Assembly: GCF_963668385.1 (NCBI RefSeq)
Contig: NZ_OY764327.1
Coordinates: 3,320,501-3,384,500, forward strand
DNA length: 64,000 nucleotides
Source: an uncultured Carboxylicivirga sp.
GTDB lineage: Bacteria > Bacteroidota > Bacteroidia > Bacteroidales > Marinilabiliaceae
Direction of reading: 5' to 3'
Every line of letters begins with the position of its first letter. Within the stretch, counting starts at the first letter, position 1. Both the position numbers and the translations under genes were made by a program. A model generated the notes under the pieces. It was not told the DNA's origin. It did no database searches and was given only the letters and a program-made list of their open reading frames with translations. This document shows positions 1 through 64,000 of this stretch, piece after piece.

Positions 1-1301
1 TTCTTCGGTTTGTTAAAGCTGCTTTGGCTGTTGCACAAATGAACGGTAAATCGTATTTATCTATTGGTTACAGTTCGATGGGAATTGCCGGTTCAATGGT
101 CAATTCAGATTTTTTTCAGGATTATTTAGGTATAAGAACCGAATTTGTTGATAGTACCGAAATTCTACGTCGTATTGATGAAGGAATCTATGATAAAGAA
201 GAATTTGAAAAGGCTCTGAAATGGACGAAAGAAAACTGCAAGGAAGGAACCGATAGAAATAAAACCGAAGTTCAGGCTGATCAAACACGCAAAGAGCATG
301 AATGGGAAACTGTGGTTAAAATGACGTTGATTTGTCGCGATATGATGATTGGTAATCCTAAACTGATTGATATGGGCTATCGCGAAGAAGGTTTGGGGCG
401 TAATGCCATCCTTGGCGGTTTTCAAGGTCAGCGTCAGTGGACCGATTATCAACCCAATGCTGATTTTACCGAGGCTATCTTAAATTCATCATTCGATTGG
501 AATGGCATCCGCGAAGCTTTTGTTTTAGCTACCGAAAATGATAGTTTGAATGGGGTGGTGATGTTGTTTGGACATTTGTTAACCAATACTTCGCAGATAT
601 TTTCCGATGTTCGAACTTATTGGAGTCCGGAAGCTGTAAAACGTGTTACAGGTAAAGAACTGACCGGAAAAACTAAAGATGGTATTATACACTTGATTAA
701 TTCAGGTTCAACCACTTTAGATGCAACTGCTCAACAAAGATATATGGAAGGTAATCCTGTTATGAAACCTTATTGGGAGATTGCTGAAGATGAAATGAAA
801 GCTTGTTTGGAAAACACAGTATGGCCGCCGGCAAACAGAGAATATTTCAGAGGAGGAGGTTTTTCTTCATTGTTTAAAACTGCTGGCGAAATGCCGGTAA
901 CTATGAGTAGAATTAATTTGGTAAAAGGGCAGGGACCTGTATTGCAAATTGCCGAAGGATGGACCGTTGAATTACCGGATGATATTCATAAAATATTAGA
1001 TGAACGCACCGATCCTACATGGCCTACAACATGGTTTGTACCACGTACTAACGGTTCCGGTGCTTTTAAAGATGTGTATTCGGTTATGGCTAATTGGGGA
1101 GCTAACCACGGTGCTATTAGTTACGGACATATTGGGGCTGATCTGATAACGCTGGCTTCTATGTTGCGTATCCCTGTTTGTATGCATAATGTGGACAATG
1201 ATGATGTTTTTAGGCCAAGTGCATGGGCTTCGTTTGGCGAAGATAAGGAAGGTGCTGACTACAGGGCTTGTAATAATTATGGCCCATTATACGGTATGTA
1301 A
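1..1301 (+). CDS. fucI: L-fucose isomerase (5' truncated by window edge)
   Basis: Ketol isomerase converting L-fucose to L-fuculose, first committed step of cytoplasmic fucose catabolism. The frame is open from the first bases (reading ...[14 protein letters not shown]) with no convincing start, so the gene begins upstream; about 432 of the usual ~590 residues are present. The motif [10 protein letters not shown] is followed 24 residues later by the Asp of [12 protein letters not shown], the same spacing as the metal ligands Glu337 and Asp361 of the E. coli enzyme, and SYGHIGADL near the C-terminus fits the active-site His region. It heads the visible part of a fucI-fucK-fucU-fucP operon; fucA (aldolase) is not in the window. 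Identification is secure. Confidence 0.96.
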
Positions 1302-1319
1302 TCTATCTCACAGTTAATT

Positions 1320-1350
1320 CCCGGGCTTGAAGCTTAGTTGATAGCCCGGG
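1320..1350. promoter_or_regulatory. Intercistronic stem-loop between fucI and fucK
   Basis: CCCGGGCT (1320-1327) pairs perfectly with AGCCCGGG (1343-1350) across a 15-base loop, just after the fucI stop codon and 20 bases before fucK. The tract after it (GTTTCTTAC) is only weakly T-rich, so it may be a leaky terminator or an mRNA-stabilising 3' structure that lowers fucK expression relative to fucI. Confidence 0.5.
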
Positions 1351-1369
1351 GTTTCTTACATTTATCATT

Positions 1370-2860
1370 ATGAATAATAAAGATATTGCTATTGTTTTCG
1401 ACTGCGGAGCTACAAACGTGCGTGTGATAGCTATGAATACTTCAGGTTCTATTTTAGAGTCAGAATCTGTATCGAACCAAACCAACGAAGATCCTTATTT
1501 ACCAGAGGGAAGAATTTGGGATATTGATAAGTTGTGGGATAAGCTATGTGTGTGTTCTCAAAAACTTCTAAGCCAGATTGATGTCAGTAGAATTGCAGGT
1601 GTTACTTTTACTACTTTTGGTGTCGACGGAGCTTTGGTTGATAAAAACGGAGAACTGTTGTATCCGGTTATTTCGTGGCAGTGTGATCGAACTAAATCAA
1701 TAATGGATAATATCGGAAAGTATTTTCCTCTCAATCGGTTGTACGAATTAAGTGGAGTTTATCCATATGCCTTTAACACCATCAATAAACTTATTTGGCT
1801 GAAAGAGAATCATCCCGAGATAATTCAAAAAGCCTATCGCTTCTTATTTATGCCTTCGTTGTTGATATACCGATTAACCGGAGCAATGCAAAATGATGCG
1901 ACTATGATGGGAACGTCCATGATGACTGATTTACAAAATCGATGTTTTTCGGATGAAATATTATCAGCTTTAGGCATCGATAAAAATTTGTTTGGTGAGA
2001 TTGCAGAATCAGGAGATAGAGCTGGAACTGTACATGCTGATGGAAGTAAAACTACAGGAATTCCGGAAGATACTCCCGTGTTTTTTGCCGGGCACGATAC
2101 GCAGTTTGCTATTTTTGGCTCAGGTGCTAAATTGAATCAGCCTGTGCTAAGTTCCGGTACATGGGAAGTTCTGATGGTGCGAACCGATCGTTTTTCAGCA
2201 AGTCATAATGAGTTAAAACAAAACTTAACCACAGAAGCTGATGCTGTCAAAGGAATTTTTGATATTGGACAGAATTGGTTGGGATCGGGAGTATTGGAAT
2301 GGTTCTCATCTAATTTTTATCCCGAATTAAAAGGGAAGCAATTGTATGAAACCATGATTACAGAAGCGTCTGAAATTAAAACAGGTTCGCATGGTTTAAC
2401 CATTTCTCCTGCGTTTTATGATGATGGAACAGGTAAGGGAGGAGGTAATATTGTAGGATTAACAATCAACACCCGACGCGAAGAAATTTATCGGGCTTTT
2501 CTGGAAAGCTTGGCTTTACGATTACGCGAAGGGTTAAATGCCATTGAAAAAGCAGGAGGTTTTAAAGCAGATAGTATAATTTGTGTTGGAGGAGGCTCTA
2601 AAAACTTTCTTTGGAACCAACTCAGGGCTGATGCTCTTCAACGCCCAATACATATCATCGATCAGAAAGAAACAACAGTTTTAGGCGCTGCTCTTTTTGT
2701 TTTTAAAGGAGCTGGTTTATACTCTTCTGCCGAAGATGCTATGAGTGCGATTAAAAATAATTCAGAAATAATATTACCGAAAAATGACGAATCTTCTTTG
2801 TGGGATCGTTTATTTATGGAATATTTAACCTTGAAAATTAAAGATCAATCTAATGCTTAA
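1370..2860 (+). CDS. fucK: L-fuculokinase
   Basis: FGGY-family sugar kinase (496 aa; E. coli FucK is 482) that phosphorylates L-fuculose to L-fuculose-1-phosphate. The N-terminal ATPase lobe starts with [18 protein letters not shown] (phosphate 1 motif); the second lobe carries [25 protein letters not shown] and [19 protein letters not shown], the adenosine-binding signature. Rhamnulokinase is the main alternative, but the neighbours (fucI, fucU, fucP) and the SSGTWEVL region favour fuculokinase. Its last codons overlap the fucU start by 8 bases, consistent with translational coupling. Confidence 0.93.
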
Positions 2861-3287
2861 AGGAATTTCACCAATTATAAGTCCCGATTTATTAGCTGTT
2901 TTGGCCCGCATGGGGCATGGTGACGAAATTGTTTTGGCCGACGCTCATTTTCCGGGCGAATCATTTAATACTAATGTTTTACGTGCCGATGGAATTAAAA
3001 TACCTGAATTGTTAAAAGCAATTCTGCCTTTGTTTGAATTGGATGCTTATGTGTCGTCTCCGTTAATTATGATGGCCGCTGTTGAAGGTGATGAATTGGA
3101 TCCGCAAGTTGAAAAATCGTATTTGCAGGCCATTCATGAAACCAATCCTCATGTTGCACCCATCGAACGCATCGAGCGTTTTGCATTTTACGAAAGAACT
3201 AAATCAGCATTTGCAGTTCTGATGACTGGTGAAACTGCTAAATATGGAAATATCATCTTAAAGAAAGGAGTAACCCCTTTACCCTAA
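2853..3287 (+). CDS. fucU: L-fucose mutarotase
   Basis: RbsD/FucU-family protein (144 aa, usual length) that interconverts alpha- and beta-L-fucose so that the isomerase receives its preferred anomer. The N-terminus [33 protein letters not shown] has the conserved [11 protein letters not shown] stretch with the catalytic His, and the C-terminus [16 protein letters not shown] has the family's Tyr-containing segment. The start overlaps the end of fucK; fucP follows after 36 bases. Function is inferred from family and operon position and is not in much doubt. Confidence 0.95.
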
Positions 3288-3323
3288 ATTGAAGAAAATC
3301 CCTAAATCCAAAAATATCTATAC

Positions 3324-4601
3324 ATGAATCAATCAAAAGCTAAGGTAGTTGAACGAAAATACCTGCTTACATTTATTATAATAACCACACTATTTGCACT
3401 GTGGGGTTTTGCCAATGATATAACCAATCCGTTGGTAGCAGCTTTTGGAACCATAAAGGAAATATCATACTCAAAAGCAGCATTGATACAGTTTGCTTTT
3501 TACGGTGGATATGCAACCATGGCGATTCCGGCGGCTTTATTTGTTCAGAAGTACAGCTATAAACAGGCCATTCTTTTAGGATTGGCTTTATATGCAATAG
3601 GTGCTTTGCTTTTTTGGCCGGCGGCTCAGTACGAAGCATTTGGCTTTTTTCTGGGATCGTTATATATCTTAACATTTGGGTTGGCATTTTTAGAAACCAC
3701 AGCTAACCCATACATTTTATCGTTAGGAGATGAACGAACAGCCACCAGAAGGTTAAATTTGGCTCAATCTTTTAATCCATTAGGTTCGATACTAGGAATG
3801 ACAGTGGCTTCCGAGGTTATTCTGTCATCGTTACAATCAGAACAAAATGGAGTAGACTTTTCTTCTTTAGATACTGCTACTAAAGCCATTCAACGAACCC
3901 ATGATTTAATGGTAATTCGAAATCCATATGTGGTACTAGGTCTGGTAGTTATTTTAATGTTTGTAGTAATTCTTATTACTAAAATGCCAAAGATTGGGCA
4001 TCAGAACGATATTCATCCTATGAAATCGTTTAAGCGATTAATAAAAAATAAAGTCTATCGTGAGGGGGTGATTGCACAGGTTTTTTATGTGGGAGTACAA
4101 ATAATGTGCTGGACCTTTATTATTCATTATGGCGAAAATTTGGGAATAGATAAAGCTACTGCGCAGCGATATAATATGGTTGCAATGGTGTTTTTTATAA
4201 GTAGCCGGTTTATTAGTACAGCAATTATGAGGTATGTAAGTAGTCAGCGACTGCTGTTCATATTTGCAGTGGGAGGCATGATTACTATCAGTGGAGTCAT
4301 TTTTATTCAAGGCATGGCGGGCTTGTATTGCTTGGTTGCTACATCGGCTTTTATGTCACTAATGTTTCCGACTATTTACGGAATTGCTTTGGAAAATGTA
4401 AAAGAGGATACAACGTTAGGTGCAGCCGGTTTGGTAATGGCTATTGTTGGAGGTGCTTTAATGCCGCCTTTACAAGGCTTTATAATCGATTGTGGAAATA
4501 TTGGATGGTTACCGGCAGTTAATGCTTCTTTTATTTTACCGTTTATAAGCTTTTTGGTCATTGCAATTTATGGGTACCGAGTGATGAAAGTTCATTCATA
4601 A
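3324..4601 (+). CDS. fucP: L-fucose:proton symporter (MFS)
   Basis: Inner-membrane transporter of 425 aa with about 12 hydrophobic segments. The N-terminal helix LLTFIIITTLFALWGFANDITNPL matches the FucP/GluP/galactose permease branch of the major facilitator superfamily (FALWGFAxDxTNPL), with the Asp used in proton coupling. The segment GLAFLETTANPYILSLG carries the conserved ETxANPY motif with the second coupling acid. Fourth gene of the fuc operon. A glucose/galactose permease of the same branch is the main alternative; the operon context decides for fucose. Confidence 0.92.
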   Translation: MNQSKAKVVERKYLLTFIIITTLFALWGFANDITNPLVAAFGTIKEISYSKAALIQFAFYGGYATMAIPAALFVQKYSYKQAILLGLALYAIGALLFWPAAQYEAFGFFLGSLYILTFGLAFLETTANPYILSLGDERTATRRLNLAQSFNPLGSILGMTVASEVILSSLQSEQNGVDFSSLDTATKAIQRTHDLMVIRNPYVVLGLVVILMFVVILITKMPKIGHQNDIHPMKSFKRLIKNKVYREGVIAQVFYVGVQIMCWTFIIHYGENLGIDKATAQRYNMVAMVFFISSRFISTAIMRYVSSQRLLFIFAVGGMITISGVIFIQGMAGLYCLVATSAFMSLMFPTIYGIALENVKEDTTLGAAGLVMAIVGGALMPPLQGFIIDCGNIGWLPAVNASFILPFISFLVIAIYGYRVMKVHS

Positions 4602-4620
4602 TTAGAGCTTAAAAAATAGT

Positions 4621-4663
4621 ACAAAGGCTTCTTGTTGCTGTTAGCAAGAGGCCTTTGTTTTTC
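4621..4663 (+). terminator. Rho-independent terminator after the fuc operon
   Basis: ACAAAGGC and GCCTTTGT form the base of a long stem with an inner CTTG/CAAG pairing, followed by TTTTTC. It lies 20 bases past the fucP stop and separates the fuc operon from the regulator gene. Confidence 0.85.
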
Positions 4664-4764
4664 TATCGAAAATTAAAATTTTATTTTTTATACACTCATC
4701 GAATCTATATCTTCGGGCTTTTAACTTCAAGCCATCAATTTAGTTAGCGGAAATCAAGTGTATC

Positions 4765-7700
4765 ATGCAACGTTTTTATCTTTTAGTATTCGTAATATTA
4801 TTGAGCATAAGCATTAAAGCTGAAAGGATTCTTGAGTTTAGTAAATTATCTGAAAAAGATGGTTTGCTCTCAAGCAGGGCTAATGCAATACTTCAGGATA
4901 GTAAAGGCTATATTTGGATTGGTACATGGAATGGTTTGAACAGGTATGATGGGCATGAACTCAAAGAGTATGTTCCTGATTTTAGTGATTCAACAACATT
5001 ATCAAACCGCGAGGTTGTTGCACTTTGCGAAGGCGCAAACGACAAACTTTGGATTGGAACCACATCAGGTTTAAATTGCCTGAATCTGCGTACCAATCAA
5101 ATGTGTTCATATCCCTTCAAAAATCGTATTGTTTCATTATTCGAAGATCAGGAAGGATTGGTTTGGGTTGGAAAGAAAGATGGAGGTTTAACCATATTGA
5201 ATCCGAAAACCGGAGAACGTGATGACTATTTCTTGGATATAACCGTTAGTGATATTTGTTACGATTCAAGAGGTATTTATTGGCTGGCTACTTATCAGGG
5301 ATTGGTTCGTTTTAACAAGGAAACCCGGAAATTTCGTAGTTACAAACCAGATGCTTTTAACGAAAATTCGATTAGTAACATTACTGTTACTCAAGTTAAG
5401 GAAGATGCTGATGGCCAATTATGGGTAGGTACCTGGGGTGGTGGTTTAAATCGTATAAAGGTTTCGGTCGATTCCGATGATTTACAAATTACACATTACG
5501 GTAAAGGAGAGGATAAAGGAGGACTGTCATCAGATGTGATTTACCGTATTTATATTGATGAGTTTAATAACATTTGGTGCGGAACATGGAGCGAAGGTTT
5601 AATAGTGATAGAACCTGATCAGCTTACTAAGACACCGTCGGAAATAGTTGTGCATAGTTACAAGCACAATGTTTATGATCAAAGCAGTCTTTCTAATAAT
5701 AATATATCATCACTATTGGTAGATCGTACGGGTGTTTTGTGGGTGGGGGCATTAACATTAAATCGTACATCTATTGTAAATAACGGTATTAATCGTTTTA
5801 AAATAGAAGGCGAAACCAACGGTGAGTTTGCTTATCGTAATGCACGATCATTTGCACAGCAAGATAATTATGTGTGGGTGGGAACGTCGGTTGAGTTAAA
5901 GCTTTATCAGAAATTTGGACATCAATATAAGTTTATAAAAGACCTGCCAAAAATTGCATATCATTTCGAGGGCGATCTTTATCAGTCCTCATCAATCATT
6001 GCACTCGAATACAATAGGTATGGTTTATGGGTTGGTACCGATGATGCCGGGTTGATTTATTATCCGGATAGTACAGCTTTAACTAAGAATAATCCTCAAT
6101 TTACTTATTTCAATACGGCTACTCACGTGGCTGTTCCGGGCAATAAGATTAGTACTTTGTTTAGCTCGCGTATTAATAAAAATGTATTGTGGGTAGGTAC
6201 TCAGCAAAATGGAATTGCTCGTCTTGAAATGGTTGATGGTAAAGTGCAAAGTACTTTTATTAAAGATGGCGAAAACGAAAAATGTTTGTCAGATAATAAC
6301 ATCAGAACAATTTATGAGGATGATGCCGGAATGATTTGGATTGGAACTCAAAACGGATTGAATTGTCTGGATCCAACCACAATGAATATCACAAAGTATT
6401 TTCATTCATACAATGACAATAGGTCGATTAACGACAATGTTGTTAATACCTTATATCAGGATAAAAGTGGAAACTTGTGGATTGGTACTAATTCGGGTTT
6501 AAACCGGCGATTAGTAAGACGTCTTTCTGATGCATCTGAACAAATTCGTTTTGAACATTATCCGCATGTGCAGGAAATTGGCAATACCATTATCGCCAAT
6601 ATTTTTGAGGATGAAGCTGGTCTGTTATGGATTAAACCATATAAAGGAATCGTAAAGTTTAATCCTCAAAAACAAAGGGTTGTAAGGAGTTACATGGCGA
6701 AAGAAAACTTAAATCTTTCGGCTGAATCGAATGCCGGCTTGCGTACTTCTGATGGAATGGTATTTCTGGGAGAAAATAATGGATTTATTTATTTCAATCC
6801 TGATAGTTTATATCAACATACTATTGCACCCAAGGTTTGTATTACAGATTGCATTGTGCTTAACGAAACATTGGTAAATCATCCGGATCGCGATAGGATT
6901 GTTGGAGATACACTTTTGCATTCTATTGCCTACTTAAGCGATTTAAAACTGTCGGATAAAGACCAGGTGATTACCTTTATTTTTTCGGCAATGGATTATA
7001 AAGATCCAAAGCGTAATGTATATGCATACTTTTTAGAAGGATATGATAATTTTTGGAATGAAGTAGGCAGACGTAACTCTGCAACTTATACAAATATTCC
7101 TCCTGGCGATTATGTTTTTCATGTTAAGGCTGCTAATAGTGATGAAACCTGGAGCGAAGAAAGTGCTGTTATTCGTTTTTCGGTAATGCCTCCGTGGTGG
7201 GAAACTATCTGGGCTAAGATAGCATATGGTGTTGTGATAATTCTGTTGGGCTATTTCTTTAAAAAATATTCGTTGATAAAAGTGAACGAAAAAAGTCGTA
7301 TCAAGTTAGAATTGATGCAGCGAGAGAAAGAACAGCATTTGAACGAATTGAAAACATTGTTTTTTACCGATATAACGCACGAATTTCGTACTCCATTAAC
7401 ACTTATTCAAGGCCCGGCTGAGGAACTTAAAAAGTTAGGGAAGGATTCGCCACTAATGGTCAAACAAGCCAATTTAATTCTCAAAAATACCAATCGATTA
7501 TTGCGTTTAGTTAATCAATTGATGGATTTCAGAAAATTAGATCGGGGTAAGATGGATTTACAATTGCAAACTTGCAATATATCCTATCTTATTAAGGAGA
7601 TACATGAGTCGTATAAAGCAATGGCTGATAATCGTTCTATTCAATTTAAGGCTGAACTGCCAGATAACGATATATTGGTTAACGTTGATGCCGATAAATT

Positions 7701-8907
7701 AGAGAAGGTTCTGTATAATTTGGTATCGAATGCTTTTAAATATTCCGAAGATAATGGTGGTGCTATTACCATTAGAGCTATGCTCGAAGATGATGATTCT
7801 ACAGAGCAAACGTTAGTTGTTGAGATAGAGGATGAAGGTATTGGTATTGAAACAGAGGATAAGAACAGGATATTTGAACGATTTTTTCAAACTCATCAAA
7901 AACGTACTCATAGTACCGGAGGTATTGGATTATATCTTTCAAAAAGCTTTGTGGAGCTACACGGTGGTACATTAAATGTAGAAAGTGAGTTGGGGCAGGG
8001 TAGTTGTTTTAGAATTGAAATTCCAATAAACAAGCAGCAAATACACGATGAGGTTGAAAAAAATGCAGAAAAAGAATTAGCTGTTTCGATTGATAATCAG
8101 GCTTCAAAATCAAAAGTTGTTAATTCAACTAATGACTCAAAATCATTTAATGTTGTAGTGGTTGAAGACGATGCTGATATGAACGATTTTATTGTTCATG
8201 GATTATCGCAAGACTTTAATGTTACAGGTGTGTTTAACGGGAATCAAGGTCTGGAGCAGGCTCGTGCTTTAAACCCTGATATAATTGTAACAGATGTTAT
8301 GATGCCGGAATGTGATGGATTTGAAATGGTTGGTCAGCTAAGGAAAGATATTACGATCTCTCATATCCCAGTTGTATTTTTAACAGCCAAAACAATGCAA
8401 CAAGATGAATTGAAGGGATTGGAATTGGGAGCTATTGATTATATAAGTAAACCATTTAATATTGATGCTCTTCGTTTGAAAATTCAGAATGTATTAGAAA
8501 CCAGACTGAAAATTCACGATCATATTCGAAAAGAAAAAATACTAGAGCCCGAAAAAATTGAACTTACCTCGTTAGACGAGCAATTGTTGAAAGATGCAGT
8601 AGAAGCAGTGAATAAGCATCTTGACGATCCAACATTTGATGTTATTAAATTTAGTGAGGTAATTGGTTTAAGTTCAAATCAGGCATATCGAAAAATAAAA
8701 GCATTAACCGGACAAACAGCCAAAGAATTTATTCGGAATCAACGATTAAAAATTGCAGCATCGTTATTATTACAAAATAAACGATCCATTTCAGAAGTAA
8801 TTTATATGGTTGGCTTTTCAAGTCCTAGCTATTTTACCCGTTGTTTTAAAGAGTATTATAATTGTACTCCAAAAGAATATATTGCAAAAAATAATACAAC
8901 CAATTAA
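4765..8907 (+). CDS. Hybrid two-component system sensor/AraC-type regulator (HTCS)
   Basis: One-protein signalling system of 1,380 aa, the Bacteroidota type that senses oligosaccharides in the periplasm and activates polysaccharide-use genes. A signal peptide (1 to ~18) precedes about fourteen Reg_prop propeller repeats (WIGTxxGLNR-like, to ~700), a Y_Y_Y domain near 740-800, and one membrane helix near 815-835. The cytoplasmic part has HisKA with FFTDITHEFRTPLTL (His872), an HATPase with N-box NLVSNAFKYS and GIGLYLSKSF, a receiver domain with phospho-acceptor Asp1177 in IIVTDVMMPECDG, and a C-terminal AraC HTH (GFSSPSYFTRCFKEYYNCTP). It sits between the fuc operon and a GH105 gene, its probable targets. 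The ligand is unknown; no SusC/SusD pair adjoins it in this window. Confidence 0.96.
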   Translation: MQRFYLLVFVILLSISIKAERILEFSKLSEKDGLLSSRANAILQDSKGYIWIGTWNGLNRYDGHELKEYVPDFSDSTTLSNREVVALCEGANDKLWIGTTSGLNCLNLRTNQMCSYPFKNRIVSLFEDQEGLVWVGKKDGGLTILNPKTGERDDYFLDITVSDICYDSRGIYWLATYQGLVRFNKETRKFRSYKPDAFNENSISNITVTQVKEDADGQLWVGTWGGGLNRIKVSVDSDDLQITHYGKGEDKGGLSSDVIYRIYIDEFNNIWCGTWSEGLIVIEPDQLTKTPSEIVVHSYKHNVYDQSSLSNNNISSLLVDRTGVLWVGALTLNRTSIVNNGINRFKIEGETNGEFAYRNARSFAQQDNYVWVGTSVELKLYQKFGHQYKFIKDLPKIAYHFEGDLYQSSSIIALEYNRYGLWVGTDDAGLIYYPDSTALTKNNPQFTYFNTATHVAVPGNKISTLFSSRINKNVLWVGTQQNGIARLEMVDGKVQSTFIKDGENEKCLSDNNIRTIYEDDAGMIWIGTQNGLNCLDPTTMNITKYFHSYNDNRSINDNVVNTLYQDKSGNLWIGTNSGLNRRLVRRLSDASEQIRFEHYPHVQEIGNTIIANIFEDEAGLLWIKPYKGIVKFNPQKQRVVRSYMAKENLNLSAESNAGLRTSDGMVFLGENNGFIYFNPDSLYQHTIAPKVCITDCIVLNETLVNHPDRDRIVGDTLLHSIAYLSDLKLSDKDQVITFIFSAMDYKDPKRNVYAYFLEGYDNFWNEVGRRNSATYTNIPPGDYVFHVKAANSDETWSEESAVIRFSVMPPWWETIWAKIAYGVVIILLGYFFKKYSLIKVNEKSRIKLELMQREKEQHLNELKTLFFTDITHEFRTPLTLIQGPAEELKKLGKDSPLMVKQANLILKNTNRLLRLVNQLMDFRKLDRGKMDLQLQTCNISYLIKEIHESYKAMADNRSIQFKAELPDNDILVNVDADKLEKVLYNLVSNAFKYSEDNGGAITIRAMLEDDDSTEQTLVVEIEDEGIGIETEDKNRIFERFFQTHQKRTHSTGGIGLYLSKSFVELHGGTLNVESELGQGSCFRIEIPINKQQIHDEVEKNAEKELAVSIDNQASKSKVVNSTNDSKSFNVVVVEDDADMNDFIVHGLSQDFNVTGVFNGNQGLEQARALNPDIIVTDVMMPECDGFEMVGQLRKDITISHIPVVFLTAKTMQQDELKGLELGAIDYISKPFNIDALRLKIQNVLETRLKIHDHIRKEKILEPEKIELTSLDEQLLKDAVEAVNKHLDDPTFDVIKFSEVIGLSSNQAYRKIKALTGQTAKEFIRNQRLKIAASLLLQNKRSISEVIYMVGFSSPSYFTRCFKEYYNCTPKEYIAKNNTTN

Positions 8908-9051
8908 TTTAGCCAATAATCAGGTAAATATTGTTGGATCTCGAATCTGTACTATATTATAGTTTATTTTTTACATTTCTCTTTCAAGTATTTTTACATA
9001 TTTGTGATCAGATGTGAAAAATTAGTAATTAATAACAATAGAAATAATTCA

Positions 9052-10173
9052 ATGAAACATTACTTAATACTGGCAGTTGTTCTTGTTTTAACATCGTGCA
9101 GCCAAAAACAAAAATTACCTACTAAATCAGAAGTGATTAGTGATTTAAAAAAAGCAAATGATTATTGGCAAAAAACAAATCCTGAACATGGAAGAGCCTT
9201 TTGGGATAATGCGGCTTATCACACAGGTAATATTGCAGCCTATAAACTAACAAAAGACGAGCGTTATAAGCAATATTCGATGGATTGGGCTGAGCATAAC
9301 GAGTGGAAAGGTGCTAAATCGGATAATAAAGAGGAGTGGAAGTACTCTTACGGAGAGTCAGACGATTTTGCTTTGTTTGGCGATTGGCAAATTTGCTTTC
9401 AAACCTATATAGATCTATATAATCTATCGGGTCAGAAAGATGATAAAATGATTGCCCGTGCTCGCGAGGTGATGGAATACGAAATGAGTACCGACAAAAA
9501 TGATTATTGGTGGTGGGCCGATGGTTTGTACATGGTAATGCCAGTAATGACTAAGCTATATAATGTAACCGAAAACGAGCTGTATTTAGATAAGTTATAC
9601 GAATACTTTAAATATGCACAAAGCATAATGTATGATGATGAAACAGGTCTTTTCTTTCGTGATGCAAAATATGTTTATCCAAAACATAAATCGGTTAATG
9701 GAATGAAAGATTTTTGGGCCCGTGGTGATGGTTGGGTATTTGCCGGTTTAGCAAAAATTATCGAAGATATGCCTGCTGATTATCAGCATCGCGATGAGTT
9801 TGTTTCGATTTATAAGAAGATGGCTGTAAGCTTAAAAAGCTTTCAGCAACCCGAAGGATACTGGACACGCAGTATTTTAGATAAAGATCATGCTCCTGGT
9901 CCGGAAACCAGTGGAACAGCATTTTTCACTTTTGGTTTTGCCTGGGGTATTAACAATGGCTTTTTACCAAAAGATGAATATTTACCAACAGTTATTAATG
10001 CCTGGAATTACCTTCATACAACAGCTTTACAGGAAGATGGTCATTTAGGATATGTTCAACCGATTGGTGAAAAAGCAATACCCGGACAAATTGTTGACGT
10101 AAATTCAACAGCTAATTTCGGAGTTGGAGCCTTTTTATTGGCGGCTACTGAAGTAGTTGAGCTTGCAGAATAA
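9052..10173 (+). CDS. GH105-family unsaturated uronyl hydrolase, lipoprotein
   Basis: Predicted (alpha/alpha)6-barrel hydrolase (373 aa) that removes the unsaturated uronic acid left by polysaccharide lyases. Motifs: DYWQKTNPEHGRAFWDNAAYHTGN at the N-terminal end of the barrel, WWADGLYMVMPVM with the conserved Asp, WARGDGWVFAGLAKI, and TSGTAFFTFGFAWGI. The start at 9052 gives a lipoprotein signal peptide ending at the lipobox LTSC; an in-frame GTG 48 bases upstream would add 16 residues before the signal and is less likely. Lipidation predicts a periplasmic or outer-membrane site. With the HTCS and fuc genes this suggests breakdown of a rhamnogalacturonan- or fucoidan-type glycan; the substrate is inference. 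Confidence 0.88.
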   Translation: MKHYLILAVVLVLTSCSQKQKLPTKSEVISDLKKANDYWQKTNPEHGRAFWDNAAYHTGNIAAYKLTKDERYKQYSMDWAEHNEWKGAKSDNKEEWKYSYGESDDFALFGDWQICFQTYIDLYNLSGQKDDKMIARAREVMEYEMSTDKNDYWWWADGLYMVMPVMTKLYNVTENELYLDKLYEYFKYAQSIMYDDETGLFFRDAKYVYPKHKSVNGMKDFWARGDGWVFAGLAKIIEDMPADYQHRDEFVSIYKKMAVSLKSFQQPEGYWTRSILDKDHAPGPETSGTAFFTFGFAWGINNGFLPKDEYLPTVINAWNYLHTTALQEDGHLGYVQPIGEKAIPGQIVDVNSTANFGVGAFLLAATEVVELAE

Positions 10174-10194
10174 TATAATTTTAAAAAATATGAT

Positions 10195-10220
10195 AAACCC
10201 GGTATTTACCGGGTTTTTTA
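10195..10220 (+). terminator. Rho-independent terminator after the GH105 gene
   Basis: AAACCCGG-TATT-ACCGGGTTTTTT: GC-rich stem, tight loop and six or more Ts, 20 bases past the GH105 stop codon. Confidence 0.88.
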
Positions 10221-10305
10221 TTGCTTGAAAATTAGATTCGATAAAATTAATGGAAGAAACAACTTAAAATTATTCATATATATGTCAATAAAAGTTGTAA
10301 AATGT

Positions 10306-10313
10306 TAATTTTG
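10306..10313 (+). promoter_or_regulatory. Candidate -7 promoter element for the TPR gene
   Basis: TAATTTTG matches the Bacteroidota -7 consensus TAnnTTTG about 110 bases before the TPR start. No well-spaced -33 TTG is seen, so this is tentative. Confidence 0.35.
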
Positions 10314-10422
10314 CTAGGGAGGAAAAATCAGAGAACTATCTAAATCACTATTGTTTTTCTATTTGAAGATTCTAATGGATTAGTTAGTTAATAGTTCGAA
10401 TTAACCAGAAAAAATCAGAATA

Positions 10423-11289
10423 ATGATCCGATTAATCTTAAGTTTTATAGTACTTTTTATTGGCATTAATTTAATGGCTCAGGAGATGAGTGAAGACCTT
10501 AATAAGGTAAAGTCTACTTTTTTAGACGGAAAATATGAAGAGGCTCTTGAGAAAAGTAAACAAGTAATTAATGCACCTGATGGTAGAGATAGTATTGATA
10601 TATCAATGGCTTATAGCTATGCAGGTTTATCATGCGAAAATTTAAATAAACCAACAGAAGCGATCGAAAATTATAAACAAGCCATTAACTATAATGTGCC
10701 TCGGCTTGATATTTATGATCAGTTAATTAGTATAACCAGAAGCATTGACGATGATCAAAACTATGAGTGGGCTTTAAAGGCTAAAATGAAATCTTTTCCT
10801 GATTTTAAAACTGAAATTTCTCAAAGTTTGGCTCAGCATTATTTAAGAAGCAAAAATTACGAAGCTTTGTTGGGTGAGTCAGAAGAATTATTAAAAGAAT
10901 ACCCCGATAATACCAAGTTTTTATACTACAAAGGTGTGGCATATCAAAATATGGATAATGAAGACAAGGCTTACGAGGTGTACTCGCAAATTATAAAACT
11001 TGAGCCTGATAATGTTGGTGCCAATATGGGAGCTGGCATTTATTTGTATAAAAAAGGATCGGTAATGTTTAAAAAAGAGAAAGCTAAATATGAAGCTAAA
11101 AAAGCACCATCCCGAGTGGATTATACAAATTATTTAAAATCGTTGGATGAGGCAAAGAGTGTTTATAGCGAAGCTTTAAAGTGTTTATTAGTAGCTTATA
11201 ATGATGGCGGTAAAACAAATTTAAAAGGTGCTATTGCTAATATTTATACTCGTTTAGGGGATAAAGATAAAGCTGAACAATATAAGTAA
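10423..11289 (+). CDS. Secreted tetratricopeptide-repeat protein
   Basis: 288 aa with an N-terminal signal peptide (LILSFIVLFIGINLMAQ, probable cleavage after MAQ), then TPR-like helix pairs throughout: AYSYAGLSCENLNKPTEAIENYKQAI near 70, KFLYYKGVAYQNMDNEDKAYEVYSQIIKLEPDN near 160-195, and a final ANIYTRLGDKDKAEQYK. TPRs bind partner proteins; in Bacteroidota such periplasmic or outer-membrane proteins often assist assembly complexes, but no partner is evident. Monocistronic, with its own terminator. The segment MFKKEKAKYEAKKAPSR is strongly charged and may be a coiled linker. Function unknown. Confidence 0.82.
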   Translation: MIRLILSFIVLFIGINLMAQEMSEDLNKVKSTFLDGKYEEALEKSKQVINAPDGRDSIDISMAYSYAGLSCENLNKPTEAIENYKQAINYNVPRLDIYDQLISITRSIDDDQNYEWALKAKMKSFPDFKTEISQSLAQHYLRSKNYEALLGESEELLKEYPDNTKFLYYKGVAYQNMDNEDKAYEVYSQIIKLEPDNVGANMGAGIYLYKKGSVMFKKEKAKYEAKKAPSRVDYTNYLKSLDEAKSVYSEALKCLLVAYNDGGKTNLKGAIANIYTRLGDKDKAEQYK

Positions 11290-11306
11290 GGTAGATTATA
11301 ATGGAG

Positions 11307-11346
11307 AGGAGAGGCTGTCAGTATTGGCAGCCTCTCCTTTTTTTTT
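11307..11346. terminator. Bidirectional terminator between convergent genes
   Basis: AGGAGAGGCTG pairs with CAGCCTCTCCT around a ten-base loop, followed by nine Ts. It serves the TPR gene and reaches the stop codon of the converging transglutaminase gene. Confidence 0.88.
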
Positions 11347-13258
11347 AACTCTTTGGTTTTATAATCACATTTGAAGCGTCAGCTTTGGCTACCGATTCAA
11401 GAAAGTCTCTAAATTCATTGTAATCTTCTCTTGGATATTCTCCTTTATGTATTACAAACTCGCGATAATACTCAATAGTATTATCAACAACTTTGGTACT
11501 GCATTTAAACGAAGCAAATTCTTTATCGATTTCATACGCATCGGGTAATGCTTCTACCATAAAATTAGAAGGAATCTCTATTATAACAGTATCTTTTTCA
11601 CTCATATTGCGTCGAAAAAATAAGGGCATTTCTCTTTTTCGAGCATAAGGAGGTATGTACGTCTGACTGTTAATTGAATTTAATTTTATCAATAAGCGGC
11701 TACCCATTTTTGTAGCATATTGGGGCATATCTATATCCAAAATTTTATCTAATTGAGGATGTCGTGCTTTATCTTCTTTAAGATCGAAGGATACTAACGA
11801 AAAGTTAGGAAGACTAATGGACTTTGTGATTCTTTTTTTCTTATCAGAATCATCCAGCCTTGTGAGGTAATCGTAGTCAGAAAACTTGGCACCTGTATAG
11901 CTAAAAGTAAATTGTCCTTTGGCATCACCCGTTTCTTCAATTGTAATTTTACCGTTTAGTATTTGAGCGTTTTCATCAGCAGTATAAGCAGGGGTATTTA
12001 CCAATTTAGAGTGTTCTCCATCTATAATTAATACTTTTCTGTCATCGGTAAAATCACCAATGTAACCACAAGCCGCATATGGGTTAGTACACTCGAGCCA
12101 GATAGTGTCGTTGGCTAAAGGAACACATAAACAGGCATGATTAAATCTGCTATCCGGAAAATCAGGATCTAACGGAACATTGCTTGAACCGGCATTAACC
12201 AAGGTGTAATGACACTTAAAACCATTGTCCTTTAACAAACTCATGGTATAGTTTGATAAGGCTTTACAATCACCGTATGAATTTTCGTCTACTACCTCAG
12301 CAGAGAATGGTTGCCAGCCACCTATGCCTACTTGTACGCTTATATATCGATTTTTTTTCTGAGCAAAATTATAAATGGTTTGTATTTTCTCATAATCGCT
12401 CATGTCATCAGTTAATAATGACTTTACCTTATCGAGCGTTGATTGTGGAACATTGTTTTTGCCTTCCAGTAGTTTAGAAGTAAAGTTCCCAAATTGTTCC
12501 CATGAATTGTACGAACCAGAATAACCTTCAATTTCAAAGCTAGATGGGCTGGTAAAAACCATTGGAGCCCACTCGTAAAAAGGAGGACGATTATTTTCTT
12601 CTTTTGGAGGAAGGTAATTTTTGATACTCCAAACATAATTACTTACACCGTCGGCTTCTGTAATCTCTGGGTCAACAGGCATATTACTGGTTGTATAATG
12701 TAATTTATTGGCTGTTGGCGAAATAATTACTAGTTCGCTTTCTTGCACCGGAACATTAAATCCGCTAAACACGCTCCAACGTGGAGTAAACATAGTTGTT
12801 TTGTACTTGCGAGAATAACTGTATTCGATGGTAAAAGGGTAACTGTTATACTTTGGGTCAATATATTTCACCCTATTATCTGCGTAAAGTGTGGCACCCG
12901 ATATGGCACTATAGTCTTCAATGTCCTCTTGCTTAATACGTTTTACTCTTTTCCCATCTTTATCGTAGATGGTTCCTACTATATCGCTTACTTTTGATAA
13001 TTTATCATACGTGGTACTAAATTCCGACATGTCTAGTGCACTTTCCTTTAGTATTGTAATGGCATAGTAGTTGGTTTCTATTGCTTCAGATGGAGAAATG
13101 TATTGATACGTTAGAGATTCTTTTCGAACAACGGCATGCGCATCAGAAATAAGCTCCTGTGGAATTTCTGAAACAGGATACTTATTTTTTTCTTTGGCAA
13201 ATAAACTTAATGGTGTAAGTAGAAAGACTATTAACATGTATTTATAGCGATGCTTCAT
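11345..13258 (-). CDS. DUF3857/transglutaminase-like protein, catalytic-type
   Basis: Secreted or periplasmic protein of 637 aa. The start at 13258 (MKHRYKYMLIVFLLTPLSLFAKEK) gives a normal signal peptide; a Met 14 codons upstream would put a polar tail in front of it. An N-terminal DUF3857 beta domain (with YSYSRKYKT) is followed by a transglutaminase-like cysteine protease fold: Cys in SYGDCKALSNYTMSLL, His in RFNHACLCVPL, and WLECTNPYA where the third residue of the triad is normally Asp but Glu is seen here. The C-terminal third is beta-rich. The start overlaps the end of the upstream paralogue by 17 bases, so the two are probably co-translated. The substrate of this family is unknown. 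Confidence 0.85.
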   Translation of the reverse strand: MKHRYKYMLIVFLLTPLSLFAKEKNKYPVSEIPQELISDAHAVVRKESLTYQYISPSEAIETNYYAITILKESALDMSEFSTTYDKLSKVSDIVGTIYDKDGKRVKRIKQEDIEDYSAISGATLYADNRVKYIDPKYNSYPFTIEYSYSRKYKTTMFTPRWSVFSGFNVPVQESELVIISPTANKLHYTTSNMPVDPEITEADGVSNYVWSIKNYLPPKEENNRPPFYEWAPMVFTSPSSFEIEGYSGSYNSWEQFGNFTSKLLEGKNNVPQSTLDKVKSLLTDDMSDYEKIQTIYNFAQKKNRYISVQVGIGGWQPFSAEVVDENSYGDCKALSNYTMSLLKDNGFKCHYTLVNAGSSNVPLDPDFPDSRFNHACLCVPLANDTIWLECTNPYAACGYIGDFTDDRKVLIIDGEHSKLVNTPAYTADENAQILNGKITIEETGDAKGQFTFSYTGAKFSDYDYLTRLDDSDKKKRITKSISLPNFSLVSFDLKEDKARHPQLDKILDIDMPQYATKMGSRLLIKLNSINSQTYIPPYARKREMPLFFRRNMSEKDTVIIEIPSNFMVEALPDAYEIDKEFASFKCSTKVVDNTIEYYREFVIHKGEYPREDYNEFRDFLESVAKADASNVIIKPKS

Positions 13259-15125
13259 GTTGAACTGGTTTAATGATGATTGGTTCTGCATGTTTTTCAA
13301 TAATGATACTATATAAACTTTTTAAGTAGGCATACTCATCCATTAAATACTGAGGTTTACCAATTTTAAACATATAAGTAACATTAATTGTATTGCCCAG
13401 TACTTTATAATTAATAAGCGCACTGGCCGATTTATCGGGCATTACAATTTTAACAGGTTCGGGTATTTCACTAATTTCATAATCATCAGGAATAGTAATT
13501 TTTGTAATAAGCATCTTATCGCGCAAGTAACCAAAGTCTACCGGATATTGACGTTCTTCCATTTTAAACGGGTTTTCATCAACCGCTTCGAAAAGAAATG
13601 GATTAATCAATACCATATCTCCAACCTTACTAACTTTATTGCTTAGTTTTATTTTATACGTCTCTTTTACCGGTTTATTTATGTCATCAATATCAGTGAA
13701 AGTATAATCTTTAATGGTTAAACCCGGATACTTTTCTTCCATATTTTTAAGATACTCTTCATCGTTGGCAAAATCGTGAAACTTCTTGCGGAATGAGTAG
13801 GCTGCATAATTATACCTGGCATAGTCAACTGTGCCATTAAGATTTAAATCATCATCCAATTGAAGATTGTACATGATTATCTTCTTATCTTTTTGATTTG
13901 TTTTTAAATCAACCCATTTACCATCTAGTTCATTTACTAACCTACCCTGACCATTTAGGCATCTTAAAGGTAGCATTCCTGCAGGTAAATAGGTTTCGGT
14001 TGCATCCAATAACATTTCTTTACCGTCAACCATGGCACATGCTAAAGTGTAGTTTAGTTTGTCGATAGATGGATAAAACGGATTTAAAATACCATTTGAC
14101 CGGGTGCTTAATACAACCGGATAGCATTCGATATCGAGTTTCTTTAATAGTTGAATCAACATTAAATTAATATCAGCTGCATTGGCTTTTTTATCTTTAT
14201 AGGCAGTAATAAGTGAATTCGTGCTGGTTACTACAGAATTACGATGATTCCATTGTACTTTTTTAATGGCTTCTACAGCAGCCTTTATTTTGTCGTTAGT
14301 ATTCGTATAATTAGCTTCAATATCTTTTCTGATATCGTTTAGGTACATAGAACCATTGGTAAGTGCCATTCCAAAATGCTCATCGGCATTTAATCGTTTG
14401 TTAACCGATTCCCACGATGTAGAGTAGCTTTTGTAATGGCCTGGAACACTAATCTCCAGAATATCGAATTCTAATTTACTTATGTAATTTTCGGCAGAGT
14501 TTAAATAAGCTTCTTCCTTAAATGCCGGTACGTTTTCGCTCACATAATCTCTACTATCATTTGTGCTAACAGGTAGATAACCAACCATTCTTTTCCTGAA
14601 AGTAATATAGGGAGAATCTTCAATGTAGATTTCGGCATGTTTAACAGGTATGTATTGCTGAAATGCAAATTCAGACGGGAAAGCTTCATATGAATACTCA
14701 ATATCGTAAACGGTTCCTACTTTAATATTGGGTAAGGCTATCTTAATTCGATAATAAGAATCAGTTACTTTCTCTTTATAGATGTTGTCATTCTTAACCT
14801 TTTCGTCAATAATTTCACCGTTTTCTAAATTAAAAACCTTCGCACGCACATTTACATCCTGCCTGCTTGGAAATGTAAAGGTAGAGTAGGAGGTACCTGC
14901 TTTTTTTAGAATTTTAATCCGTTGAGTCATTTTAAAAGTAAAGTCATCGGAACTAAAATAGCCGTATTTGCATAACACAACAGCAACGGCCGATGTATCA
15001 GCATCGTATTGAGTCATTTCTAGTTCTTCTAAACTTACTTTTCCGAATTTAATTGGGCCTTTGGCAAAGCTCACACTGAGGTTAGTGACGAGGGTCACTA
15101 AAATAACTAGCAGTAATTTTTTCAT
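13242..15125 (-). CDS. DUF3857/transglutaminase-like protein, catalytically degenerate paralogue
   Basis: 627 aa with signal peptide MKKLLLVILVTLVTNLSVSFAKG. The domain plan matches the downstream neighbour: DUF3857 with IEYSYEAFPSEF, then a transglutaminase-like core. Where the neighbour has GDCKALSNYTMSLLKDNG, this protein reads ANAADINLMLIQLLKKLD, so the catalytic Cys is Ala. The His region reads LNYTLACAMVD with no His; only the Asp survives (MLLDATETYLPAG). It therefore cannot be a Cys transglutaminase or protease and probably acts as a binding or partner subunit of the adjacent catalytic protein. First gene of the pair; the 17-base overlap supports coupled synthesis. Confidence 0.85.
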   Translation of the reverse strand: MKKLLLVILVTLVTNLSVSFAKGPIKFGKVSLEELEMTQYDADTSAVAVVLCKYGYFSSDDFTFKMTQRIKILKKAGTSYSTFTFPSRQDVNVRAKVFNLENGEIIDEKVKNDNIYKEKVTDSYYRIKIALPNIKVGTVYDIEYSYEAFPSEFAFQQYIPVKHAEIYIEDSPYITFRKRMVGYLPVSTNDSRDYVSENVPAFKEEAYLNSAENYISKLEFDILEISVPGHYKSYSTSWESVNKRLNADEHFGMALTNGSMYLNDIRKDIEANYTNTNDKIKAAVEAIKKVQWNHRNSVVTSTNSLITAYKDKKANAADINLMLIQLLKKLDIECYPVVLSTRSNGILNPFYPSIDKLNYTLACAMVDGKEMLLDATETYLPAGMLPLRCLNGQGRLVNELDGKWVDLKTNQKDKKIIMYNLQLDDDLNLNGTVDYARYNYAAYSFRKKFHDFANDEEYLKNMEEKYPGLTIKDYTFTDIDDINKPVKETYKIKLSNKVSKVGDMVLINPFLFEAVDENPFKMEERQYPVDFGYLRDKMLITKITIPDDYEISEIPEPVKIVMPDKSASALINYKVLGNTINVTYMFKIGKPQYLMDEYAYLKSLYSIIIEKHAEPIIIKPVQHEASL

Positions 15126-15266
15126 AAATGTAGGTTTAAATTATTCAACTTCTAATGTATGAAAAATAATAATATGTTTCTATTTTTAATGAGTTGCGAT
15201 GAGGATATAGACGATAATTTAGAATCAATAAATATATTGTAAGATAAAAAAGGCAGTGGGATGCTT

Positions 15267-15959
15267 TTATAACTTAAAAGGTAATTGTTTGGCAATTTTA
15301 ATCTCGGTAGGCGATACAATTACCTGTAATGCAATAATTTCTACACCCTGCGAGTAAGCTAGTTTAAGCGTTTTAGCATAATCAGGATCAATATCCACGG
15401 CTGGTCCAAAGGTATCAACATCCATGCGTTGAATAATGTAAAGCATAACTGCTCTTATTCCTTCCTTTTTGAGTTGAATTAGTTCTTCCAGGTGTTTTTT
15501 TCCACGGGTTGTTACAGCATCGGGGAAAAGAGCCCGATTACCTACCTTCATGGTAACGTTTTTAACTTCGATAAAACAGGTTTCATCGGGGTTTTGAGCC
15601 ATTATATCAATACGGCTGTTGCCTACCTTAACTTCGCGTTGCACATGTTCATAACCACTAAGCTGTGGTATTTCATTGTTTTTGATGGCCTCAAATGCAA
15701 TGCGGTTAGGATGAAGTGTATTAATGCCAATCCATCGGTTATTAATCTTTATCATCTCCCAGGTATAACGTGTTTTGCGTTTAGGATCAGATGCCGGCGA
15801 AAGATATACTTCGGCATTTTCTTCAATACATGATTTCATCGAACCACTATTGGTGCAATGTGCCACCACTACCTCTCCATTATCGAGTAATATATCGGAA
15901 AGAAAACGTTTGTAACGCTTAATAAGTCTGCCATGAATAAGCGGAGTGTCGAATATCAT
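15267..15959 (-). CDS. sfsA: SfsA family DNA-binding/nuclease-like protein
   Basis: 230 aa, the usual SfsA length. Recognisable features are the N-terminal OB-like stretch LIHGRLIKRYKRFLSDILLDNGEVVVAHCTNSGSM, the segment SRIDIMAQNPDETCFIEVKNVTM carrying the PD-(D/E)xK-like D...ExK residues, and FPDAVTTRGKKHLEELIQLKKEGIRAVMLYIIQR. SfsA was named for maltose-gene stimulation in E. coli and resembles a nuclease; its cellular role remains unclear. It stands alone, about 140 bases downstream of the DUF3857 pair on the same strand. Confidence 0.94.
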   Translation of the reverse strand: MIFDTPLIHGRLIKRYKRFLSDILLDNGEVVVAHCTNSGSMKSCIEENAEVYLSPASDPKRKTRYTWEMIKINNRWIGINTLHPNRIAFEAIKNNEIPQLSGYEHVQREVKVGNSRIDIMAQNPDETCFIEVKNVTMKVGNRALFPDAVTTRGKKHLEELIQLKKEGIRAVMLYIIQRMDVDTFGPAVDIDPDYAKTLKLAYSQGVEIIALQVIVSPTEIKIAKQLPFKL

Positions 15960-16076
15960 AATGTATTTGTAAAAACGATTTAAAAATAGACAGGTTAATT
16001 GTAAGATAAAAGGATTTGCTGCAATGATTGTTTAAATCATTTATACTGATAAACCCATCTTAGGAAGGTAGCAGTG

Positions 16077-16390
16077 AGGCTTGCAGACCTGTGCAAGACT
16101 GCCCCGGAGGCTGGGGAAGGCGTGAAGATTGCCGCAAGCCTTCACTTTTTGAAAAAAAGTGCCTTGCACACTTGCGCAAGCCTTTCTTTTTGTTTGGGGA
16201 AGACATGAAGATTTGCGCAAGCCACTTTTTTAATTGTAGGGAAGGCTTAAACATTTGTTCAAGCCTTCAAATTAACAGAAAGAAAGGCTTGAAGGTTTGC
16301 GCAAGGCATATCTTGGTATGTTTTGAAGCCTTGCGCAAGTGTGCACGCCTTCACCGGAGATTAGATTAGTAATGCGCAAGTGCGCAAAGC
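16077..16390. repeat. Degenerate 42-bp tandem array of imperfect palindromes (array 1)
   Basis: About eight units follow each other with starts at 16077, 16118, 16159, 16201, 16243, 16285, 16327 and 16369 (period 41-42). The best-conserved half reads AGGCTTGAAGATTTGCGCAA followed by GCCTT; its outer parts AGGCTT/AAGCCT are complementary, so each unit can form a short hairpin. One unit has perfect 8-bp arms GAAGGCTT/AAGCCTTC (16241-16268). About 16 poorly conserved bases separate the palindromes. The period is a multiple of three, so a plus-strand frame (16091-16369) stays open and reads as a 14-residue repeat, but it has no start context or homology and I do not call it a gene. No cas or integrase gene is near. 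Confidence 0.8.
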
Positions 16391-16423
16391 AAAAAAAAAC
16401 CGCTTCTGACTTTTCAAAAGCGG
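16391..16423 (-). terminator. Terminator on the minus strand after the redox operon
   Basis: On the minus strand CCGCTTTTG...CAGAAGCGG is followed by nine Ts. It would end transcripts that leave the thioredoxin reductase gene and cross the MITE-like element. Confidence 0.72.
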
Positions 16424-16447
16424 ATTCATCCTTATAAATGTAATAAC

Positions 16448-16708
16448 CTGAGTTCGACGTAAAATTTTGAACTCAGAACGCTTACAAATAATTAGTTTCA
16501 AGTGTATATTGACGAAAGAATAGCGGGCTATTTTGAGTCGATTGCACGAAGAAAATTGCTGTTTGTAAGTGGAAATTAGCAAGCTTTGAATAAAAAACTG
16601 ATTAACTGCTTCAAATTTCATCGCAATAGTTCACTATTACTCTAAAATTATTCATTGTAAATCAGTTCTTTATTTCAATCTGAGTTTTAAAATTTAAATC
16701 GAACTCAG
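16448..16708. mobile_element. MITE-like element with 29-bp terminal inverted repeats
   Basis: The ends 16448-16476 and 16680-16708 are inverted copies of each other: both begin CTGAGTTCGA read inwards and end ACTCAG, with 24 of 29 positions identical. Each end is also a palindrome in itself (CTGAGTT...AACTCAG). The 261-bp interval has no supportable gene. The size, the inverted ends and the lack of a transposase fit a miniature inverted-repeat element or IS remnant. No clear target-site duplication was found. Confidence 0.5.
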
Positions 16709-16718
16709 GCTAGATTAA

Positions 16719-18005
16719 TTATATGTCTAACTCGCGAGTAACGGCAATGGCAGCAATGGTACCATCGGCCACAGCAGTGGTTATCTGGCGGTATTTTTTG
16801 CTGCGGATATCTCCAACGGCATATACACCATCGATACTTGTCATCATATCTTCATTGGTAGATATATATCCCCAATCGTCGGTGGCTAAGTCGCCGTTAA
16901 GAAAATCGGAGTCGAGAAAATCGGTATTAGGTTTCATCCCAACAAAAATAAATACGCCATCGCCTGTTAATGTATTGGTTTCGCCGGTTCGGATATTTTC
17001 GGTTTGCACAAACATTTTGTTACCGTTTTTTTCAAAACCACGAGGCTCGGTATCAAATACAAAGTTGATTTTAGGATTGGCAAATGCTTTTTCCTGTGCT
17101 TCTTTATTGGCCTGAAGCTTATCGAACTGGTGTATGATGGTGATTTTTTTTGCAAATTTTGCGATAAAATCAGCCTCTTCAATAGCCGTGTTTCCACCGC
17201 CCACAATAATCACATCTTTATCGTTAAAATATTTGGCATCGCAGGTGGCACAATACGAAATGCCGTTTCCTTTCAGCTCTCTTTCGCCTGGCACATTCAA
17301 ATAACGTGGCGAGGCACCGGTAGCCAGAATAATTTTTTTAGCATGAATGGTTTCGTATTCGTCAACCACTACGGTTTTGTTTTTCAAATCTACCTTGGCA
17401 ACGTCAACTGCCACTTTATATTTGGTACCGCATATTTTGGTTTGCTCCGACATGTAATGAGCCAGCATATAACCTGGCTGAGGCTCAACAAAACCCGGGT
17501 AATTCGATATTTTATGTGTGGTTGAAATTTGTCCGCCGGGCAATTGTATGTCAACCAATGCTGCTTTAATACGTGCTTGGCAAAGGTATAAACCAGCAGT
17601 TAAACCTGCCGGGCCACCACCTAAAATTAATACATCGTACTCCGATACTTTCGATTCAATCTTACCTTTTATCTCGGCTACTTTTTCGTGATGGATCATA
17701 GCATCGAGATTTTTTACCAAGTCAGATCGTTTGATTCCTCCTGTTAGTTTATCGCCAACCAGTTTGCCATCTTCGTAGAAGATTACGGTTGGAGAACCGT
17801 TTATTTCCAGACTCTCGGCTAATTCTCTGTTCTCCTGGCGGAAGATTTTTACGAATTTAATTTCGTCGCCATATAAATTCGAAAGACTTTCAAATTTGGG
17901 GGCCAGAGCTTCGCATGGAGGGCATTCGGTCGAGTAAAAATCAACCACGACTTTACCGCCGTTAATTACCTCCTGTTCAAATTGTTTGTGGGTAATTTCC
18001 TTCAT
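16719..18005 (-). CDS. Thioredoxin-thioredoxin reductase fusion (N-terminal Trx)
   Basis: 428 aa. Residues 1-105 are a thioredoxin domain with active site Cys28-Pro-Pro-Cys31 (YSTECPPCEALAPKF) and the cis-Pro segment NGSPTVIFYEDG. Residues ~122-428 are a low-molecular-weight thioredoxin reductase: FAD motif LILGGGPAGLTAGLYL, redox pair Cys252-Ala-Thr-Cys255 (ISYCATCDAKYF), NAD(P) motif VGGGNTAIEEADF and C-terminal FAD motif GVYAVGDIRSKKYRQ. It should pass NAD(P)H electrons through FAD and CATC to its own CPPC thioredoxin. Thioredoxin is N-terminal here, unlike the C-terminal fusion known from Mycobacterium leprae. Only 4 bases separate it from the radical SAM gene upstream, so it is probably that enzyme's reductant or a thiol reductant for the cluster. 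Confidence 0.92.
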   Translation of the reverse strand: MKEITHKQFEQEVINGGKVVVDFYSTECPPCEALAPKFESLSNLYGDEIKFVKIFRQENRELAESLEINGSPTVIFYEDGKLVGDKLTGGIKRSDLVKNLDAMIHHEKVAEIKGKIESKVSEYDVLILGGGPAGLTAGLYLCQARIKAALVDIQLPGGQISTTHKISNYPGFVEPQPGYMLAHYMSEQTKICGTKYKVAVDVAKVDLKNKTVVVDEYETIHAKKIILATGASPRYLNVPGERELKGNGISYCATCDAKYFNDKDVIIVGGGNTAIEEADFIAKFAKKITIIHQFDKLQANKEAQEKAFANPKINFVFDTEPRGFEKNGNKMFVQTENIRTGETNTLTGDGVFIFVGMKPNTDFLDSDFLNGDLATDDWGYISTNEDMMTSIDGVYAVGDIRSKKYRQITTAVADGTIAAIAVTRELDI

Positions 18006-18009
18006 CTGT

Positions 18010-19317
18010 TCAAATATTAAGTTCTGAGTATAATCCTATTCCTAATTCCAGTAATTCTTGTACGGGACGGCAGTCGGGCGAATTAATTTTACCTGTCTGA
18101 GTTTTGGCTACGGCCGTGCAGCCGCCTCCGCATGCCAGTTGTACTGCGCAATTGCGGCATTCAGCTATGGATAGTACATCGCGTTCTTCCCATTCTTCAA
18201 TTCTTTCTTCATCGAGTTTTACTTCGGGGTAAAACGTCCCCAGTTGATCGCCATGGTTGCCAACAGTTGCGGTACACGAGTATATTTTTCCGGTGTAATC
18301 AAAGGCCCATTCGGTTTTGGTTCCGGTGCACGAATCAAACAGAGGGTTGGGTAATTCACCATTTTCGAAAATGAATTTCGCAATGGAGAATGCCGGTTTA
18401 TGAAACTCTAATACTTCCGGATTTTCTTTGATGATAGAATAGATCTCCTGATACATTTCGATGCGCGAAAACAAGCGTTTATTGTTGGTTTGGCAGTGAT
18501 GCAACTCGTAGTTTCTTCCTAAAGCCGTTTTAAAAAGCGGGCTTTTTGTCCAGCCTTTTTCTATGGCATATTTTGCAAACTCAGGCAGATTGCTTACGTT
18601 TTCTTTATCGATGATCATTCGCAGATTAACGGGAATCTTATTCTTCAATAATGCATCAATACCTTCCGTTATTCGATCGAAGCTTCCCTTTCCGCCACGT
18701 AACATTCGGCGTGCATCGTGTACCTCCTGTGTTCCGTCAACTGTAACCTGAATCTCGCGGATGCTTCCCTTTTTTAGTACATCAATAAAATCAATCAGGT
18801 TATAACCGTTGGTAACAACTGCTATGTCTAAACCTCGCTTATTGGCTTCGCTGATGATGCGTTCAATACTTTCTTTTTTAGCTGAGTTATTCAGTAGAGG
18901 TTCGCCTCCAAAAATAGTGATGTACTTGCGTCGAGTGGCAAACCGACGATCGATGTAGTTGAAAAACGCATCAATCACTTCGTGCTTAACGGCTTCGTTG
19001 GGATTGGTATATTCATCCTGAAAGCAATACGAGCAATTAAAGTTACAGGCATACCAAGGGGTGAAGAAAAGCTGAACTTCGTCTTCATCACGGTCGTCGA
19101 TAAAATCGAGGTATTTGCTTTTAAAAAGCTGTTCTTCCTTTTTCGAATCAACGAGGTATCCTTTTTCAATCAGTTCATCGAGGTTGCCTGATTTATTCTT
19201 GAAAGCTTCAGCTTCGTGTGGCTCCATAATATCGGCATTGCCCGAAAGGGGGTTAACGATAAAGTAATTGTCGGAATTGGCAATTTTGGAGAATATGTTA
19301 TGTTTGGAGAAATCCAT
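18010..19317 (-). CDS. Radical SAM/SPASM peptide-maturase-like enzyme
   Basis: 435 aa. The radical SAM cluster motif is Cys91-x3-Cys95-x2-Cys98 (YACNFNCSYCFQDEY), followed by TIFGGEPLLN and VVTNGYNL, the usual SAM-binding strands. The C-terminal third is a SPASM region with FDSCTGTKTEWAFDYTGKIYSC and a Cys cluster at 387, 390, 396 and 400 (CRNCAVQLACGGGC) plus Cys416, expected to hold auxiliary Fe-S clusters. Residues ~10-70 (NYFIVNPLSGNADIMEPHEAE...EKGYLVD) resemble the PqqD-like leader-binding module found in RiPP maturases; this is a judgement by eye. A 31-residue Cys peptide lies immediately upstream on the same strand, the standard arrangement of precursor and maturase. I could not assign it to a named subfamily. 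Confidence 0.9.
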   Translation of the reverse strand: MDFSKHNIFSKIANSDNYFIVNPLSGNADIMEPHEAEAFKNKSGNLDELIEKGYLVDSKKEEQLFKSKYLDFIDDRDEDEVQLFFTPWYACNFNCSYCFQDEYTNPNEAVKHEVIDAFFNYIDRRFATRRKYITIFGGEPLLNNSAKKESIERIISEANKRGLDIAVVTNGYNLIDFIDVLKKGSIREIQVTVDGTQEVHDARRMLRGGKGSFDRITEGIDALLKNKIPVNLRMIIDKENVSNLPEFAKYAIEKGWTKSPLFKTALGRNYELHHCQTNNKRLFSRIEMYQEIYSIIKENPEVLEFHKPAFSIAKFIFENGELPNPLFDSCTGTKTEWAFDYTGKIYSCTATVGNHGDQLGTFYPEVKLDEERIEEWEERDVLSIAECRNCAVQLACGGGCTAVAKTQTGKINSPDCRPVQELLELGIGLYSELNI

Positions 19318-19338
19318 TTTTGATAATTTGGTTAAACA

Positions 19339-19365
19339 GGACCGACCTGCAAAACAAGTCGGCCC
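19339..19365 (-). promoter_or_regulatory. Stem-loop between the Cys peptide gene and the radical SAM gene
   Basis: Read on the minus strand, GGGCCGACTT pairs with AGGTCGGTCC over a 7-base loop. Two of the ten pairs are G-U, which work only in the minus-strand RNA. It lies between the peptide stop and the radical SAM start, with no strong U-run after it. It may be an attenuator that keeps peptide mRNA in excess over maturase mRNA. Confidence 0.6.
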
Positions 19366-19374
19366 CGATTAAAT

Positions 19375-19470
19375 TTAGTCGTGACAACCGGCAACTATTT
19401 TCGAGTTTTTAGCGCAACATTGTGCTACTTTGTTGTCACTCTTCTTAGCTTTCTTAACTAATGACTTCAT
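19375..19470 (-). CDS. 31-residue Cys-containing peptide, candidate RiPP precursor
   Basis: A small open frame starting at ATG 19470 with an A-rich upstream stretch (AATAATAATAAAA) typical of Bacteroidota translation starts. The peptide opens with a Lys-rich stretch (MKSLVKKAKKSDN) and ends VAQCCAKNSKIVAGCHD, with Cys at 18, 19 and 29. It is collinear with the ArsM-like methyltransferase 72 bases upstream and the radical SAM enzyme 57 bases downstream. Basic N-terminus, Cys core, tiny size and neighbouring SPASM enzyme together suggest a modified peptide or a metal/metalloid-binding peptide. It belongs to no family that I recognise. That it is translated is inference. Confidence 0.65.
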   Translation of the reverse strand: MKSLVKKAKKSDNKVAQCCAKNSKIVAGCHD

Positions 19471-19542
19471 TTTTATTATTATTTAGAAATTAAGAATCCT
19501 TGTTTGTTACCTATTAAGTTTTCAATTCTAAGAGTCTAGAAT

Positions 19543-20178
19543 TCAACCACAGCACTTCTTGCGGCCTGCAATGGTAAAGCTCACTACATCAATTTGTCCT
19601 TTAGGATAAGGTTTTGATTCTTCAATTATCTCGATATCAACAAAACCAACCTTCTGTAGTGTTTCCAGGTAATCGTCTTTAGTAGTAGCACCAGCCCAGC
19701 ATTCGGCAACCGCTTGTGCATCGTTTCGGTACTCTTCGGGTACTTCGGTTGTGGCGTATATATCGCTCACTACAAAACGTCCGCTGTTTTTTAAAATGCG
19801 GTTAATCTCGCTCCATACTTTAAATTTATCTTTAGCATGATTGATGGTACAATTGGATATGATTAAATCAACAGTGGCCGAATCTACTTTTATATCTTCC
19901 AGTTCCGATTTGCGAAACTCAACATTGGTAACTCCCAGTTTAGCTGCATTTTTTTCGGCCTTCGAAAGCATTCCTTCCGATACATCAATGCCTATAGCTA
20001 AACCATATTCACCCACTTCCTGGGCAAGTCGGATAACATCCGTTCCTCGTCCGCTGCCTAAATCAACACATACTTCACTCGGTTTAGCTTTTGAATATTC
20101 AATAGCCGATCCGCACGAAAGGCAGCAGTTGCCCTCGGCTAGTTCAGAATATCTGATTTCAATTTTCTGGGTGTTCAT
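19543..20178 (-). CDS. Short ArsM-like SAM-dependent methyltransferase
   Basis: 211 aa class I methyltransferase. The SAM-binding motif is VDLGSGRGTDVIRLAQEVG near 38-57, followed by GIDVSEGM. The segments IISNCTINHAKDKFKVWSEI (Cys110) and AECWAGATTKDDYLETL (Cys160) correspond to the regions that hold two of the three arsenic-binding Cys in arsenite methyltransferases; GNCCLSCGS (Cys18, 19, 22) could supply the third. The protein ends KKCCG, giving an extra Cys pair. It is shorter than typical ArsM (about 280-380 aa). No arsR, arsB/acr3 or arsC is near. Arsenite methylation, or methylation of a thiol or peptide in the adjacent radical SAM cluster, are both possible; the thioredoxins next door would suit the first. 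Confidence 0.75.
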   Translation of the reverse strand: MNTQKIEIRYSELAEGNCCLSCGSAIEYSKAKPSEVCVDLGSGRGTDVIRLAQEVGEYGLAIGIDVSEGMLSKAEKNAAKLGVTNVEFRKSELEDIKVDSATVDLIISNCTINHAKDKFKVWSEINRILKNSGRFVVSDIYATTEVPEEYRNDAQAVAECWAGATTKDDYLETLQKVGFVDIEIIEESKPYPKGQIDVVSFTIAGRKKCCG

Positions 20179-20399
20179 ATAAGTATTTTTTTAATGTTCT
20201 GATCAACAAGAAATGCTAGTAATTGCAGTATTTCGGTAGATGAAATTTACAATAATCTTTTTTGTAACGTGCATCAATTGAATTGATTCTGTTTAATTAA
20301 TAATGTTTTTAAATAGTATTAGCATGTAATGCATCTCTGCTAAAGAAAACTTCATTTTTAGGCCTTCAAAACTTATAAAATGCAGTTTTCTTGCATCAA

Positions 20400-20828
20400 T
20401 TATGCCGATTGCTGATGCTTTTCTATTTCTTTTACCAAAAACTTATGTGTTTTAATGCCCACATATCGTTCTACTTCTTTGCCATCTTTAAATAAAATAA
20501 GTGTGGGTATGTTTCTAACCTTGTATTTGGCTGCTATGGGCTGATGATTATCAACATTAACCTTTGCTACTTTCGAACCCTTTTCCAACGATTCGGCCAC
20601 CTGGTTTAATACGGGCGACATCATTTTGCAAGGGCCACACCAGGGAGCCCAGAAATCAACCAAAGTAACACCTGATCTGATTTGTGTTTTAAAATTCTTA
20701 TTGTCTAATATTCTAATTTTTGCACTGGCAGGAGTGTCGGGCATATTTTTCATTTTTTTGTAGTTGATTACTACATAAACAGCTAGTGCCAATACAATAA
20801 TGCTGATGATTATTAATGTTGTGCTCAT
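20400..20828 (-). CDS. Membrane-anchored thioredoxin
   Basis: 142 aa. A single N-terminal hydrophobic helix (LIIISIIVLALAVYVVI, residues ~5-22) precedes a complete thioredoxin fold with WAPWCGPCKMMSPVL, the cis-Pro strand VRNIPTLILFKDGKEVERYVG and a C-terminal helix. It may face either side of the membrane. Its ATG overlaps the stop of the DUF1847 gene by 4 bases, so the two are translationally coupled. About 220 bases downstream on the same strand lies the ArsM-like gene. Probable thiol donor for the surrounding redox genes. Confidence 0.93.
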   Translation of the reverse strand: MSTTLIIISIIVLALAVYVVINYKKMKNMPDTPASAKIRILDNKNFKTQIRSGVTLVDFWAPWCGPCKMMSPVLNQVAESLEKGSKVAKVNVDNHQPIAAKYKVRNIPTLILFKDGKEVERYVGIKTHKFLVKEIEKHQQSA

Positions 20829-21322
20829 GATTTTGCGTTTTCGGTGTTTAATGCATCTAAAGGATGATGTTTTAGTTTACGATCTTTTACAGCTAGTGGG
20901 GTGACAGGTACCTTCGATTTAGCGTTGAAAATCATATCGTGCCCCACACATAAACCAATCATAATATTGAGCTCCGTTTCGTTCTGATGCAGGTATTCAG
21001 CCTGACCGGCCGGATTACACGATGTGCCTTTATAACCGGGTACCAAATCATTAAACTTTACTTTCCCTAGTTTACAATTGGCTTTCGCCACCTCTAAATG
21101 ATTTGAGGTAAGAATTTGCTCAAGTTTTTCTGTTTGTTTCTCAAAAGCAATGCAATTGGCAATTCCAACTTTCTTAATCCCTGCCTGATGACAGTAGGCA
21201 ATGATTTCGCTTACTCTGTCAATTTTCGGATTCAGCGAGTCTTCTGCAATCTTCAGAATTGATTTATCCTCTGCGTTGTAGAGTTTTATATAATCTTGAT
21301 TTTCACGCATTTTTTGTCTCAT
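20825..21322 (-). CDS. DUF1847 family predicted metal-binding protein
   Basis: 165 aa Cys-rich protein. It contains GTSCNPAGQAEYLHQNETELNIMIGLCVGHDMIF, VPVTPLAVKDRKLKHHPLDAL and further Cys at IAYCHQAGIKKVGIANCIAFE and KANCKLG, the pattern I associate with DUF1847, described as probably metal-binding. Function is unknown. It is the first gene of a two-gene unit with the membrane thioredoxin. A second in-frame Met four codons in (MRENQ) is an equally acceptable start. The link to sulfur or metalloid chemistry rests on its neighbours only. Confidence 0.82.
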   Translation of the reverse strand: MRQKMRENQDYIKLYNAEDKSILKIAEDSLNPKIDRVSEIIAYCHQAGIKKVGIANCIAFEKQTEKLEQILTSNHLEVAKANCKLGKVKFNDLVPGYKGTSCNPAGQAEYLHQNETELNIMIGLCVGHDMIFNAKSKVPVTPLAVKDRKLKHHPLDALNTENAKS

Positions 21323-21590
21323 TGTATTCTAATTACTTATTTCTTTTTCAGCGCTAAAGCCGCAGAAGCTTTTGGCTTTGCCGATTTTCAATTCATTTCT
21401 TTCCTTGATGGAAGAGAAACAAATTAAATCAAGGCTGCAATGGAGCTAACTCCTGTTCATTTGTTAAACTTAAGTGCGGCCGGGCGATCTGCTCCCGAAC
21501 GATCGGGATCAGCTTCCCGGTCTTTCTAAAGTTCAACTTCTTAACACTCCTTTTCTCCATTGAGGCCGAATCCCGGAATAAATATTTGTT
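21323..21590. other. 268-bp intergenic region with inverted repeats and unusual composition
   Basis: No gene is supported. The region is patchily GC-rich compared with its surroundings. It holds AAAGCC...GGCTTT (21356-21379), CCTTGAT...ATCAAGG (21403-21434) and a hairpin TCCCGA-ACGA-TCGGGA (21493-21508). It may be a dispersed repeat or the remnant of a mobile element. Confidence 0.4.
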
Positions 21591-22775
21591 TTACATTCCC
21601 GGAATTCGAGGAATACGATTCAGTTTAGAATTCTTAAAATAAAATCCCCAGGCTTTTTTCAACCAATGGCCTACAACAGGCATCATTATCATGGTTTCTT
21701 TTTTGTTGGTTCGAGAAACATATGCCGCTCCGTCACCCGAATCCATAACACAGATAATACTGATTTTATCGGTATAAACTTTGGTTTTATCAGTACCCAA
21801 AATTTGTTGATGTACATTATACGCAGCAACATCTGCCATTATCTCAGCCATGTGTCCTTGTTTGGCTGCCCATTTAGGCCCCATCATATCAGCCGAATCA
21901 CCAATGGCATAAATGTTTTCGAATCCTTCAACCTGGCAGGTTGCATGTGTTTTTACAAATCCCGATTCAGTTAAAGGCAAATCAGAATTCTGCAGAACCG
22001 AATGTCCCGATCCACCTGCAATAAAAATGATTAAATCACTTTCGAGCTTTTTGTCATCTTCAAACAATATCTCACCTTTATTAAATCCGAGTATTTTCTT
22101 ACCTACATGTTGGTTTATCTTATATCGTTTAAAGAACTTACTCAGATTTCCGTAGGCTTTGGTACCCATTTTTTTGCCCGGTTCGGCCATGGGTGCAAAA
22201 AAGTTTAGTTCGAATGAATCTAATAAGCCTTTTTTCTTTAGGTAAGTACTAATGTTGAATAGCAATTCAAAGGCTGGTCCGCCACGAACAACCGTTCCTT
22301 TTTCGTCTTTAGGGTTACCACCAAAACCAATGGCTATCTTACCATGTCCTAGTTGTATCAGTTTCTCTAGTTCATCTTTGATTTGCACTGACTGTTCAGG
22401 AGCACCACAAATGGAAAGAGTATTTTCAATGCCTTTAGCTTTTACTTTGTGCATTCCTAAAGCAATAAAAAGATAATCGTAGTCGATTTCGCTGTTTTGG
22501 AGTTGTACTTTGTTGTTTTTAGGATCGATTTTAACAACAGGATCGATAATTAAATCAAAGCCATGTTTTCTCTGAAGTTTGTCGAGTTTAACCGAGCTGT
22601 CATCAAAACTAATTCCATTAACAGGAATCCAGATGGAAATGGGATAAACAAAAAAGTAATCGCGGTTCGATACCAAGGTTACTTTATATCCTCTTTTTCT
22701 GAGTTTAATGGCTGCCTCAACACCAGCTATTCCTCCACCAAGTACTACAAAGTGTTTATTTGTGTTCGATCTCAT
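21591..22775 (-). CDS. Sulfide:quinone oxidoreductase-like flavoprotein
   Basis: 394 aa FAD-dependent pyridine-nucleotide-disulfide oxidoreductase fold. FAD motif VLGGGIAGVEAAIKLRKRG is at the N-terminus, YLFIALGMHKVKA and IYAIGDSADMMGP are the second and third FAD contacts, and the C-terminus VVGHWLKKAWGFYFKNSK is basic and amphipathic, as in membrane-bound SQR and NDH-2. Cys123 (SICGAPEQS) and Cys342 (IICVMDSGDG) lie where SQR has its first and third catalytic Cys; the region of the middle Cys reads VRGGPAFEL with none. It may oxidise sulfide by a two-Cys route or act on another thiol. Neighbours: TauE/SafE and YeiH exporters upstream, thioredoxin and DUF1847 downstream. Confidence 0.78.
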   Translation of the reverse strand: MRSNTNKHFVVLGGGIAGVEAAIKLRKRGYKVTLVSNRDYFFVYPISIWIPVNGISFDDSSVKLDKLQRKHGFDLIIDPVVKIDPKNNKVQLQNSEIDYDYLFIALGMHKVKAKGIENTLSICGAPEQSVQIKDELEKLIQLGHGKIAIGFGGNPKDEKGTVVRGGPAFELLFNISTYLKKKGLLDSFELNFFAPMAEPGKKMGTKAYGNLSKFFKRYKINQHVGKKILGFNKGEILFEDDKKLESDLIIFIAGGSGHSVLQNSDLPLTESGFVKTHATCQVEGFENIYAIGDSADMMGPKWAAKQGHMAEIMADVAAYNVHQQILGTDKTKVYTDKISIICVMDSGDGAAYVSRTNKKETMIMMPVVGHWLKKAWGFYFKNSKLNRIPRIPGM

Positions 22776-22916
22776 AGTTCTGTTTTATCAAAAGGTACAA
22801 CCGAATTTTTAGTAAATCCATCGTCGGAATGGATGAAATACAATTGTTGAGACAAAATTATCGGATGCCTTTTTGCTAAACGAATTATGTCGATAGGCAG
22901 ATGAAAGTGTATAGGG

Positions 22917-22950
22917 TATAATATGACAGCTAAAAAACTGTCATATTATA
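22917..22950. promoter_or_regulatory. Perfect 13-bp inverted repeat upstream of the SQR-like gene
   Basis: TATAATATGACAG and CTGTCATATTATA flank an 8-base A-rich spacer, about 140 bases before the SQR-like start and 40 bases after the TauE/SafE stop. It has no T-run on either side, so an operator or mRNA 3' structure is more likely than a classical terminator. Confidence 0.5.
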
Positions 22951-22991
22951 GCTCCTATGCAGAGGAAGGTTAATAATGAATTGTTTACGTA

Positions 22992-23708
22992 CTACTTAAT
23001 CAATAAAAAGATACTTACCATGATGGTAATGTATAAACTTATTTTTTTGAATAAAGCAGCTGGTAAAATTTGGTTTAAACGTTTGCCTACCACTGTTCCC
23101 AGCAATAGAATAGGTGTTATATATAAAGTCGTTAATAGCGATTGATTGGTTATCATTCCTAATTGGTAATATCCGATTATGGCAATGGTAGCTGATACAA
23201 TATTAAACCATGAGAATATTTCGCGAAATTCTTGATTATTTACATTAGCCATGTTTAAGAATAATGCCAAGGGAGGACCACTAACCGAGATGCTTCCGGT
23301 GAGGTAACCAATAAAAGCACCAGCCAGTTTGTACCATTTCTTCGAAATATTGAAGTTCATACTACGGTTCAGCAAAGTAATTAGTGATAAAATAATAAAG
23401 AAGACTCCTAAAAATTTAACCAGGAAACCTTCTGATATCACTTTTAAAGTGATGACTCCTAAAATGGTGAAAACACCACCGTAGATAATTAATGTTCTGA
23501 ATTTTTTGTTTACCAGTTTCTTCTCTTTTTTCTGAAGAACAATCAAAATTGATGAGATTAAATTACACATCATTAATATAGGTATCAGTTCTTTGGGTGA
23601 GTACCATATCATTAACAAAGGCAACGATACCAAAGCAAAACCAAAGCCTGTGATACCTTTAACCAAACTGGCCAATATTACAACTAAAAAACCTCCAACA
23701 TTAAGCAT
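22992..23708 (-). CDS. TauE/SafE (TSUP) family sulfite/organosulfur exporter
   Basis: 238 aa membrane protein with about eight hydrophobic segments. It has the TSUP repeats: VVILASLVKGITGFGFALVSLPLLMIW near the N-terminus (GxxGfGf) and LAGAFIGYLTGSISVSGPPLALFL in the second half. Start chosen at 23708, two bases after the yeiH stop; an earlier in-frame Met would overlap yeiH by 46 bases and add a polar tail. Members export sulfite, sulfoacetate or other sulfur anions. Joined to yeiH, it fits a sulfite-efflux unit under the adjacent LysR regulator. Confidence 0.88.
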   Translation of the reverse strand: MLNVGGFLVVILASLVKGITGFGFALVSLPLLMIWYSPKELIPILMMCNLISSILIVLQKKEKKLVNKKFRTLIIYGGVFTILGVITLKVISEGFLVKFLGVFFIILSLITLLNRSMNFNISKKWYKLAGAFIGYLTGSISVSGPPLALFLNMANVNNQEFREIFSWFNIVSATIAIIGYYQLGMITNQSLLTTLYITPILLLGTVVGKRLNQILPAALFKKISLYITIMVSIFLLIK

Positions 23709-23710
23709 AA

Positions 23711-24634
23711 TTATGATGTTAAGATTAAGAATGACCCCACTCCGATAATTAACCAAAGCGTGATGCCTAATATAAAACTTCTTGACCCGGATTGTTTAAT
23801 ACTTTGCATAGAAAAACCAGATCCGATTAAAAAAAGTGCCACTACAATTCCTCGTCTACCCAACCAGTTTAAATGAGTGTACGTTTCACTCATACCCGGC
23901 AATAGATTAGCAATTGCAATGGCCAGGGCGAACAATAGTATAAACCATGGGAAGCTAATTTTTCTACTGCCCTCTTTTTTGTTAAATAATGCAATAACTA
24001 TCGATAATGGAATAATCCATAATGCTCTTATTAATTTTACAGTGGTTGCTATCTGCAATGCTTCGGGCCCATATGCGGCTCCGGCACCTGTTACCGAACT
24101 GGTGTCGTGTATGGCAATGGCAGCCCAGTTTCCGAATACTTCCTGACTCATATCAAAATAATGACCAATGAACGGAAAAATAAGTAAAGCAACTGCGTTG
24201 AGTATGAATACCACAATCAGTGCCATTGAACTTTCGTTTTTTTCGCTGTTCAAAACGGGTGAAATAGCTGCAATTGCACTTCCTCCACAAATGGCTGTTC
24301 CGGCCGAAATAAGTAAAGCTATGTTGTTTTTAACTTTAAATAAACGTCCTAATAAAATACCACTTGTCATTACAACAACAACCGAAATGGCTGTTTCGAC
24401 AAAACCACTTTTCGATGCTTTTATCACTTCGCTTAGGCTCATTCCAAATCCCATTAAAACAATCGAATATTGTAATACTTGTGAAGTGTACTTGGTAATA
24501 TTTTCCTGCTTTATGCCAATAGCCGATAGTGCGATTCCTGCTATCAATGCAAGAGCTGGCGACATCATGGGTGTAAAACACAAGATGATAAATAGTAGGA
24601 ACAGATATTGACTATGTTGTTTTAGATAAGTCAT
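23711..24634 (-). CDS. yeiH: YeiH family putative sulfate/sulfite exporter
   Basis: 307 aa inner-membrane protein with about ten hydrophobic segments. It contains GIALSAIGIKQENITKYTSQVLQYSIVLMGFGMSL, the inverted-repeat motif ISAGTAICGGSAIAAISPVL (TaICGgSAI) and GNWAAIAIHDTSSVTGAGAAYGPEAL, which are characteristic of the YeiH/UPF0324 family. The E. coli homologue lies next to the LysR gene yeiE, linked to sulfite stress; here a LysR gene lies immediately upstream on the same strand and a TauE/SafE gene follows two bases downstream. Transport substrate is inferred. Confidence 0.9.
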   Translation of the reverse strand: MTYLKQHSQYLFLLFIILCFTPMMSPALALIAGIALSAIGIKQENITKYTSQVLQYSIVLMGFGMSLSEVIKASKSGFVETAISVVVVMTSGILLGRLFKVKNNIALLISAGTAICGGSAIAAISPVLNSEKNESSMALIVVFILNAVALLIFPFIGHYFDMSQEVFGNWAAIAIHDTSSVTGAGAAYGPEALQIATTVKLIRALWIIPLSIVIALFNKKEGSRKISFPWFILLFALAIAIANLLPGMSETYTHLNWLGRRGIVVALFLIGSGFSMQSIKQSGSRSFILGITLWLIIGVGSFLILTS

Positions 24635-24705
24635 GAGATTAATTTTGAAACAAAAATAAGCTCGTGATATAATTAAAACAAATAGTAAAAATTTATAGTC
24701 AATAA

Positions 24706-25593
24706 CTAAAAGTTATATTGACTAAGGTGATTCATAAATAATTCTACCAAATGACTAGGTTGTCCCTGATGTAACGCGAATCTTAGCTTACGAGGTATAT
24801 CAAAGCCTTTTACCGAAACTTGTACCAATTGATTCAAATAAATTTCGGTTGTAACTGCTTTATCAGAAAGAACAGCTATTCCATCAAAGTCTTTTAGAAA
24901 GTTTTTGATGGCTTCGGTACTCCCTAAATGAATCAATGTATTCAGGTTTTCGATATTCACTTCATTGCTTTGAAGTGCTTTTTTGATCACATCGAGTGTG
25001 CCCGATCCTTTTTCGCGCAATACCAGTGGAATTTCTTTAAAATCGGCCAGGGATATTGATTTTTGTTTGGCATAAATACTTTCTGAACCGGTTACCACAA
25101 TCAGTTCATCATCCATAAATGGCATATACTTAATGTTCGATTGCGATGAAGCATTTTCGACCAAGGCCATATCAATTTCATTTTTTATCAGCAATTGTTC
25201 CATCTCAAATGAGTTACCATTTGAGAGATAGAGTTCAATTTGCGGATATCGTTTATGAAAGCTAGCCATAGCTTTGGGTAAGAGGTATTGCGAAATGGTT
25301 GAACTGGCACCAATTTTTAACTCACCCATAAAAGTATCGTTAAGTCTGCCAATTTCAAATTCCAGTTCGCGGTATTGTTGCTCAACTTTTTTCAGATGAC
25401 TATAGGTAAGCTTGCCTGCCTCGGTGAGATAAATTTTATTCCCTTTTCTGTCGAACAAAGTAATGTTAAGTCGTCGTTCCAATTCTTTAATGTGCTTGGT
25501 AATAGCAGGCTGACTGATAAACAACTCATCAGCAGCTTTGGAAAAGCTCAGGTTTTCGGCAACACTTAAAAAAACTTTATCGCGGTAATCCAT
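24706..25593 (-). CDS. LysR-type transcriptional regulator (YeiE/CysB-like context)
   Basis: 295 aa. Winged HTH at residues 1-60: FLSVAENLSFSKAADELFISQPAITKHIKELERRLNITLFDR. A substrate-binding domain follows from ~90 (GELKIGASSTISQYLLPKAMASF; LVLREKGSGTLDVI), where a small effector would bind. It precedes yeiH by 71 bases on the same strand, so it may be co-transcribed or may control the yeiH promoter. By analogy with YeiE it could sense sulfite or cysteine precursors, but the sequence alone does not show the ligand. Confidence 0.94.
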   Translation of the reverse strand: MDYRDKVFLSVAENLSFSKAADELFISQPAITKHIKELERRLNITLFDRKGNKIYLTEAGKLTYSHLKKVEQQYRELEFEIGRLNDTFMGELKIGASSTISQYLLPKAMASFHKRYPQIELYLSNGNSFEMEQLLIKNEIDMALVENASSQSNIKYMPFMDDELIVVTGSESIYAKQKSISLADFKEIPLVLREKGSGTLDVIKKALQSNEVNIENLNTLIHLGSTEAIKNFLKDFDGIAVLSDKAVTTEIYLNQLVQVSVKGFDIPRKLRFALHQGQPSHLVELFMNHLSQYNF

Positions 25594-25620
25594 AGTAAAG
25601 AGTTCGATAGTTGTTAATTA

Positions 25621-25638
25621 TCCCGATAATTATCGGGA
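25621..25638. repeat. 18-bp perfect palindrome in the 310-bp lysR/phosphatase intergenic region
   Basis: TCCCGATAATTATCGGGA. The arms match those of the hairpin at 21493-21508 (TCCCGA/TCGGGA). It lies 28 bases upstream of the lysR start, so it could be an autoregulatory site or a dispersed hairpin. The remainder of 25594-25903 is AT-rich and shows only one further hairpin (AATTTTCC/GGAAAATT, 25771-25789). Confidence 0.5.
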
Positions 25639-25903
25639 GGCAGTAGTTGATGTGCACGTGCTTAATTTAGCAGTATTCATTTTTATTAAAAAAGTAAAGA
25701 TAGAATCTTTAATCTTGTATGGAAAACTAAGTAATTTTTTAAACCACAAATTGCATTAATTAACACAAATAATTTTCCTTTGGAAAATTTAGCTTGAACC
25801 AATGTTTATGAAGACAACAAAATGGGAATTTGCCTATCAATAAATAATCTTGATACTATAATCAATAAGTCTAAAAAACTACAGAAATCTCTATTTTTGT
25901 GAG

Positions 25904-26374
25904 ATGGATAAATTAGTTGTTTTTGATTTGGATTTTACTTTGTGGGATGCAGGAGGTACCTGGTGCGATTGTACTAATCCTCCGTATAAAAGGGTTAATA
26001 ATCATGTGGTAGATACTTATGGAGCAAAAATCGTTTTATACCCTGATGTAAAAGGCATACTGGAAGATTTAAAAAGCAAAAATATCACTATGGCATTAGC
26101 CTCTCGTACCAGTGCTCCATCGTGGGCTCGTCAGCTTTTAAAGTTATTCGATATTGAAGATTATTTTACCTATCAGGAGATTTATCCAAGCAGTAAAATA
26201 GCTCATTTTAATCAGCTACAGAAAGATAGCGGAATTCCTTTTGAAAAGATGGTGTTTTTCGACGATGAAATGCGCAATATTCATGATGTTGGATCAATGG
26301 GAGTACATGCCGTATTTGTGGATGATGGGGTAAATACTCTTATTGTTAATGATGCAATTGAAGAAATATCTTAA
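25904..26374 (+). CDS. HAD-superfamily magnesium-dependent phosphatase (MDP-1 type)
   Basis: 156 aa, a small capless HAD phosphatase. Motif I is VVFDLDFTLWDAGGTW (Asp nucleophile and acid/base Asp), motif II ALASRTSAPSWARQLL, motif III Lys in YPSSKIAHFNQL, and motif IV MVFFDDEMRNIHDVGSMGVHAVFVDDGV. This matches eukaryotic-like MDP-1, which removes phosphate from protein tyrosine or glycated amines. Its stop overlaps the stop of the convergent coiled-coil gene by 4 bases. Physiological substrate unknown. Confidence 0.9.
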   Translation: MDKLVVFDLDFTLWDAGGTWCDCTNPPYKRVNNHVVDTYGAKIVLYPDVKGILEDLKSKNITMALASRTSAPSWARQLLKLFDIEDYFTYQEIYPSSKIAHFNQLQKDSGIPFEKMVFFDDEMRNIHDVGSMGVHAVFVDDGVNTLIVNDAIEEIS

Positions 26375-27096
26375 TGAGTTACTTTCTTTAGTTTTCTCAT
26401 TGCCTTGTCAACCTTGAATTTATCAGGATTATTATAGATTAAATCTCGAAGATCCAAGCGAACGTCAAACAGTTTACGTTGTGCAATGATAGCTTGGTCT
26501 ACCATAGCGCATAGCTCATCTTTGGTTGTATTATAATCAGTAAGTTTAATGTTCGATGGCGAATTTAATGTCATTATCATATTATTGTGGTTATTATAAG
26601 CTTCTATGATGGATTGAACCTTCATTTTTAAGTCTTCGTCATCAGATTTGAATTTCTTTTTCAGCTTCAGCCAATACTTCTCATTTTTTGCAATCTGCTT
26701 CTGCTGAAAGTTATTGTATTTATCAAAACCTTTAACTGACGCTTTAATTATTTGATTCCATTCTTCTTCTTTAATTTGATCTTTGGTTTTTATAAACAGA
26801 TCAACTTCTGTTAAAAGTTCTTTCTTTTTTTCAGCCAAGTATTTATTGATGATCTGATTAATTTTGTCTCTCGAACTATTTTCATTTTTTTCGAGTTGAG
26901 CAATGGTTTTGTTATAGCTTTTTTCAGCTTCCTCGAAGTCTTTAATATATGATTTAGTTTCTTTTCGATAGGTCAGAACCTGATCAAGTCTTTGTTCATT
27001 TTGTATAATATGTTTGGCATGTTTCTCGAATTTTGCAAACATTAAAGGATTACTCGAACCGCCAAATATCAATTGGTATAGTAAAATCCAAATCAT
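26371..27096 (-). CDS. Conserved-looking coiled-coil protein of unknown function
   Basis: 241 aa. A short hydrophobic N-terminus (MIWILLYQLIFGGSS) is followed by a long, highly charged helical region with heptad-like spacing (residues ~20-170: QRLDQVLTYRKETKSYIKDFEEAEKSYN..., rich in Lys, Glu, Gln) and a C-terminal segment RKLFDVRLDLRDLIYNNPDKFKVD. No catalytic motif or known domain is recognised. The reading frame is long, has normal Bacteroidota codon use and tail-overlaps its neighbour neatly, so I accept it as a gene. Confidence 0.7.
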   Translation of the reverse strand: MIWILLYQLIFGGSSNPLMFAKFEKHAKHIIQNEQRLDQVLTYRKETKSYIKDFEEAEKSYNKTIAQLEKNENSSRDKINQIINKYLAEKKKELLTEVDLFIKTKDQIKEEEWNQIIKASVKGFDKYNNFQQKQIAKNEKYWLKLKKKFKSDDEDLKMKVQSIIEAYNNHNNMIMTLNSPSNIKLTDYNTTKDELCAMVDQAIIAQRKLFDVRLDLRDLIYNNPDKFKVDKAMRKLKKVTH

Positions 27097-27204
27097 AGTT
27101 TTTATGTTTTGTTAGGCGTTGCAATATAGTTAAAAAGTAAACTGATTGTGCAATTTTATCATTCACATAAAATACCGACCTTTGCAGAAGAATAAAAAGT
27201 GACT

Positions 27205-29424
27205 ATGGCCACCGAATACAATCCAATAGCAGAATTAACCAAACGATACATCAATAATACCAACCGTTGTGTTTTTCTAACAGGAAAAGCAGGAACCGGA
27301 AAAACAACTCTCCTGCGAGAGATTACAGCCAATACGCATAAAAACACAATTGTGGCTGCCCCAACAGGTATTGCGGCCATCAATGCAGGAGGAGTAACTT
27401 TACATTCGTTATTTCAACTTCCTTATGGAGCATTTGTACCAGATAATAATATTCAACTAAGCAGTGGTTCGTCAACGCAAATTAACACACCCAAAAGTTT
27501 GTTGGGTAAAACCAAACTTCATCAGGTAAAGCGAAATATGCTTAAGGAGCTGGAGCTTTTAATTATTGATGAGGTTAGTATGTTGCGAGCCGATTTACTG
27601 GATGCAATTGATACGATTCTTCGCTCAGTTCGTCGTCAGCGTGATATTGCTTTTGGCGGTGTACAAGTACTATTTATTGGCGATTTATTGCAGTTGCCAC
27701 CAGTTGTAAAAGATAATGAATGGAATTATTTATCCAATTATTATAGAGGATACTATTTCTTTCATTCATTGGCATTAAAGCAGCAAGCCCCTATCGTTAT
27801 TCAATTGGAGAAGATCTATCGCCAATCGGATGCAGATTTTGTGAATTTGCTAAATAACCTACGCGATAATAGAATTACACAGGCTAATATCGAGTTGTTG
27901 AATAAATGTTATCGACCCGATTTTGACCATATGAGCGATAAGGGAAATATCTTTTTAACAACACATAATTATAAAGCTGATGATATCAACCGAAGAGCCT
28001 TAGCAGAGTTGCCTGGCGAATCATTTTCGTTTCGTGCTGAAGTGAGTGGTGATTTTAACGAGTATAATTATCCCATTGAAGAGAAACTTGTGTTGAAAAA
28101 AGGAGCCCAGGTTATGTTTGTAAAGAATGATTATTCGGGCGAGCAACGCTACTTTAATGGAAAGATTGGTTCTATTAGTGTTTTGGATGATGATTTAATT
28201 GAAGTTAGTTTTCCCGATGGATCGCCATCAGCCATAGTTGAGCCTTATGGTTGGGAAAATAAACGATTTTCGCTCAATGCCGAAACAGGTGAAATTGAAG
28301 AGAAAGTAATTGGTACTTTTACTCATTATCCACTTAAATTAGCCTGGGCTATTACGGTTCATAAGAGTCAGGGGTTAACTTTTGAAAAGGCGGTGATAGA
28401 TGTTTCGCAAGCATTTGCACCAGGACAAATATATGTTGCTTTATCAAGATTGACTGGATTGGAAGGATTAACTCTGACAGCTCCAATACCAACCCAAGGT
28501 TTGGCTTGCGATAAACAGGTAACTGAATTTACTAGTCATGTTCAGCCTGTTGAGGAATTAAAGAATGACCTGCATTCGGCTACTATACAATATGTATCAG
28601 AGGCTGCTTTGGATGCTTTTGATTTTGCATGGCTAAATAGCGGTTTGGCCTATCATGTTAATTCGTACGATAAGGATGAAAAAAGATCGGGTAAACAACA
28701 ATTTAAAACATGGGCTGAAGATTTATTACAAAACTTTCTGCCGCTTCGGAAGATTGGAGATCAGTTTAAGCTTCAAATTCGAAAAATAGTTTTTGAGAAT
28801 AAGGAGGATATGTTGGAGCATCTGCTTAAAAGAGTAGGCGACGCCAAAGGTTATTTCGAACCTCAGCTAACTGCTATGTCTCAAAAGGTAAAAGATCATA
28901 TTGAAGATGTGAAGGGGACAAAAGGTTTAAAGAAATATGCCAAGGAACTAGATGACGTAGATCGTTTGTTTGCACGCCAGTTGCAACATGTTTATAAGGC
29001 CGAAATTCTCTTAAAGTCAGCCATTGAAAAAACGGAGCTTAATAAAGAAGCGTTAAAAGATATGCCTTTGTTTGAATCCACTCAAAGCAGAGTTAAAAAA
29101 GGAGGACGTAAAACGAAGGAAGAAAAAGCAAAGAAGATTCCAACCAGAGAAATTACTTATACGCTTTATAAAGATGGTAAGACCATTAAAGAAATAGCTG
29201 AAGAACGTGGTTTTGTCGTGTCTACAATTGAAACACACTTAGCCTATTATGTGCAGATTGGAGAAGTGGATGTTTTTGATTTGGTAAGCGAAAAAGTAGT
29301 TAAGAAAATTATAAAATACTGCGATGAACATGAAATGCCTGTATTAAGTGAAATAAAGCAGGCTATGGGATCAAAAATTAGTTATGGCGATATAAAGTTG
29401 GTTTTGGCACATTTGAGCCAGTAA
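27205..29424 (+). CDS. PIF1/RecD-like helicase with C-terminal HTH
   Basis: 739 aa superfamily 1 helicase. Walker A is VFLTGKAGTGKTTLLREI (near residue 25), followed by VAAPTGIAAINAGGVTLHSLF (motif Ia), Walker B LLIIDEVSML, motif III IGDLLQLPPV, and C-terminal motifs LAWAITVHKSQGLTFEKAVID and YVALSRLTGLEGL. After ~650 comes KIPTREITYTLYKDGKTIKEIAEERGFVVSTIETHLAYY, an HTH_40-type wing also seen at the end of RecQ-like helicases. The start at 27205 (ATG) is preferred over a GTG two codons upstream. Likely roles are DNA replication or G-quadruplex unwinding. Monocistronic. Confidence 0.9.
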   Translation: MATEYNPIAELTKRYINNTNRCVFLTGKAGTGKTTLLREITANTHKNTIVAAPTGIAAINAGGVTLHSLFQLPYGAFVPDNNIQLSSGSSTQINTPKSLLGKTKLHQVKRNMLKELELLIIDEVSMLRADLLDAIDTILRSVRRQRDIAFGGVQVLFIGDLLQLPPVVKDNEWNYLSNYYRGYYFFHSLALKQQAPIVIQLEKIYRQSDADFVNLLNNLRDNRITQANIELLNKCYRPDFDHMSDKGNIFLTTHNYKADDINRRALAELPGESFSFRAEVSGDFNEYNYPIEEKLVLKKGAQVMFVKNDYSGEQRYFNGKIGSISVLDDDLIEVSFPDGSPSAIVEPYGWENKRFSLNAETGEIEEKVIGTFTHYPLKLAWAITVHKSQGLTFEKAVIDVSQAFAPGQIYVALSRLTGLEGLTLTAPIPTQGLACDKQVTEFTSHVQPVEELKNDLHSATIQYVSEAALDAFDFAWLNSGLAYHVNSYDKDEKRSGKQQFKTWAEDLLQNFLPLRKIGDQFKLQIRKIVFENKEDMLEHLLKRVGDAKGYFEPQLTAMSQKVKDHIEDVKGTKGLKKYAKELDDVDRLFARQLQHVYKAEILLKSAIEKTELNKEALKDMPLFESTQSRVKKGGRKTKEEKAKKIPTREITYTLYKDGKTIKEIAEERGFVVSTIETHLAYYVQIGEVDVFDLVSEKVVKKIIKYCDEHEMPVLSEIKQAMGSKISYGDIKLVLAHLSQ

Positions 29425-29596
29425 TGATTATTGCTACCAAATAAAAATTATTAATTCGAAATCAAGATATTTTTAAGTGTAATTACAACTTTAAGAGCAA
29501 TAATATATATAGACAGGAAAATTCATATATCTTTAACACTTGCAGAAATTACAGTCCTAAAAGCATTGTTATTTCGGTGATAAAAAAATCCAATTT

Positions 29597-30961
29597 ATGA
29601 AAATCTACCTGTTTTGTATTGCTATTTTAATATCAACATATACTTATTCGCAATCTTATCAATATTATACCAGAGAGGAAGTTGTTGCAGATGTTGATTA
29701 TCTTGCTCAAAAGGTAAGCGCAATTCACCCCTTGCTTTTAAGTGCCGAGAAAAGGGAGTGGTGGAATCTTCAGGTTTCTGATACAAAAGATGCAATAAAA
29801 GATAGCTTAACTCAAAATCAGGCTTACATTCTAATGTCTTCGCTAATGGCAAAACTGCAAGATAGTCATAGTGGACTTCAAATGCCTTTTAATCAACGTC
29901 AGAAATATACGCAAGCTGGAGGCTTAACATTTCCTTTTCTTGTAAAAATTGAAGAAGGTTCTTTATTCATTGATTATTATTGTGGAGAAGATACGTCTCT
30001 TTTTGATGGAGGAGAAGAAATCCTTCAAATAAATGGGGTGGATGTTAAACATATGCTTGAAGAAATGGATCAACTTTTTGGAGGGCTATCTATTCACCTA
30101 AAGCAAAATCAAACCGCCTACTACTTTCGATTTCTTACATGGATGATATATGGTTGGGAAAGTAATTACGATTTACTTATATCAAACCATTCACATCGTT
30201 TAAAAAGAGTAAAAGTAGGTGGAGTTACCGGGGAAGTTTTTCTGAACCATTTAAAAGATAGGAGGCAGAAAAATTCAATGTTCGATTTGCAAATAGATGA
30301 AAATCATTCGATAGGTGTGATGAAGATTAAATCTTTTGTCGATCTAAGTAAGTTTTGTGCTTTTGCCGATAGTTCGTTTCAGTTGATTGCGCAAAAGCAC
30401 ATCCGTAATCTGGTTATAGATATACGAGAAAATGGAGGTGGAAGAAGTGTTGTGGTTGATTCGTTACTTAATTATATTACCGATATCAGTTACTCGCAAT
30501 ATAAATTGATTAAAACCCGAGTGAGTAAAGAATTACTCGATTATTATGAATCCCAATATCCTCAAAAGTACGAGATTGTAAAAGATTGTGCCATTGATAG
30601 TATATATATTCCAGCTCCTCAAATACATGAACCGCATAATGTAACTAATAAATTTACAGGAGATGTGTATTTGTTAACAGATAAAGGAACTGCCAGTGCT
30701 GCTGCTACTATGGCTGGTGTGTTCAAAGAATGGAAGTTAGGAGAAATAATAGGTGAAGAAACAGGAGGAACCATTAAATATTTTGGCGATTATTGGACTC
30801 AATATACACCAAATACTCATATAGGTTTTTTTGTGTCGCCTAAACAGTTTATTCAATTTGGTGGATTATTGCCTGATAGAGGTGTAATGCCTGATTATGA
30901 AATTGTTGATAAACGAGATCTTCCCATGAGCTTTGTATATGATTTAATTCTAGGTAACTAA
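29597..30961 (+). CDS. Secreted S41-family serine peptidase
   Basis: 454 aa with signal peptide IYLFCIAILISTYTYSQ. An N-terminal helical domain (YYTREEVVADVDYLAQKVSAIHPLL) is followed by a PDZ-like segment (EEILQINGVDVKHMLEEMD) and the tail-specific protease core: NLVIDIRENGGGRSVVVDSLL, YLLTDKGTASAAATMAGVFKEW with the probable nucleophile Ser in TASAA, and GEIIGEETGGTIKYFGDYW. It is C-terminal-processing-peptidase related but lacks the classic Ser-Lys spacing that I could confirm by eye. It stands alone, so substrate and role are unknown; periplasmic protein turnover is plausible. Confidence 0.85.
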   Translation: MKIYLFCIAILISTYTYSQSYQYYTREEVVADVDYLAQKVSAIHPLLLSAEKREWWNLQVSDTKDAIKDSLTQNQAYILMSSLMAKLQDSHSGLQMPFNQRQKYTQAGGLTFPFLVKIEEGSLFIDYYCGEDTSLFDGGEEILQINGVDVKHMLEEMDQLFGGLSIHLKQNQTAYYFRFLTWMIYGWESNYDLLISNHSHRLKRVKVGGVTGEVFLNHLKDRRQKNSMFDLQIDENHSIGVMKIKSFVDLSKFCAFADSSFQLIAQKHIRNLVIDIRENGGGRSVVVDSLLNYITDISYSQYKLIKTRVSKELLDYYESQYPQKYEIVKDCAIDSIYIPAPQIHEPHNVTNKFTGDVYLLTDKGTASAAATMAGVFKEWKLGEIIGEETGGTIKYFGDYWTQYTPNTHIGFFVSPKQFIQFGGLLPDRGVMPDYEIVDKRDLPMSFVYDLILGN

Positions 30962-31008
30962 ATACATAAAAATTGTATGATTTAGGCCTTATCAAAGGGC
31001 ATATCTAT

Positions 31009-31016
31009 TAACTTTG
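31009..31016 (+). promoter_or_regulatory. Candidate -7 promoter element for the signalling operon
   Basis: TAACTTTG matches TAnnTTTG about 90 bases before the histidine kinase start. A -33 TTG at the usual spacing is not evident. Confidence 0.35.
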
Positions 31017-31103
31017 CATTCAAAGGGGTAAACTTTTTAATTTAAGAAGAGTTGTTGTTTGATAGTCATATTAGTTTACTAATGTGATGGTAAAGTTGTA
31101 GGT

Positions 31104-32687
31104 ATGCTAAAGGATTACTTTGCTTTTCCTAAGGGGGTTGAAGATTCTCTTAACGATATTAAAAGTTCAGTTATAAATTATGCATGGATTGGATTAATTG
31201 TTTTTATTGTTCCGATTCTACTGTATGATATCTATTTGTTTTGGAATGGATTTGATAGTGTTTTCTTTTTAAAGTCAGGATTAATTCTTTCTTTTTTTAT
31301 AATGACTATTTGCGGTAAAAAACTAAGTGTTATCGTAAAAGTTCATAGTTATTTGTTCGTGTTGTATTTGTTGATAATAACAGGATTCTATCGTTTCGGA
31401 TTCTATAGCAATGCAGCCTTATTCATGATTATATATATTGGGATTTCCTTTTTTTATCTTCGGTCAAGAGAGTTTATATTAAGCTTTGCATTGATTAGTA
31501 TTAGTTATCTTGGGCTAATGTATTTGTATGTAAATGGTTATATTCAAATTACTTTTGATAAGGAATTTTATTCGTTCAATGAAGCTAATTGGCTGGTTGA
31601 TTTAATGATTGTATTTTCCAATGCGTTCGTTATACTGGTTGCAATGTTTAAGATTTTTAAAGCTTACAATGCAGAATTAATGAACCACATAAATAGTGAA
31701 GAAAAAATTCGACATACTTTAAATCATATGCCAATTCCGGTAACAACCATTAATAAAAAGAGAGAGATAACAATGGTTAATAAAGCATATGAAGCTTTTT
31801 TTAATCTCAAAAAAGAAGATACTCCTACTGTTATTGATTGGTTGATGTTGTCCTATCCTGATCAGAAAGAGCGAGAAGAAAAGATAGAAGAAGTTAGAAG
31901 AATCATAGAAACATTTGATCCGTTTAAGGAAAATACTATCGATTATAAAGTTACGTTGAATAATGGTAGCAATAAACATGTTAAAGTTTTTCATACTTTA
32001 ACTCAGGATGAGGTGATTTGTACTTTTGTTGATGAAACAGAACGGATTAGGAAGCGAAAAGAAATTGTTGAAAGTATTATCCGGACTGAGAAGAAGGAAA
32101 AAGAGCGTATTGGTCGAGAGTTACATGATGGATTGGGCCCTATTTTAACTACCGCAAAGATATATGCTCATAGCTTGAGAGATGAAAAGGAAGTGAATGA
32201 AGAGTATTTACAACGGTTAGATCAATTATTAGAAAATGCATTGAAAGAACTACGAATGCTTATTAATGATGAAAGTCCGCATTTGTTGCAACAATATGGA
32301 CTAGAAAAAGCTATACGGTCATTTCTTCAAAATATTAAAGCTATTACTAATATTGAAATTACACTTACGTCTGATCCTTTGGTAATAAAAAAAGATTTAA
32401 TCGAGTTTACTTTGTACAGAGCAATTCTGGAATTAATTAATAATACTATTAAATACAGTAATGCCAAACATTTATCTATTAATATAAAACAGATAGATGA
32501 TAATTTAAAAGTAGAATATTCCGATGATGGTATTGGATTTGTGTTTGGAGAAGGTGTCACTAAAGGTAATGGATTGCTCAATATTCAAAATAGGATTAAT
32601 AATGTAGGAGGCAAAATATATTATGTAACAAAACCCGGTAGAGGAGTTCATGTAACAATACAAATGAATGTAAATCAGGAAGTATGA
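31104..32687 (+). CDS. Membrane sensor histidine kinase with PAS domain (NarX/DesK type)
   Basis: 527 aa. About six membrane helices fill residues 25-200, with no large periplasmic loop. A PAS-like domain (IRHTLNHMPIPVTTINKKREITMVNKAYEAFFNL) spans ~205-320. HisKA_3 dimerisation follows with EKERIGRELHDGLGPILTTAKI (phospho-acceptor His341). The HATPase has YRAILELINNTIKYSNAKH, YSDDGIGF and GNGLLNIQNRINNVGG. It phosphorylates the LuxR-type regulator whose ATG overlaps its TGA by 4 bases. The 6-TM input suggests sensing of a membrane or lipid-soluble signal; the ligand is unknown. Confidence 0.93.
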   Translation: MLKDYFAFPKGVEDSLNDIKSSVINYAWIGLIVFIVPILLYDIYLFWNGFDSVFFLKSGLILSFFIMTICGKKLSVIVKVHSYLFVLYLLIITGFYRFGFYSNAALFMIIYIGISFFYLRSREFILSFALISISYLGLMYLYVNGYIQITFDKEFYSFNEANWLVDLMIVFSNAFVILVAMFKIFKAYNAELMNHINSEEKIRHTLNHMPIPVTTINKKREITMVNKAYEAFFNLKKEDTPTVIDWLMLSYPDQKEREEKIEEVRRIIETFDPFKENTIDYKVTLNNGSNKHVKVFHTLTQDEVICTFVDETERIRKRKEIVESIIRTEKKEKERIGRELHDGLGPILTTAKIYAHSLRDEKEVNEEYLQRLDQLLENALKELRMLINDESPHLLQQYGLEKAIRSFLQNIKAITNIEITLTSDPLVIKKDLIEFTLYRAILELINNTIKYSNAKHLSINIKQIDDNLKVEYSDDGIGFVFGEGVTKGNGLLNIQNRINNVGGKIYYVTKPGRGVHVTIQMNVNQEV

Positions 32688-33319
32688 TTCGGATAGTGTT
32701 AGTTGATGATCATTCGATTGTGAGAGAGGGAATTCGTTTAATAATAAATAAGATACAGGATTTTAATATTGTTGGTGAATTTTCAAACGGAAAGGAATGG
32801 ATTGATAATTTTGAGAAAATTGATGCAGATATCGTGTTATGTGACATTGATATGCCTGAAATGAATGGAATAGAGGCCACGCGTTTAGCTATAGAGCAAA
32901 AACCTTCATTAAAAGTAATCATGTTATCAATGCATCCCGAGAGTGATTACTACTACGATGCTCTAATGGCAGGAGCAAAAGGATTTATTCTAAAAGAGTC
33001 TTCTTCTTCAGATTTAGAAAATGGAATTCGTGTTGTGAATAATGGGCAAACCTTCTTTTCTCAACAGCTATTGTACCGTGCCGTTATTGATAAGGAGACG
33101 ATTAGAGAAAAAAAGGGAAAAGTTGAATTAACTCAAGATGAATTAAATTTATTAGCTAATATTTGTAAGGGATATTCAAATAAGGAATTGGCTGATGAAC
33201 TATGTGTTAGTGTAAAAGCTATTGAGAAGCAAAAAACAAAGTTGATGCGTAAAACTGAAACGCACAACAATGCCTGTTTAATAGTATGGGCTGTTAAAAA
33301 TAAAATTGTAAATATTTAG
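32684..33319 (+). CDS. NarL/LuxR-type response regulator
   Basis: 211 aa. The receiver domain has acidic pocket VLVDDHS and phospho-acceptor Asp in IVLCDIDMPEMNGIEATR, then VIMLSMHPESDYYYDALMAGAKGFILKES. The C-terminal LuxR HTH is LTQDELNLLANICKGYSNKELADELCVSVKAIEKQKTKLMRKT. It is translationally coupled to the upstream histidine kinase, its cognate partner. Two further signalling genes follow on the same strand and may be targets or accessory components. Confidence 0.95.
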   Translation: MIRIVLVDDHSIVREGIRLIINKIQDFNIVGEFSNGKEWIDNFEKIDADIVLCDIDMPEMNGIEATRLAIEQKPSLKVIMLSMHPESDYYYDALMAGAKGFILKESSSSDLENGIRVVNNGQTFFSQQLLYRAVIDKETIREKKGKVELTQDELNLLANICKGYSNKELADELCVSVKAIEKQKTKLMRKTETHNNACLIVWAVKNKIVNI

Positions 33320-33331
33320 TGGTCGGGATTT

Positions 33332-33349
33332 CCCTACTTTAAAGTAGGG
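33332..33349. promoter_or_regulatory. 18-bp perfect palindrome downstream of the response regulator
   Basis: CCCTACTTTAAAGTAGGG, 13 bases after the regulator's stop and 65 before the receiver-domain gene. There is no T-run, so an operator-like site for the adjacent LuxR-type protein, or an RNA hairpin, is more likely than a terminator. Confidence 0.5.
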
Positions 33350-33413
33350 CTAATTTCCGGTAATTGTAGTGAATACTTCCTAACTCTCCTTTAATTCACT
33401 CGTTAGAATAAGC

Positions 33414-33830
33414 ATGAAAGGGGAGCGAAAATACAATGTAATTATAGTTGACGATCATCAAGACTTTATTGAAGGAGTTAAAGTGTTGTTGTCTAAAATT
33501 GATCGCTTCAATTTAATAGGAGAGGCTTATACTGGTAAGGGATTATTAGAGCATTCTGAATTATACAAAGCTGATATTGCTATTATTGACATTAATATGC
33601 CAGATTTAAATGGTATTGATGTAGGTAAAGAAATCAATTTTATAACATCAAAGATTAAATTAGTAGCTGTGTCATTATACGACGATCAGGTTTATTTGCA
33701 AGATTTAATAAATTCTGGTTTTAGGGGCTTTGTAAGTAAAGTTAATATATCTGATCAGTTAGGTATAATCTTAAATAAAGTAATTGATTTACAATATAGC
33801 TTTCCTAAAGAAATAAAACTTTCATCATAA
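33414..33830 (+). CDS. Stand-alone receiver-domain protein
   Basis: 138 aa consisting only of a response-regulator receiver: VIIVDDHQDFIEGVKVLLSK (acidic pocket), IAIIDINMPDLNGIDVGKEI (phospho-acceptor Asp), VAVSLYDDQVYLQDLINSGFRGFVSKVN (Ser switch and Lys). It has no DNA-binding domain. Its receiver resembles NarL-type receivers, so it may have arisen by loss of the HTH from a copy of the upstream regulator. It could be a phosphate sink for the upstream kinase or a CheY-like output acting with the adjacent chemoreceptor-like protein. Confidence 0.9.
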   Translation: MKGERKYNVIIVDDHQDFIEGVKVLLSKIDRFNLIGEAYTGKGLLEHSELYKADIAIIDINMPDLNGIDVGKEINFITSKIKLVAVSLYDDQVYLQDLINSGFRGFVSKVNISDQLGIILNKVIDLQYSFPKEIKLSS

Positions 33831-33862
33831 AAGTTGAATAAAAACCCATTTAATCAAATGTT

Positions 33863-34969
33863 ATGAATGAAATAGTTAAACAAGGTTTGTTGGCTCTCGC
33901 TACCATTCCTTTAGCTTATTTACTGTTAAAGCTGATCTTTAGAGGATCCATCATGTTTAAGTTTAGCTTTTATACTGTAGTTTTAAGCATATTTGTTGGA
34001 TTTACATCTTACTTTAAATTTGAGTTAGACGGTTGGCACGAATTATTAATAACTTTATTAAACGTGACGGTTGGTTTTTTTGTTTTTCTGCATTTAAATA
34101 AACTCTTACGAAAGCCTTTAGATAAAGCTGTTTATCAAGCTAACTTGTTGTCAAAAGGCAATTTGCATGTCGAAATAGAACAAATTAAGGCAAAAAATGA
34201 ATTAGGCGTACTATCAAATTCATTATATTATTTAAAGACGCAATTAACAACCATTATTTCAAACACAAATCAAAGTATTTTAAAATTCGAAAATTTAGCT
34301 AATCAGTTAAAAGTTACATCAGAACATATTACTTCAGGTATTAGCGAGCAAGCATCATCACTAGAGGAAATTTCTTCGACAATGGAGGAAATGGCTAGCA
34401 ATATAGCAAGTAATAATACAAATTCGCAAAGAGCTTCTCAATATGCAAAAGAAACACAGAAGGAAGTAAAGGTTGTTCACGAAGCAGCCACAAAAAGTTT
34501 AAAAGCAGTTTCATTAATTGCAGATCAAATAAATATGATTAGCGAAATTGCCATGCAAACTAATATTTTATCATTGAATGCAGCTGTTGAAGCAGCTAAT
34601 GCAGGTAACTATGGCAAAGGATTTTCAGTAGTAGCTACTGAAGTGCGTAAGTTGGCAGATAAGAGTAGACAAGTAGCCAACTCAATATCAAGCGAAGCTG
34701 AAAATAGCCTAGAGTTAACTCATTTTTTAGGAGAAAGGTTTGATGATGTAGTGCCTAAAATACAAAAATCTACTGAATCAATTCATGAAATATCGGCAGC
34801 TAGTTTACAGCAAAATGTGGGTGTTGAGCAAATGAATGAAACGATTCAAAATTTAAGTCATAAGGCTCAGGGAGCTACAATGGTGGCTGATAAAATGTTA
34901 TTCAACTCAACGGAGATTGAAGCAGAAATGCAGAATTTAAGAGAAACCATTTCATATTTCAAAGTTTAA
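33863..34969 (+). CDS. Methyl-accepting chemotaxis-like protein without a periplasmic sensor
   Basis: 368 aa. Two or three N-terminal hydrophobic helices (residues ~8-26, 30-48, 57-77) are nearly back to back, leaving no periplasmic ligand domain. A HAMP-like segment follows (RKPLDKAVYQANLLSKGNLHVEIEQ...LGVLSNSLYYLK), then the cytoplasmic four-helix signalling bundle with the conserved tip ISEIAMQTNILSLNAAVEAANAG and GKGFSVVATEVRKLADKSR. Chemotaxis kinase genes (cheA, cheW) are not in the window. It lies 33 bases after the lone receiver gene, suggesting that the two work together. It may sense membrane state, or signal independently of flagella, for example in gliding. Confidence 0.9.
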   Translation: MNEIVKQGLLALATIPLAYLLLKLIFRGSIMFKFSFYTVVLSIFVGFTSYFKFELDGWHELLITLLNVTVGFFVFLHLNKLLRKPLDKAVYQANLLSKGNLHVEIEQIKAKNELGVLSNSLYYLKTQLTTIISNTNQSILKFENLANQLKVTSEHITSGISEQASSLEEISSTMEEMASNIASNNTNSQRASQYAKETQKEVKVVHEAATKSLKAVSLIADQINMISEIAMQTNILSLNAAVEAANAGNYGKGFSVVATEVRKLADKSRQVANSISSEAENSLELTHFLGERFDDVVPKIQKSTESIHEISAASLQQNVGVEQMNETIQNLSHKAQGATMVADKMLFNSTEIEAEMQNLRETISYFKV

Positions 34970-35026
34970 TTTCCCTTTAATTTTTGATCAGGTATTCTGG
35001 TAATGCCAGATGTATGGTGATATTGT

Positions 35027-35067
35027 AAGGTTAAATCGTACTATATGTATGATTTAGCCTTTTTTTA
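35027..35067 (+). terminator. Rho-independent terminator after the signalling cluster
   Basis: AAGGTTAAATC pairs with GATTTAGCCTT (one G-U) across a 13-base loop and is followed by seven Ts, about 60 bases past the chemoreceptor-like gene. Confidence 0.75.
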
Positions 35068-35155
35068 TGGATGATTATTGATGAAATGGTAAACTAAAAT
35101 TAATGGGTGGTTGTTTGATTTTATGTATTTTAGGATAGATAATTAAACTACAAAC

Positions 35156-36781
35156 ATGAAACATTTTATTCTTTTATTTGCATTTTTTATAGGGATTACA
35201 AATTTGGAATTAAAGGCGATTGATAAAAAAGCCAAAGGGTTTGTTTATAATGATATAAACCTAAATCAAGTAAAAGATAAAAACGAGAAGGGAATAGAAG
35301 GTGTTTTGGTATCTAACGGAGTCGATATAGTTAAAACCAATAAGCATGGTGAATACGAAATATCGATATCAAGTGGAGATGTGATTTTTGTAGTAAAGCC
35401 TAATGGATGGAAGTTCCCATTGAATGATAATAATTTACCACAGTTTTATTATTTGTATAAGCCTAACGGATCGCCTTCGAATTATAATTATAAGGGTATT
35501 TTACCAACTGGTGAGCTGCCGGATGAAATTAATTTTGCTTTATGTCAATCTGATGATGAAGAGCAATTTAAAGTGCTTCTATTAGGCGATACTCAACCCT
35601 ATAGTATCGAACAAGTTGATTTTTTTGCCGAAGATATTGCTGTGGAACTGATAGGGCGAACTGATATTAATTTTGGTATGACAATGGGAGATATTGTGGG
35701 CGACGATTTAAATTTATTTTATCCCTTAAATCAAGCTATAGCACAAATTGGCATTCCTTGGTACAATGTAATGGGTAATCACGATGTTAATTATATGGCA
35801 CCGGATGATATTCAGGCAGATGATACATTTAATCGGGTTTATGGTCCCTCAACATATGCATTTGTATATGGTAAAGTACATTTTATTGTATTGGATGATA
35901 TTCTTCATCACCCCGAAGTTGGATCGACTAAATATGATGGAGGTTTGCGAGCCGATCAGCTTGAGTTTGTAAGTAATTATTTAAAGAATGTTTCTCAAGA
36001 CGACTTAATTGTGCTTAATATGCATATTCCATTTGCGCAAAATGACAGCAGTTTTCGTCCTGATGATCAATCTAAATTATTTGAGTTATTAAAAGATTTT
36101 CCTAAAACGCTTTCTATTTCAGGACATAGTCATCTCATGAATAACTATTTTTTTGAGTCATCTTCAAGTGATTGGAAACAAGAGACTCCTCATCATCATT
36201 TTAATGTTGGAGCAGCCTGTGGTAGCTGGTGGAGTGGCTTGCGAAATGAAAAAGATGTTCCTCATTCAATGATGAGAGATGGAACACCCAATGGTTATGC
36301 AATTATTACTTTTAATGCAACTGATTATACGATTGATTGGAAAGTGGCTGGAAGTCCGCATGATCATAAGATGAATATTTATGTGCCTCGAGGAGTAAAA
36401 GCTAATTCGAAAGATACAACACTATTAACGGTTAACTTCTTTAATGGAAGTGAACAGTCTGAAATTGAATATCGAATAAAAGGACAAACCGACTGGATTA
36501 AAATGAATAAAACTGAAACTTATGATCCCTACTATGAAAAAATTGCTCAGCGTTGGGTCAATTTTAAAAAGATAAAATTAGACGAAGCATGGTTATCCGA
36601 TTCAACATTAACAATTCATGATTTTCCTGGAGCTCCATTAATTGGACCTGTTAAATCAACACATATTTGGCAGGCTAATATTGGAAATTGCATTCAATCA
36701 GGAAGATATGTTATTGAAGTAAAGGTTAGAGATAGGTATGGTCGGACTTTTAAACAGTATCATACAATGAGGGTAGATTAG
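35156..36781 (+). CDS. Secreted calcineurin-like metallophosphoesterase
   Basis: 541 aa with signal peptide MKHFILLFAFFIGITNLELKA. An N-terminal SdrD/carboxypeptidase-regulatory-like beta domain (GFVYNDINLNQVKDKNEKGIEGVLVSNG) is followed by a metallophosphatase core with the five metal-ligand motifs LLGDTQPY, MGDIVGD, VMGNHD, VLNMHIPF and SGHSH. The C-terminal ~150 residues are a beta domain of the kind that follows the core in Bacteroidota phosphoesterases (MetallophosN/core/MetallophosC order). It is probably periplasmic or surface-exposed and may scavenge phosphate from nucleotides or phosphodiesters. Its stop overlaps that of the convergent histidine kinase. Confidence 0.88.
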   Translation: MKHFILLFAFFIGITNLELKAIDKKAKGFVYNDINLNQVKDKNEKGIEGVLVSNGVDIVKTNKHGEYEISISSGDVIFVVKPNGWKFPLNDNNLPQFYYLYKPNGSPSNYNYKGILPTGELPDEINFALCQSDDEEQFKVLLLGDTQPYSIEQVDFFAEDIAVELIGRTDINFGMTMGDIVGDDLNLFYPLNQAIAQIGIPWYNVMGNHDVNYMAPDDIQADDTFNRVYGPSTYAFVYGKVHFIVLDDILHHPEVGSTKYDGGLRADQLEFVSNYLKNVSQDDLIVLNMHIPFAQNDSSFRPDDQSKLFELLKDFPKTLSISGHSHLMNNYFFESSSSDWKQETPHHHFNVGAACGSWWSGLRNEKDVPHSMMRDGTPNGYAIITFNATDYTIDWKVAGSPHDHKMNIYVPRGVKANSKDTTLLTVNFFNGSEQSEIEYRIKGQTDWIKMNKTETYDPYYEKIAQRWVNFKKIKLDEAWLSDSTLTIHDFPGAPLIGPVKSTHIWQANIGNCIQSGRYVIEVKVRDRYGRTFKQYHTMRVD

Positions 36782-38202
36782 TTGGAATGATGGTTACATA
36801 AAGGAATACTTACCGTGATGGTTGTTCCTTTATTTAATTCACTGTCAAAACAAATACTACCGTTTGATTTCTTTATTAAATCGTTGCATAATGCTAAGCC
36901 TAACCCGGTACCTTTTTCGTTATTGGTTCCTGGTTGTGATTCAACTAACATCGAATTGGTAATTTTAGTTAACGTCTCTGGAGTAATACCTGCCCCATAG
37001 TCCTTAAAGCTTATATTTATTAATTCATCTTTTGGGAGTGTTGAAATTTCAATTCGCTCTTTCGATTTTGAGAATTTAATAGCATTTGTTAAAATATTTC
37101 GGGTAATTGCCATAAAAGCGTCTTTATCAATCCATACATCAGCATTGATTAACTGTTTTTTTATTATAATCTGCTTTTGTTCTAAAGCTGGTTGAACTTC
37201 ATTTATAACTTCATTAATAAGCTTATTTATTGGTTGTGATGATGGATTCATGATAAATGAATTCGTTTGCGACATTGACCATTGAAGAAGGTTTTCTAAA
37301 AGCTTATAGGTAGATTCAGATGCTATATAGATCTGTTTATGGAATTCATTTAAATCATCTTCAGATAGTAGTTTTCTTTCTTCAACTAAAACTTTAGATA
37401 AACCAATTAACACAGAGAATGGTTGACGAAGATCATGAGCAATCAACGAAAAAAGTTTGTCTTTTGTATTATTTGAAACTGTCAATTCCGATAAAGCTTC
37501 ATTTCTGGATTTATCTAGTGATACCAGTTCAATGTTTTGATGAACAACTTCTTTGTAAAGATTGTCTGTGCGATGTTTTTCTTCCGATAGTTTGGTTTTA
37601 TAGTAAAATTCATTAAATCTTGTTTTTTCACTTAGCAAGCTAACAGCAATAACTCCAATATAAATTACCATTGGGTTAATAAATTCAATCTGTTTGTTTG
37701 CAAAGATGGAAGGATAGAAGAATATGGCAAAAATGGTTACCAATAATGGAATGGTGTATACTAAAAGAATTGAATAAAAACCTTTAATAAAAAAATAGGA
37801 TCCCACTGTTAGCATTATAAAAGCAGTAATTCCTGGATTAATCATATTATTTTTGGCAGTAATTGAAATAATACCTAATCCCATCGAAAGTAGTCCAAGA
37901 ACGTAAATATTATTACATACAACGACCAATGTTTTTCTATCCTTTAAAGGAGAATGCTTTATAATTAATAAAGCAAGTATCATTACAATTGCAGGAATAC
38001 GAGTAACTGAAAGTGCTGGTATTTCTCTAATTAAATGATCAGTAAAGCAATAGGTGATAAAAACCAATAGCATAAAGGGCAATAATACCTTGTAGTACTT
38101 TAGAATTTGTTCAGGCAGACTATCATAGTACTTGTCTAAAACATCGATATCATTTTCGATGTCGTTAAGGTAAAATTGTTTGGCTAAGTAATTGAAAGCC
38201 AT
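36778..38202 (-). CDS. Membrane sensor histidine kinase (HisKA type)
   Basis: 474 aa. Residues ~38-190 hold five to six membrane helices; a coiled linker follows, then HisKA with LFSLIAHDLRQPFSVLIGLSKVL (His256) and an HATPase with N-box ITRNILTNAIKFSKS, FKDYGAGI and GTGLGLALCNDLIKKSNGS. No response regulator lies next to it, so it is an orphan kinase; the 31-34 kb regulator genes are on the other strand. It has no PAS or periplasmic domain, and its signal is unknown. Confidence 0.93.
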   Translation of the reverse strand: MAFNYLAKQFYLNDIENDIDVLDKYYDSLPEQILKYYKVLLPFMLLVFITYCFTDHLIREIPALSVTRIPAIVMILALLIIKHSPLKDRKTLVVVCNNIYVLGLLSMGLGIISITAKNNMINPGITAFIMLTVGSYFFIKGFYSILLVYTIPLLVTIFAIFFYPSIFANKQIEFINPMVIYIGVIAVSLLSEKTRFNEFYYKTKLSEEKHRTDNLYKEVVHQNIELVSLDKSRNEALSELTVSNNTKDKLFSLIAHDLRQPFSVLIGLSKVLVEERKLLSEDDLNEFHKQIYIASESTYKLLENLLQWSMSQTNSFIMNPSSQPINKLINEVINEVQPALEQKQIIIKKQLINADVWIDKDAFMAITRNILTNAIKFSKSKERIEISTLPKDELINISFKDYGAGITPETLTKITNSMLVESQPGTNNEKGTGLGLALCNDLIKKSNGSICFDSELNKGTTITVSIPLCNHHSN

Positions 38203-38268
38203 TGTGTATAGATTCTTTTCTGTTAGAAATGATGTGTGTGGTCATTTAAAAGTAAAAAAAAATCAAGA

Positions 38269-38280
38269 TATACCGGTATA
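38269..38280. promoter_or_regulatory. 12-bp palindrome between two minus-strand genes
   Basis: TATACCGGTATA in the 180-base region upstream of the orphan histidine kinase start. It is short, so chance is possible; otherwise a dimeric repressor site. Nothing else is seen in this gap. Confidence 0.3.
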
Positions 38281-38382
38281 CTTTACCTTTATTTTAGCTT
38301 TAATTGATTGGTATACATATAGATTGTTGTCTTTTGTATTTAACGAAATAAACAAGGAGACTTTTTAAACAAAATGTAAAAA

Positions 38383-39567
38383 CTATTTAGCCAATCTTAT
38401 GTTAGCTGGATTTAATGCATTTAATTCAACAGGTGGTTGATATAAGGTTTCATGTAATTCGGTAAGCATTTCGCGAAGTGGCAAATTAGTTGGTACTTTA
38501 GAAAAATCAATTTTATCAATAGCTTCGGGAGTAGGAAATACTCCGGGAACCCAATGATTAGGTGTTTTTAATTCTTTGTAACGGTATTTAGCAAAGTCTA
38601 GTAAATCATAGCATTTCCATAGTTTTCGCCAATGAAGTAATAATGGAATATCCATATCTGAAGGCTCATCTTCTAAAGTAAAGGCATCAAAAGCAGTATA
38701 AGGATCATCATGAATCATATTATCTAATAACAGCTTGCTTTGTGTATCTTGTTCAGAAAGAGGAATATTACTTGGAAAAATTCCATTCATCTCATTAAAA
38801 TGCGAAGCTTCAGTCATTCCAAATGATAATGTATGAACTGCAGGATTACTCAGACAAAAACGAGCATTCCATTGTATAGGTGTTGAATGAGAAATTGCCC
38901 TCTTAATTTTATCGGGAGCTTTATACAGTTGGCCTCCCTTGTCGTTAGGAGAGATGATAAAAACCCCCATATCTTTTTCTTGCGCCAGTTTAACTGCAGC
39001 TTCGTTTCGCTGATAGAAATAGTAATAATGAAGGTTTACAAATTCAAACAGATCGGTGTTGATGGCTTTTAATATTGGTGCAAGAGGTGCGTGAGTACTA
39101 AAACCTACATGTTTTATAATACCTTCCTGCTTCATTTTTAACAACTCTTCAACCGATCCACCTGTTTTACATGAGCTATCAACTAACTGATTTGTATTAA
39201 TTCCATGCCAAGCATAAAAATCAAAATAATCTGTTTTTAAGGTTTTGAGTTGCTCTTCAACCAACCGACGAGTTTCTTCAGCTGTGGAAGGATTTCCTTT
39301 GGTCATTAAATGGTACGAAGATCGATCTATTTTTAATTCTTCATTTAAAGTTCGCCCAAATACAGTTTCACTTTTTGTATATCCATATGCTGTTTCAAAA
39401 TGATTAATACCATTTTTTATAGCTAGATCAACCATGTGATTACAGTGGTCTTGTGTTTCTTTTGGGATCTCATGACGGGGATTTTCCCACACTTGTTTAA
39501 AACGCATTCCACCTAATGTAATAACACTAATCTTTTTATTGGTCTTCCCGAATCTTCTATACTCCAT
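38383..39567 (-). CDS. Aldo/keto reductase family oxidoreductase
   Basis: 394 aa NAD(P)H-dependent reductase. It begins MEYRRFGKTNKKISVITLGGMRF, the normal AKR N-terminus; the frame extends 48 codons upstream, but that tail has no homology to the family, so 39567 is chosen. Conserved residues: GINHFETAYGYTKSETVFG (Tyr with nearby Asp position replaced by Glu in HFETA), LMTKGNP (Lys), FDFYAWHGIN (His). The TIM barrel is followed by ~90 residues containing DEPSDMDIPLLLHWRKLWKCYDL with no ferredoxin-like Cys motif. Substrate unknown. Confidence 0.85.
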   Translation of the reverse strand: MEYRRFGKTNKKISVITLGGMRFKQVWENPRHEIPKETQDHCNHMVDLAIKNGINHFETAYGYTKSETVFGRTLNEELKIDRSSYHLMTKGNPSTAEETRRLVEEQLKTLKTDYFDFYAWHGINTNQLVDSSCKTGGSVEELLKMKQEGIIKHVGFSTHAPLAPILKAINTDLFEFVNLHYYYFYQRNEAAVKLAQEKDMGVFIISPNDKGGQLYKAPDKIKRAISHSTPIQWNARFCLSNPAVHTLSFGMTEASHFNEMNGIFPSNIPLSEQDTQSKLLLDNMIHDDPYTAFDAFTLEDEPSDMDIPLLLHWRKLWKCYDLLDFAKYRYKELKTPNHWVPGVFPTPEAIDKIDFSKVPTNLPLREMLTELHETLYQPPVELNALNPANIRLAK

Positions 39568-39723
39568 ACGTACTGTATTCTCCCTTAATTTGCGAGCTGC
39601 AAAACTACTCCAAAGTTCAACAAAACCATAAATCGAAGGTTCAGATTTTAGTTTAATTTTATTTTGCACTTCAGCAAAACTGTTTTTACTACTTTTGAGG
39701 TTTAGACACAATACAAGTTAATA

Positions 39724-40779
39724 GTGATACAAAACGTACGATCTATATTGTTGAAATTCTCATTTGTTAGTCTTTGTATTTTAATGACTTTTCTAACTAG
39801 TTGTAAGAATAAGCAAACTCCTGTTTCCTTCTATCATTGGAAGCAAAGCTTACATTTGTCAGATAATGAGCTAAGTTTGTTACAGGAATTAAACAGCCAG
39901 CCTCTGTATGTAAGAGTCTTCGACATTGATTTTAAAGATAAAAGTCAGGAACCTGCATTTTTATCTGCACTAACGGTGACTGATGAGATGTTGCCCGATA
40001 TTGAAATTATTCCATGCATTTATATAACCAATCGTAGTTTTAGAAATGTAGATTATATATCGGTGGATTCATTGGCTCATCAAACCAGCAAAATGTTGAA
40101 TAGGGTTTTGCATCAAAATAAAATTACTCAATGTAATGAATTACAAATTGATTGTGATTGGAGTGGAGAAACACGAAGTTATTTTTTTACTTATTTGAAG
40201 CAGTTGCGTAAATACCTGCCATCCGATTACCTTTTATCTTCTACCATTCGTCTACATCAATTTAAATACCCGGGTAGGACAGGAGTTCCACCTGTAGATA
40301 AAGGAAGTTTGATGGTGTATAATATGGGTGATTTTGCCAATAAGGAAGCTCCAAACTCTATTTATGATCTGAACATTTTAAAGCAGTACTTGCAAGGGAC
40401 AAAATCTTATCCATTGCCACTCGATATTGCAATGCCTGCTTTTAATTGGGCTTTAGTATTCAGGTTTGGAAAAGCTATGAAGATTATTCATCAGGTAGAA
40501 ATTTCAAAACTCGATTCAGAAAATGAGCGATTTAAAAAGATGGATCAAAATAGGTTCGTAGTATTGATAAGTGGATATTTTCAAGGATTGTATCTGTACA
40601 AAGGGGATGAATTGAGGGTAGATGCTGTTAGTAGCGCTGACATTGAAAAGGGCTTGCAGATGTTTAAGAAGTATACTGATGTAAATCCTAAACGAATCTT
40701 ATTTTATCATTTAAACAAGAACCTTACACAACAATATACTTATGACGATTTCAAGAAGTTTAGTGCTGTTTTTAATTAG
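39724..40779 (+). CDS. Lipoprotein of unknown function (possible glycosidase-like TIM barrel)
   Basis: 351 aa. It starts at GTG or at an in-frame TTG about eight codons in; either gives a lipoprotein signal ending FLTSC. The body has alternating strand/helix pattern and segments such as LYVRVFDIDFKD, IEIIPCIYITNRSF, ELQIDCDWSGETRSYFFTYLKQLRKYLP and LDIAMPAFNWALVFRFGKAMK, which suggest a (beta/alpha)8 barrel of the DUF3142 kind; this is a weak judgement by eye. It overlaps the next gene by 38 bases, so both products are probably made together. Function unknown. Confidence 0.72.
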   Translation: MIQNVRSILLKFSFVSLCILMTFLTSCKNKQTPVSFYHWKQSLHLSDNELSLLQELNSQPLYVRVFDIDFKDKSQEPAFLSALTVTDEMLPDIEIIPCIYITNRSFRNVDYISVDSLAHQTSKMLNRVLHQNKITQCNELQIDCDWSGETRSYFFTYLKQLRKYLPSDYLLSSTIRLHQFKYPGRTGVPPVDKGSLMVYNMGDFANKEAPNSIYDLNILKQYLQGTKSYPLPLDIAMPAFNWALVFRFGKAMKIIHQVEISKLDSENERFKKMDQNRFVVLISGYFQGLYLYKGDELRVDAVSSADIEKGLQMFKKYTDVNPKRILFYHLNKNLTQQYTYDDFKKFSAVFN

Positions 40780-42937
40780 TTTTTTGTGGCTTACCAAAGT
40801 GAATGCGTGCGGTGGTTGGGAAGATTATGATACTTATCTAAGTCTTTTTCATCCTAAATACATGTTACCTAATAGTACTTTTGCTCCGGTTACTTTTAGT
40901 GAAGAGCCTTGGTCAAATCTGGAAACCTGGTTTTCGTCATCAGCTCAGAATGGTGAGAATTTACAATTATGGAAAAAGGTTATGCCTTTCTCTTTCACTC
41001 AAAAGAATATTAACGATGTGGTGTATAAATCCACACGTGCAGATATCCGACAATTGCTTCAAAGTGGCAGTTGTAATGATCCATTATTAAATATGGTTTA
41101 TAAAAGCAACAAAAAAATAGTCAACTACTTGTTATTTGCCAAGGAATGTGAGCAGCACAGTAATCCCCCAATGTATTATTGGCAGAGGAACAAAGAGGAA
41201 GATAAAACCGATATTCATCAATTAATAGATGATGGCAAAAAAGCCTATGGAAGTTGTAACGATGCATTTTTAAAGGAGCGGTATGCTTTTCAAACAGTGA
41301 AGATGATGCGCTATGCTAAGGATTATAATGCCTGTATCGAATTTTGGGATGAGTATAATAGTCAGCGGGTGAAGAAATCAATGATTTATTATTGGATGCT
41401 TGATCATGTGGCTGGGGCCGAATTGGCTTTGGGAAAATACAATCAAGGGTGGAAACATTTTATGGATGTTTTCGGAGCATGCCCGAGTCGTAGATATTCA
41501 GCTTTTTACAGTGTTAAAATTAAAACAGATGAGCAGTGGAACGAACTTTATGCAGCATGTAATCGCCGTCAGAAAGAAACATTATTGTTTATCAGAGCAT
41601 CGCAATCCGGGAGTATAGCCTTGGAAGATATTCAATCCATTTACGAAATCAATTCGAATTCAGAATATTTATCCACCTTAGTTTGTAGAGAGATTAATAA
41701 GATTGAATCACTTTATCTTCAAAATAATACTGATGATAATTTGTTCTATCAAAAGTATTATAATCAAAAAGATAATAACGAACAGCTAACTGCTTACATG
41801 CAATCGTTTAATGATTTTTTAGGAGATGTATTGTCTGATGGTAAAATAGAAGATCGTTCTTTTTATCAGTTGAGTCTTGCTTATTTGTCAATTTTGCGTC
41901 TCGATAATAATCAGGCAAAACAGATGTTGGCAAATTTGAATAAAGATATGAATTTAAGCTATCAGTCGCAGTTGGCTATTTTGGAGAACCTTTTGCTGAT
42001 TACAGATAAGACTAAGAATACTTTAGAGCGTCAGAATACACTAAAAGACATTTACGTAAACGATATGTATGATTTCGCATTTCTTTTCTTTTCGCATCCT
42101 GAAAATAAACTACCTGAATCGTTAGCCAGTGGAAAAGATATGTGGAGTGTGCGAACTCAATTAGACACGTCTTTTCTGAAAGATTTATTACATTGTGTAA
42201 ATAATCGTGATGAACTAAGCTGGTTTGCTCAGACTATTTTAGATCGAAATTATATGAGAGGCGAGAAAGGGCAGAACGAAGCATATAACAAAGATTATTA
42301 TTTAGAGATGTTGGGAACATCTTACCTTGCTGATGATGATGTAACAAATGCATTAAAAAGTTTTGAGCAAATATCTGAGGGCTATCAAAATACTAGCGAG
42401 TCTTTTAATCTTTCTTATAATCCTTTTAACTATGTTGTTAATGATGTTGATTTTGATGAGCGCGAAGTAAAGTATTCAAAGCTGAAATTAACACAGGTAT
42501 TGTCAAAAATTCTTCAGCTTGAAAAAGACGGAACAGCATCTGCGATGGATTATTATTTGTTGGGAAATGCCTACTATAACACCACTTATTTTGGATACGC
42601 ATGGGATGCCAAAGCCTTTTATCGTTCAGGAAGTTATTTTACTGGCGTTTCAGATTGTAGAAAAGCACAAGAGTATTTTATGAAAGCTATAGAAGCAACT
42701 GATGATAAAGAATTGCAGGCTAAATGTTATTATCTGGCATCCAAAGCCAATCAGAATTTATATATGACAGATCAGTCAAAAGATGGATATACCTGGAGGA
42801 TCAATTGGGATGTAAAGGAAATGATTGCAAACGGATATCGATCCGAGTTTGAAGTGCTCAAAAATGACTATGCAGATACGAAGTTTTATGCACGTATAGT
42901 AGAAGAGTGTAAGAACTTTTCGTGGTACGTGAACTAA
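40742..42937 (+). CDS. Large secreted protein of unknown function
   Basis: 731 aa with a signal peptide (SLVLFLISFLWLTKVNA) and mature N-terminus CGGWEDYDTYLSLFHP; the Cys directly after the signal could also be a lipid site. The rest is mainly helical and Tyr/Asp/Asn-rich, with TPR-like segments (AKDYNACIEFWDEYNSQR; YNQGWKHFMDVFGACPS; YYLLGNAYYNTTYFGYAWDAKAFYRSG; AQEYFMKAIEATDDKELQAKCYYLASKANQ), suggesting a solenoid scaffold. No catalytic motif is recognised. It overlaps the upstream lipoprotein gene by 38 bases, so the two form a unit. Confidence 0.75.
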   Translation: MTISRSLVLFLISFLWLTKVNACGGWEDYDTYLSLFHPKYMLPNSTFAPVTFSEEPWSNLETWFSSSAQNGENLQLWKKVMPFSFTQKNINDVVYKSTRADIRQLLQSGSCNDPLLNMVYKSNKKIVNYLLFAKECEQHSNPPMYYWQRNKEEDKTDIHQLIDDGKKAYGSCNDAFLKERYAFQTVKMMRYAKDYNACIEFWDEYNSQRVKKSMIYYWMLDHVAGAELALGKYNQGWKHFMDVFGACPSRRYSAFYSVKIKTDEQWNELYAACNRRQKETLLFIRASQSGSIALEDIQSIYEINSNSEYLSTLVCREINKIESLYLQNNTDDNLFYQKYYNQKDNNEQLTAYMQSFNDFLGDVLSDGKIEDRSFYQLSLAYLSILRLDNNQAKQMLANLNKDMNLSYQSQLAILENLLLITDKTKNTLERQNTLKDIYVNDMYDFAFLFFSHPENKLPESLASGKDMWSVRTQLDTSFLKDLLHCVNNRDELSWFAQTILDRNYMRGEKGQNEAYNKDYYLEMLGTSYLADDDVTNALKSFEQISEGYQNTSESFNLSYNPFNYVVNDVDFDEREVKYSKLKLTQVLSKILQLEKDGTASAMDYYLLGNAYYNTTYFGYAWDAKAFYRSGSYFTGVSDCRKAQEYFMKAIEATDDKELQAKCYYLASKANQNLYMTDQSKDGYTWRINWDVKEMIANGYRSEFEVLKNDYADTKFYARIVEECKNFSWYVN

Positions 42938-42977
42938 TAACGATGAAAACTTTGCTAATTTCAAAACAAAAAAGATT

Positions 42978-43910
42978 ATGCACATAGCAATTATAGGAAC
43001 TGGAGGAGTTGGTGGATACTTTGGTGCTAAATTGGCTCAAGCCGGTAATCAGGTAACTTTTTTAGCCCGCGGAGAACATTTAAAAGCCATTAAAAACAAT
43101 GGATTAGTGGTTAAAAGTATCGATGGCGATTTTGAAGTTAAAGATGTGGCAGTGACTGATACCATTACAGATATTGAATCTCCTGATTTAGTTATTATTG
43201 CAGTTAAAGCATGGCAAATAAAGGAAGTACGAGATGATATCGCTAAAATATTACATCCAGGAAGTATGGTTTTACCATTGCAAAACGGTGTAATGGCAGC
43301 TGAAGAATTAAGCGAAGTAATTGATACTTCTTATACATTAAATGGTTTGTGCCGTATTATTAGTAAGATTGATGGCCCAGGTGTAATAAATCATTTTGGT
43401 GTAAAACCCGAAATTGTTTTCGGAGAATTGGATAAGTCTCAAAGTCCAAGAATGGAAACGTTGGTGCAATCATTCAATGAAGCAGGTATTACCTGTAAAG
43501 CCTCAGATGATATTGAAGCAGATATTTGGAAGAAATTTATTTCTATTTGTGTAAGTGCATTAATGGCCGTAACAAAAACTACGTATGGCGAAATGTGCGA
43601 ATTAAAGGAAACACGTACAATGATGTTGGAACTCTTAAATGAAATTTATGATTTATCACAGAAAAAAGGAGTAAATATTAAGCCAAATTTTGTTGATAAA
43701 ACAGTCAAATTTATCGATTCTCTCCCATATAATTCAACATCTTCATTAACACGTGATGTATGGGCAGGACGTCCTTCGGAAATAGAATATCAGAATGGAA
43801 CGGTAGTGAAATTAGCTGAGAAATATGGATTGAAAGTTCCTGTTAATCAATTTGTGTACAGTTGTATATTGCCAATGGAGATGAAGGCGAGAGGTATAAA
43901 AATATCGTAA
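42978..43910 (+). CDS. panE: 2-dehydropantoate 2-reductase family
   Basis: 310 aa NADPH-dependent ketopantoate reductase (pantothenate pathway). The N-terminal Rossmann motif is HIAIIGTGGVGGYFGAKLAQAGNQVTFLARG. LVIIAVKAWQIKEV contains the catalytic-Lys-like segment, LPLQNGVMA is conserved, and the C-terminal helical domain has DVWAGRPSEIEYQNGTVVKLAEKYGLKVPVN with the substrate-binding Glu. Length and motifs fit PanE, but the family contains paralogues acting on other 2-oxo acids, and no other pantothenate gene is near. Confidence 0.88.
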   Translation: MHIAIIGTGGVGGYFGAKLAQAGNQVTFLARGEHLKAIKNNGLVVKSIDGDFEVKDVAVTDTITDIESPDLVIIAVKAWQIKEVRDDIAKILHPGSMVLPLQNGVMAAEELSEVIDTSYTLNGLCRIISKIDGPGVINHFGVKPEIVFGELDKSQSPRMETLVQSFNEAGITCKASDDIEADIWKKFISICVSALMAVTKTTYGEMCELKETRTMMLELLNEIYDLSQKKGVNIKPNFVDKTVKFIDSLPYNSTSSLTRDVWAGRPSEIEYQNGTVVKLAEKYGLKVPVNQFVYSCILPMEMKARGIKIS

Positions 43911-43974
43911 ACTGTTCTGTACAATTTTACATGTTTTTGGAAAAATGAATACGTAATTAGCATTGTGAATAGTG

Positions 43975-43982
43975 TAAGTTTG
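43975..43982 (+). promoter_or_regulatory. Candidate -7 element for the pectate lyase gene
   Basis: TAAGTTTG matches TAnnTTTG 30 bases before the start codon, a plausible distance; no well-spaced -33 element was seen. Confidence 0.35.
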
Positions 43983-44012
43983 GTTAACAAAATCAGCTAA
44001 CATAAGTTTACA

Positions 44013-47000
44013 ATGAAAAAAATCTATTTATTTATCCTGCTCTTGCAGGTGATTTTACTATCAAATCAACTAAATGCACAACAATTGGCATTCCCCGGTG
44101 CCGAAGGTTTTGGAAAATACACAGTAGGTGGGCGTTATGGTTCTGTTTATCATGTTACCAACCTGAATGATTCTGGTACAGGATCTTTGAGAGATGCAAT
44201 GAGTCAAAGCAATCGAATTATTGTTTTTGATGTTGCAGGGGTTATTAAAATTAATTCTACTTTATCTGCAAAATCTAATTTATACGTTGCTGGTCAAACT
44301 GCACCCGGAGAAGGAATTACTGTTTATGGTAATCGAGTAACTTTTTCAGGTGCCAATAATAGTATATGTCGTTATATGAAGTTCAGAATGGGCGAAAAAT
44401 ATGGCGACAGTGGAAAAGATGCTCTAGGAGTATCAAATGGTTCCAATATGATATTCGATCATTGTTCTATTTCATGGGGTAGAGATGAAACATTCTCTAT
44501 TAATTGGGATGGAAAAGGTACAGAACCTACCAATATTACTATTCAAAACTGTATTGTGGGGCAGGGATTAATGAGTCACTCTGCAGGTGGATTAATTCAA
44601 ACGAATGGTGGAGTAACCTTATATCGGAACCTATATGTTGATAATGACACACGCAATTGTAAAATTAAAGGTGTTAATCAATACGCCAACAATATGGTAT
44701 ACAATTGGAGAAGTGCTGCCTATATTATGGGAGGTGATTCGGAAGGTTTATCATATGCCAATTGTGTAAGTAATTATTTTATAAAAGGACCTGATGACGG
44801 TGGTACCCCTTTAAGTAGAGCTAATGCTAATTTTCATATTTATGCAGATGATAATTGGTATGATGCTGATAAAAATGGTTCTTTAAATGGTGCATTAGTG
44901 CCTTATTCTGATTACGAAGGAGGTCCGACTTTTATGGATGATAGATTTGATTATCCCGTATTACCAATAATTAGTTCACAAGAGGTATATGGTTCATTAA
45001 TTCCGGATGTGGGGGCATCTTTACCTTGCCGCGATTATGTAGATTATTACCTTATTAATGAAGTGAAGTCTTTAGGGGCCGAAGGTAAGATTATTACATC
45101 AGAGGAAGAGTTGCCTTTTGGTGCTCCGGATAGTTGGAGTTTGTGGGGTGGTAACAGTCGCGTAGATTCTGATGGAGATGGTATACCCGACTGGTGGGAA
45201 ACAGCTAATGGTTTAGATCCAAACTCGGCTAATGATGCAATGGTAATTGCAGCTAATGGTTATGCTAACATCGAAAACTATATCAATAGCATTGATATAA
45301 CTTATTCGCAATTATACCTACGTAAACCACTTAATCTTCGTTTAGCAGAGTCGACACAAACTACATTGACTCTAGAATGGTATGATTATACCGATCAGGA
45401 AGATGGCTATATAATAGAACGTGAGATAAATGGTGTTTATACTCAAATTGGAACAACAGGAGTAGATGAGTTTATTTTTGTTGTCGAAAATCTTGAACCA
45501 GAAGAAGAAGGTGTTTTTCGTGTGAAGGCCTTTAATTCAAGTATAGAATCGCAATATTCTGAAGTACTAACCTGTAAAACCAAACCAGTTCCTGTTGATG
45601 TTGTCGATTTGGAAACATTTGAGGAGGATATGAGCTGGAATTCCGGAGAAGATAAAAGTTGGAACACTACATCTTTAAACTGGTCTAATTCTGAAACTCA
45701 GGTGAGTTTTTCAAATGATAAAAAGGTATTGTTTCCATCTATGTCCGAAGCTCAAACTATTGATATTACAGAAGAAGTTCAGCCCGATATTATGGTTGTA
45801 AATGCGGATAGTGATTATTCTTTTTCAGGAAATGCCATTGGAGGAGGTACTTCGGTAAATAAAGCAGGAACAGGAATTCTGACCTTAGCAGGGACTAATA
45901 GTTATACCGGAGCAACTGTAATTCATGAGGGTATTATGAAAATAAATACCCTAGCTAATGGTGGTGTGGCTAGTTCAATTGGAGCATCTCAAAATTATGA
46001 TTTTAATTGGGTTTGGCTTGGAGGCGAGATCCAGTATACAGGATCATCTGTTAGTACCGATCGAAATGTTGCGTTGGATGGTAATACTCATTTCTCTATT
46101 AATAATAGTAATTCAATCGTAACATTTACAGGTAGTATCGGAGGGCAAGGTGGCCTTACAAAATCAGGAGATGGTACATTGGTTCTGAAAAATGTCAATC
46201 CTTATTTAGGTCAAACAGTTGTTGCCGGAGGTACATTGGAATTGAATGGAATGACTGCCTTGACTAACACTGCCGGTATGGGAACTTCAGGACAGGTAGT
46301 ACTAAGTGGAGGTAGGTTAAATCTTTGGGGTGGAGAAAGTTCTAACTACGAGACTTATAACTTCAATATGGAAGTAAAAGCCGGTACTAGTAGTCATTTC
46401 CAGATGGATAAAACCTGTTATTTAAAAGGTAGCGTAAGTGGTGAAGGTGTATTAAATTATGATATTTATTACGTTAGAGAATATATTCAGGGAGATTGGT
46501 CTCAATTTAGTGGTACTTTATATGCCAATGGCATGGGAACAACTAATGATGGCACTCAGTTTATGTTAGATAATGTCAATGGAATTCCAAATGCCAGATT
46601 AGTAACAACAGGTAAAACAAAAATAATTTGTTGGAAAAATGCAAGTACAATGCGGTTAGGTGGATTATCTGGGGAATCAGGAACTAAACTTTGTGGTGCT
46701 GATAAACAAAATAATTCGGCTACAATGAAGTGGATTGTTGGTGGTGCAGGTACAGATGAAATATTTAATGGAATTATCAATAATGAATGTTCGAAAAGTA
46801 ATTATAATGGAACAACCAGCATTGTAAAAGAAGGAATTGGTATTTGGCGATTAACAGGTTATAATACTTATAGAGGAACAACAGTTGTTAATGATGGAAA
46901 ATTAATAGTTAATGGAACTCATACTTCAACAGCTAATACAACCGTAGAAGGAGGTGTTTTAGCCGGGAAAGGTAAATTATCGGGTAGAGTGATTGTAAAA

Positions 47001-47582
47001 TCGGGAGGTACACTTGAGGCAGGAGATGAATCCATAAGTGCTTTTTCGGTAGGAGGGCTTACGCTTAATAGTGGAAGTGTTGTTAATATGGATGTTGATA
47101 TGGTAGCTAAAGTCAAAGATATGATTAGCTCAACCGGAAGTATCACTTATGGTGGAGTTTTGCAATTAAATATTACAGGTCAGGTAAATGCAGGTAATGC
47201 AATCGCTTTATTTAGTGGATCTTCTCACATTGGATCATTCGAAGAAATTATTCCAGCATCGCCTGGTGAAGGCTTAGAGTGGAATTTCGAAGATGGAGTA
47301 TTATATGTGGTTGCTTCAACTGGAATTGAGAAGGTTGATTTATCAGATGTTGAAGTTTACCCTAATCCGGTTGTGAATGTGCTCAATCTTAATTTAACTA
47401 AAGAGTTAGTCAATGTTGAAGTAAAAATCAGAACTATTTCTGGAAGAGAAATAATTGTTAATAAATTTGCTCGAACTAGTAATATTTCTATGCCGGTTGA
47501 TCAACTTCCTGCTGGCTTTTATTTGGTTGAATTAGTAGTCGATGGGCAGACTCTTAAAACGTTTAAAATTATAAAAGAATAA
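44013..47582 (+). CDS. Chimeric pectate lyase (PL1-like) with autotransporter-type repeats and T9SS sorting domain
   Basis: 1,189 aa secreted protein. Signal peptide to ~24 (LLLQVILLSNQLNAQ). Residues ~26-350 are a right-handed beta-helix pectate lyase: LAFPGAEGFGKYTVGGRYG, VTNLNDSGTGSLRDAM, IIVFDVAGVI, and MIFDHCSISWGRDETFSI. Asp-rich DSDGDGIPDWWETANGLDPN (~390) is a calcium-type segment, then an FN3-like domain (~445-520). Residues ~590-1080 hold passenger-type repeats (GTGILTLAGTNSYTGATVIH, GDGTLVLKNVNPYLGQTVV, GIGIWRLTGYNTYRGTTVV). The last ~75 residues are a type A sorting domain (VEVYPNPVVNVLNL...LPAGFYLVEL), exported and attached by type IX secretion. It cleaves pectate or a related polyuronate. 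Confidence 0.9.
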   Translation: MKKIYLFILLLQVILLSNQLNAQQLAFPGAEGFGKYTVGGRYGSVYHVTNLNDSGTGSLRDAMSQSNRIIVFDVAGVIKINSTLSAKSNLYVAGQTAPGEGITVYGNRVTFSGANNSICRYMKFRMGEKYGDSGKDALGVSNGSNMIFDHCSISWGRDETFSINWDGKGTEPTNITIQNCIVGQGLMSHSAGGLIQTNGGVTLYRNLYVDNDTRNCKIKGVNQYANNMVYNWRSAAYIMGGDSEGLSYANCVSNYFIKGPDDGGTPLSRANANFHIYADDNWYDADKNGSLNGALVPYSDYEGGPTFMDDRFDYPVLPIISSQEVYGSLIPDVGASLPCRDYVDYYLINEVKSLGAEGKIITSEEELPFGAPDSWSLWGGNSRVDSDGDGIPDWWETANGLDPNSANDAMVIAANGYANIENYINSIDITYSQLYLRKPLNLRLAESTQTTLTLEWYDYTDQEDGYIIEREINGVYTQIGTTGVDEFIFVVENLEPEEEGVFRVKAFNSSIESQYSEVLTCKTKPVPVDVVDLETFEEDMSWNSGEDKSWNTTSLNWSNSETQVSFSNDKKVLFPSMSEAQTIDITEEVQPDIMVVNADSDYSFSGNAIGGGTSVNKAGTGILTLAGTNSYTGATVIHEGIMKINTLANGGVASSIGASQNYDFNWVWLGGEIQYTGSSVSTDRNVALDGNTHFSINNSNSIVTFTGSIGGQGGLTKSGDGTLVLKNVNPYLGQTVVAGGTLELNGMTALTNTAGMGTSGQVVLSGGRLNLWGGESSNYETYNFNMEVKAGTSSHFQMDKTCYLKGSVSGEGVLNYDIYYVREYIQGDWSQFSGTLYANGMGTTNDGTQFMLDNVNGIPNARLVTTGKTKIICWKNASTMRLGGLSGESGTKLCGADKQNNSATMKWIVGGAGTDEIFNGIINNECSKSNYNGTTSIVKEGIGIWRLTGYNTYRGTTVVNDGKLIVNGTHTSTANTTVEGGVLAGKGKLSGRVIVKSGGTLEAGDESISAFSVGGLTLNSGSVVNMDVDMVAKVKDMISSTGSITYGGVLQLNITGQVNAGNAIALFSGSSHIGSFEEIIPASPGEGLEWNFEDGVLYVVASTGIEKVDLSDVEVYPNPVVNVLNLNLTKELVNVEVKIRTISGREIIVNKFARTSNISMPVDQLPAGFYLVELVVDGQTLKTFKIIKE

Positions 47583-47607
47583 ATTTTCATTTTCTAGGTA
47601 TATACAA

Positions 47608-47644
47608 AAACAGGCCATTCTATCTTGCAGAATGGCCTGTTTTA
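47608..47644. terminator. Bidirectional terminator between pectate lyase and phytase genes
   Basis: A perfect 15-bp stem, AAAACAGGCCATTCT with AGAATGGCCTGTTTT, and a 7-base loop, giving U-runs on both strands between convergent genes. Confidence 0.92.
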
Positions 47645-47659
47645 TTATCTAAAAGTTCA

Positions 47660-48868
47660 TTAGTTGTTATTCCACCATTTAAATTGGGGGGAAACAGCTA
47701 AATTGGGTTCGTATACAGTAGCTAAATCTGCCCAGTCAATCAACTTGAAGTTTTGAGGTTGATCAACTCCATTATCAGTGTTAAAACCATCTTGCACAAC
47801 CAATAACCCCTTTGGAAATTTATCACCTAGATTGATGTTGGTAACTGCTAATCCATCAGTCTCTTCAGTTCCATCAATTTGGTCATTACTTTTTATAATA
47901 AAGTTACCCAGGTATTGGTTGTCGCCTTCTTTTTCAAATATGGCATAGGTAAAGTTGCCCTGAACCGAGGCAATTAAATACCCCTTGTTATTGCCGGCAT
48001 AATAGATATCCAAGCCTTCCAGGTCGTAGGTGATGTAAGGATTATTGCTATTACTTTGGGCTAGTGGGCTCATGGTGTTATCAGCATCTTCTTCGGCACT
48101 CATCTTCCAAATGGCTTTGCCTTCTTCTGCCACGTATAAAATACCTTCTTCGTCGTCAGCAACCATTCCTTCGCATTGCGATGAAAGAGTAATGGTTCTT
48201 ACAGCTTCTGCATTTATTTTACCTTTATTGTCAGTTATTTTCCATTGCTGTAAATTTCCATTTTTACCACACACAAAAGCATAGTACGCAGCTTTTTTTC
48301 TGCTGTAATACATACAGCATCCATAAGCATCATCGAGAATGATTGAATCCAAAAGAATAGGGCTCTCAAGAAGCGATATCAAGCTATCGGCAGTTACTTC
48401 AAAAAGAACAATACCTTTTGAAATTCTTTCGGTAGCTGCTGCTATCGCTATTCTTCGGCCATTGAAATCAAAGTTATAGCGTATATCTACATTGTTTACT
48501 TTTCCGGCATGAGCAAAGTTAATTAGCTCTCCATTGAGATTGTATAAACCAAGTCCCGATTTTTTATCAGTTCCTAATATGCGCGATTCAGCAGGATTAG
48601 CTTCATTATACCAAATAGCCGGATCGTCGGCAGCATCTACACCACTTTTCTCGCTAACAGGTTGTGTTTCGGTTTTAGGGCTTACAGCTCTTGCAATTTG
48701 TGATTGTAGAGCCAAAGCATTGGCCTTTTTTATGGAGTCTTCAATGGCTTCTGTATCACCATTCATCTTTGTTATTGATGGGGATGACGTTTTTGATTTG
48801 TCGGTTTTATGATTACAACCCGTTATTAGAATAATGAAAGCTGAAAAAATGATTATTATATGTTTCAT
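47660..48868 (-). CDS. Beta-propeller phytase (3-phytase), lipoprotein
   Basis: 402 aa. A lipoprotein signal ending LITGC (Cys18) precedes a Ser/Thr-rich linker and then the six-bladed phytase: GVDAADDPAIWYNEANPAESRILGTDKKSGLGLYNLNG, VNNVDIRYNF, SSQCEGMVADDEEGILYVAEEGKAIWKM, and IDGTEETDGLAVTNINLG, all acidic calcium- and phytate-binding segments of this family. It hydrolyses inositol hexakisphosphate to release phosphate. It is the second gene of an operon, 8 bases after the TonB receptor, so its products or substrate are probably taken up by that receptor. Confidence 0.93.
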   Translation of the reverse strand: MKHIIIIFSAFIILITGCNHKTDKSKTSSPSITKMNGDTEAIEDSIKKANALALQSQIARAVSPKTETQPVSEKSGVDAADDPAIWYNEANPAESRILGTDKKSGLGLYNLNGELINFAHAGKVNNVDIRYNFDFNGRRIAIAAATERISKGIVLFEVTADSLISLLESPILLDSIILDDAYGCCMYYSRKKAAYYAFVCGKNGNLQQWKITDNKGKINAEAVRTITLSSQCEGMVADDEEGILYVAEEGKAIWKMSAEEDADNTMSPLAQSNSNNPYITYDLEGLDIYYAGNNKGYLIASVQGNFTYAIFEKEGDNQYLGNFIIKSNDQIDGTEETDGLAVTNINLGDKFPKGLLVVQDGFNTDNGVDQPQNFKLIDWADLATVYEPNLAVSPQFKWWNNN

Positions 48869-48876
48869 GTTAAATC

Positions 48877-51606
48877 TTAAAAGTTAAAACGGATACCACC
48901 TTGCATTTTTATACCGTAGTATTCGGCTTGTGCTGTATACTTCGATTCGCCTTGGTAGTAACGTAACGGTTGATCCAGTAAATTGTTAACCTCGGCAAAG
49001 AATTTAAGGTTTTTAGTAATATCATACGAACCACTTAAATCTACATGAGTAGCTTTGTCGTAGTAACGATCTTCGAAAGCAGCACCACCATATTCATCCA
49101 AGAAATCGCTGGCATAATTGAATGAAGCACGAAGGGTTAATTTTTTACTTTCGTAAAACAATGATGCGTTTACAGTATGTTCAGGAGTTCCGGTTAATTT
49201 AATGTCTTCATTTTCGCGATCTTCTAAGTGAACATTACTTACTTTGCTGTAATTGTAGCTATAGTTGGCATATACACCAAAGTGTTTAAAGAACCCAGGA
49301 AGGAAAGTAAGCTGACGTTGGAATGCTGCTTCAAATCCAAATAGATCAGCATCACCTACGTTAATAGGTTGTACATATCTCCATCTTTCACCATTTTCGA
49401 TTACATAGGTTCTTTGATCTTCAATAAAATCGGTGATGCTTTTGTAATAAACTCCTCCTGAAACTAAACCAATTGAAGTAAAATAATGCTCAACCATTAA
49501 GTCGAGGTTCATCGATTTAGTTGCATTAAGGTCTGGATTACCAAATTCTCTTTCCAATTTGTCTTGATTGATGATGGCATATGGTACCAAATCGAAATAC
49601 TTTGGACGTGCCATTGTATTAGTCCAGGCTGCTTTAATTTTGGTATTTTCGCTTAAATCATACTTAATTAAAACACTAGGAAGGAAGTTGCCGTAACTAC
49701 TGCTTTCTTTATCAGTTGGTGTTAATGTGTTTTCATCAGCATCATAGGTAAAACCCGAGTATTCAATATTGGTGTTTTCGTATCGAATACCTGCAACAGC
49801 CTTTAATTTAGAAGTGATTTTTTGATCCCAGCGAATATACCCTGCCGTTACATTTTCTGTAGCTTCAAAGTTACCGGCTATTTCTTCCGGATTTTCTTCA
49901 CCTTCAAAGTTGGGGCCAGTAAGATTTTGATTACCAACAAACTCTTTGGTTACAAAGTTACCTGCTACATAGTCACCTGCTCTAAAGTCATCTTTTGTTT
50001 TATTAATGGTATTGGCTGCAGAAGTTGCATCTTGAATAAAGGCATCTTCATCCAACGGTTCGTATTCAAAGAATTGATTTTCACGATTTTTCTCCTTGCC
50101 TTTGTAGCGGAAACCAAATTTAAGATTTGAGTTATTGATTACAGGCAATTCAAAATCAATCTTACCTGATTTATCTATGTCATCGGTAAACTGAAACTCT
50201 TCAGTTAACTCTTTAAATTTCCAATTACTGTTTAAATCCTGAGCCTCAGGATTGTTAACAATAATGTCAGGTTTTTTTGTGTCGGTTAAGTCCTGACTCA
50301 CATCCACTTTTTTATAACGCATGGTTAAGTATCTCTCGTTCGGACGCTCTTCTTGTGCCTTTGCGTATGATACTTTCCAATCGGTAGTTAAAATACCAAA
50401 GTGATGTTCACCACCTAAAGAGAAGTTCATGGTTGATTGATCCTCCAAACGGGCATATTTATTGTCTTCGATACCTGATTTTGTTTGACGGCGTATTTCG
50501 GCAATCATATTACCATCTTCATCTTCTTCAATATCTTTATATTGTAGTCGATAACGATTTTCCCAATCTTTACGGTGATTGTACATCCCTTTTAATTCCA
50601 GGGTGTGGTTTTTATTGATTGTGTAATCAAACGAAGCAGAGTAACTCTGGCGTTCGCGCTGTACATTATATGTTCTGACTTGAAAATCTTTCATGGTTCC
50701 GTCTTCGCCCCATTCAGCCTCAATATTGTCAGATCCTAACTGATGATTGAAATAGGAACCGGAAAGAACCATTCCTAGTTTATCATTCATGAAGCGTTGA
50801 CCGTAAACAAGTGATCCGACAGCCATGGGTTTTTTCGCTAAAAAGTTATAGCCGCTACCCAATGAGCCTGAAATTCGTCGTGCACCTGGTTTAGAACGAG
50901 TAACTAAGTTAACAGAACCTCCGATTGCATCGCCTTCCATATCGGCAGTAACAACCTTATTTACTTCAATGGCCTGTACCATATCAGCAGGAATTAGATC
51001 TAGCTGAACAGAGCGTGTTTCGGCTTCGGCCGAAGGGATGCGATCGCCGTTAATGGTAACTGAGTTTAAGTCGGGAGCGGTACCCCGAATGTTACCAAAG
51101 CGAGCTTCGCCTTGGTCGTACTGAACATTAATACCCGGTATACGCTTTAAGGCATCGCCAATATTCGAATCAGGGAAGCGTTCAACCTGATCGGCAGCAA
51201 TAATGTTAGTAACATTAATTGTGTTTTTCTGTTGGTTCAAAGCTTTGGTTTGACCTTGTAGCTGACCATTTACTTTTATCTCTTGCAGTTCAATACCTTC
51301 TTTTAAAACAAAGTTTGCCTCCGACCCATTACTTTGCTTGATGGTTGTTGATACCGTTGCTTTTTCAAAGCCAATGTAATTAACCGCCAATGTGTAATTT
51401 CCATCGTTCAGGTTTTTAAGTCGGTAAAAACCATCAACATCCGTAATGGTGCCAATTTCGGTATGTCCTTCGACATAAACAGCGGCTCCGGGTAATGGAA
51501 AGTTTTTTGAATCGGTTACTCGTCCTTGAATAAAACCCGATTGGGCAAATGCAGATACGCCAGCCATTGTAAGGATAAACATGGCAAGCCATTTCACTTT
51601 TTTCAT
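48877..51606 (-). CDS. TonB-dependent receptor paired with phytase
   Basis: 909 aa outer-membrane receptor. Signal peptide to ~21 (LAMFILTMAGVSAFAQ), then a carboxypeptidase-regulatory-like domain (GFIQGRVTDSKNFPLPGAAVYVEGHTEIGTITDVDGFY), a plug with DSNIGDALKRIPGINVQYDQGEARFGNIRGTAPDLNSVTINGDR, and a beta barrel ending GGIRFNF. It has no SusD partner. The TonB-driven barrel probably imports a phosphate-containing or inositol-phosphate compound, as suggested by the phytase gene that follows. It is the first gene of the operon. Confidence 0.93.
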   Translation of the reverse strand: MKKVKWLAMFILTMAGVSAFAQSGFIQGRVTDSKNFPLPGAAVYVEGHTEIGTITDVDGFYRLKNLNDGNYTLAVNYIGFEKATVSTTIKQSNGSEANFVLKEGIELQEIKVNGQLQGQTKALNQQKNTINVTNIIAADQVERFPDSNIGDALKRIPGINVQYDQGEARFGNIRGTAPDLNSVTINGDRIPSAEAETRSVQLDLIPADMVQAIEVNKVVTADMEGDAIGGSVNLVTRSKPGARRISGSLGSGYNFLAKKPMAVGSLVYGQRFMNDKLGMVLSGSYFNHQLGSDNIEAEWGEDGTMKDFQVRTYNVQRERQSYSASFDYTINKNHTLELKGMYNHRKDWENRYRLQYKDIEEDEDGNMIAEIRRQTKSGIEDNKYARLEDQSTMNFSLGGEHHFGILTTDWKVSYAKAQEERPNERYLTMRYKKVDVSQDLTDTKKPDIIVNNPEAQDLNSNWKFKELTEEFQFTDDIDKSGKIDFELPVINNSNLKFGFRYKGKEKNRENQFFEYEPLDEDAFIQDATSAANTINKTKDDFRAGDYVAGNFVTKEFVGNQNLTGPNFEGEENPEEIAGNFEATENVTAGYIRWDQKITSKLKAVAGIRYENTNIEYSGFTYDADENTLTPTDKESSSYGNFLPSVLIKYDLSENTKIKAAWTNTMARPKYFDLVPYAIINQDKLEREFGNPDLNATKSMNLDLMVEHYFTSIGLVSGGVYYKSITDFIEDQRTYVIENGERWRYVQPINVGDADLFGFEAAFQRQLTFLPGFFKHFGVYANYSYNYSKVSNVHLEDRENEDIKLTGTPEHTVNASLFYESKKLTLRASFNYASDFLDEYGGAAFEDRYYDKATHVDLSGSYDITKNLKFFAEVNNLLDQPLRYYQGESKYTAQAEYYGIKMQGGIRFNF

Positions 51607-51637
51607 GATTGATTTAGGTTTAAGAAAATTTCTGCTG

Positions 51638-51645
51638 CAAAAGTA
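51638..51645 (-). promoter_or_regulatory. Candidate -7 element for the TonB receptor operon
   Basis: On the minus strand TACTTTTG matches TAnnTTTG, 32 bases before the TonB receptor ATG, which would give a 5' leader of about 25 bases. No clear -33. The rest of the 302-bp gap 51607-51908 is AT-rich, with repeated ATGTTAAGATGTTAAATT-like words and no gene. Confidence 0.45.
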
Positions 51646-51908
51646 GAGGTGGAAGGTAAGCAGTAAATTAAACCAATATGAAGATTAAGTGATTACAATC
51701 CTTACTTAATGTTAAGATGTTAAATTAAGATTATGTACATAGCCATAACATCTTTACTAAATCCAGGCGATTAAAGAGATATGCTTAGTTAATAAATGCT
51801 TAATGTTTATTTATCCTAAGTACCGAGAGGTTAATTTTTGGAAGTATAAGTATATGTTCTGATTGTTTTATTATTTATTTTATTAGGAGTAGAAGATCTG
51901 TTTGGAGA

Positions 51909-52958
51909 TCAAAACCATCTTTTTCTTTTGAAATAGATAATCATAACAATGGTTAATGCAATCATTAATACCCAAACTCCCAGATAACCATATTTCCAAC
52001 CTAACTCAGGCATATTGCTGAAATTCATTCCGTATATGCCGGCAATAAAAGTTAACGGAATAAAGAAGGTAGCTACAATGGTAAGGGTTTTCATCACCTG
52101 ATTCATACGATCGCCCTGAACTGAGAAAAACAGGTTGATGTTACTCTCGAGCCGTATGTTTATTTGCTCGCATTCGTCAATCAGAGTGAGACAAAGGTCT
52201 TTTATTTCGAAGTAATATTTAACGTGCTGGGGTTCTATCATCTGAAACTCTTCGCGCTCAATCATTGATACAAAATCTCTGATGGGTGCAACATTTCGTT
52301 TAATCTGGTAAATCTGGCGTTTGAATGATTCGATGTATTCCAATAGATCAGGAGTAAGGTCTACTTTTTTATTAGTTATTGAAATTGCAGTTACTTTATC
52401 ATCAATTTTAGCAATGGTTTTAAAGTAATTATCTAAGATAGATTCCAATAACAAGTATAATAAGAAATCGGTTCCGCGTTGACGAACGATACCCATGTTT
52501 TGTCGGATTCGAGAACGGATATGATCAAAATGATCGGCTTTTTTTTCCTGAAACGACACCAAGAAGTTGCTACCTAAGACAAAACTAATTTGTTCAAGGT
52601 TTACATGATTATTTTCGGATGGGAGGATTGATTTTAATGAGAAAAACCAATAATCGTCGTACTCCTGAAATTTGGGTCGTTGGTTTATATCCAAAATATC
52701 CTGCAATGCCAGTTGATGAATCCCCAACTCACTACAAATATGCTGAATAACTTTAGGTTCGTGTATACCATGTACATTCAGCCAATGTGATTTACCGTCT
52801 TGAGGAAACTCATTTACCTTCTGGTAATCGTACGCAATGTCTTCGGTGTATCCCTCAGTATTGTATTCGAAAAGCTGAATGCTGATTTCATCTTTATTGC
52901 CTTTACCTGTATATAGGGCCACGGCGGGATTTAGCTTCTTACGATTGAGTACCTGCAT
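51909..52958 (-). CDS. corA: CorA-family magnesium/cobalt transporter
   Basis: 349 aa. A large N-terminal cytoplasmic alpha/beta domain is followed by two C-terminal helices, with the selectivity motif YGMN in IPLTFIAGIYGMNFSNMPELGW and the last helix LGVWVLMIALTIVMIIYF ending in a basic tail. The pre-TM helix FFSVQGDRMNQVMKTLTIVATFFIPLTF is the usual gating helix. Start 52958 (MQVLNRKKLNPA) is preferred over a Met ten codons earlier. Mg2+ uptake, possibly with Co2+ or Ni2+. Confidence 0.93.
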   Translation of the reverse strand: MQVLNRKKLNPAVALYTGKGNKDEISIQLFEYNTEGYTEDIAYDYQKVNEFPQDGKSHWLNVHGIHEPKVIQHICSELGIHQLALQDILDINQRPKFQEYDDYWFFSLKSILPSENNHVNLEQISFVLGSNFLVSFQEKKADHFDHIRSRIRQNMGIVRQRGTDFLLYLLLESILDNYFKTIAKIDDKVTAISITNKKVDLTPDLLEYIESFKRQIYQIKRNVAPIRDFVSMIEREEFQMIEPQHVKYYFEIKDLCLTLIDECEQINIRLESNINLFFSVQGDRMNQVMKTLTIVATFFIPLTFIAGIYGMNFSNMPELGWKYGYLGVWVLMIALTIVMIIYFKRKRWF

Positions 52959-53019
52959 GGTAACGAAATTGGTTTTGATTAATAACAATCAAATATATAA
53001 AATGATTTAGTAATTTAAA

Positions 53020-53053
53020 GACGGAAGACAGAAGACGGAAGACAGAAGACAGA
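53020..53053. repeat. 14-bp tandem repeat GACGGAAGACAGAA
   Basis: Two full copies and a partial third. The reverse complement of its core (GTCTTCCGTC) recurs at 59702-59711, after another gene. It lies in the 200-base corA/ABC-F gap and has no coding content. Confidence 0.7.
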
Positions 53054-53124
53054 TGCGTTCGAAGTATGTATGGTCTATTGCGTTAATTGTTCTTGTGGAC
53101 TGCGATCTGCAGTCTTGGGACTAA

Positions 53125-53160
53125 AATAAAAAGAGCCAGTTCAAACTGAACCGACTCTTT
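53125..53160 (-). terminator. Terminator for the ABC-F gene (minus strand)
   Basis: On the minus strand AAAGAGTCGGTTCAG pairs with GAACTGGCTCTTTTT (one G-U) around TTT. The stem is long and the U-run is at least five. Confidence 0.82.
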
Positions 53161-53189
53161 GAAATATAATATGAGTTGTTTACTCGTTG

Positions 53190-54803
<1,614 letters not shown>

Positions 54804-54811
54804 TTAAGCGT

Positions 54812-54830
54812 TTTTGCGGCCGCAAAAGTA
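54812..54830 (-). promoter_or_regulatory. Palindrome overlapping the ABC-F promoter element
   Basis: TTTTGCGGCCGCAAAA (54812-54827) is a perfect 16-bp palindrome with a NotI core. It overlaps the minus-strand TACTTTTG element (54823-54830) about 25 bases before the ABC-F start. This is the layout of an operator over a promoter, though no regulator is identified. Confidence 0.45.
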
Positions 54831-55044
54831 ACACAAATTATTGATTTAATGAATTGTTTGGTGTTAAGAAAGGCTAAAATCAGATGGTAGTTAGTAGGGA
54901 AAAGTTTATTGGTTAAATATATTCGATTGGAAGGATTATAGTCTGTTAACATTTTTAACCATTTATAGAATTCAATTTGTGTAGTTTTGAGCACTTCCCA
55001 TTTCTGATATTTCCACTATTACCAAAATTTATTAAATCAAAAAC

Positions 55045-56130
55045 ATGAGTTATTCTTCAAAGGGAGGTATGCTTAATGGTAAAGAACACTATCATATACT
55101 GGATGGATTAAGAGGTGTTGCCGCCCTGGCTGTTGTGTTGTTCCATTACCTGGAATGGATTCATTCCGATTTTTCTGAAAACATTATTGGGCATGGTTTT
55201 TTGGCCGTTGATTTTTTCTTCTGCCTTTCGGGTTTTGTTATTGCATATGCTTATGATAGCAGGATCTCGCAAATGGGGCTTAAGCAATTTTTTGTTTCGA
55301 GGCTTTTTCGTTTGCATCCTTTAGTTATTGCAGGCGCAATATTGGGACTAATTGCAATGTTTGCCGATCCGTTTGCAAATCAAGCCGAGGGACAATCTAT
55401 AGGTTTTGTTCTCTTGATTTTTCTAAGTTCAGTACTAATGATTCCCCTTCCAATAATGGAAGAAAGAGGTTTTAATCTGTTTAGCTTAAATGCTCCATCG
55501 TGGTCGTTGTTTTGGGAGTATATTGCCAATGTACTTTATGGATTAATTTTGGTGCGCTTATCGCGAAAGGTTCTTTGGGTTTTCCTTGTGATTGCTGCAG
55601 CTGCTTTGTTATGGGTGAGCCATAGCGCAGGAAACTTGTTAGGCGGCTGGAGCGGAGGTACTTTTGCCGATGGCGGTATACGAATGATGTATTCTTTCTT
55701 GGCAGGTTTATTAATTTTTCGGTCGGGCTGGATTTTAAAAATTAAGTTAGGATTTGTAGTTCTCTCAATCTTATTATTTGCCGCTTTTATGATGCCATGG
55801 TTTTCGCACAACTGGTTGGTAGAATGGGTAATGGTAATTCTTTATTTTCCACTGGTTGTATCGCTGGGAGCAGGGGCATCGGTATCTGGATGGTTAAAGA
55901 AACTATGCATTTTTATGGGTAAAATATCTTACCCTCTTTATATGACTCACTATGCTTTTATGTGGTGGTTTGGTAATTACTATACTACGCAAAACCCTCC
56001 ACAGGAATATCTTCCCTGGATAATTGGATTAGGCACAGTAGCGATGGTGTTTTTTGCCTGGTTGGTAATGTTTTTCTATGATGAACCTGTTCGTAAATTT
56101 TTGAATAGGATAAAAGCTAAGTCTTTGTAA
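55045..56130 (+). CDS. Acyltransferase 3 family membrane protein
   Basis: 361 aa with about ten membrane helices. N-terminal HILDGLRGVAALAVVLFHYLEW carries the conserved GLRGxAAxxVxxxH pattern with the catalytic His; GHGFLAVDFFFCLSGFVIAYAYDSRI is the second family motif (VDxFFxLSGFVI). It acylates (often O-acetylates) a sugar or lipid-linked carbohydrate at the membrane. It is isolated, with no glycan biosynthesis genes beside it, so the acceptor is unknown. Its 3' region leads directly into the second 42-bp array. Confidence 0.92.
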   Translation: MSYSSKGGMLNGKEHYHILDGLRGVAALAVVLFHYLEWIHSDFSENIIGHGFLAVDFFFCLSGFVIAYAYDSRISQMGLKQFFVSRLFRLHPLVIAGAILGLIAMFADPFANQAEGQSIGFVLLIFLSSVLMIPLPIMEERGFNLFSLNAPSWSLFWEYIANVLYGLILVRLSRKVLWVFLVIAAAALLWVSHSAGNLLGGWSGGTFADGGIRMMYSFLAGLLIFRSGWILKIKLGFVVLSILLFAAFMMPWFSHNWLVEWVMVILYFPLVVSLGAGASVSGWLKKLCIFMGKISYPLYMTHYAFMWWFGNYYTTQNPPQEYLPWIIGLGTVAMVFFAWLVMFFYDEPVRKFLNRIKAKSL

Positions 56131-56194
56131 GGAAGAATATAGCTGTAAGTAGGCAATTGCTTTGGTTAAGGTAGTTATCTGAAACAGAGCGTTA

Positions 56195-56482
56195 GTAAAT
56201 AATATCAGAGACTTTCGGGGTGGAGGTATATGTAAATATTAATTGGTCAACTCCTGCAGGAATGGACCAAAATGTAAATATTAAAAGCTTCACTCCGGGC
56301 CGGGTGAGCCAATAAGTAAATGTTAATTGGGTGTTTCCTTGAGTAAAGAGCGAATTAGCATTTATTAATTGATCGTTTCCCCCAGTAAGGAGTGAATTAG
56401 TAAATAATAATTGCTTTACCAACATAAGGTGAACCAATAAACAAATGCTAACGCCCCAATAATTGGACGCTTCAATTATAAA
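56195..56482. repeat. Degenerate 42-bp tandem array of imperfect palindromes (array 2)
   Basis: Anchoring on GTAAATATT/GTAAATGTT, units start at 56195, 56232, 56274, 56316, 56358, 56400 and 56441; the spacing is 42 from 56232 to 56400 and 41 for the next. The arms CCAATAA and TTAATTGG (in 56309-56330) are complementary, with a 7-base core such as GTAAATG, so each unit junction forms a short hairpin. A minus-strand frame (56485-56192) stays open and reads as a 14-residue repeat. No start context supports it as a gene. It resembles array 1 in period and layout but not in arm sequence. Confidence 0.8.
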
Positions 56483-56551
56483 CAATATTAAACAGCCATA
56501 AAACTATTTGATAGCTTTTAGATTGATATAAGTTGAAAGCGTAGAAACAAG

Positions 56552-56589
56552 AAGCTGATGCCTGGCGGCTATCAGCTATCAGCTTTTTT
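56552..56589 (+). terminator. Hairpin with iterated AGCTATC words and T-run
   Basis: AAGCTGATGCC... pairs imperfectly with ...GGCTATCAGCTATCAGCTT, followed by six Ts. It contains ATCAGCT in tandem and could end transcripts from the acyltransferase gene and array 2. It also adjoins the stop codon of the next minus-strand gene. Confidence 0.55.
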
Positions 56590-57061
56590 ATTCTTCATCG
56601 GGCCATATAACCAATCCTTCTTCATCGTCAAAAAAAGGTCCGAATTGAATTTCGGTTAATAAGTCGTGATCAAAAAACAAATTCAAACTAAAGTCGTTGT
56701 TGGTAGCTACCATTTGCAACGAACTGCCATCGTCCGATAGATCTTCAATCTCAAATTCACCCAGGTTAAACACTTCCATTTGTTCCAATACTTCACCTTG
56801 GCTCAAACCGATTAAATCCAACCCTTCGAACATTACATCGGCCGATGCAGTGGTAATAGAGAGTAAGCGCCAGTCGGCATCTTCTTCAAAAGAAAGAGAC
56901 AGATCCAGATCATCGTAATGCCAGGCTTCCATAGCACCCGACTCCTGGTCGCCATCTACTTTTTCTTTCTCACTTGGTTCGCCAATTAGTTTTGCAACTT
57001 CATCTCTGCTTAATCCAAATGTTAATTGACCTAATCCTTCTCCAAGTGTTATTTCGTTCAT
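56588..57061 (-). CDS. Small acidic protein of unknown function
   Basis: 157 aa, very acidic (runs such as DEEGLVIWPDEE and LEDLSDDGSSL), with no signal peptide or membrane segment. It begins MNEITLGEGLGQLTFGLSRDEVAKLIGEPSEKEKVD, a segment like the SmpA/OmlA-type fold seen in small cytoplasmic Bacteroidota proteins, then two similar blocks ending ...LLSITTASADVMFEGLDLIG and ...MVATNNDFSLNLFFDHD. I do not recognise a family with certainty. It lies about 40 bases downstream of arfB on the same strand, so possibly co-transcribed. Confidence 0.72.
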   Translation of the reverse strand: MNEITLGEGLGQLTFGLSRDEVAKLIGEPSEKEKVDGDQESGAMEAWHYDDLDLSLSFEEDADWRLLSITTASADVMFEGLDLIGLSQGEVLEQMEVFNLGEFEIEDLSDDGSSLQMVATNNDFSLNLFFDHDLLTEIQFGPFFDDEEGLVIWPDEE

Positions 57062-57100
57062 GATTTTTCGTTTAATTCAGGGCAAAGGTACGTAATGGAA

Positions 57101-57514
57101 TTAAGACATAAACCGCCTGTTGGCTTTTTTCTCAGCAAGCTTCTTTTTACTATTTAGACGTTTTTCAACCGATGATTTAGTGGGGCGTGTGGCTTTACGT
57201 TTTTTTCGAGGTGTTAAAGCTGCTGCTAATATATTGTAGAAGCGTTCTGTTACAATTAATTTATTCTTTAACTGCGAACGCTCTGTTTGAGCCGTTAATA
57301 TCAATTCTCCATCCAGGTTGAGTTTATTGGCAAGTTTATGACTCAATAGCGATTTTTCGTGATCGCTTAACAGTTGCGACGATTCTATATGAAATCGCAA
57401 TTCTACCTTCGAATTTACTTTATTTACATTCTGTCCACCGGGTCCCCCGCTTCGCGATGCGGCATATTTAAATTCAGATGAAAAGTCTCTGTTTTTTAAT
57501 TCTTGTTCAGTCAT
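57101..57514 (-). CDS. arfB: Alternative ribosome-rescue factor ArfB (YaeJ)
   Basis: 137 aa peptidyl-tRNA hydrolase of the class I release-factor family. The catalytic loop is SRSGGPGGQNVNKVNSKVELRF with the invariant GGQ. The Lys/Arg-rich tail PRKKRKATRPTKSSVEKRLNSKKKLAEKKANRRFMS enters the empty mRNA channel of stalled ribosomes. Length and tail distinguish it from RF1/RF2. It lies 4 bases downstream of the prsW-like gene. Confidence 0.95.
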   Translation of the reverse strand: MTEQELKNRDFSSEFKYAASRSGGPGGQNVNKVNSKVELRFHIESSQLLSDHEKSLLSHKLANKLNLDGELILTAQTERSQLKNKLIVTERFYNILAAALTPRKKRKATRPTKSSVEKRLNSKKKLAEKKANRRFMS

Positions 57515-57518
57515 TGGG

Positions 57519-58202
57519 TTATTCTATAGGTTTAAAAACCGAATCTTCGGAGTGTTGTAATAGCCTTTTTTTGATGCGGATGTAAAGGTAAACCATCAAA
57601 GGAGCAAAAGTAAGCAACAACCACTTATTTTGCGACATCAGTATAAAATCATACAATCCATGAAACAAAAATGGATAGAAGAATGCGTTGATCAGATGAA
57701 ATGTTTGCTTTTTACTGATAAAACGTGCCAGTCCCAAATGATAGCCCATCATTACACCAAACATAGCGTGTGCCGGAACGGCGGTAAATGCACGAGCAAT
57801 ACCCGTATGTAAACCATTATCGGTATTTACTACGTACATGATGTTTTCAATTAAGGCAAATCCTAACGATACAAATACTGCATATACAATACCATCGAAA
57901 CGTTCGTTAAAATTTTTATTACGCCAAACTAAAAGCATTACAGCGGTTAATTTGAACGATTCTTCCCAAAACGAAGCAACAAAAAAGGCATCCATAAAAG
58001 CATGTGCAATTTTATTATTGGTTAGGGGTTGTATCATCGAAGCCGTCCATTGTTCACCAATAATGATGGGTATGCAAATAATCATACCCGCTATTAATGA
58101 TTTAATTAACAGGCCCAATGGTTCTTTTTCGTATTTATCGCGATAGTAGATATAAATAAGAATGATGAAAACAGGCGCCGAAGCCAATATAATCAGGTTC
58201 AT
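57519..58202 (-). CDS. PrsW-family intramembrane metalloprotease
   Basis: 227 aa with about seven membrane helices. The catalytic motifs are FWEESFKLTAVMLLVW (EExxK), FDGIVYAVFVSLGFALIENIMYV (E in the ENxxY pattern) and AVPAHAMFGVMMGYHLGLAR (HxxxG), then FHGLYDFILM. In Bacillus, PrsW cleaves the anti-sigma factor RsiW; in Bacteroidota the substrate is usually unknown. It is the first gene of a three-gene minus-strand unit with arfB and the acidic protein. Confidence 0.92.
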   Translation of the reverse strand: MNLIILASAPVFIILIYIYYRDKYEKEPLGLLIKSLIAGMIICIPIIIGEQWTASMIQPLTNNKIAHAFMDAFFVASFWEESFKLTAVMLLVWRNKNFNERFDGIVYAVFVSLGFALIENIMYVVNTDNGLHTGIARAFTAVPAHAMFGVMMGYHLGLARFISKKQTFHLINAFFYPFLFHGLYDFILMSQNKWLLLTFAPLMVYLYIRIKKRLLQHSEDSVFKPIE

Positions 58203-58323
58203 TGTTTAGTGTGTCGGTTTATACTGTGGTCGAAAATACAATTTTGTGTTCTATTATAAAAAAACGATTTTCCATTATTATTTAAGGTGATGAATTACGT
58301 AACTTGCGTTCAAACATAACCCA

Positions 58324-59667
58324 ATGAAAAAATTACTGGTAACTTTTATTGCCTTACTATTTGCAATATACTCTTATGCACAGTTGTTTGATGGAGTACA
58401 CTCCAGTAGATATTTTCCACTTCAGAATATATATACACAGCCTTCCGACTTGGTTTTTTCGGATTATAAATGGAATATTAATCTTTTTTCACCGCAAATA
58501 AGTTTGGTCAACAACATGGTTTTTAATGAGTCGGACTTTATAAAAACCTTAGGTAGAGTTGGGTTTAATGATTTGAAATATTTTTTTGCATCGGAGCAAA
58601 CATTACTATTAGCAAGAGGTAGGATTTTGTTACCTTCTGTTTCGTACAAAATTAACCCAAAACACAGTGTTGCTTTTTCAACCAATCTAAGGGTTGATGG
58701 TATTTATCGATCGTCTAATGATGAAATTACTAATTTATTTAAAGGTTATGATGATCCTGATCTATTAGAGGATATGGCCGATGAGTATTTTAAATCGGTT
58801 GTGAATCAGTGGATGGAATATTCTTTCTCATGGTCAGGAATTATTTGGCATCAAGGTGCTCATACTATTAGTGGTGGTGCTAATATAAAATATTTAGTAG
58901 GAGGCGGTTCAGGCTATGTTGATTTAGATGGAATTAAAGTGATGTATGGTAAAGAAAAAATTGACTATTTTAAAGTGGATGTATCGTATGCAATCAATAA
59001 AAATTTGCGTGAAACCATTGATGATGGTAAAATAGATTTGTTTGGCGATAATGGTTTGGGCTTTGATATGGGTTTTACTTATCGATATAAACCAGAGGGA
59101 TCAGTGAATATTCCGTATAAATACAAATTAGGTTTCCTTGTAGGCGATTGGGGCTATGTAAAGCATAAGGATGATGTTCGTCGTTCTACTTTTAGGGTTG
59201 CTATTGACGATGTGCCTTATTCTCGTTTTTCGGGTGTTGAAAGTATCGAAGCCTTGGTTGATTCACTTCAAAAATCGGTTTCTATTGAAGAGATTAATAG
59301 TAAGGCATACACAATGAAGCTACCTACTAATTTTGTTTTGTCTGGCGATTATTGTTTTCATCCCAATTGGTATGTCAATGGACTGCTTTCATATCAGCCA
59401 GGATTTTATCATAACCTGTTAAGTGTTGTTAATCGAAATATTTGGAAAGTAAATATTACCCCACGGTTCGAAAACAAAACGTGGGGTGCATACTTACCTA
59501 TAACTTACAGTTCAATTGCTTCAAAAGTTGGATTGTCACTCCGGTGGAAGTATCTGTTTATGGGCTCCAGTACTTTTGTAAGTAACCTTATTAAGGAAGA
59601 AAAGGGTAGGGGTGAGTTTTATTTTGGATTTAATATTCCCATAGGAAAATTAGATGTTAGTAAATAG
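58324..59667 (+). CDS. DUF5723 family outer-membrane-like protein
   Basis: 447 aa with signal peptide KLLVTFIALLFAIYSYAQ. The mature part starts LFDGVHSSRYFPLQNIYTQPSDLVFSDYKWNINLFSPQIS and continues as alternating amphipathic beta strands (LLPSVSYKINPKHSVAFSTNL, YRYKPEGSVNIPYKYKLGFLVG) ending in WKYLFMGSSTF...FNIPIGK, consistent with a PorV/FadL-like barrel. It matches the DUF5723 pattern as I remember it. Role unknown; such barrels can shuttle lipids or serve the type IX pathway. Monocistronic. Confidence 0.82.
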   Translation: MKKLLVTFIALLFAIYSYAQLFDGVHSSRYFPLQNIYTQPSDLVFSDYKWNINLFSPQISLVNNMVFNESDFIKTLGRVGFNDLKYFFASEQTLLLARGRILLPSVSYKINPKHSVAFSTNLRVDGIYRSSNDEITNLFKGYDDPDLLEDMADEYFKSVVNQWMEYSFSWSGIIWHQGAHTISGGANIKYLVGGGSGYVDLDGIKVMYGKEKIDYFKVDVSYAINKNLRETIDDGKIDLFGDNGLGFDMGFTYRYKPEGSVNIPYKYKLGFLVGDWGYVKHKDDVRRSTFRVAIDDVPYSRFSGVESIEALVDSLQKSVSIEEINSKAYTMKLPTNFVLSGDYCFHPNWYVNGLLSYQPGFYHNLLSVVNRNIWKVNITPRFENKTWGAYLPITYSSIASKVGLSLRWKYLFMGSSTFVSNLIKEEKGRGEFYFGFNIPIGKLDVSK

Positions 59668-59760
59668 TCATTAGTTAGTAGTTTTAAGTTCGAAGCACAG
59701 AGTCTTCCGTCCGAAAGGAAAATTGCGGGTGATTACCGACTTTGGACTTAACGCCTCGGA

Positions 59761-62433
59761 CTATTGTTCAATTTTATCCTTCAATGCTCGATAATTAATC
59801 TTACCTGTTCCCAACAAAGGAATTTCATCTACTTTTTCAATTCTACGGATTTTGGCAATGGCAGCAACACCATTTGCCAGTAAGTAATTGTTAGCTTCTG
59901 TTAGGTCGATATCTTTGGTGGTATACAGAACAATATCAGCAGGCGAAACTTTATCACTTCCTTCAATCGCCAACACTTGTTGATCTTCTTCACCATATTT
60001 TTCAAGTAAAATATTTTCGATAAAAGGTAGGCTTATCATCTCACCGGCAATCTTGATAAATCGCTTCAGTCGACCAGTAATAAATAAGTATCCTTCCTCG
60101 TCGAAATAACCAAGGTCACCTGTTTTGTAGTATTGTTTCCCATCAATTGTTTTAAATGGTTTTAATTCTGGTTGATCCAGATAACCATTAAAAACGTTGT
60201 CGCCATAAATATAGATCATTCCGGCTTCGTTCGGAGCTAGTTTCTTACCTGTTTCAATATCGATAATCAAACCCGATAAACCCGGAAGCAATTTACCTAC
60301 GCTATTTATTTTTTGTTTTTGTTGCGGGTTCAACGAAATAACAGGAGCACATTCAGTAATACCATATCCTTCCAAAATAATTCCATCGGGAGTCATGTTT
60401 TCGAATCTTTCTTTCAATTCCAACGACATTGCTTCGGCACCGGATATAGCAACATGAACCGATTTAAAATAATAGGATGTGCCTTGCGAAAGCAGAAGTT
60501 TTAAAAATCCGGGAGTACTAATTATTATATTGGCCTGAACGTGTTTCAGTACTTTTAGTACCTCGCGGGCATCAGTTGGATTAGGAGTATACGCAACTTT
60601 CGAACCCGATATTAAAGGCAAAATGCTTAAAACCGAAAAACCAAAGCTATGAAACGGTGGCAAAAACGATAGAAATATTTCATTGCGGTCGATGTCTACC
60701 ATGTCAAAAGCTGCCGCCAAATCACTTACAATATTGCGATGCGATAAAGGTACGGCTTTAGGCAAAGCTTCGCTACCCGAAGTAAACAGGATAACAGCTG
60801 TATCGTCGGGTTTATTGGTTTTTATTAAACCAGGAAACGTAGCCTTAATAGCTCCCTTTAATTTAGTTGTCAAATCGATGTTAGGAACTTCTTTTTCAAG
60901 TAATATAATTTTAGAATGAATACTATCAGGAAGCATCTCCCTAACCTTTTCAATAAACGATCCGGCTGATAAAATTCTTGTTACACCTGCCGTTTCTACA
61001 CAATGTTCCAATACTTTATTTCCAACGGTCCAGTTAAGCATCACAGGTATTTTTTCTGCCAGGTAACAAGCCGCAATCAGCAAAGTAGTGCTTTGCAAAG
61101 CAGGCAACATTATACCCACATGTTTTTCGGGTACTTTCTTTTTTAATAGTTCAGCTACCACGCACGCTTTTAAAAAGAAATCCTTACGATTGGTTGATCC
61201 CAACATTGTATCATAAGTGAACGGGTCTTGTTTGTGTTTGCTGAAAGTATGAACAAAGAGCTGAGAGATACTGGCACTTTCATTGATTTTAATATTTCCG
61301 GTCTGAGTCAATTCTTTGGAAAGATTAGACGGAAGCAAATCCGATTCGCTTTCAAATTTACCCATTGCAGCCAGGCACAAATCAGCAACGGTTTTTATTT
61401 CTGTTATCTGCGGTGCTGAAAACGAAGGAAAGTTGTTTTCAACTTCAGAAAGAATTTCAACCAGATTTAATGAGTCTGCTCCTAAATCAAGTTGCAGGTA
61501 GTCTGTTGCTTTAATTTGATTCGATGGAATATCCAGAATCTTTTCTACACATAAGCAAACCTGATTAAATGTTTCGCTAGATACATGTTCTTCTTGTTTT
61601 TTATTACGTTTTGATTTTACTTTTTGAAGCTTGTTTTTCAATTTAGAAGGTAAATCACGCTTAAGTGTAGTTGCCATAAAATGAGCTTTCAGATAACTTA
61701 CAGGTTCTTCTCCGTTAACATTGTAAGTAGCCTCCAAAAACTGATTAAACTCAACTTTACCTATCTGACTATTCTCTTTTGCTTTTTGTGTAATGTTTTC
61801 AAATTCGATGGTAATTTTTCTTCGAGGCATTAAAAATACCAGGTTAACCAACAGAAAACCAAATGTCTTCAAAATCATAGTGAAGAAATCAGGTGATTTA
61901 CCTGTCCATGCTTTAGACCAACGACTTCCCCAAAAACCACTTATGCGAGCTGCAACAACTTCTACATCTTGTGGTAAATCTTTCACTACACGAAAGGCAC
62001 TTTGCTTGTTAACTATTTTTTCAAAGCCTTGAGCAGCAATTTGTCCACTTGGATAAATAACAATGTTCTTTTTAAGCTCAAATCCATTGTTAACAGATTC
62101 AACAATCTCTTCCAACACATTGGTGTTGCGACTACCGGCTTCCAGGTCGCTTACGCGCACTGCACCCCATTTCGAAAACATGGTTTTAGCCACCGGCATA
62201 TCATAATATCCCGATGTTACAACCGGCACCGCTGTTGTGTATTTATACAAATGTGCGAATAACACGATGGGGTCCATAATGGCCTGATGATTAGGTAAAA
62301 TTAGTTTTGGAGAGGAGTGTTTTAAAACATCTTCACCTTTCACTTCAATGGTGTATCGCAAACTTAAAATAGCCCTTAGCCAACCAAAAAGTATTTTAAC
62401 AAGCTTTATTATAAATGGATGATGTTGCTTCAT
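59761..62433 (-). CDS. aas: Aas-like fusion: acyltransferase, acyl carrier protein, acyl-ACP synthetase
   Basis: 890 aa. Residues 1-~215 form a PlsC acyltransferase: LILPNHQAIMDPIVLF with the NHx4D pair His49/Asp54, and IVIYPSGQIAA in place of PEGTRS. Residues ~285-350 are an acyl carrier protein whose phosphopantetheine Ser321 lies in LDLGADSLNLVEIL. The C-terminal half is an AMP-forming acyl ligase: VILFTSGSEALPKAVPLSHRN, YGITECAPVISLNP, YYKTGDLGYFDEEGYLFITGR and a final Lys motif GTGKINYRALKDK. E. coli Aas lacks the ACP. It should load a fatty acid onto its own ACP and re-acylate lysophospholipids. The downstream partner of an LplT-like transporter gene. Confidence 0.92.
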   Translation of the reverse strand: MKQHHPFIIKLVKILFGWLRAILSLRYTIEVKGEDVLKHSSPKLILPNHQAIMDPIVLFAHLYKYTTAVPVVTSGYYDMPVAKTMFSKWGAVRVSDLEAGSRNTNVLEEIVESVNNGFELKKNIVIYPSGQIAAQGFEKIVNKQSAFRVVKDLPQDVEVVAARISGFWGSRWSKAWTGKSPDFFTMILKTFGFLLVNLVFLMPRRKITIEFENITQKAKENSQIGKVEFNQFLEATYNVNGEEPVSYLKAHFMATTLKRDLPSKLKNKLQKVKSKRNKKQEEHVSSETFNQVCLCVEKILDIPSNQIKATDYLQLDLGADSLNLVEILSEVENNFPSFSAPQITEIKTVADLCLAAMGKFESESDLLPSNLSKELTQTGNIKINESASISQLFVHTFSKHKQDPFTYDTMLGSTNRKDFFLKACVVAELLKKKVPEKHVGIMLPALQSTTLLIAACYLAEKIPVMLNWTVGNKVLEHCVETAGVTRILSAGSFIEKVREMLPDSIHSKIILLEKEVPNIDLTTKLKGAIKATFPGLIKTNKPDDTAVILFTSGSEALPKAVPLSHRNIVSDLAAAFDMVDIDRNEIFLSFLPPFHSFGFSVLSILPLISGSKVAYTPNPTDAREVLKVLKHVQANIIISTPGFLKLLLSQGTSYYFKSVHVAISGAEAMSLELKERFENMTPDGIILEGYGITECAPVISLNPQQKQKINSVGKLLPGLSGLIIDIETGKKLAPNEAGMIYIYGDNVFNGYLDQPELKPFKTIDGKQYYKTGDLGYFDEEGYLFITGRLKRFIKIAGEMISLPFIENILLEKYGEEDQQVLAIEGSDKVSPADIVLYTTKDIDLTEANNYLLANGVAAIAKIRRIEKVDEIPLLGTGKINYRALKDKIEQ

Positions 62434-62529
62434 TTTATTGTTGTTAGTCAGTGATCAGTAGTCAGTAGAGATATTTATCATTCAGACTGAGACCATCATT
62501 TTTTCACATAAGTTTAGATCAAGGATACT

Positions 62530-62562
62530 ATAAGTCTAATTATCTATTAGTCCAATAGTCTA
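62530..62562. repeat. Short iterated words around LplT stop
   Basis: AGTC, TATTAGTCC and AATAGTCTATTAATCT-type words repeat with about 10-base spacing (AAGTCTAATTATCTATTAGT...). A related run TTAGTCAGTGATCAGTAGTC lies at 62454-62473, in the same intergenic gap between the two genes. No gene is present. Confidence 0.55.
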
Positions 62563-63807
62563 TTAATCTCCATTTTCTGCTTTTAATTCTTTTGCTCCCG
62601 GAATTTTCAACCAGGTAATAATGGTTATTAACCAAATGATACCTGCAATAGTGGCAAATACGGTAACCGAATCGGTTGCTGATTCAACGAGTCCGAATAT
62701 ACCTGCAGATGCTAGTATGAAAGAAAATAGAACCAGATTATTATAAGCTAAAATTACTCCCAATTTTCGTCCTTCAACCTTTGATTGAATAAACGAATTC
62801 AATGGTATCTTAAAGATGCCTGCAAAAAACGCCGTTAGCACAATTAGTATCGTAAACCAGGTTGTTGATGGGTTGAGTAGATAAATAAGCGTAACGCAAA
62901 TCCCCATGCCTAAACCTCCTAGTGGAACCAGGTACATTTTAAGTTTATGATTTGATATCACACCTGTAACGTAACAACCTGCTCCGATACCAATGGCAAC
63001 CAATGCCATAATGGTTCCTGTTGCAGTATCTGATAATTGCAATACCTGTCGACAGTGAGGAATAATGTTCATTTGCAATAGCGAACCTATAGCCCAAAAT
63101 GTCGCTAGTCCCAGTATCACAATATTTAAACCTTTTATTTGCTTACTCCATATAAATGATTCGCGCATAAATACAAACGGATTAAGCGATGATTTTTCTT
63201 CATCAGGTACAGTTTCTTTTGGATGAATTTTTAAACTGGTTAGCCATCCTAAAACAGCAAAAAGGATAATGGTTGTGCAAACAATTACTATGCGATAGGG
63301 AGCCATTGATTCGTTCTGAACAGAATCAGAAACAACGCCGGCGGCAAAAGTTCCAATCAGTACACCAATAAAAGTTAGCATTTCCATGGCACCTGTTCCG
63401 TATGGAATTCCTTCTTTTCCGCCGATATCTCGGATAATTCCGTATTTGGCAGGAGAAAATAGCGCACTTTGTAATCCCATCAAGAATATACCCGACATTG
63501 CAATGGGCACATTGTGTAATATAAATCCAATGGCAGATATTACCATAATTGGAATTTCGAACAATTTAGCTTTTTGAATGATCTTAGCTTTAGAATGATC
63601 GCGTGCCAATTTACCAGCCAATGGCGAAAATAAGATGTAAGGAATTACAAAAAGCCCCGAGGCCAATGAGATAATGATTGATTCCTTGTCAGCAGCTAAC
63701 CATGTTGTTCCAATAAAAAATATAAGGTATTTCAGATAATTGTCGTTTAATACGCCAAGAAAATTGGTAATAAACAAGGGTATCCATCTGAATTTTGAAT
63801 GTTCCAT
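62563..63807 (-). CDS. lplT: LplT-like MFS lysophospholipid transporter
   Basis: 414 aa with 12 predicted helices. It begins FRWIPLFITNFLGVLNDNYLKYLIFFIGTTWL (the FNDNxxK motif of LplT-type flippases), then LASGLFVIPYILFSPLAGKLARDHSKAKII and LMGLQSALFSPAKYGIIRD, and ends in an Ile/Trp-rich helix. Start 63807 (MEHSKFRW) is chosen over a Met eight codons earlier. LplT flips lysophospholipid inward for re-acylation by Aas, and the gene order lplT then aas is the same as in E. coli. The function is strongly supported by this pairing. Confidence 0.92.
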   Translation of the reverse strand: MEHSKFRWIPLFITNFLGVLNDNYLKYLIFFIGTTWLAADKESIIISLASGLFVIPYILFSPLAGKLARDHSKAKIIQKAKLFEIPIMVISAIGFILHNVPIAMSGIFLMGLQSALFSPAKYGIIRDIGGKEGIPYGTGAMEMLTFIGVLIGTFAAGVVSDSVQNESMAPYRIVIVCTTIILFAVLGWLTSLKIHPKETVPDEEKSSLNPFVFMRESFIWSKQIKGLNIVILGLATFWAIGSLLQMNIIPHCRQVLQLSDTATGTIMALVAIGIGAGCYVTGVISNHKLKMYLVPLGGLGMGICVTLIYLLNPSTTWFTILIVLTAFFAGIFKIPLNSFIQSKVEGRKLGVILAYNNLVLFSFILASAGIFGLVESATDSVTVFATIAGIIWLITIITWLKIPGAKELKAENGD

Positions 63808-63894
63808 AACTTTTTCTTTTTTTGCGAGCAAGGCGACTGCTTATTCAATCACCTTGCCGATTCAGCTAAAATAGGAAATAACCATTTAAGTTGC

Positions 63895-64000
63895 CTAAGC
63901 TTTTTCAGTATTAGATTCTGTCTCTTTCAATTGTGAAGGCTGTTCTTTTGCTTCCTTATCCATCCAACGTTTATTGATATAAGCAATTCCCAAGGTTAAT
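63895..64000 (-). CDS. C-terminal end of a membrane-like protein (5' part outside window)
   Basis: The minus frame reads LTLGIAYINKRWMDKEA and then a charged tail (KEQPSQLKETESNTEKA) ending in TAG; the start is beyond the window. A final hydrophobic stretch followed by a polar Lys/Glu tail is typical of a transporter C-terminus, but 35 residues do not allow a family call. It lies about 90 bases upstream of lplT on the same strand. Confidence 0.6.
   Translation of the reverse strand, partial: LTLGIAYINKRWMDKEAKEQPSQLKETESNTEKA

Follow-up and report, generated by a model that had tools for sequence, protein, structure and literature searches.

A short cysteine peptide encoded with a radical SAM/SPASM enzyme, an ArsM-like methyltransferase and a thioredoxin reductase: a candidate for an undescribed RiPP family

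Introduction

A conserved Cys-containing precursor encoded beside its enzyme is a feature of the SCIFF/ranthipeptide systems, in which the SCIFF maturase CteB/ScfB combines an RRE with radical SAM and SPASM domains. These systems are widely spread and argued to be non-antimicrobial (PMC8326336). The ranthipeptide maturase PapB links a Cys with an Asp or Glu (PMC9413430). For arsenic methyltransferases, C72, C174 and C224 of CmArsM are given as As-binding sites (PMC3877260).

The locus compared with these here lies in the window, meaning the whole 64,000-nt stretch of DNA analysed. Reading along the minus strand, a methyltransferase gene is followed by a peptide gene, a radical SAM/SPASM gene, and a thioredoxin/thioredoxin-reductase fusion. 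The initial annotation had described the first three as collinear, and all were recovered on the minus strand at the same positions. The fusion, absent from that annotation, begins 4 nt past the radical SAM gene and is the fourth gene of the cassette; the other gaps are 72 nt (methyltransferase-peptide) and 57 nt (peptide-radical SAM). With only 31 codons, the peptide gene is short enough to be missed. The features are as follows, with the basis for each in parentheses where given.

20178-19543, minus strand: short ArsM-like SAM methyltransferase, 211 aa (NCBIfam, Pfam, PDB matches)
19470-19375, minus strand: putative precursor peptide gene, 31 aa, MKSLVKKAKKSDNKVAQCCAKNSKIVAGCHD (ORF list, relatives, selection)
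19332..19372, minus strand: stem-loop in the peptide-radical SAM gap (folding)
19317-18010, minus strand: radical SAM/SPASM enzyme, putative peptide maturase, 435 aa (NCBIfam, Pfam, AlphaFold model)
18005-16719, minus strand: 428-aa fusion of a thioredoxin domain (CPPC) with a thioredoxin reductase (CATC)
20400..20828, minus strand: thioredoxin, 142 aa, accessory neighbour (N-terminal hydrophobic stretch by eye)
20825..21322, minus strand: DUF1847 protein, accessory neighbour
21591..22775, minus strand: FAD-dependent oxidoreductase, accessory neighbour

The 142-aa thioredoxin is present in the loci of some relatives only. The FAD oxidoreductase resembles type III sulfide:quinone reductase and TIGR03169, scoring under both cut-offs, and occupies the same position in three relatives (L037, L040, L041).

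Results

Distribution of the cassette

Related loci were taken as the best 80 of at least 399 relatives found at a loose E-value, 79 of them with upstream sequence. When these were checked for loci without the short ORF, 76 of the 79 proved to have the peptide directly 5' of the radical SAM gene, and the remaining three genomes to encode it elsewhere, beside the methyltransferase. This is the genetic linkage of a short precursor ORF to a peptide-modifying enzyme that characterizes RiPPs, in trans in the three exceptions. In one draft genome (L055) there is no peptide match and the radical SAM gene begins at a contig edge.

Among 393 genomes of the order, the peptide, the radical SAM gene and the methyltransferase ortholog (for which at most seven candidates per genome were scored) are found together in an identical set of 48, and the ortholog occurs only alongside the peptide (48/48). 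There are 49 genomes with the peptide, 48 of them with the radical SAM gene (Fisher p 1.7e-59). The other, G106, is 99% complete and lacks both the radical SAM gene and the methyltransferase ortholog; TusA and DsrE genes are near its orphan peptide. A radical SAM fragment is found by itself in one genome.

Within the best 80 loci the methyltransferase is 5' in 73, and a thioredoxin reductase is present in 77, directly 3' in 76, some with a DUF1847 gene between. One locus (L096) has the peptide, with no methyltransferase within 2.7 kb upstream. In a clade of three (L059, L063, L087; support 100/86), the cassette is in two pairs, methyltransferase with peptide and radical SAM gene with thioredoxin reductase; here the methyltransferase gene keeps the peptide gene as its neighbour and the radical SAM gene lies apart. 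The cassette is patchy in the window's own genus (3 of 14 genomes, including its own), and its carriers are anaerobes of several phyla (Bacteroidota, spirochaetes and Ignavibacteria, the labels being submitters' titles).

Most flanking genes have thiol-related, sulfur-related or unknown roles. DUF1847 homologs occur in 27 of the best 80 loci, and DUF302, DUF6132, OsmC, Sulf_transp/rhodanese and thioredoxin genes are neighbours in some, the Sulf_transp protein in three; an ABC-ATPase-like cluster (c29, named by eye) is found in five of the 80. Neither a protease nor a dedicated exporter is a constant member among the largest neighbour clusters and nearest flanks, and no leader protease was seen around the cassette.

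The peptide

The window peptide has an MKSLVKK N-terminus, a Lys-rich variable linker and a near-invariant 16-residue C-terminus, AQCCAKNSKIVAGCHD. The same design, with a linker of varying length, recurs across 84 distinct sequences, in which the N-terminus is mostly MKSL[IV]KK and the C-terminus A-[QL]-C-C-A-K-x-S-x4-G-C-H-[DN]. As a rule they have three cysteines in 30-39 residues; L064 has four. The two parts of a RiPP precursor are thus present, the N-terminus as putative leader and the last 16 residues as putative core. Since some G loci come from the same genomes as GTDB loci, the 111 peptide rows were counted as distinct DNA (92) and peptide (84) sequences, leaving out L029, L035 and L074; L035 has a frameshift within an A-run.

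The collection was made with a strict pattern, so its invariance is partly by construction; under a looser rule, CC-x(4,12)-GC, 74 loci matched and the same letters were found in 74/74. A chance ORF was rejected on the same rule, which picks out 74 ORFs 5' of the radical SAM gene and 0 of 7181 other short ORFs (80 homologous loci spanning 1.0 Mb, with 7255 ORFs that start at ATG and encode 18-90 aa on either strand). The other reading frames were also rejected, having stops in 92/92 and 80/92 sequences.

The frame was checked for an absence of selection, and both leader and core were found to evolve under purifying selection. pN/pS is 0.136 over the last 16 codons and 0.239 over the first 7, values that are crude since pS, at 0.85, is near saturation; three same-genus comparisons gave 3, 3 and 4 synonymous changes and 0 non-synonymous. 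The initial annotation could place the peptide in no named RiPP class, which holds against NCBIfam of June 2026. A literature search for the motif AQCCAK and two variants found no paper, and one for GCHD gave only unrelated abbreviations among the matches listed.

The radical SAM/SPASM enzyme

Fifty-three enzymes were aligned (the window's, those of 50 of the 80 GTDB loci and of two G loci); a smaller alignment covered the window and 29 loci out of the first 36. Fragments were left out, as were the loci with internal stops, namely L008, L015, L033, L054, L102 and, from L008's genome, L044. SPASM domains have a seven-cysteine pattern, and all 53 enzymes carry this pattern (C330-x12-G343-x4-C348 / C387-x2-C390-x5-C396-x3-C400 / C416 in the window) as well as the CxxxCxxC radical SAM core (C91-x3-C95-x2-C98) and an extra invariant C275. 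They are thus radical SAM/SPASM proteins (PF04055, 81 bits for the window enzyme), and both cysteine motifs noticed by eye in the window extend to its relatives.

In the AlphaFold model (mean pLDDT 91.7), residues 8-76 are predicted to form three strands followed by three helices (block pLDDT 89-97), giving a predicted RRE-like module at about residues 1-76. The PqqD-like N-terminal module of the initial annotation agrees with this model, although Pfam gives no PqqD match. The best PDB match is CteB (5why/5wgg; E 2.1e-17, TM 0.68), and SuiB and ChlB also match, some chains being peptide-bound. Membership of any named NCBIfam family was rejected, every score being far under its cut-off.

The hairpin downstream of the peptide

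The 57-nt gap between the peptide and radical SAM genes has an MFE of -25.0 kcal/mol. When gaps of at least 30 nt, trimmed at 120 nt, were folded, 46 of 67 peptide-radical SAM gaps had a dinucleotide-shuffle z < -2, vs. 6 of 46 methyltransferase-peptide gaps. A hairpin lies 3' of the peptide gene in most relatives, including three with the radical SAM gene elsewhere (L131-L133), and probably acts on the peptide transcript as a 3'-end, partial-terminator or processing element. An attenuator peptide was rejected, as the hairpin remains with the peptide in these three loci.

The methyltransferase and its arsenic context

The methyltransferases compared were 65 of 69 clustered ORFs that passed a length filter, plus the window's. 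C18, C19, C22, C37, C110 and C160 are present in 65 or 66 of these 66. Three of them, C22, C110 and C160, are in 66/66 and align with C72, C174 and C224 of CmArsM (4fr0), so by alignment the three As(III)-binding cysteines of ArsM are kept throughout. All five PDB matches at E <= 1e-10 are arsenic methyltransferases. The cassette proteins nevertheless form their own ortholog group (E <= 2.8e-60, next match 8.3e-44). The accompanying thioredoxin reductases have C[AS]TC in 70 of 71 ORFs.

The arsenite pump ACR3 is encoded in 40 of the 48 carriers, but shares the radical SAM contig only in the single-contig G000, where it is 1.4 Mb off. For the earlier suggestion of a metalloid ligand, the As-binding cysteines speak in favour and the location of ACR3 against. 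A standard ars operon context was rejected on flanking families and ACR3 location, with G133, G237, G397 and G457 as exceptions.

Discussion

Proposed role of the cassette

With gene order, co-occurrence, selection, motifs and predicted fold established, the cassette is likely to be the biosynthetic set for an undescribed RiPP family, in which the radical SAM enzyme modifies the core to give a cytosolic thiol product. This supports the initial reading of a short RiPP-type precursor beside a radical SAM enzyme, since homologous loci keep the short ORF and its frame is under selection. The peptide is very probably the substrate of the enzyme. The N-terminal RRE-like module would bind the MKSL[IV]KK end, and the C-terminal core A-Q-C-C-A-K-x-S-K-x3-G-C-H-D would be modified, most likely by a one-cysteine thioether such as CteB makes, leaving the other thiols free; by this analogy, thioether chemistry has about an even chance. 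The product most likely remains cytosolic and works there through its thiols, either as a carrier or as a redox peptide, because there is no constant protease or dedicated exporter and the core hardly varies across phyla. The thioredoxin/thioredoxin-reductase fusion would keep the cysteines of peptide and methyltransferase reduced, and the ArsM-like enzyme would methylate the peptide or a peptide-held atom (sulfur, arsenic or selenium). As a whole, the family is best read as undescribed and probably cytosolic, and a cytosolic role in thiol, sulfur or metalloid chemistry has about an even chance. Counting against this reading are the orphan peptide of G106, the draft genome of L055 with no peptide match, L096 with no methyltransferase close by, the patchy spread of the cassette, the failure to see a leader protease, and the transport genes in some flanks.

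Many sacti- and ranthipeptides are exported antimicrobials or signals made by the same enzyme superfamily, and one study reportedly tied SCIFF-derived ranthipeptides to quorum sensing. Such a product is improbable here, where no exporter or immunity gene is constant in the largest neighbour clusters and nearest flanks, the core is near-invariant across phyla, and the thioredoxin reductase is nearly constant. Slightly less probable again is an unmodified thiol or metal-binding mini-protein, with the radical SAM enzyme acting on something else. The orphan peptide of G106 would fit this, but the other 48 peptide genomes all have the radical SAM gene, and a variable linker stands between the conserved N-terminal motif and the core. 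The strong hairpin in most peptide-radical SAM gaps could be expected of a regulatory leader peptide whose translation controls it and hence radical SAM expression. This is very improbable, as peptide and hairpin remain with the methyltransferase where the radical SAM gene has moved (L131-L133), and Ala, Lys, Ser, Gly, His and Asp are conserved beyond the cysteine codons while synonymous sites are free.

Metalloid handling is a possible but unlikely alternative. The peptide would bind As(III), Sb(III) or Se through its three thiols, as a ligand or scaffold. It would be a metalloid-carrying RiPP whose bound atom is methylated by the ArsM-like enzyme, with the radical SAM enzyme tailoring the peptide and Trx/TrxR driving the cycle. 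Radical SAM and ArsM pairs do act in the arsenosugar and arsinothricin pathways, and the PDB matches and invariant cysteines of the methyltransferase point the same way. A further ArsM-like match (E <= 1e-25) is found in 25 of 48 carriers vs. 83 of 345 other genomes (p 1.1e-4), but this link may reflect a common habitat, and it would make plain As methylation by the cassette redundant in those 25. An ArsR-type HTH_5 regulator lies just 5' of the methyltransferase in at least three of 48 genomes, all of one genus (G133, G237, G397), and in G457 the methyltransferase ortholog shares ~6 kb of one contig with HTH_5, a broken ACR3 match and an ArsM-like gene. However, the HTH_5 protein seen whole (L054, the G133 genome) lacks the ELCVCDL-type As motif of ArsR-type proteins, which sense persulfides as well. 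Against metalloid handling there are also the near-absence of ACR3 from cassette contigs, a methyltransferase score under the ArsM cut-off (197 vs. 263 bits), and the lack of any arsenic family among the 25 most frequent Pfam families, out of 89 found for the 134 nearest flanking proteins; the NCBIfam tally of flanking proteins covered the best 25 of 619.

Returning to a RiPP with a cytosolic thiol product, the constancy of the cassette across phyla suggests that it probably serves a basic role rather than as a weapon. A specific but doubtful version is a ribosomally encoded thiol carrier, in which the cysteines of the radical SAM-tailored peptide would carry a soft atom, be it sulfane sulfur, arsenic or selenium, the ArsM-type enzyme would methylate the atom, and the Trx/TrxR fusion would recycle the carrier. 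If true, the peptide would be the gene-encoded equivalent of bacillithiol-type low-molecular-weight thiols or of the sulfur carrier DsrC. The family would add to the small number of RiPPs that work inside the cell in the manner of cofactors, such as PQQ and mycofactocin, and its putative substrate can be checked together with an enzyme, a methyltransferase and a reductase. To our knowledge, it would be the first RiPP tied to an ArsM-type methyltransferase; a literature search, with subscription journals mostly outside it, gave no arsenic, ArsM or TrxR system with a radical SAM peptide among the matches listed. The accessible part of a Bacteroidales RiPP mining paper has 0 occurrences of thioredoxin, arsen or Marinilabil (PMC10352776). 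The question raised is what task an arsenic-type methyltransferase has beside a conserved cysteine peptide when the arsenite pump is encoded elsewhere.

Comparison with known systems

The methyltransferase shares its core and three As-binding cysteines with ArsM/AS3MT (NF008823; 4fr0, 5evj), but scores 197.2 bits against a cut-off of 263 for NF008823, has 211 aa where four of the five PDB matches have 377-387 (321 in 8xt7), and often has a Cys-rich tail. The peptide has two cysteines in the C-x(9)-G-C spacing near its C-terminus, as in the sulfur carriers DsrC/TusE, and TusA and DsrE genes lie near the orphan peptide of G106; the likeness may be chance. DsrC folds into a protein of ~100 residues and has no known radical SAM maturase. 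A literature search on DsrC trisulfides gave no paper.

For the enzyme, the best NCBIfam models, covering most of the protein, are CefB (Cys-every-fifth, NF038107; 159 bits, cut-off 600) and the RiPP maturase TIGR04463 (157.6 bits, cut-off 525). These match 53/53 enzymes (best E 1.8e-50), but the window peptide has no Cys repeat like that of CefB. A search at E <= 1e-90 through 247 genomes of the phylum detected neither; its controls gave TIGR04463 in 2 of 14 genomes, none above cut-off, and NF038107 in none. PapB (NF047865) is third (130.3 bits, cut-off 340); it makes Cys-Asp/Glu links, and the window peptide ends in C-H-D.

The SCIFF maturase is the nearest solved fold, with the same RRE, radical SAM and SPASM architecture to the extent that the RRE-like module predicted in the window enzyme corresponds to the RRE of CteB. 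TIGR03974 matches 41 of 53 enzymes at E <= 1e-20 (best 3.8e-29), although the window enzyme scores 93.6 bits where the cut-off is 425. SCIFF peptides have six cysteines in forty-five residues, in contrast to three in 30-39 here with another leader and core. Their hosts are Clostridia rather than Bacteroidota, spirochaetes and Ignavibacteria, and the nearly constant company of an ArsM-like methyltransferase and a thioredoxin reductase sets the present cassette apart from SCIFF.

Gene Order in the Window

The genes of the region, all on the minus strand, run 5′ to 3′ as an SQR-like FAD oxidoreductase, DUF1847, thioredoxin, methyltransferase, peptide, radical SAM, and thioredoxin reductase (TrxR) fusion, the last four forming the cassette:

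20178–19543, minus strand, ArsM-like methyltransferase
19470–19375, minus strand, peptide, 31 aa
19317–18010, minus strand, radical SAM/SPASM enzyme
18005–16719, minus strand, thioredoxin/thioredoxin-reductase fusion

Gaps are 72 nt (methyltransferase to peptide), 57 nt (peptide to radical SAM gene), and 4 nt (radical SAM gene to TrxR), in a genome that is a single contig of 6.27 Mb. The RiPP-type locus proposed in the initial annotation, a peptide between methyltransferase and maturase, is borne out: it represents a new RiPP-like family, near-invariant and set in a four-gene cassette that hardly varies. Farther upstream (22992–25593) are TauE/SafE-like and Cons_hypoth698 proteins and a LysR regulator. 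An intergenic array (16113–16391) of diverged ~42 bp repeats, several carrying a TTGCGCAAG-like palindrome, lies on the far side of the cassette, downstream of TrxR.

Occurrence of the Peptide and Its Partners

Searches with the radical SAM protein gave matches in 3 of 14 genomes of the genus and 5 of 71 of the family (own genome included in both), and in 50 of 393 of the order at E ≤ 1e-40. A GTDB scan queried with an alignment of 30 sequences supplied eighty loci, the best 80 of at least 399 relatives; the top match was “Marinilabiliaceae bacterium A049” (radical SAM protein 89% identity). In 74 of the 80, a short ORF with CC-x(4,12)-GC lies 5′ of the radical SAM gene; the other 7181 short ORFs in these loci all lack the pattern. 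Reading by eye places the peptide upstream in L064 and L068 also, without an ATG start, for 76 of 79 loci; the 80th locus, L055, has no upstream sequence, and the peptide was not found on searching its genome. Three loci (L059, L063, and L087) lack both peptide and methyltransferase beside the radical SAM gene; in each of these genomes the peptide gene is at another place, directly 3′ of the same kind of methyltransferase. They form one clade in the radical SAM tree (support 100/86), so a single rearrangement can account for all three. The L035 peptide gene has a frameshift inside an A-run, either sequencing error or decay.

By submitter titles, the loci comprise 62 Bacteroidota, 10 spirochaetes, 4 Ignavibacteria, 1 Fibrobacteres, 1 Acidobacteria, and 2 unlabelled, all MAGs except L037. 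A tree of 53 proteins groups by phylum, with a few exceptions. The named groups and habitats suggest that the hosts are anaerobes.

Across the 393 genomes, the peptide as protein query was found in 49 at E ≤ 0.0021 (the next match, G132 at 0.00275, has three internal stops and was left out of the count), the radical SAM family in 49 (G326, at 29% identity, was left out), and the methyltransferase ortholog in 48 (E ≤ 2.8e-60; next matches 8.3e-44 and weaker). All three share the same 48 genomes; for peptide against radical SAM gene, Fisher p = 1.7e-59 (393 genomes). G330 has a radical SAM gene without the peptide, as a fragment at a contig end, and G106 has the peptide without a radical SAM gene.

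This orphan peptide (locus L121, G106:C3:113000–127000; 7296–7394, minus strand), which also lacks the ortholog methyltransferase, is directly 3′ of a different class I methyltransferase; its neighbours include DsrE, TusA, 4Fe-4S, and FAD/Fe-S proteins and FlpD, with Fe-S oxidoreductase genes and a peroxiredoxin nearby. G378 has a second, stand-alone peptide copy (L122, G378:C7, 6612–6725, plus strand) on a contig other than the cassette's, in surroundings that include DsrE-like (Pfam) and DUF302-like, OsmC-like, and class V aminotransferase-like (by eye) proteins.

Peptide Conservation and the Following Hairpin

Of 111 peptide rows, three mis-trimmed ones were left out; the rest amount to 92 different sequences at the DNA level and 84 different peptides, 30–39 residues long, with a Lys-rich linker of variable length. 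All 84 peptides have A, C, C, A, K, S, G, C, and H at fixed positions of their final 16 residues, where Q is present in 82, D in 83, and the second Lys in 65; the strict collection pattern pre-sets some of these letters, but the looser CC-x(4,12)-GC rule gave no others. The N-terminus is also conserved (K2 71/84, S3 69, L4 79, I or V5 74, K6 63, K7 74). pN/pS is 0.136 for the core and 0.239 for the first seven codons, and three same-genus comparisons had 3, 3, and 4 synonymous changes with no amino-acid changes.

The gap between peptide and radical SAM genes forms a hairpin (–25.0 kcal/mol in the window). Dinucleotide z is below –2 for 46 of 67 such gaps (median –3.31), and for 6 of 46 methyltransferase–peptide gaps (median –0.40). 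The hairpin follows the peptide in 3/3 of the rearranged clade, though no radical SAM gene comes next; the 70 nt after the G106 peptide and the second G378 copy fold weakly (–8.3 and –14.1). The hairpin is read here as a 3′-end or partial terminator that favours the peptide over the maturase, as is common in operons of precursor and maturase genes.

Neighbouring Genes

TrxR is found in 77 of the 80 loci: in 76 it comes after the radical SAM gene, no more than ~0.65 kb away, and in L074 it is 2 kb upstream; in the three without it the sequence ends within 357 nt. Of 71 ORFs called downstream, C[AS]TC is kept in 70 and a thioredoxin-type motif in 64. An upstream methyltransferase is present in 73 loci; the other seven comprise three whose sequence stops within 803 nt, the three of the rearranged clade, and L096, which has none within 2.7 kb upstream.

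Pfam families were tallied for the 134 nearest flanking proteins of 90–480 aa, taking no more than one on each side of a locus and leaving out the cassette clusters; those that come up most often are DUF1847 (23), DUF302 (14), Pvc16_N (6), Zn_ribbon_IS1595 (5), DUF6132 (5), and Nitro_FeMo-Co (4). Elsewhere in these loci, OsmC, a YgaP-like TM protein, a Sulf_transp/rhodanese protein, and aminotransferase class V recur in 3–5 loci each. From this gene content, together with that around the G106 peptide, the surroundings are read as a thiol and sulfur setting, with many neighbours lacking an assigned role. DUF1847, the commonest extra cassette neighbour, is at 20825–21322 in the window and in 27 of the 80 related loci.

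The Methyltransferase and Arsenic

All five solved chains matching the methyltransferase at E ≤ 1e-10 are arsenic methyltransferases. All 66 aligned orthologs have C22, C37, C110, and C160, and 65 have C18 and C19; C22, C110, and C160 align with CmArsM C72, C174, and C224, given as As-binding sites in PMC3877260. The protein is below the ArsM cut-off (197 vs. 263 bits). Its orthologs, at least 46% identical to the window's protein, form a separate group found in the 393 genomes only alongside the peptide. With at most 7 candidates scored per genome, 25 of the 48 genomes carrying the cassette have a further match at E ≤ 1e-25, and 83 of the other 345 have an ArsM-like match (p = 1.1e-4).

Of the 48 cassette genomes, 40 have an ACR3 (TIGR00832) match, above cut-off in 39; it shares the radical SAM gene's contig only in single-contig G000, 1.4 Mb apart. 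ArsR-type HTH_5 proteins are in 48/48, and also in 14/14 control genomes. In at least three genomes (G133, G237, and G397, one genus) an HTH_5 regulator gene lies 0.16–0.34 kb upstream of the cassette methyltransferase:

L054:6115–6399 (genome = G133's), HTH_5 regulator
G237:C138:10054–10188, HTH_5 regulator
G397:C196:44528–44665, HTH_5 regulator

The full L054 protein has cysteines in its tail and no ELCVCDL, the motif of arsenic sensing. The methyltransferase ortholog of G457 is at the start of a contig on which HTH_5, an ArsM-like gene, and a broken match to ACR3 lie within ~6 kb; this genome has its peptide and radical SAM genes on a different contig. The 25 commonest of the 89 Pfam families in the 134 flanking proteins include no arsenic family. 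The cassette may be linked to arsenic.

The Radical SAM Enzyme and Comparison with Known Systems

CxxxCxxC and C-x(9-15)-G-x4-C / C-x2-C-x5-C-x3-C / C, the latter taken to be SPASM, are kept in 53/53 aligned proteins. The AlphaFold model (mean pLDDT 91.7, pTM 0.89) has three strands and then three helices at residues 8–76, presumably an RRE topology. An extra Cys, C275, is invariant in both radical SAM alignments (window plus 29 loci; 53 proteins) and sits in 271–275, the sole enzyme segment with predicted pLDDT under 50; it is a possible substrate or cluster ligand.

Genetics and the predicted fold make it most likely that the peptide leader docks on the enzyme, binding its RRE-like module. 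The radical SAM enzyme would then make a bond on the Cys-rich tail, most likely a thioether by analogy with CteB. Gene context points, as the most likely biological role, to a peptide whose remaining thiols would stay free and be held reduced by TrxR, and the methyltransferase, the partner remaining with the peptide gene, would methylate the peptide or a peptide-bound atom.

CteB, the SCIFF maturase, is the closest solved fold by Foldseek (5why_B, E 2.1e-17, TM 0.68), followed by anSME, SuiB, and ChlB; a profile search concurs (5wgg, E 1.4e-19). The top NCBIfam models are both under cut-off (CefB 159 bits of 600, TIGR04463 157.6 of 525), and the best E over 53 members is 1.8e-50. A search of 247 genomes of the phylum at E ≤ 1e-90 turned up neither CefB (NF038107) nor TIGR04463, an absence that counts as weak because the controls barely matched (NF038107 nowhere, TIGR04463 in 2/14 genomes, none above cut-off). 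The C-x(9)-G-C spacing of the peptide may be akin to that in the C-terminal arm of DsrC. Peptide and SPASM maturase together are classed here as a RiPP system outside every named class.
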